Position numbers and translations under genes: made by a program | From: Hydrogenothermaceae bacterium | Lineage (GTDB): Bacteria; Aquificota; Aquificia; Aquificales; Hydrogenothermaceae | Length of the DNA stretch: 5,377 nucleotides | Direction of reading: 5' to 3' | Assembly (NCBI GenBank): GCA_012961365.1 | Contig: DTZN01000125.1 | Coordinates: 1-5,377 of the forward strand | Shown here: positions 1-5,377 of the stretch, one piece after another | How positions within the stretch are numbered: position 1 is the stretch's first letter | Layout: every line of letters starts with the position of its first letter | Notes under the pieces: generated by a model | Database searches by the model: none | What the model was told of the DNA's origin: nothing | What the model saw: the letters and a program-made list of their open reading frames with translations, nothing else

Positions 1-70
1 TCCCACCTTTTGAACACAAGCGAAGCATTGGTTCCACCGAAACCAAAGGAGTTTTTGAGGGTTGGCTGTT
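1..70 (-). CDS. fabF: C-terminal fragment of 3-oxoacyl-ACP synthase II (FabF-type), cut by both the window edge and a junction
   Basis: Read on the minus strand from about position 68, the frame gives QPTLKNSFGFGGTNASLVFK followed by RW. The NSFGFGGTN-x-x-LVF stretch is the signature of the C-terminal end of beta-ketoacyl-ACP synthases (FabF/FabB), where it includes glycine-rich active-site loop residues. The enzyme condenses malonyl-ACP with acyl-ACP in fatty-acid elongation in the cytoplasm. Only about 23 residues are present: the stop codon would lie left of position 1, and the rest of the protein is missing because the reading stops resembling FabF near position 70, where an unrelated ABC ATPase begins on the other strand. 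GC is about 47%, far above the main body of the window. I infer it belongs to another organism or locus and was joined artefactually. Confidence 0.75.
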
Positions 71-188
71 GGCTCTCTTAGAGGTTGAACATCTGCGAAT
101 CTACTACTATACTCTTAGGGGTATTGTTAGAGCTGTTGACGAAGTAAGCTTTACTCTTGATCGTGGCGAGGTTTTGGGTGTAGCTGGA
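69..188 (+). CDS. N-terminal fragment of an oligopeptide-type ABC transporter ATP-binding protein, truncated before Walker A
   Basis: From a TTG at 69 (the native start may have been lost at the junction) the frame reads MALLEVEHLRIYYYTLRG, then IVRAVDEVSFTLDRGEVLGV and AG. This is the usual opening of Dpp/Opp-type ABC ATPases: a first beta strand (LLEVEHLRI), the A-loop region, then VRAVDEVSF and GEVLGVAG. That last segment normally runs straight into the Walker A motif (ESG-x-GKST). Here the next residues are hydrophobic LMMITGLL instead, so Walker A and everything after it are missing. The IYYYTLRGIVRAVDEV wording recalls archaeal thermophile transporters, but I cannot confirm a source. 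GC is about 45% against about 30% downstream. The fusion to the following CcoN tail is in frame by chance, producing one open frame ending at 290. I regard that 73-residue frame as a chimera, not a gene. Confidence 0.7.
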
Positions 189-290
189 TTAATGATGATT
201 ACTGGTTTATTAATGTATGCTGTTAACTTCTATAAAACTGCAACTGCTGGAAAAAGCTTATCTGCAGAACTTAAAAGTGAATCAGTATAA
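189..290 (+). CDS. ccoN: CcoN, cbb3-type cytochrome c oxidase subunit I, C-terminal tail only
   Basis: The 33 residues before the TAA at 288-290 (LMMITGLLMYAVNFYKTATA, then GKSLSAELKSESV) form one hydrophobic helix followed by a short polar tail. That is how CcoN, the catalytic heme b/heme b3-CuB subunit, ends. Assignment rests mainly on position: the frame stops 27 nt before ccoO, and ccoN directly precedes ccoO in nearly all cbb3 operons. None of the heme or copper histidines are visible because the gene is cut at about 186-190 by the junction with the ABC-transporter piece. AT-rich codon use matches the genes downstream, so this is where the native chromosome of the main organism begins. 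Confidence 0.65.
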   Translation, partial: LMMITGLLMYAVNFYKTATAGKSLSAELKSESV

Positions 291-301
291 AAGAGTGTAA
301 T

Positions 302-310
302 GGAGGAGGT
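302..310 (+). promoter_or_regulatory. Strong Shine-Dalgarno sequence of ccoO
   Basis: GGAGGAGGT lies 7 nt before the ATG at 318, an unusually long match to the 16S rRNA 3' end. It fixes the ccoO start at 318 rather than the in-frame ATG three codons later. The two genes that follow also carry GGAGG cores, while the rhomboid (AAGGAA) and gmhA (AAGAGG) sites are weaker. Confidence 0.8.
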
Positions 311-317
311 ATAAGAT

Positions 318-1067
318 ATGGGTAAAATGGAAAGATTCGCATTTGTTGCCCTTGTGGCCGGTATAATTTTCTTCCTTTTTGCTGATTTTGTGTCATGGGC
401 ATTACCTATGTTTGTTATGAAAGATATACCAAAAAAATCTGTTATTGACTTAGCAAAGGAAGCTAAGAGTAAAAACACAACTGCATGGTCTGATTTTAAA
501 AAGGTTGCTACTATTTATCCAGAATCTTTTAAAAAATTGTGCGAATATGAAGATGCATTTTCTGGTGTAAGTAAAATCCCTGCGGATAAGTGTCAACCAA
601 ATGAGGAAACTTTAGCTAAAGCTCTAAAAGTAGGGCATAGATGGTATGTTGCTGAAGGATGTTGGAACTGCCACTCTCAAATGGTAAGACCTGTATCTAA
701 TGAAACTTTAAGATTTGGTATTCCGGGAGTTTCTAATACAGTTTCTTACCCTTCTGAATTTAATAACGAACTTCAAGCTCCAGTTTTATGGGGAACTAAA
801 AGAGTTGGTCAAGACCTTATAAGAGAAGCAGCAGTTCATAATCTTGGATGGCAAGCTGCTCACCTTTATAAACCTACAAGCACTTCTCCAGGTTCCGTAA
901 TGCCAGGGTATCCTTGGTATTTCGAAGAAGTTAAAGACCCTAAAACTGGAGAAACTAAAATTGTTCCCAATGAAAGAGGAGTAGCTTTATTAACTTACAT
1001 AATGTGGCTTGGTTCTTGGGAAGTTAAACCTCCTAAGGATTTTAGACTAGAGGCAGCAGCTAAATAA
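318..1067 (+). CDS. ccoO: CcoO, cbb3-type cytochrome c oxidase mono-heme subunit II
   Basis: CcoO (249 residues) is the membrane-anchored c-type cytochrome that passes electrons to CcoN. One transmembrane helix spans about residues 7-33 and the rest should face the periplasm. The heme c site is CWNCH at 115-119, inside the family hallmark GCWNCHSQMVRP. The later conserved blocks LWGTKRVGQDL, AAHLYKP and SVMPGYPW follow in order, and Met195 in the last is the expected axial heme ligand. In the usual GPDL motif proline is replaced by glutamine (GQDL). The typical protein is about 200 residues with its heme site near residue 65; here roughly 50 extra residues sit between helix and heme, including Cys75 and Cys92, which could form a disulfide. 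It lies 27 nt after the CcoN tail and 50 nt before the next gene. Identification is firm; the role of the insertion is unknown. Confidence 0.95.
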   Translation: MGKMERFAFVALVAGIIFFLFADFVSWALPMFVMKDIPKKSVIDLAKEAKSKNTTAWSDFKKVATIYPESFKKLCEYEDAFSGVSKIPADKCQPNEETLAKALKVGHRWYVAEGCWNCHSQMVRPVSNETLRFGIPGVSNTVSYPSEFNNELQAPVLWGTKRVGQDLIREAAVHNLGWQAAHLYKPTSTSPGSVMPGYPWYFEEVKDPKTGETKIVPNERGVALLTYIMWLGSWEVKPPKDFRLEAAAK

Positions 1068-1075
1068 AATTTTGA

Positions 1076-1112
1076 AGGGCTTTTTAGCCCTGATTTTCCT
1101 TTAAAGGAGGTG
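1076..1112 (+). promoter_or_regulatory. Intercistronic hairpin followed by a palindrome overlapping the next Shine-Dalgarno site
   Basis: A 6-bp perfect stem AGGGCT (1076-1081) and AGCCCT (1086-1091) with a TTTT loop sits right after the ccoO stop. Only a broken T run (GATTTTCC) follows, so it is a poor terminator and more likely an RNA-stabilising or partially attenuating hairpin. Next comes the 12-bp palindrome TCCTTTAAAGGA (1097-1108), whose right half overlaps the AAAGGAGGTGG ribosome binding site (1103-1112) of the gene starting at 1118. The structures are seen directly; any effect on the subunit ratio is inference. Confidence 0.5.
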
Positions 1113-1117
1113 GCAAA

Positions 1118-1414
1118 ATGAGAATTACTCAAAAGACTGTTGCACTACTTATAATGTTTATTTTCCTGTTTGTAGTAGGAACTATTATTGCCACTAGAAC
1201 AGTAGCTTATTTAGATGCTGGAATGAGTGGTTCTGAATTAAAAGGATTTTTAGTTGAAGTTATAACTTATGTAATAGCTCTTACTGGATGGTTATTTTTA
1301 TTCATTTATTCTTATTTAAAAGGAGATTTTAAAGATATAGAAGCCCCAAAGTATGAAATTTTAGAAATGGAAGAAAAAGTAATAAAAGCAGAAAAAGAAG
1401 GAGGTAAGTACTAA
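1118..1414 (+). CDS. Small two-helix membrane protein of the cbb3 operon, CcoQ/CcoS-like
   Basis: This 98-residue protein has two predicted transmembrane helices (about residues 8-28 and 44-68) and a charged cytoplasmic-type tail rich in Lys and Glu. The segment after helix 2, YLKGDFKDIEAPKYEILEME, resembles the C-terminal motif of CcoS (consensus-like GQFDDLEGPAHRILF), a single-helix protein of about 50-70 residues needed for copper and heme insertion into cbb3 oxidases. CcoQ, a small stabilising subunit, would be expected at this operon position, between ccoO and ccoP. I therefore see either a lineage-specific CcoQ or a CcoS-like protein with an extra N-terminal helix, and leave the symbol blank. 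The start is set by AAAGGAGGTGG 5-6 nt upstream. The stop TAA shares one base with the ATG of the next gene (TAATG), indicating translational coupling. No heme or metal motif is visible. Confidence 0.75.
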   Translation: MRITQKTVALLIMFIFLFVVGTIIATRTVAYLDAGMSGSELKGFLVEVITYVIALTGWLFLFIYSYLKGDFKDIEAPKYEILEMEEKVIKAEKEGGKY

Positions 1415-1638
1415 TGGCTTCACATTTAGAAAATACAAAAGCAGTAGATAAAATTACTTATGTTACAGATACAGTTCCAACTTGGTGGATGCTTTTCTGG
1501 ATAGGTTATATTTTATTTACAGTTGCATATATCATTTTTGATTGGATACCAGATTTTACTGGTTGGCTTGGAGTTGTAGGGCAGGGTCCTGAAGCAGTTG
1601 ATAAGTATATTTGGCTAAGAGAATTAATGAGAAATTAA
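1414..1638 (+). CDS. CcoP N-terminal-domain-like membrane protein lacking cytochrome c domains
   Basis: The 74 residues contain one transmembrane helix (about 24-44). The sequence around it, DTVPTWWMLFWIGYILFTVA followed by YIIFDWIPDF, closely follows the N-terminal anchor of CcoP/FixP (typically DNPLPRWWL-x-x-FY and then a Y-P-x-x-x-x-F turn). A full CcoP is about 280-310 residues with two CxxCH heme c domains that receive electrons from soluble cytochromes. Here the frame ends at a TAA, and the roughly 75 nt up to the terminator contain no CxxCH in any frame, so this is not a simple frameshift seen within the window. Its AAGGAGGT site (1398-1405) lies inside the end of the previous gene and the two genes overlap by 1 nt, so it is translated as part of the cbb3 operon. 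It may be a reduced CcoP anchoring CcoNO, with the di-heme cytochrome supplied elsewhere or replaced. Confidence 0.75.
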   Translation: MASHLENTKAVDKITYVTDTVPTWWMLFWIGYILFTVAYIIFDWIPDFTGWLGVVGQGPEAVDKYIWLRELMRN

Positions 1639-1655
1639 AAAAATTATTAAAAATG

Positions 1656-1684
1656 TTGACAAGTTAATAGTAATTTAGTATATT
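1656..1684 (+). promoter_or_regulatory. Near-consensus sigma-70 promoter after the cbb3 operon
   Basis: TTGACA (1656-1661) and TATATT (1679-1684) are separated by exactly 17 nt, matching 11 of 12 consensus bases. It is among the best promoter matches I see in the window. The expected transcription start is near 1690-1692, at the start of the C-rich tract. A strong terminator begins only about 25 nt later, so the promoter would chiefly yield a very short RNA unless there is read-through into the rhomboid gene. Chance occurrence is possible in DNA this AT-rich. Confidence 0.6.
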
Positions 1685-1690
1685 AGTAGT

Positions 1691-1741
1691 CCCTCCCCCT
1701 CCCCCAAAAATTTTGGCATCTCGCAATGAGATGCCCTTTTT
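1691..1741 (+). ncRNA. Candidate small RNA with C-rich 5' end and terminator hairpin
   Basis: Between the promoter start site and the terminator the predicted transcript is about 50-55 nt. It opens with CCCTCCCCCTCCCCC (1691-1705), then A5U4, then an 8-bp terminator hairpin. A 15-nt pure C/T tract is very unusual in a genome of about 30% GC. As RNA it is single-stranded and contains CCUCC twice, the complement of the GGAGG Shine-Dalgarno core; the three cco genes upstream all carry strong GGAGG sites. C-rich, SD-binding regions are known in other bacterial sRNAs (for example RsaE in Staphylococcus, and RepG of Helicobacter which binds G tracts). An alternative fold, CCAAA/TTTGG (1704-1716), would share the first two bases of the terminator stem. 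It may instead be just the 3' untranslated end of the cbb3 transcript. No expression evidence exists here. Confidence 0.4.
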
Positions 1742-1748
1742 ATTTTTT
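1715..1748 (+). terminator. Intrinsic terminator of the cbb3 operon and/or the candidate small RNA
   Basis: A perfect 8-bp stem GGCATCTC (1715-1722) and GAGATGCC (1728-1735) with loop GCAAT is followed by CTTTTTATTTTTT. An A5 run at 1706-1710 could extend pairing with the T run. It is the clearest rho-independent terminator in the window. It sits 76 nt past the last cco gene and just before the rhomboid promoter region. Confidence 0.9.
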
Positions 1749-1753
1749 CAGGG

Positions 1754-1759
1754 TATAAT
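1754..1759 (+). promoter_or_regulatory. Possible -10 box for the rhomboid gene
   Basis: A perfect TATAAT occurs immediately after the terminator, 24 nt before the ATG at 1784. That predicts a start near 1766 and a very short leader carrying the AAGGAA ribosome site (1774-1779). No recognisable -35 box lies 16-18 nt upstream, where the terminator stem end sits, so support is weak. Confidence 0.35.
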
Positions 1760-1783
1760 TAAAGAAAAAATTCAAGGAATAAA

Positions 1784-2439
1784 ATGATACCTATAAAAGA
1801 TAATATTCCTACAAGAAAATTACCTGTAGTAAACTATTCATTAATAATAGTTAATATTATTGTTTTTATTTATGAATTAACTTTATCTAGAGAAGAGCTA
1901 GAAGTATTTTTTCATAGCTTTGGATTGCTACCTTTAGATATAATTTATTTAAATTGGCAAAATTTAATAACATCTATGTTTATACATGGTGGTTTTGCTC
2001 ATATATTTGGAAATATGCTGTTTCTTTATGTTTTTGGGGATAATGTAGAAGATGCATTAGGAAAATTAAGATATTTAGTATTGTATATAGGTTCTGGATT
2101 TGGAGCTGCGGTATTGCAATCTTTTGTTAATATATTAGCTGGGAACTTAACTACACCTATGGTAGGAGCATCTGGAGCTATAAGTGGGATTTTAGCTGCT
2201 TATGTAAAACTTTACCCACAAGCAAAAATATTAACAATTATTCCACCTTTTATCCTTTTTACCTTTATACTTCCTGCATGGTTTTTTGTGGGATATTGGT
2301 TCTTTATACAGGTTCTATATGCATTATTAATTCCTTCTACTATGGGAGGTATAGCTTGGTATGCTCACGTAGGTGGATTTATAACAGGTTGGTTTTTAGT
2401 GGATATTCTATATTCTAAGAAAAATCCTAAACTTATTTA

Positions 2440-2458
<19 letters not shown>
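1784..2458 (+). CDS. Rhomboid-family intramembrane serine protease
   Basis: Rhomboids cut transmembrane segments of substrate proteins inside the lipid bilayer. The 224-residue protein is very hydrophobic, with about six helices. The conserved blocks appear in order: HGGFAHIFGNMLFLYVFG (68-85) with the oxyanion-hole residues His73 and Asn77; the nucleophile motif GASG (128-131) with Ser130; and AHVGGFITG (194-202) with catalytic His195. The catalytic Ser-His dyad is therefore intact. The N-terminal MIPIKDNIPTRKLPVVNY is typical of the common bacterial type that begins with a short basic segment before helix 1. Length is normal for a six-helix enzyme without a cytoplasmic domain. The ATG is supported by AAGGAA five bases upstream. 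The gene is separated from the cbb3 operon by a terminator and its 3' end overlaps a convergent gene by 19 bp. The substrate cannot be told from sequence. Confidence 0.92.
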
Positions 2459-4087
<1,629 letters not shown>

Positions 4088-4122
4088 TTAGACTTTCCTT
4101 TTATTTAATTTTGCGCAAAAAA

Positions 4123-4151
4123 ATTGTGTAATCAATCAAACAAATTTTCAA
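4123..4151 (-). promoter_or_regulatory. Possible sigma-70 promoter for kdsA and the lipoprotein gene
   Basis: On the minus strand TTGAAA (4151-4146) and CACAAT (4128-4123) are spaced by 17 nt, giving a start near 4116 and a leader of about 29 nt carrying the AAGGAAAG site. The -35 matches 5 of 6 bases and the -10 only 4 of 6, so the call is tentative. The rest of the 150-bp gap between kdsA and tRNA-Ser (4088-4238) is AT-rich, with no convincing terminator for the tRNA. Confidence 0.35.
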
Positions 4152-4238
4152 CTTTAAAAAGTTTGCCTTAAAAAAGATAACAGGTTTTTCTCATCTATTT
4201 TTCATTAGGGTTTGAAATTGGAAATTATTTATAATATA

Positions 4239-4329
4239 TGGCGGAGGGAGAGGGATTCGAACCCCCGGAGGGCTGTTAACCCTCAAGTGATTTCAAATCA
4301 CCCGCCTTCGTCCGCTCGGCCATCCCTCC
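4239..4329 (-). tRNA. tRNA-Ser (anticodon UGA), CCA encoded
   Basis: The minus strand folds into a complete class II tRNA. The acceptor stem is GGAGGGA with TCCCTCC, the D arm GCCGAGCGGACGAAGGC, and the anticodon stem GGTGA/TCACT with loop TTTGAAA. The anticodon is TGA (4293-4295), reading UCA and related serine codons. A long variable arm (GAGGG paired with CCCTC) is diagnostic for Ser, Leu or Tyr tRNAs, and a T arm with loop TTCGAAT follows. The discriminator is G73, typical of serine, and the 3' CCA is encoded (4241-4239). It is transcribed away from gmhA and towards kdsA. Confidence 0.97.
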
Positions 4330-4344
4330 TTACAAGAGAGATAT

Positions 4345-4373
4345 ATTATAATAATCTAACATAATTTTTTCAA
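4345..4373 (-). promoter_or_regulatory. Sigma-70 promoter of tRNA-Ser, back to back with gmhA
   Basis: On the minus strand TTGAAA (4373-4368) and a perfect TATAAT (4350-4345) are separated by exactly 17 nt, with the predicted start about 9 nt before the mature tRNA. On the plus strand a second perfect TATAAT lies at 4347-4352, because the core ATTATAAT is self-complementary. That plus-strand box could serve gmhA (start near 4359, leader about 29 nt), but no -35 match exists 17 nt upstream, inside the tRNA gene. The tRNA -35 box touches the AAGAGG ribosome site of gmhA (4372-4377). Confidence 0.7.
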
Positions 4374-4387
4374 GAGGTTTATTTGTT

Positions 4388-4975
4388 ATGCTTGAAAAAT
4401 TTGTAGAAGAAATCTTTATGGAAAGTGCAGATTTAAAAAAAGAATTTGTTTTTGAATATGCTGAGGATATAGTAAATCTTGGATTATTAATAGCAAAAAG
4501 ATTAGAAATGGGATATAAAATTTTAATTTGTGGGAATGGTGGAAGTGCAGCAGATAGTCAGCATTTTGCAGCAGAAATAGTTGGCAGATTTGAAAAAAAT
4601 AGAAAAGCTTATCCAGCTATAGCTTTAACAACAGATACTTCCGCCTTAACTGCAATAGGAAATGATTACAGTTTTGATGAAATATTTTCAAGGCAAGTGG
4701 AAGCTCTTGGGAAAAAAGGAGATATTCTAATAGGAATATCAACTAGTGGAAATTCAATCAATGTTATAAAAGCAGTAGAAAAAGCAAGAAATTTAAATTT
4801 ATTTACAGTTGGATTTTTAGGAAAAGATGGAGGAAAATTAAAGAATATAGTGGATAAAGCTTTTATAGTTAAACATAATAACACTGCAAGAATACAAGAA
4901 GTTCATTTAACATTAGAACATACTTTATGCAAAATTATAGAGATGTATTTAACAGGAGAAATATCTAAAAGCTAA
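4388..4975 (+). CDS. gmhA: Phosphoheptose isomerase (sedoheptulose 7-phosphate isomerase)
   Basis: GmhA converts sedoheptulose 7-phosphate to D-glycero-D-manno-heptose 7-phosphate, the first step of ADP-heptose synthesis for the LPS inner core; it is a cytoplasmic, usually tetrameric, zinc enzyme. The 195-residue protein is a single SIS (sugar isomerase) domain of the normal length. Visible motifs are the phosphate loop [20 protein letters not shown] (46-65), GRFEKNR, the second loop IGISTSGNS (115-123), and the C-terminal [15 protein letters not shown] (167-181). His59, Glu63, Gln170 and His178 sit where the metal and acid-base residues of the family are found. The ATG at 4388 is preceded by AAGAGG at a slightly long spacing of 10 nt. 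It diverges from tRNA-Ser and stands alone here. Together with kdsA nearby it implies a Gram-negative envelope with Kdo and heptose core sugars. Confidence 0.95.
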
Positions 4976-4996
4976 AGGAAGTTATAAAGCTTTTTT
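4967..4996 (+). terminator. Weak possible terminator at the end of gmhA
   Basis: AAAAGCT (4967-4973, overlapping the stop codon) can pair with AGCTTTT (4988-4994) around a 14-nt loop, and six T residues lie at 4991-4996. The stem has only two G-C pairs and consumes part of the T run, so it is weak. No better terminator follows gmhA. Confidence 0.3.
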
Positions 4997-5263
4997 AGTA
5001 TGTAAAAAGTTTCATTTGGTTTTCTCTGGATTTCTAATAAAATTTTTCCCAATGACTTTACTATAAAGTTAAGATTTTAAACTTTATAATAAGCATTTTC
5101 TGAAATTAGATTAAGCTTTTTCTCTATTTTTCGTAAGACTTATCTTAGCTTCCTTTTCATGTTTAGTAAATTAAAGAATGAATTTCTCTGTATTGGATAC
5201 TTCCTAGATTTTTGTTTAACAAATTTAAGAATGTTTTCAAATTATTAGCTATAAATGGGAAAG
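4976..5263. other. Intergenic region without a recognisable gene
   Basis: These 288 bp between gmhA and tRNA-His are very AT-rich. I see no open frame with a ribosome site, no clear terminator for the tRNA and no repeat array. The only distinct structure is the inverted repeat at 5062-5088. AAGCTTTTT occurs twice (about 4988 and 5113), probably by chance. Confidence 0.6.
5062..5088. repeat. Perfect 9-bp inverted repeat in the gmhA/tRNA-His gap
   Basis: TATAAAGTT (5062-5070) and AACTTTATA (5080-5088) are perfect complements around a 9-nt AT-only-but-one loop. A TATAAT at 5085-5090 overlaps the right arm on the plus strand, and TATAGT reads leftward over the left arm. It may be an operator-like site, a weak RNA hairpin, or chance in AT-rich DNA. 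Confidence 0.45.
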
Positions 5264-5337
5264 GGAGGGTGACGGGACTTGAACCCGCGACCCCGAGGGC
5301 CACAACCTCGTGCTCTGCCAGCTGAGCTACACCCTCC
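5264..5337 (-). tRNA. tRNA-His (anticodon GUG), CCA not encoded
   Basis: The minus strand folds as a tRNA with acceptor pairs GAGGGTG/CACCCTC preceded by the extra 5' G(-1) at 5337, which faces C73 at 5264. G(-1):C73 is the identity feature of histidine tRNA. The D arm is GCTCAGCTGGCAGAGC. The anticodon stem is CGAGG/CCTCG with loop TTGTGGC (anticodon GTG at 5301-5303), and the T arm is GCGGG-TTCAAGT-CCCGT. The bases after C73 are CTT, so CCA must be added by the nucleotidyltransferase, unlike in the tRNA-Ser gene nearby. Confidence 0.97.
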
Positions 5338-5354
5338 ATATTTAAGGGTAAAAT

Positions 5355-5360
5355 ATTATA
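5355..5360 (-). promoter_or_regulatory. -10 box of the tRNA-His promoter
   Basis: A perfect minus-strand TATAAT (5360-5355) lies 17 nt before the tRNA 5' end, predicting a start near 5348. With 17-nt spacing the -35 box would begin at 5378, just past the window edge, so only half of the promoter can be seen. Confidence 0.5.
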
Positions 5361-5377
5361 ACTTAAAATCAAAAAAA

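Follow-up and report, generated by a model that had tools for sequence, protein, structure and literature searches.

The C/U-rich pairing part of the Helicobacter small RNA (sRNA) RepG is its terminator loop, and in Neisseria the promoter of the pilE sRNA drives a C-rich transcript from a G-rich template. In Staphylococcus and Bacillus, RsaE/RoxS is described as having C-rich single-stranded regions able to pair with Shine-Dalgarno sites (PMC4409812). FsrA of Bacillus and IsrR of Staphylococcus, both under Fur control, bind Shine-Dalgarno sites through C-rich motifs (PMC9410917). In Aquificota, a survey of noncoding RNAs with dRNA-seq in one species, Aquifex aeolicus, yielded about 100 candidates, and its main-text table of selected candidates contains no RNA like the C-rich RNA of the same phylum described here (PMC4227106).

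We analyzed a 5,377-nt stretch of DNA, the window, which is contig C125 of a Hydrogenothermaceae draft genome (G000), an assembly of 315 contigs and 1.65 Mb. The RNA predicted in it shares with RsaE/RoxS a C-rich single-stranded region with the potential to pair with Shine-Dalgarno sites. However, it is composed of one long 5' tract and one hairpin, whereas RsaE/RoxS has several C-rich regions in a multi-hairpin structure, and it comes from another phylum and has no Rfam match. Like FsrA and IsrR, iron-sparing sRNAs that target iron-protein mRNAs, it has a C-rich motif, and its copies in a Desulfurobacteriaceae-like family carry a Fur-box-like element; but the window's own family lacks a consistent Fur-box signal, no Rfam match connects them, and IsrR has three stem-loops and a terminator where the Aquificota RNA has the terminator hairpin only. 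The C/U-rich pairing region recalls that of RepG but is located in the 5' tail, and the predicted C-rich transcript over a G-rich template recalls the pilE sRNA.

No Rfam family reached its gathering score over the sRNA in the window and 12 related loci, and no published C-rich Aquificota sRNA was found in the literature searched, which comprised the main texts of papers outside subscription. Judged from comparative sequence analysis, the locus is very likely a real sRNA gene, undescribed as far as that literature shows.

The cassette in the window

The initial annotation had proposed a promoter with 11 of 12 consensus bases and a 17-nt spacer, a C/T tract and a perfect 8-bp hairpin, and all were found where it had placed them (Table 1). 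The cassette is flanked on one side by the cco (cbb3 oxidase) cluster, whose last gene ends at 1638, and on the other by a rhomboid gene at position 1784. The claim that no room is left for a protein also held, as no open reading frame (ORF) of at least 40 aa was present in this gap. Since no start codon was conserved in the RNA among the aligned family loci, no protein fits the RNA. The "three cco genes" named upstream fared less evenly: the gene at 318-1067 matched the FixO family in a Pfam/NCBIfam search, while the genes at 1118 and 1414 had no family match in either collection.

Table 1. Predicted features of the C-rich RNA locus in the window, and loci of further C-rich RNAs
Feature	Position	Strand	Details or basis
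Promoter, TTGACA - 17 nt - TATATT	1656..1684	+	-35 at 1656-1661, -10 at 1679-1684; 11/12 consensus bases
Predicted sRNA, ~51-58 nt	1691..1748	+	Start placed near 1691 from the -10 box; end within the T run
C-rich tract CCCTCCCCCTCCCCC, two CCTCC	1691..1705	+	15 nt, C/T; predicted unpaired seed
A/T linker AAAAATTTT	1706..1714	+	Sequence
Terminator hairpin, perfect 8 bp, loop GCAAT	1715..1735	+	Sequence, folding, covariation
U-rich tail CTTTTTATTTTTT	1736..1748	+	Sequence; possible Hfq site
Second C-rich RNA in the window's genome	G000:C277:4185-4248 (= L154:2086-2149)	-	Own hairpin
Second C-rich RNA, other loci	L140, L142-L153, L155		Own hairpin
tRNA-adjacent C-rich RNA in the Desulfurobacteriaceae-like family	L471, L474, L477, L478, L482, L484, L485		

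We then compared these signals with chance. Promoter-like sites in the window occurred at the shuffled level (26 found versus 24.6 expected, two of them reaching 11/12), and terminator-like sites were near it (5 versus 3.2). Because both counts are at or near the shuffled level, promoter and terminator alone prove little. Allowing at most two mismatches, the C tract occurred at two places in the window, the other being inside a tRNA gene, and at none in all 200 shuffles, well above the level of chance. The case for the predicted cassette rests on its conserved order and spacing, not on the promoter match.

Three further observations concern the window itself. Its rhomboid protein is 93% identical to the copy in a Hydrogenothermus MAG record (L032). 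The rhomboid gene may also have a promoter of its own, with the TATAAT at 1754-1759, just 3' of the sRNA terminator, as its -10 box. Positions 1-177 are unlike the ccoN region of relatives, and positions 178-400 are 97% identical to L505; the first 177 nt are likely a chimeric assembly end, in which FabF-like and ABC-transporter-like pieces were recognized by eye.

Conservation and distribution in Aquificota

The cassette was also found 5' of the rhomboid gene in other genera. Among 14 aligned loci from Hydrogenothermaceae (family f1), much of the tract, the loop GCAA and the T run were invariant, and the tract in the window was one 4-nt unit shorter than in the nearest relative. The hairpin covaried: six of the nine model pairs changed on both sides, with 99.1% of cells paired across the 14 loci. 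This covariation score was reached by none of 500 shuffles, and hairpin versions slid along the alignment reached at most 53.8% paired.

A promoter with at least 9 of 12 matches stood at the expected place in 21 of 23 f1 loci (exact TTGACA in 17 of the 23). In 21 of the 23, the exceptions being L006 and L134, the end of the -10 box was 3 to 7 nt away from the matched tract, counted with its leading A or T; from this spacing, the predicted start is the head of the tract. The -10 box of the Aquificaceae-like family (f2) lay 25 to 44 nt before the tract in 11 of 14 loci, so the 5' end of the RNA would be extended there by roughly 18 to 37 nt. The initial annotation had set conservation of the terminator alone against its own proposal; in the relatives, promoter, C tract, spacing and terminator were instead kept together.

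Using a covariance model (R1) built from 14 Hydrogenothermaceae copies, we found that the top match within the window's genome was window 1686-1741, at 62.1 bits. R1 matched 33 of 41 f1 genomes at E<=0.001, covering 22 of the 23 good-quality genomes and 9 of 10 genera. Scores of at least 57.9 bits were obtained in 23 of the 33; the other ten held weaker variants, a second C-rich RNA or contig-end fragments. At E<=0.01, a match was present in 78 of the 136 Aquificota genomes, and in 51 of the 88 that are of good quality; the matches fell in three of the five families searched, f1, f2 and the Desulfurobacteriaceae-like f5, where the names of f2 and f5 are provisional. Control genomes of other groups gave matches in 4 of 50 at E<=0.01 and in 1 of 50 at E<=0.001, the control set covering 50 of 77 such loci; the best control scored 30.4 bits, a value exceeded in 71 of the 136 Aquificota genomes. 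Thus, the RNA gene recurs, in the same form or as a close variant, in over half of the Aquificota genomes searched.

The core 12-mer CCCCCTCCCTCC was present in 106 of the 136 genomes and had no occurrence in 30, including 3/3 of genus g9 and 5/5 of genus g16. In f5, it was found at 60 places versus 2 for a reversed control, a control which in f1 often lands inside the sRNA tract itself. When 17 of the f5 places were fetched, 10 looked like sRNA genes and 7 did not; copy numbers counted by the 12-mer would therefore be inflated, and it was rejected as a stand-alone detector.

Further C-rich RNAs were also present. Many f1 genomes have a second one, roughly AGCATCCCCCTCCCTCCCCCTCC with its own hairpin (15 loci read; Table 1). 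At nine such loci in genus g7, the predicted start is preceded, at a distance of about 41 nt, by a palindrome, ATGAT-N4-ATCAT, which is degenerate in L142. The palindrome is conserved and placed as for a CRP/FNR-type activator, but its locus-by-locus comparison with shuffles was not significant. Some g7 copies also show a palindrome, noted by eye, in the promoter spacer. The second C-rich RNA of f5 has a terminator and directly follows a tRNA gene in seven loci, the tRNA being confirmed by Rfam in both loci tested; the two are perhaps co-transcribed. In genus g8, L139, L157 and L160 carry ACCTACCTCCTCC before a terminator, in which anti-Shine-Dalgarno-like motifs are repeated but no C run is long; this may be a version that degenerated or arose by convergence. 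The Fur-box-like element TGATAACTATTATTA overlaps the f5 promoters with 11 to 12 of 14 bases in 4/4 loci (L177, L178, L181 and L182) and is tandemly duplicated in L177; the scan for such a signal in f1 gave nothing consistent, and several f2 loci lay outside it.

Predicted pairing with ribosome sites and candidate targets

Two to four CCUCC motifs were present in all 12 tract groups, a count per group only mildly above that of shuffled tracts (P 0.07-0.61). Their complement, GGAGG, is given as the Aquificales ribosome site (PMC4227106). When copies were folded, the tract was predicted to be unpaired at 37 and 70°C in all five from f1, two of which were copies of the second RNA, and largely unpaired in three from f5; it was partly paired at 37°C in four from f2, and in three of these four also at 70°C. 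As modeled, the C-rich tract is an unpaired region complementary to ribosome sites in the window and a partly paired one in f2. Hfq is encoded in 41/41 f1 genomes, twice in most, and a crystal structure has U-rich RNA bound to Aquifex Hfq (PMC5379935).

We consider anti-Shine-Dalgarno pairing the best reading of the mechanism and, on the sequence features, more probable than not. Transcription would start near 1691, and the C-rich 5' end would stay unpaired in the cell. The tract could then act as a free anti-Shine-Dalgarno sequence, pairing in trans with the G-rich ribosome sites of selected mRNAs, and Hfq may help at the U tail. The outcome would be repression, with translation of the target mRNAs blocked.

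To look for targets in f1, we sampled GGGRGGG-N2-10-ATG sites among those listed and kept ORFs of at least 80 aa that had distinct N-termini and an in-frame stop codon no more than 120 nt upstream, which reduced 131 test and 54 control sites to 48 and 41. The duplex energies leave mRNA structure out. At 70°C, ordinary AAGGAGGT sites paired weakly with the tract, averaging -4.7 kcal/mol and reaching -6 or lower in 3 of 41 cases, whereas the GGGRGGG sites, which had been selected for complementarity, did so in 48 of 48. This difference bears on the alternative that the RNA is an abundant anti-Shine-Dalgarno mimic competing with 16S rRNA for all ribosome sites as a global dial on translation. CCUCC does fit the ordinary site GGAGG (PMC4227106), and the f2 sample lacked special strong sites at gene starts. 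However, ordinary sites pair weakly in the heat, and strong sites conserved in one operon point to selectivity; we regard a global effect as unlikely.

That operon encodes a COX1-type terminal oxidase. The most stable duplex was formed at the COX1 site of G007 (PF00115). The operon was found in 12 of 41 f1 genomes, all from genera g3 and g7 (2 of 10 genera), and the f1 search did not find it in the window's own genus. The COX1 (haem) gene keeps a G-rich site in 12/12 genomes, at -8.1 kcal/mol or lower at 70°C with the g7 consensus tract. The immediately preceding gene was not preselected; it has a weak, sub-threshold CoxB match and likewise a G-rich site in 12/12, at -8.8 kcal/mol or lower. 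Because the carrier genomes are related, 12 conserved sites are not 12 independent events. For the third gene of the operon, one of nine readable copies reached -8. Among the sampled g7 loci, 23 of 74 distinct genes reached -8, of which 16 were oxidase genes, leaving 7 of 58 in the remainder. From these comparisons, the COX1-type operon of the two sister genera appears to be the best candidate target; in the window's own genome, no target equally good was identified.

It had been suggested that the RNA might feed back on the neighboring cco operon. The cco ribosome sites pair only about as well as ordinary ones: among 65 values from 17 loci, a single one was -8 kcal/mol or lower at 70°C (ccoN was unread in three and mis-started in one, and ccoN and two small genes were named by eye). 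The window's own tract gave -6.2, -5.5 and -4.4 kcal/mol at the same temperature. This argues against feedback on cco, and the proposed oxidase link would survive only in altered form, with a different oxidase in sister genera.

Other candidate targets were considered. A DUF481 outer-membrane protein was rejected as a conserved target, as no more than 3 of its 26 readable orthologs, out of 30 rows, keep a strong site. Four of the seven non-oxidase g7 genes reaching -8 are alike and lie near a DUF481 gene (MscS-like by eye; L378, L381, L382 and L387), a further candidate. An N-terminal hydrophobic segment was predicted for 27 of 48 GGGRGGG-site ORFs versus 10 of 41 AAGGAGGT-site ORFs (p=0.003; p 0.003-0.026 over four cut-offs), with 16/24 versus 5/27 in the first batch and 11/24 in the second. 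An envelope-protein regulon was not adopted, given the second batch alone and a control that was not ideal (strong AAGGAGGT sites, partly from other genomes). GGGAGGG ribosome sites are also present at three orthologous genes, in L202, L207 and L210, for a secreted protein that has multiple CxxCH motifs and looks by eye like a multihaem cytochrome.

In f2, GGGGRGGG-ATG sites began a real ORF in 0 of 30 sampled, one site per genome, and a carry-over of the target class to this family, with its very constant tract, was rejected. Since f2 gave no real starts in this sample and its tract is predicted to be partly paired, a shared target set is disfavored, and the targets are therefore likely lineage-specific.

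Remaining alternatives and the independence of the gene

The G-less C/U tract might instead bind Rho or another single-strand RNA-binding protein, titrating it or tuning termination. E. coli Rho is described as recognizing CC and UC dinucleotides (PMC13323073), and the tract consists of C and U only and is predicted to be unpaired in Hydrogenothermaceae. However, the order of the U residues hardly varies inside a genus, and the core CCCCCUCCCUCC reappears in different families. A YC-binding protein would need neither, and such a protein decoy is improbable.

Transcription of the pilE sRNA in Neisseria has been proposed to serve a quadruplex or R-loop structure, and the G-rich template strand here could in principle act in the same way, as a DNA-level element. 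Four runs of three or more C, separated by loops of 1 to 7, were present in 21 of 38 sRNA loci tested, including 7/7 in f2 and 4/4 in f5. Unlike at pilE, the pattern is missing from the other 17, among them the window and 11/11 of genus g7, and from 6/6 copies of the second RNA, and the hairpin and the RNA's own terminator are kept throughout. We hold this explanation to be very unlikely.

It is equally doubtful in the extreme that the element is a terminator or leader of its neighbors and no RNA regulator. Most f1 copies do lie between cco and rhomboid, and four loci from genera g6 and g8, L135-L138, have a variant tract that starts at most 15 nt after a membrane protein gene (with 4Fe-4S domains in L135), from whose mRNA the variant may be processed. 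However, the element's own promoter travels with it and the downstream gene varies. In genus g5, the sRNA follows gltX and, at L130 and L133, converges with a phosphoribosyltransferase gene; in f2, it is convergent with tmk or ahead of sfsA, and in f5, it is ahead of mnmA. L172 and L173 are also convergent. The terminator sequences differ from family to family while the C tract persists. The covarying hairpin, and the retention of a C-rich tract with two to four CCUCC through changes of terminator and neighbors, indicate an independent sRNA gene. The initial proposal, a new C-rich sRNA that is transcribed on its own and has the potential for anti-Shine-Dalgarno pairing, is thus supported, at the level of prediction, by the conserved cassette, its unrelated neighborhoods and the lack of an Rfam match.

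Since promoter spacing, terminator and neighbors have all changed, the C tract must be what is kept. A wider proposal is offered tentatively, and as a whole it is less probable than the pairing mechanism itself: the RNAs may form a phylum-wide class of free-standing anti-Shine-Dalgarno RNAs in Aquificota, with two kinds per genome in several genera and the tandem CCUCC tract as their sole lasting feature. They would compete with the 3' end of 16S rRNA, choose their mRNAs through extended G-rich sites whose pairing withstands high temperature, and switch the COX1-type terminal oxidase in Persephonella-like genera.

Most sRNAs are traceable only within one genus or family; the present gene, very small as it is, is traceable, itself or as close variants, across three families in a thermophilic phylum that branched off early. 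It gives Aquificota, in which Hfq is present and the one noncoding RNA survey found centers on Aquifex aeolicus, a concrete candidate sRNA. It also raises the general question of how an anti-Shine-Dalgarno mimic can be selective and stay paired at 70°C. If the wider proposal is true, the RNAs would represent an old layer of translation control that mimics the ribosome's own mRNA-binding sequence.
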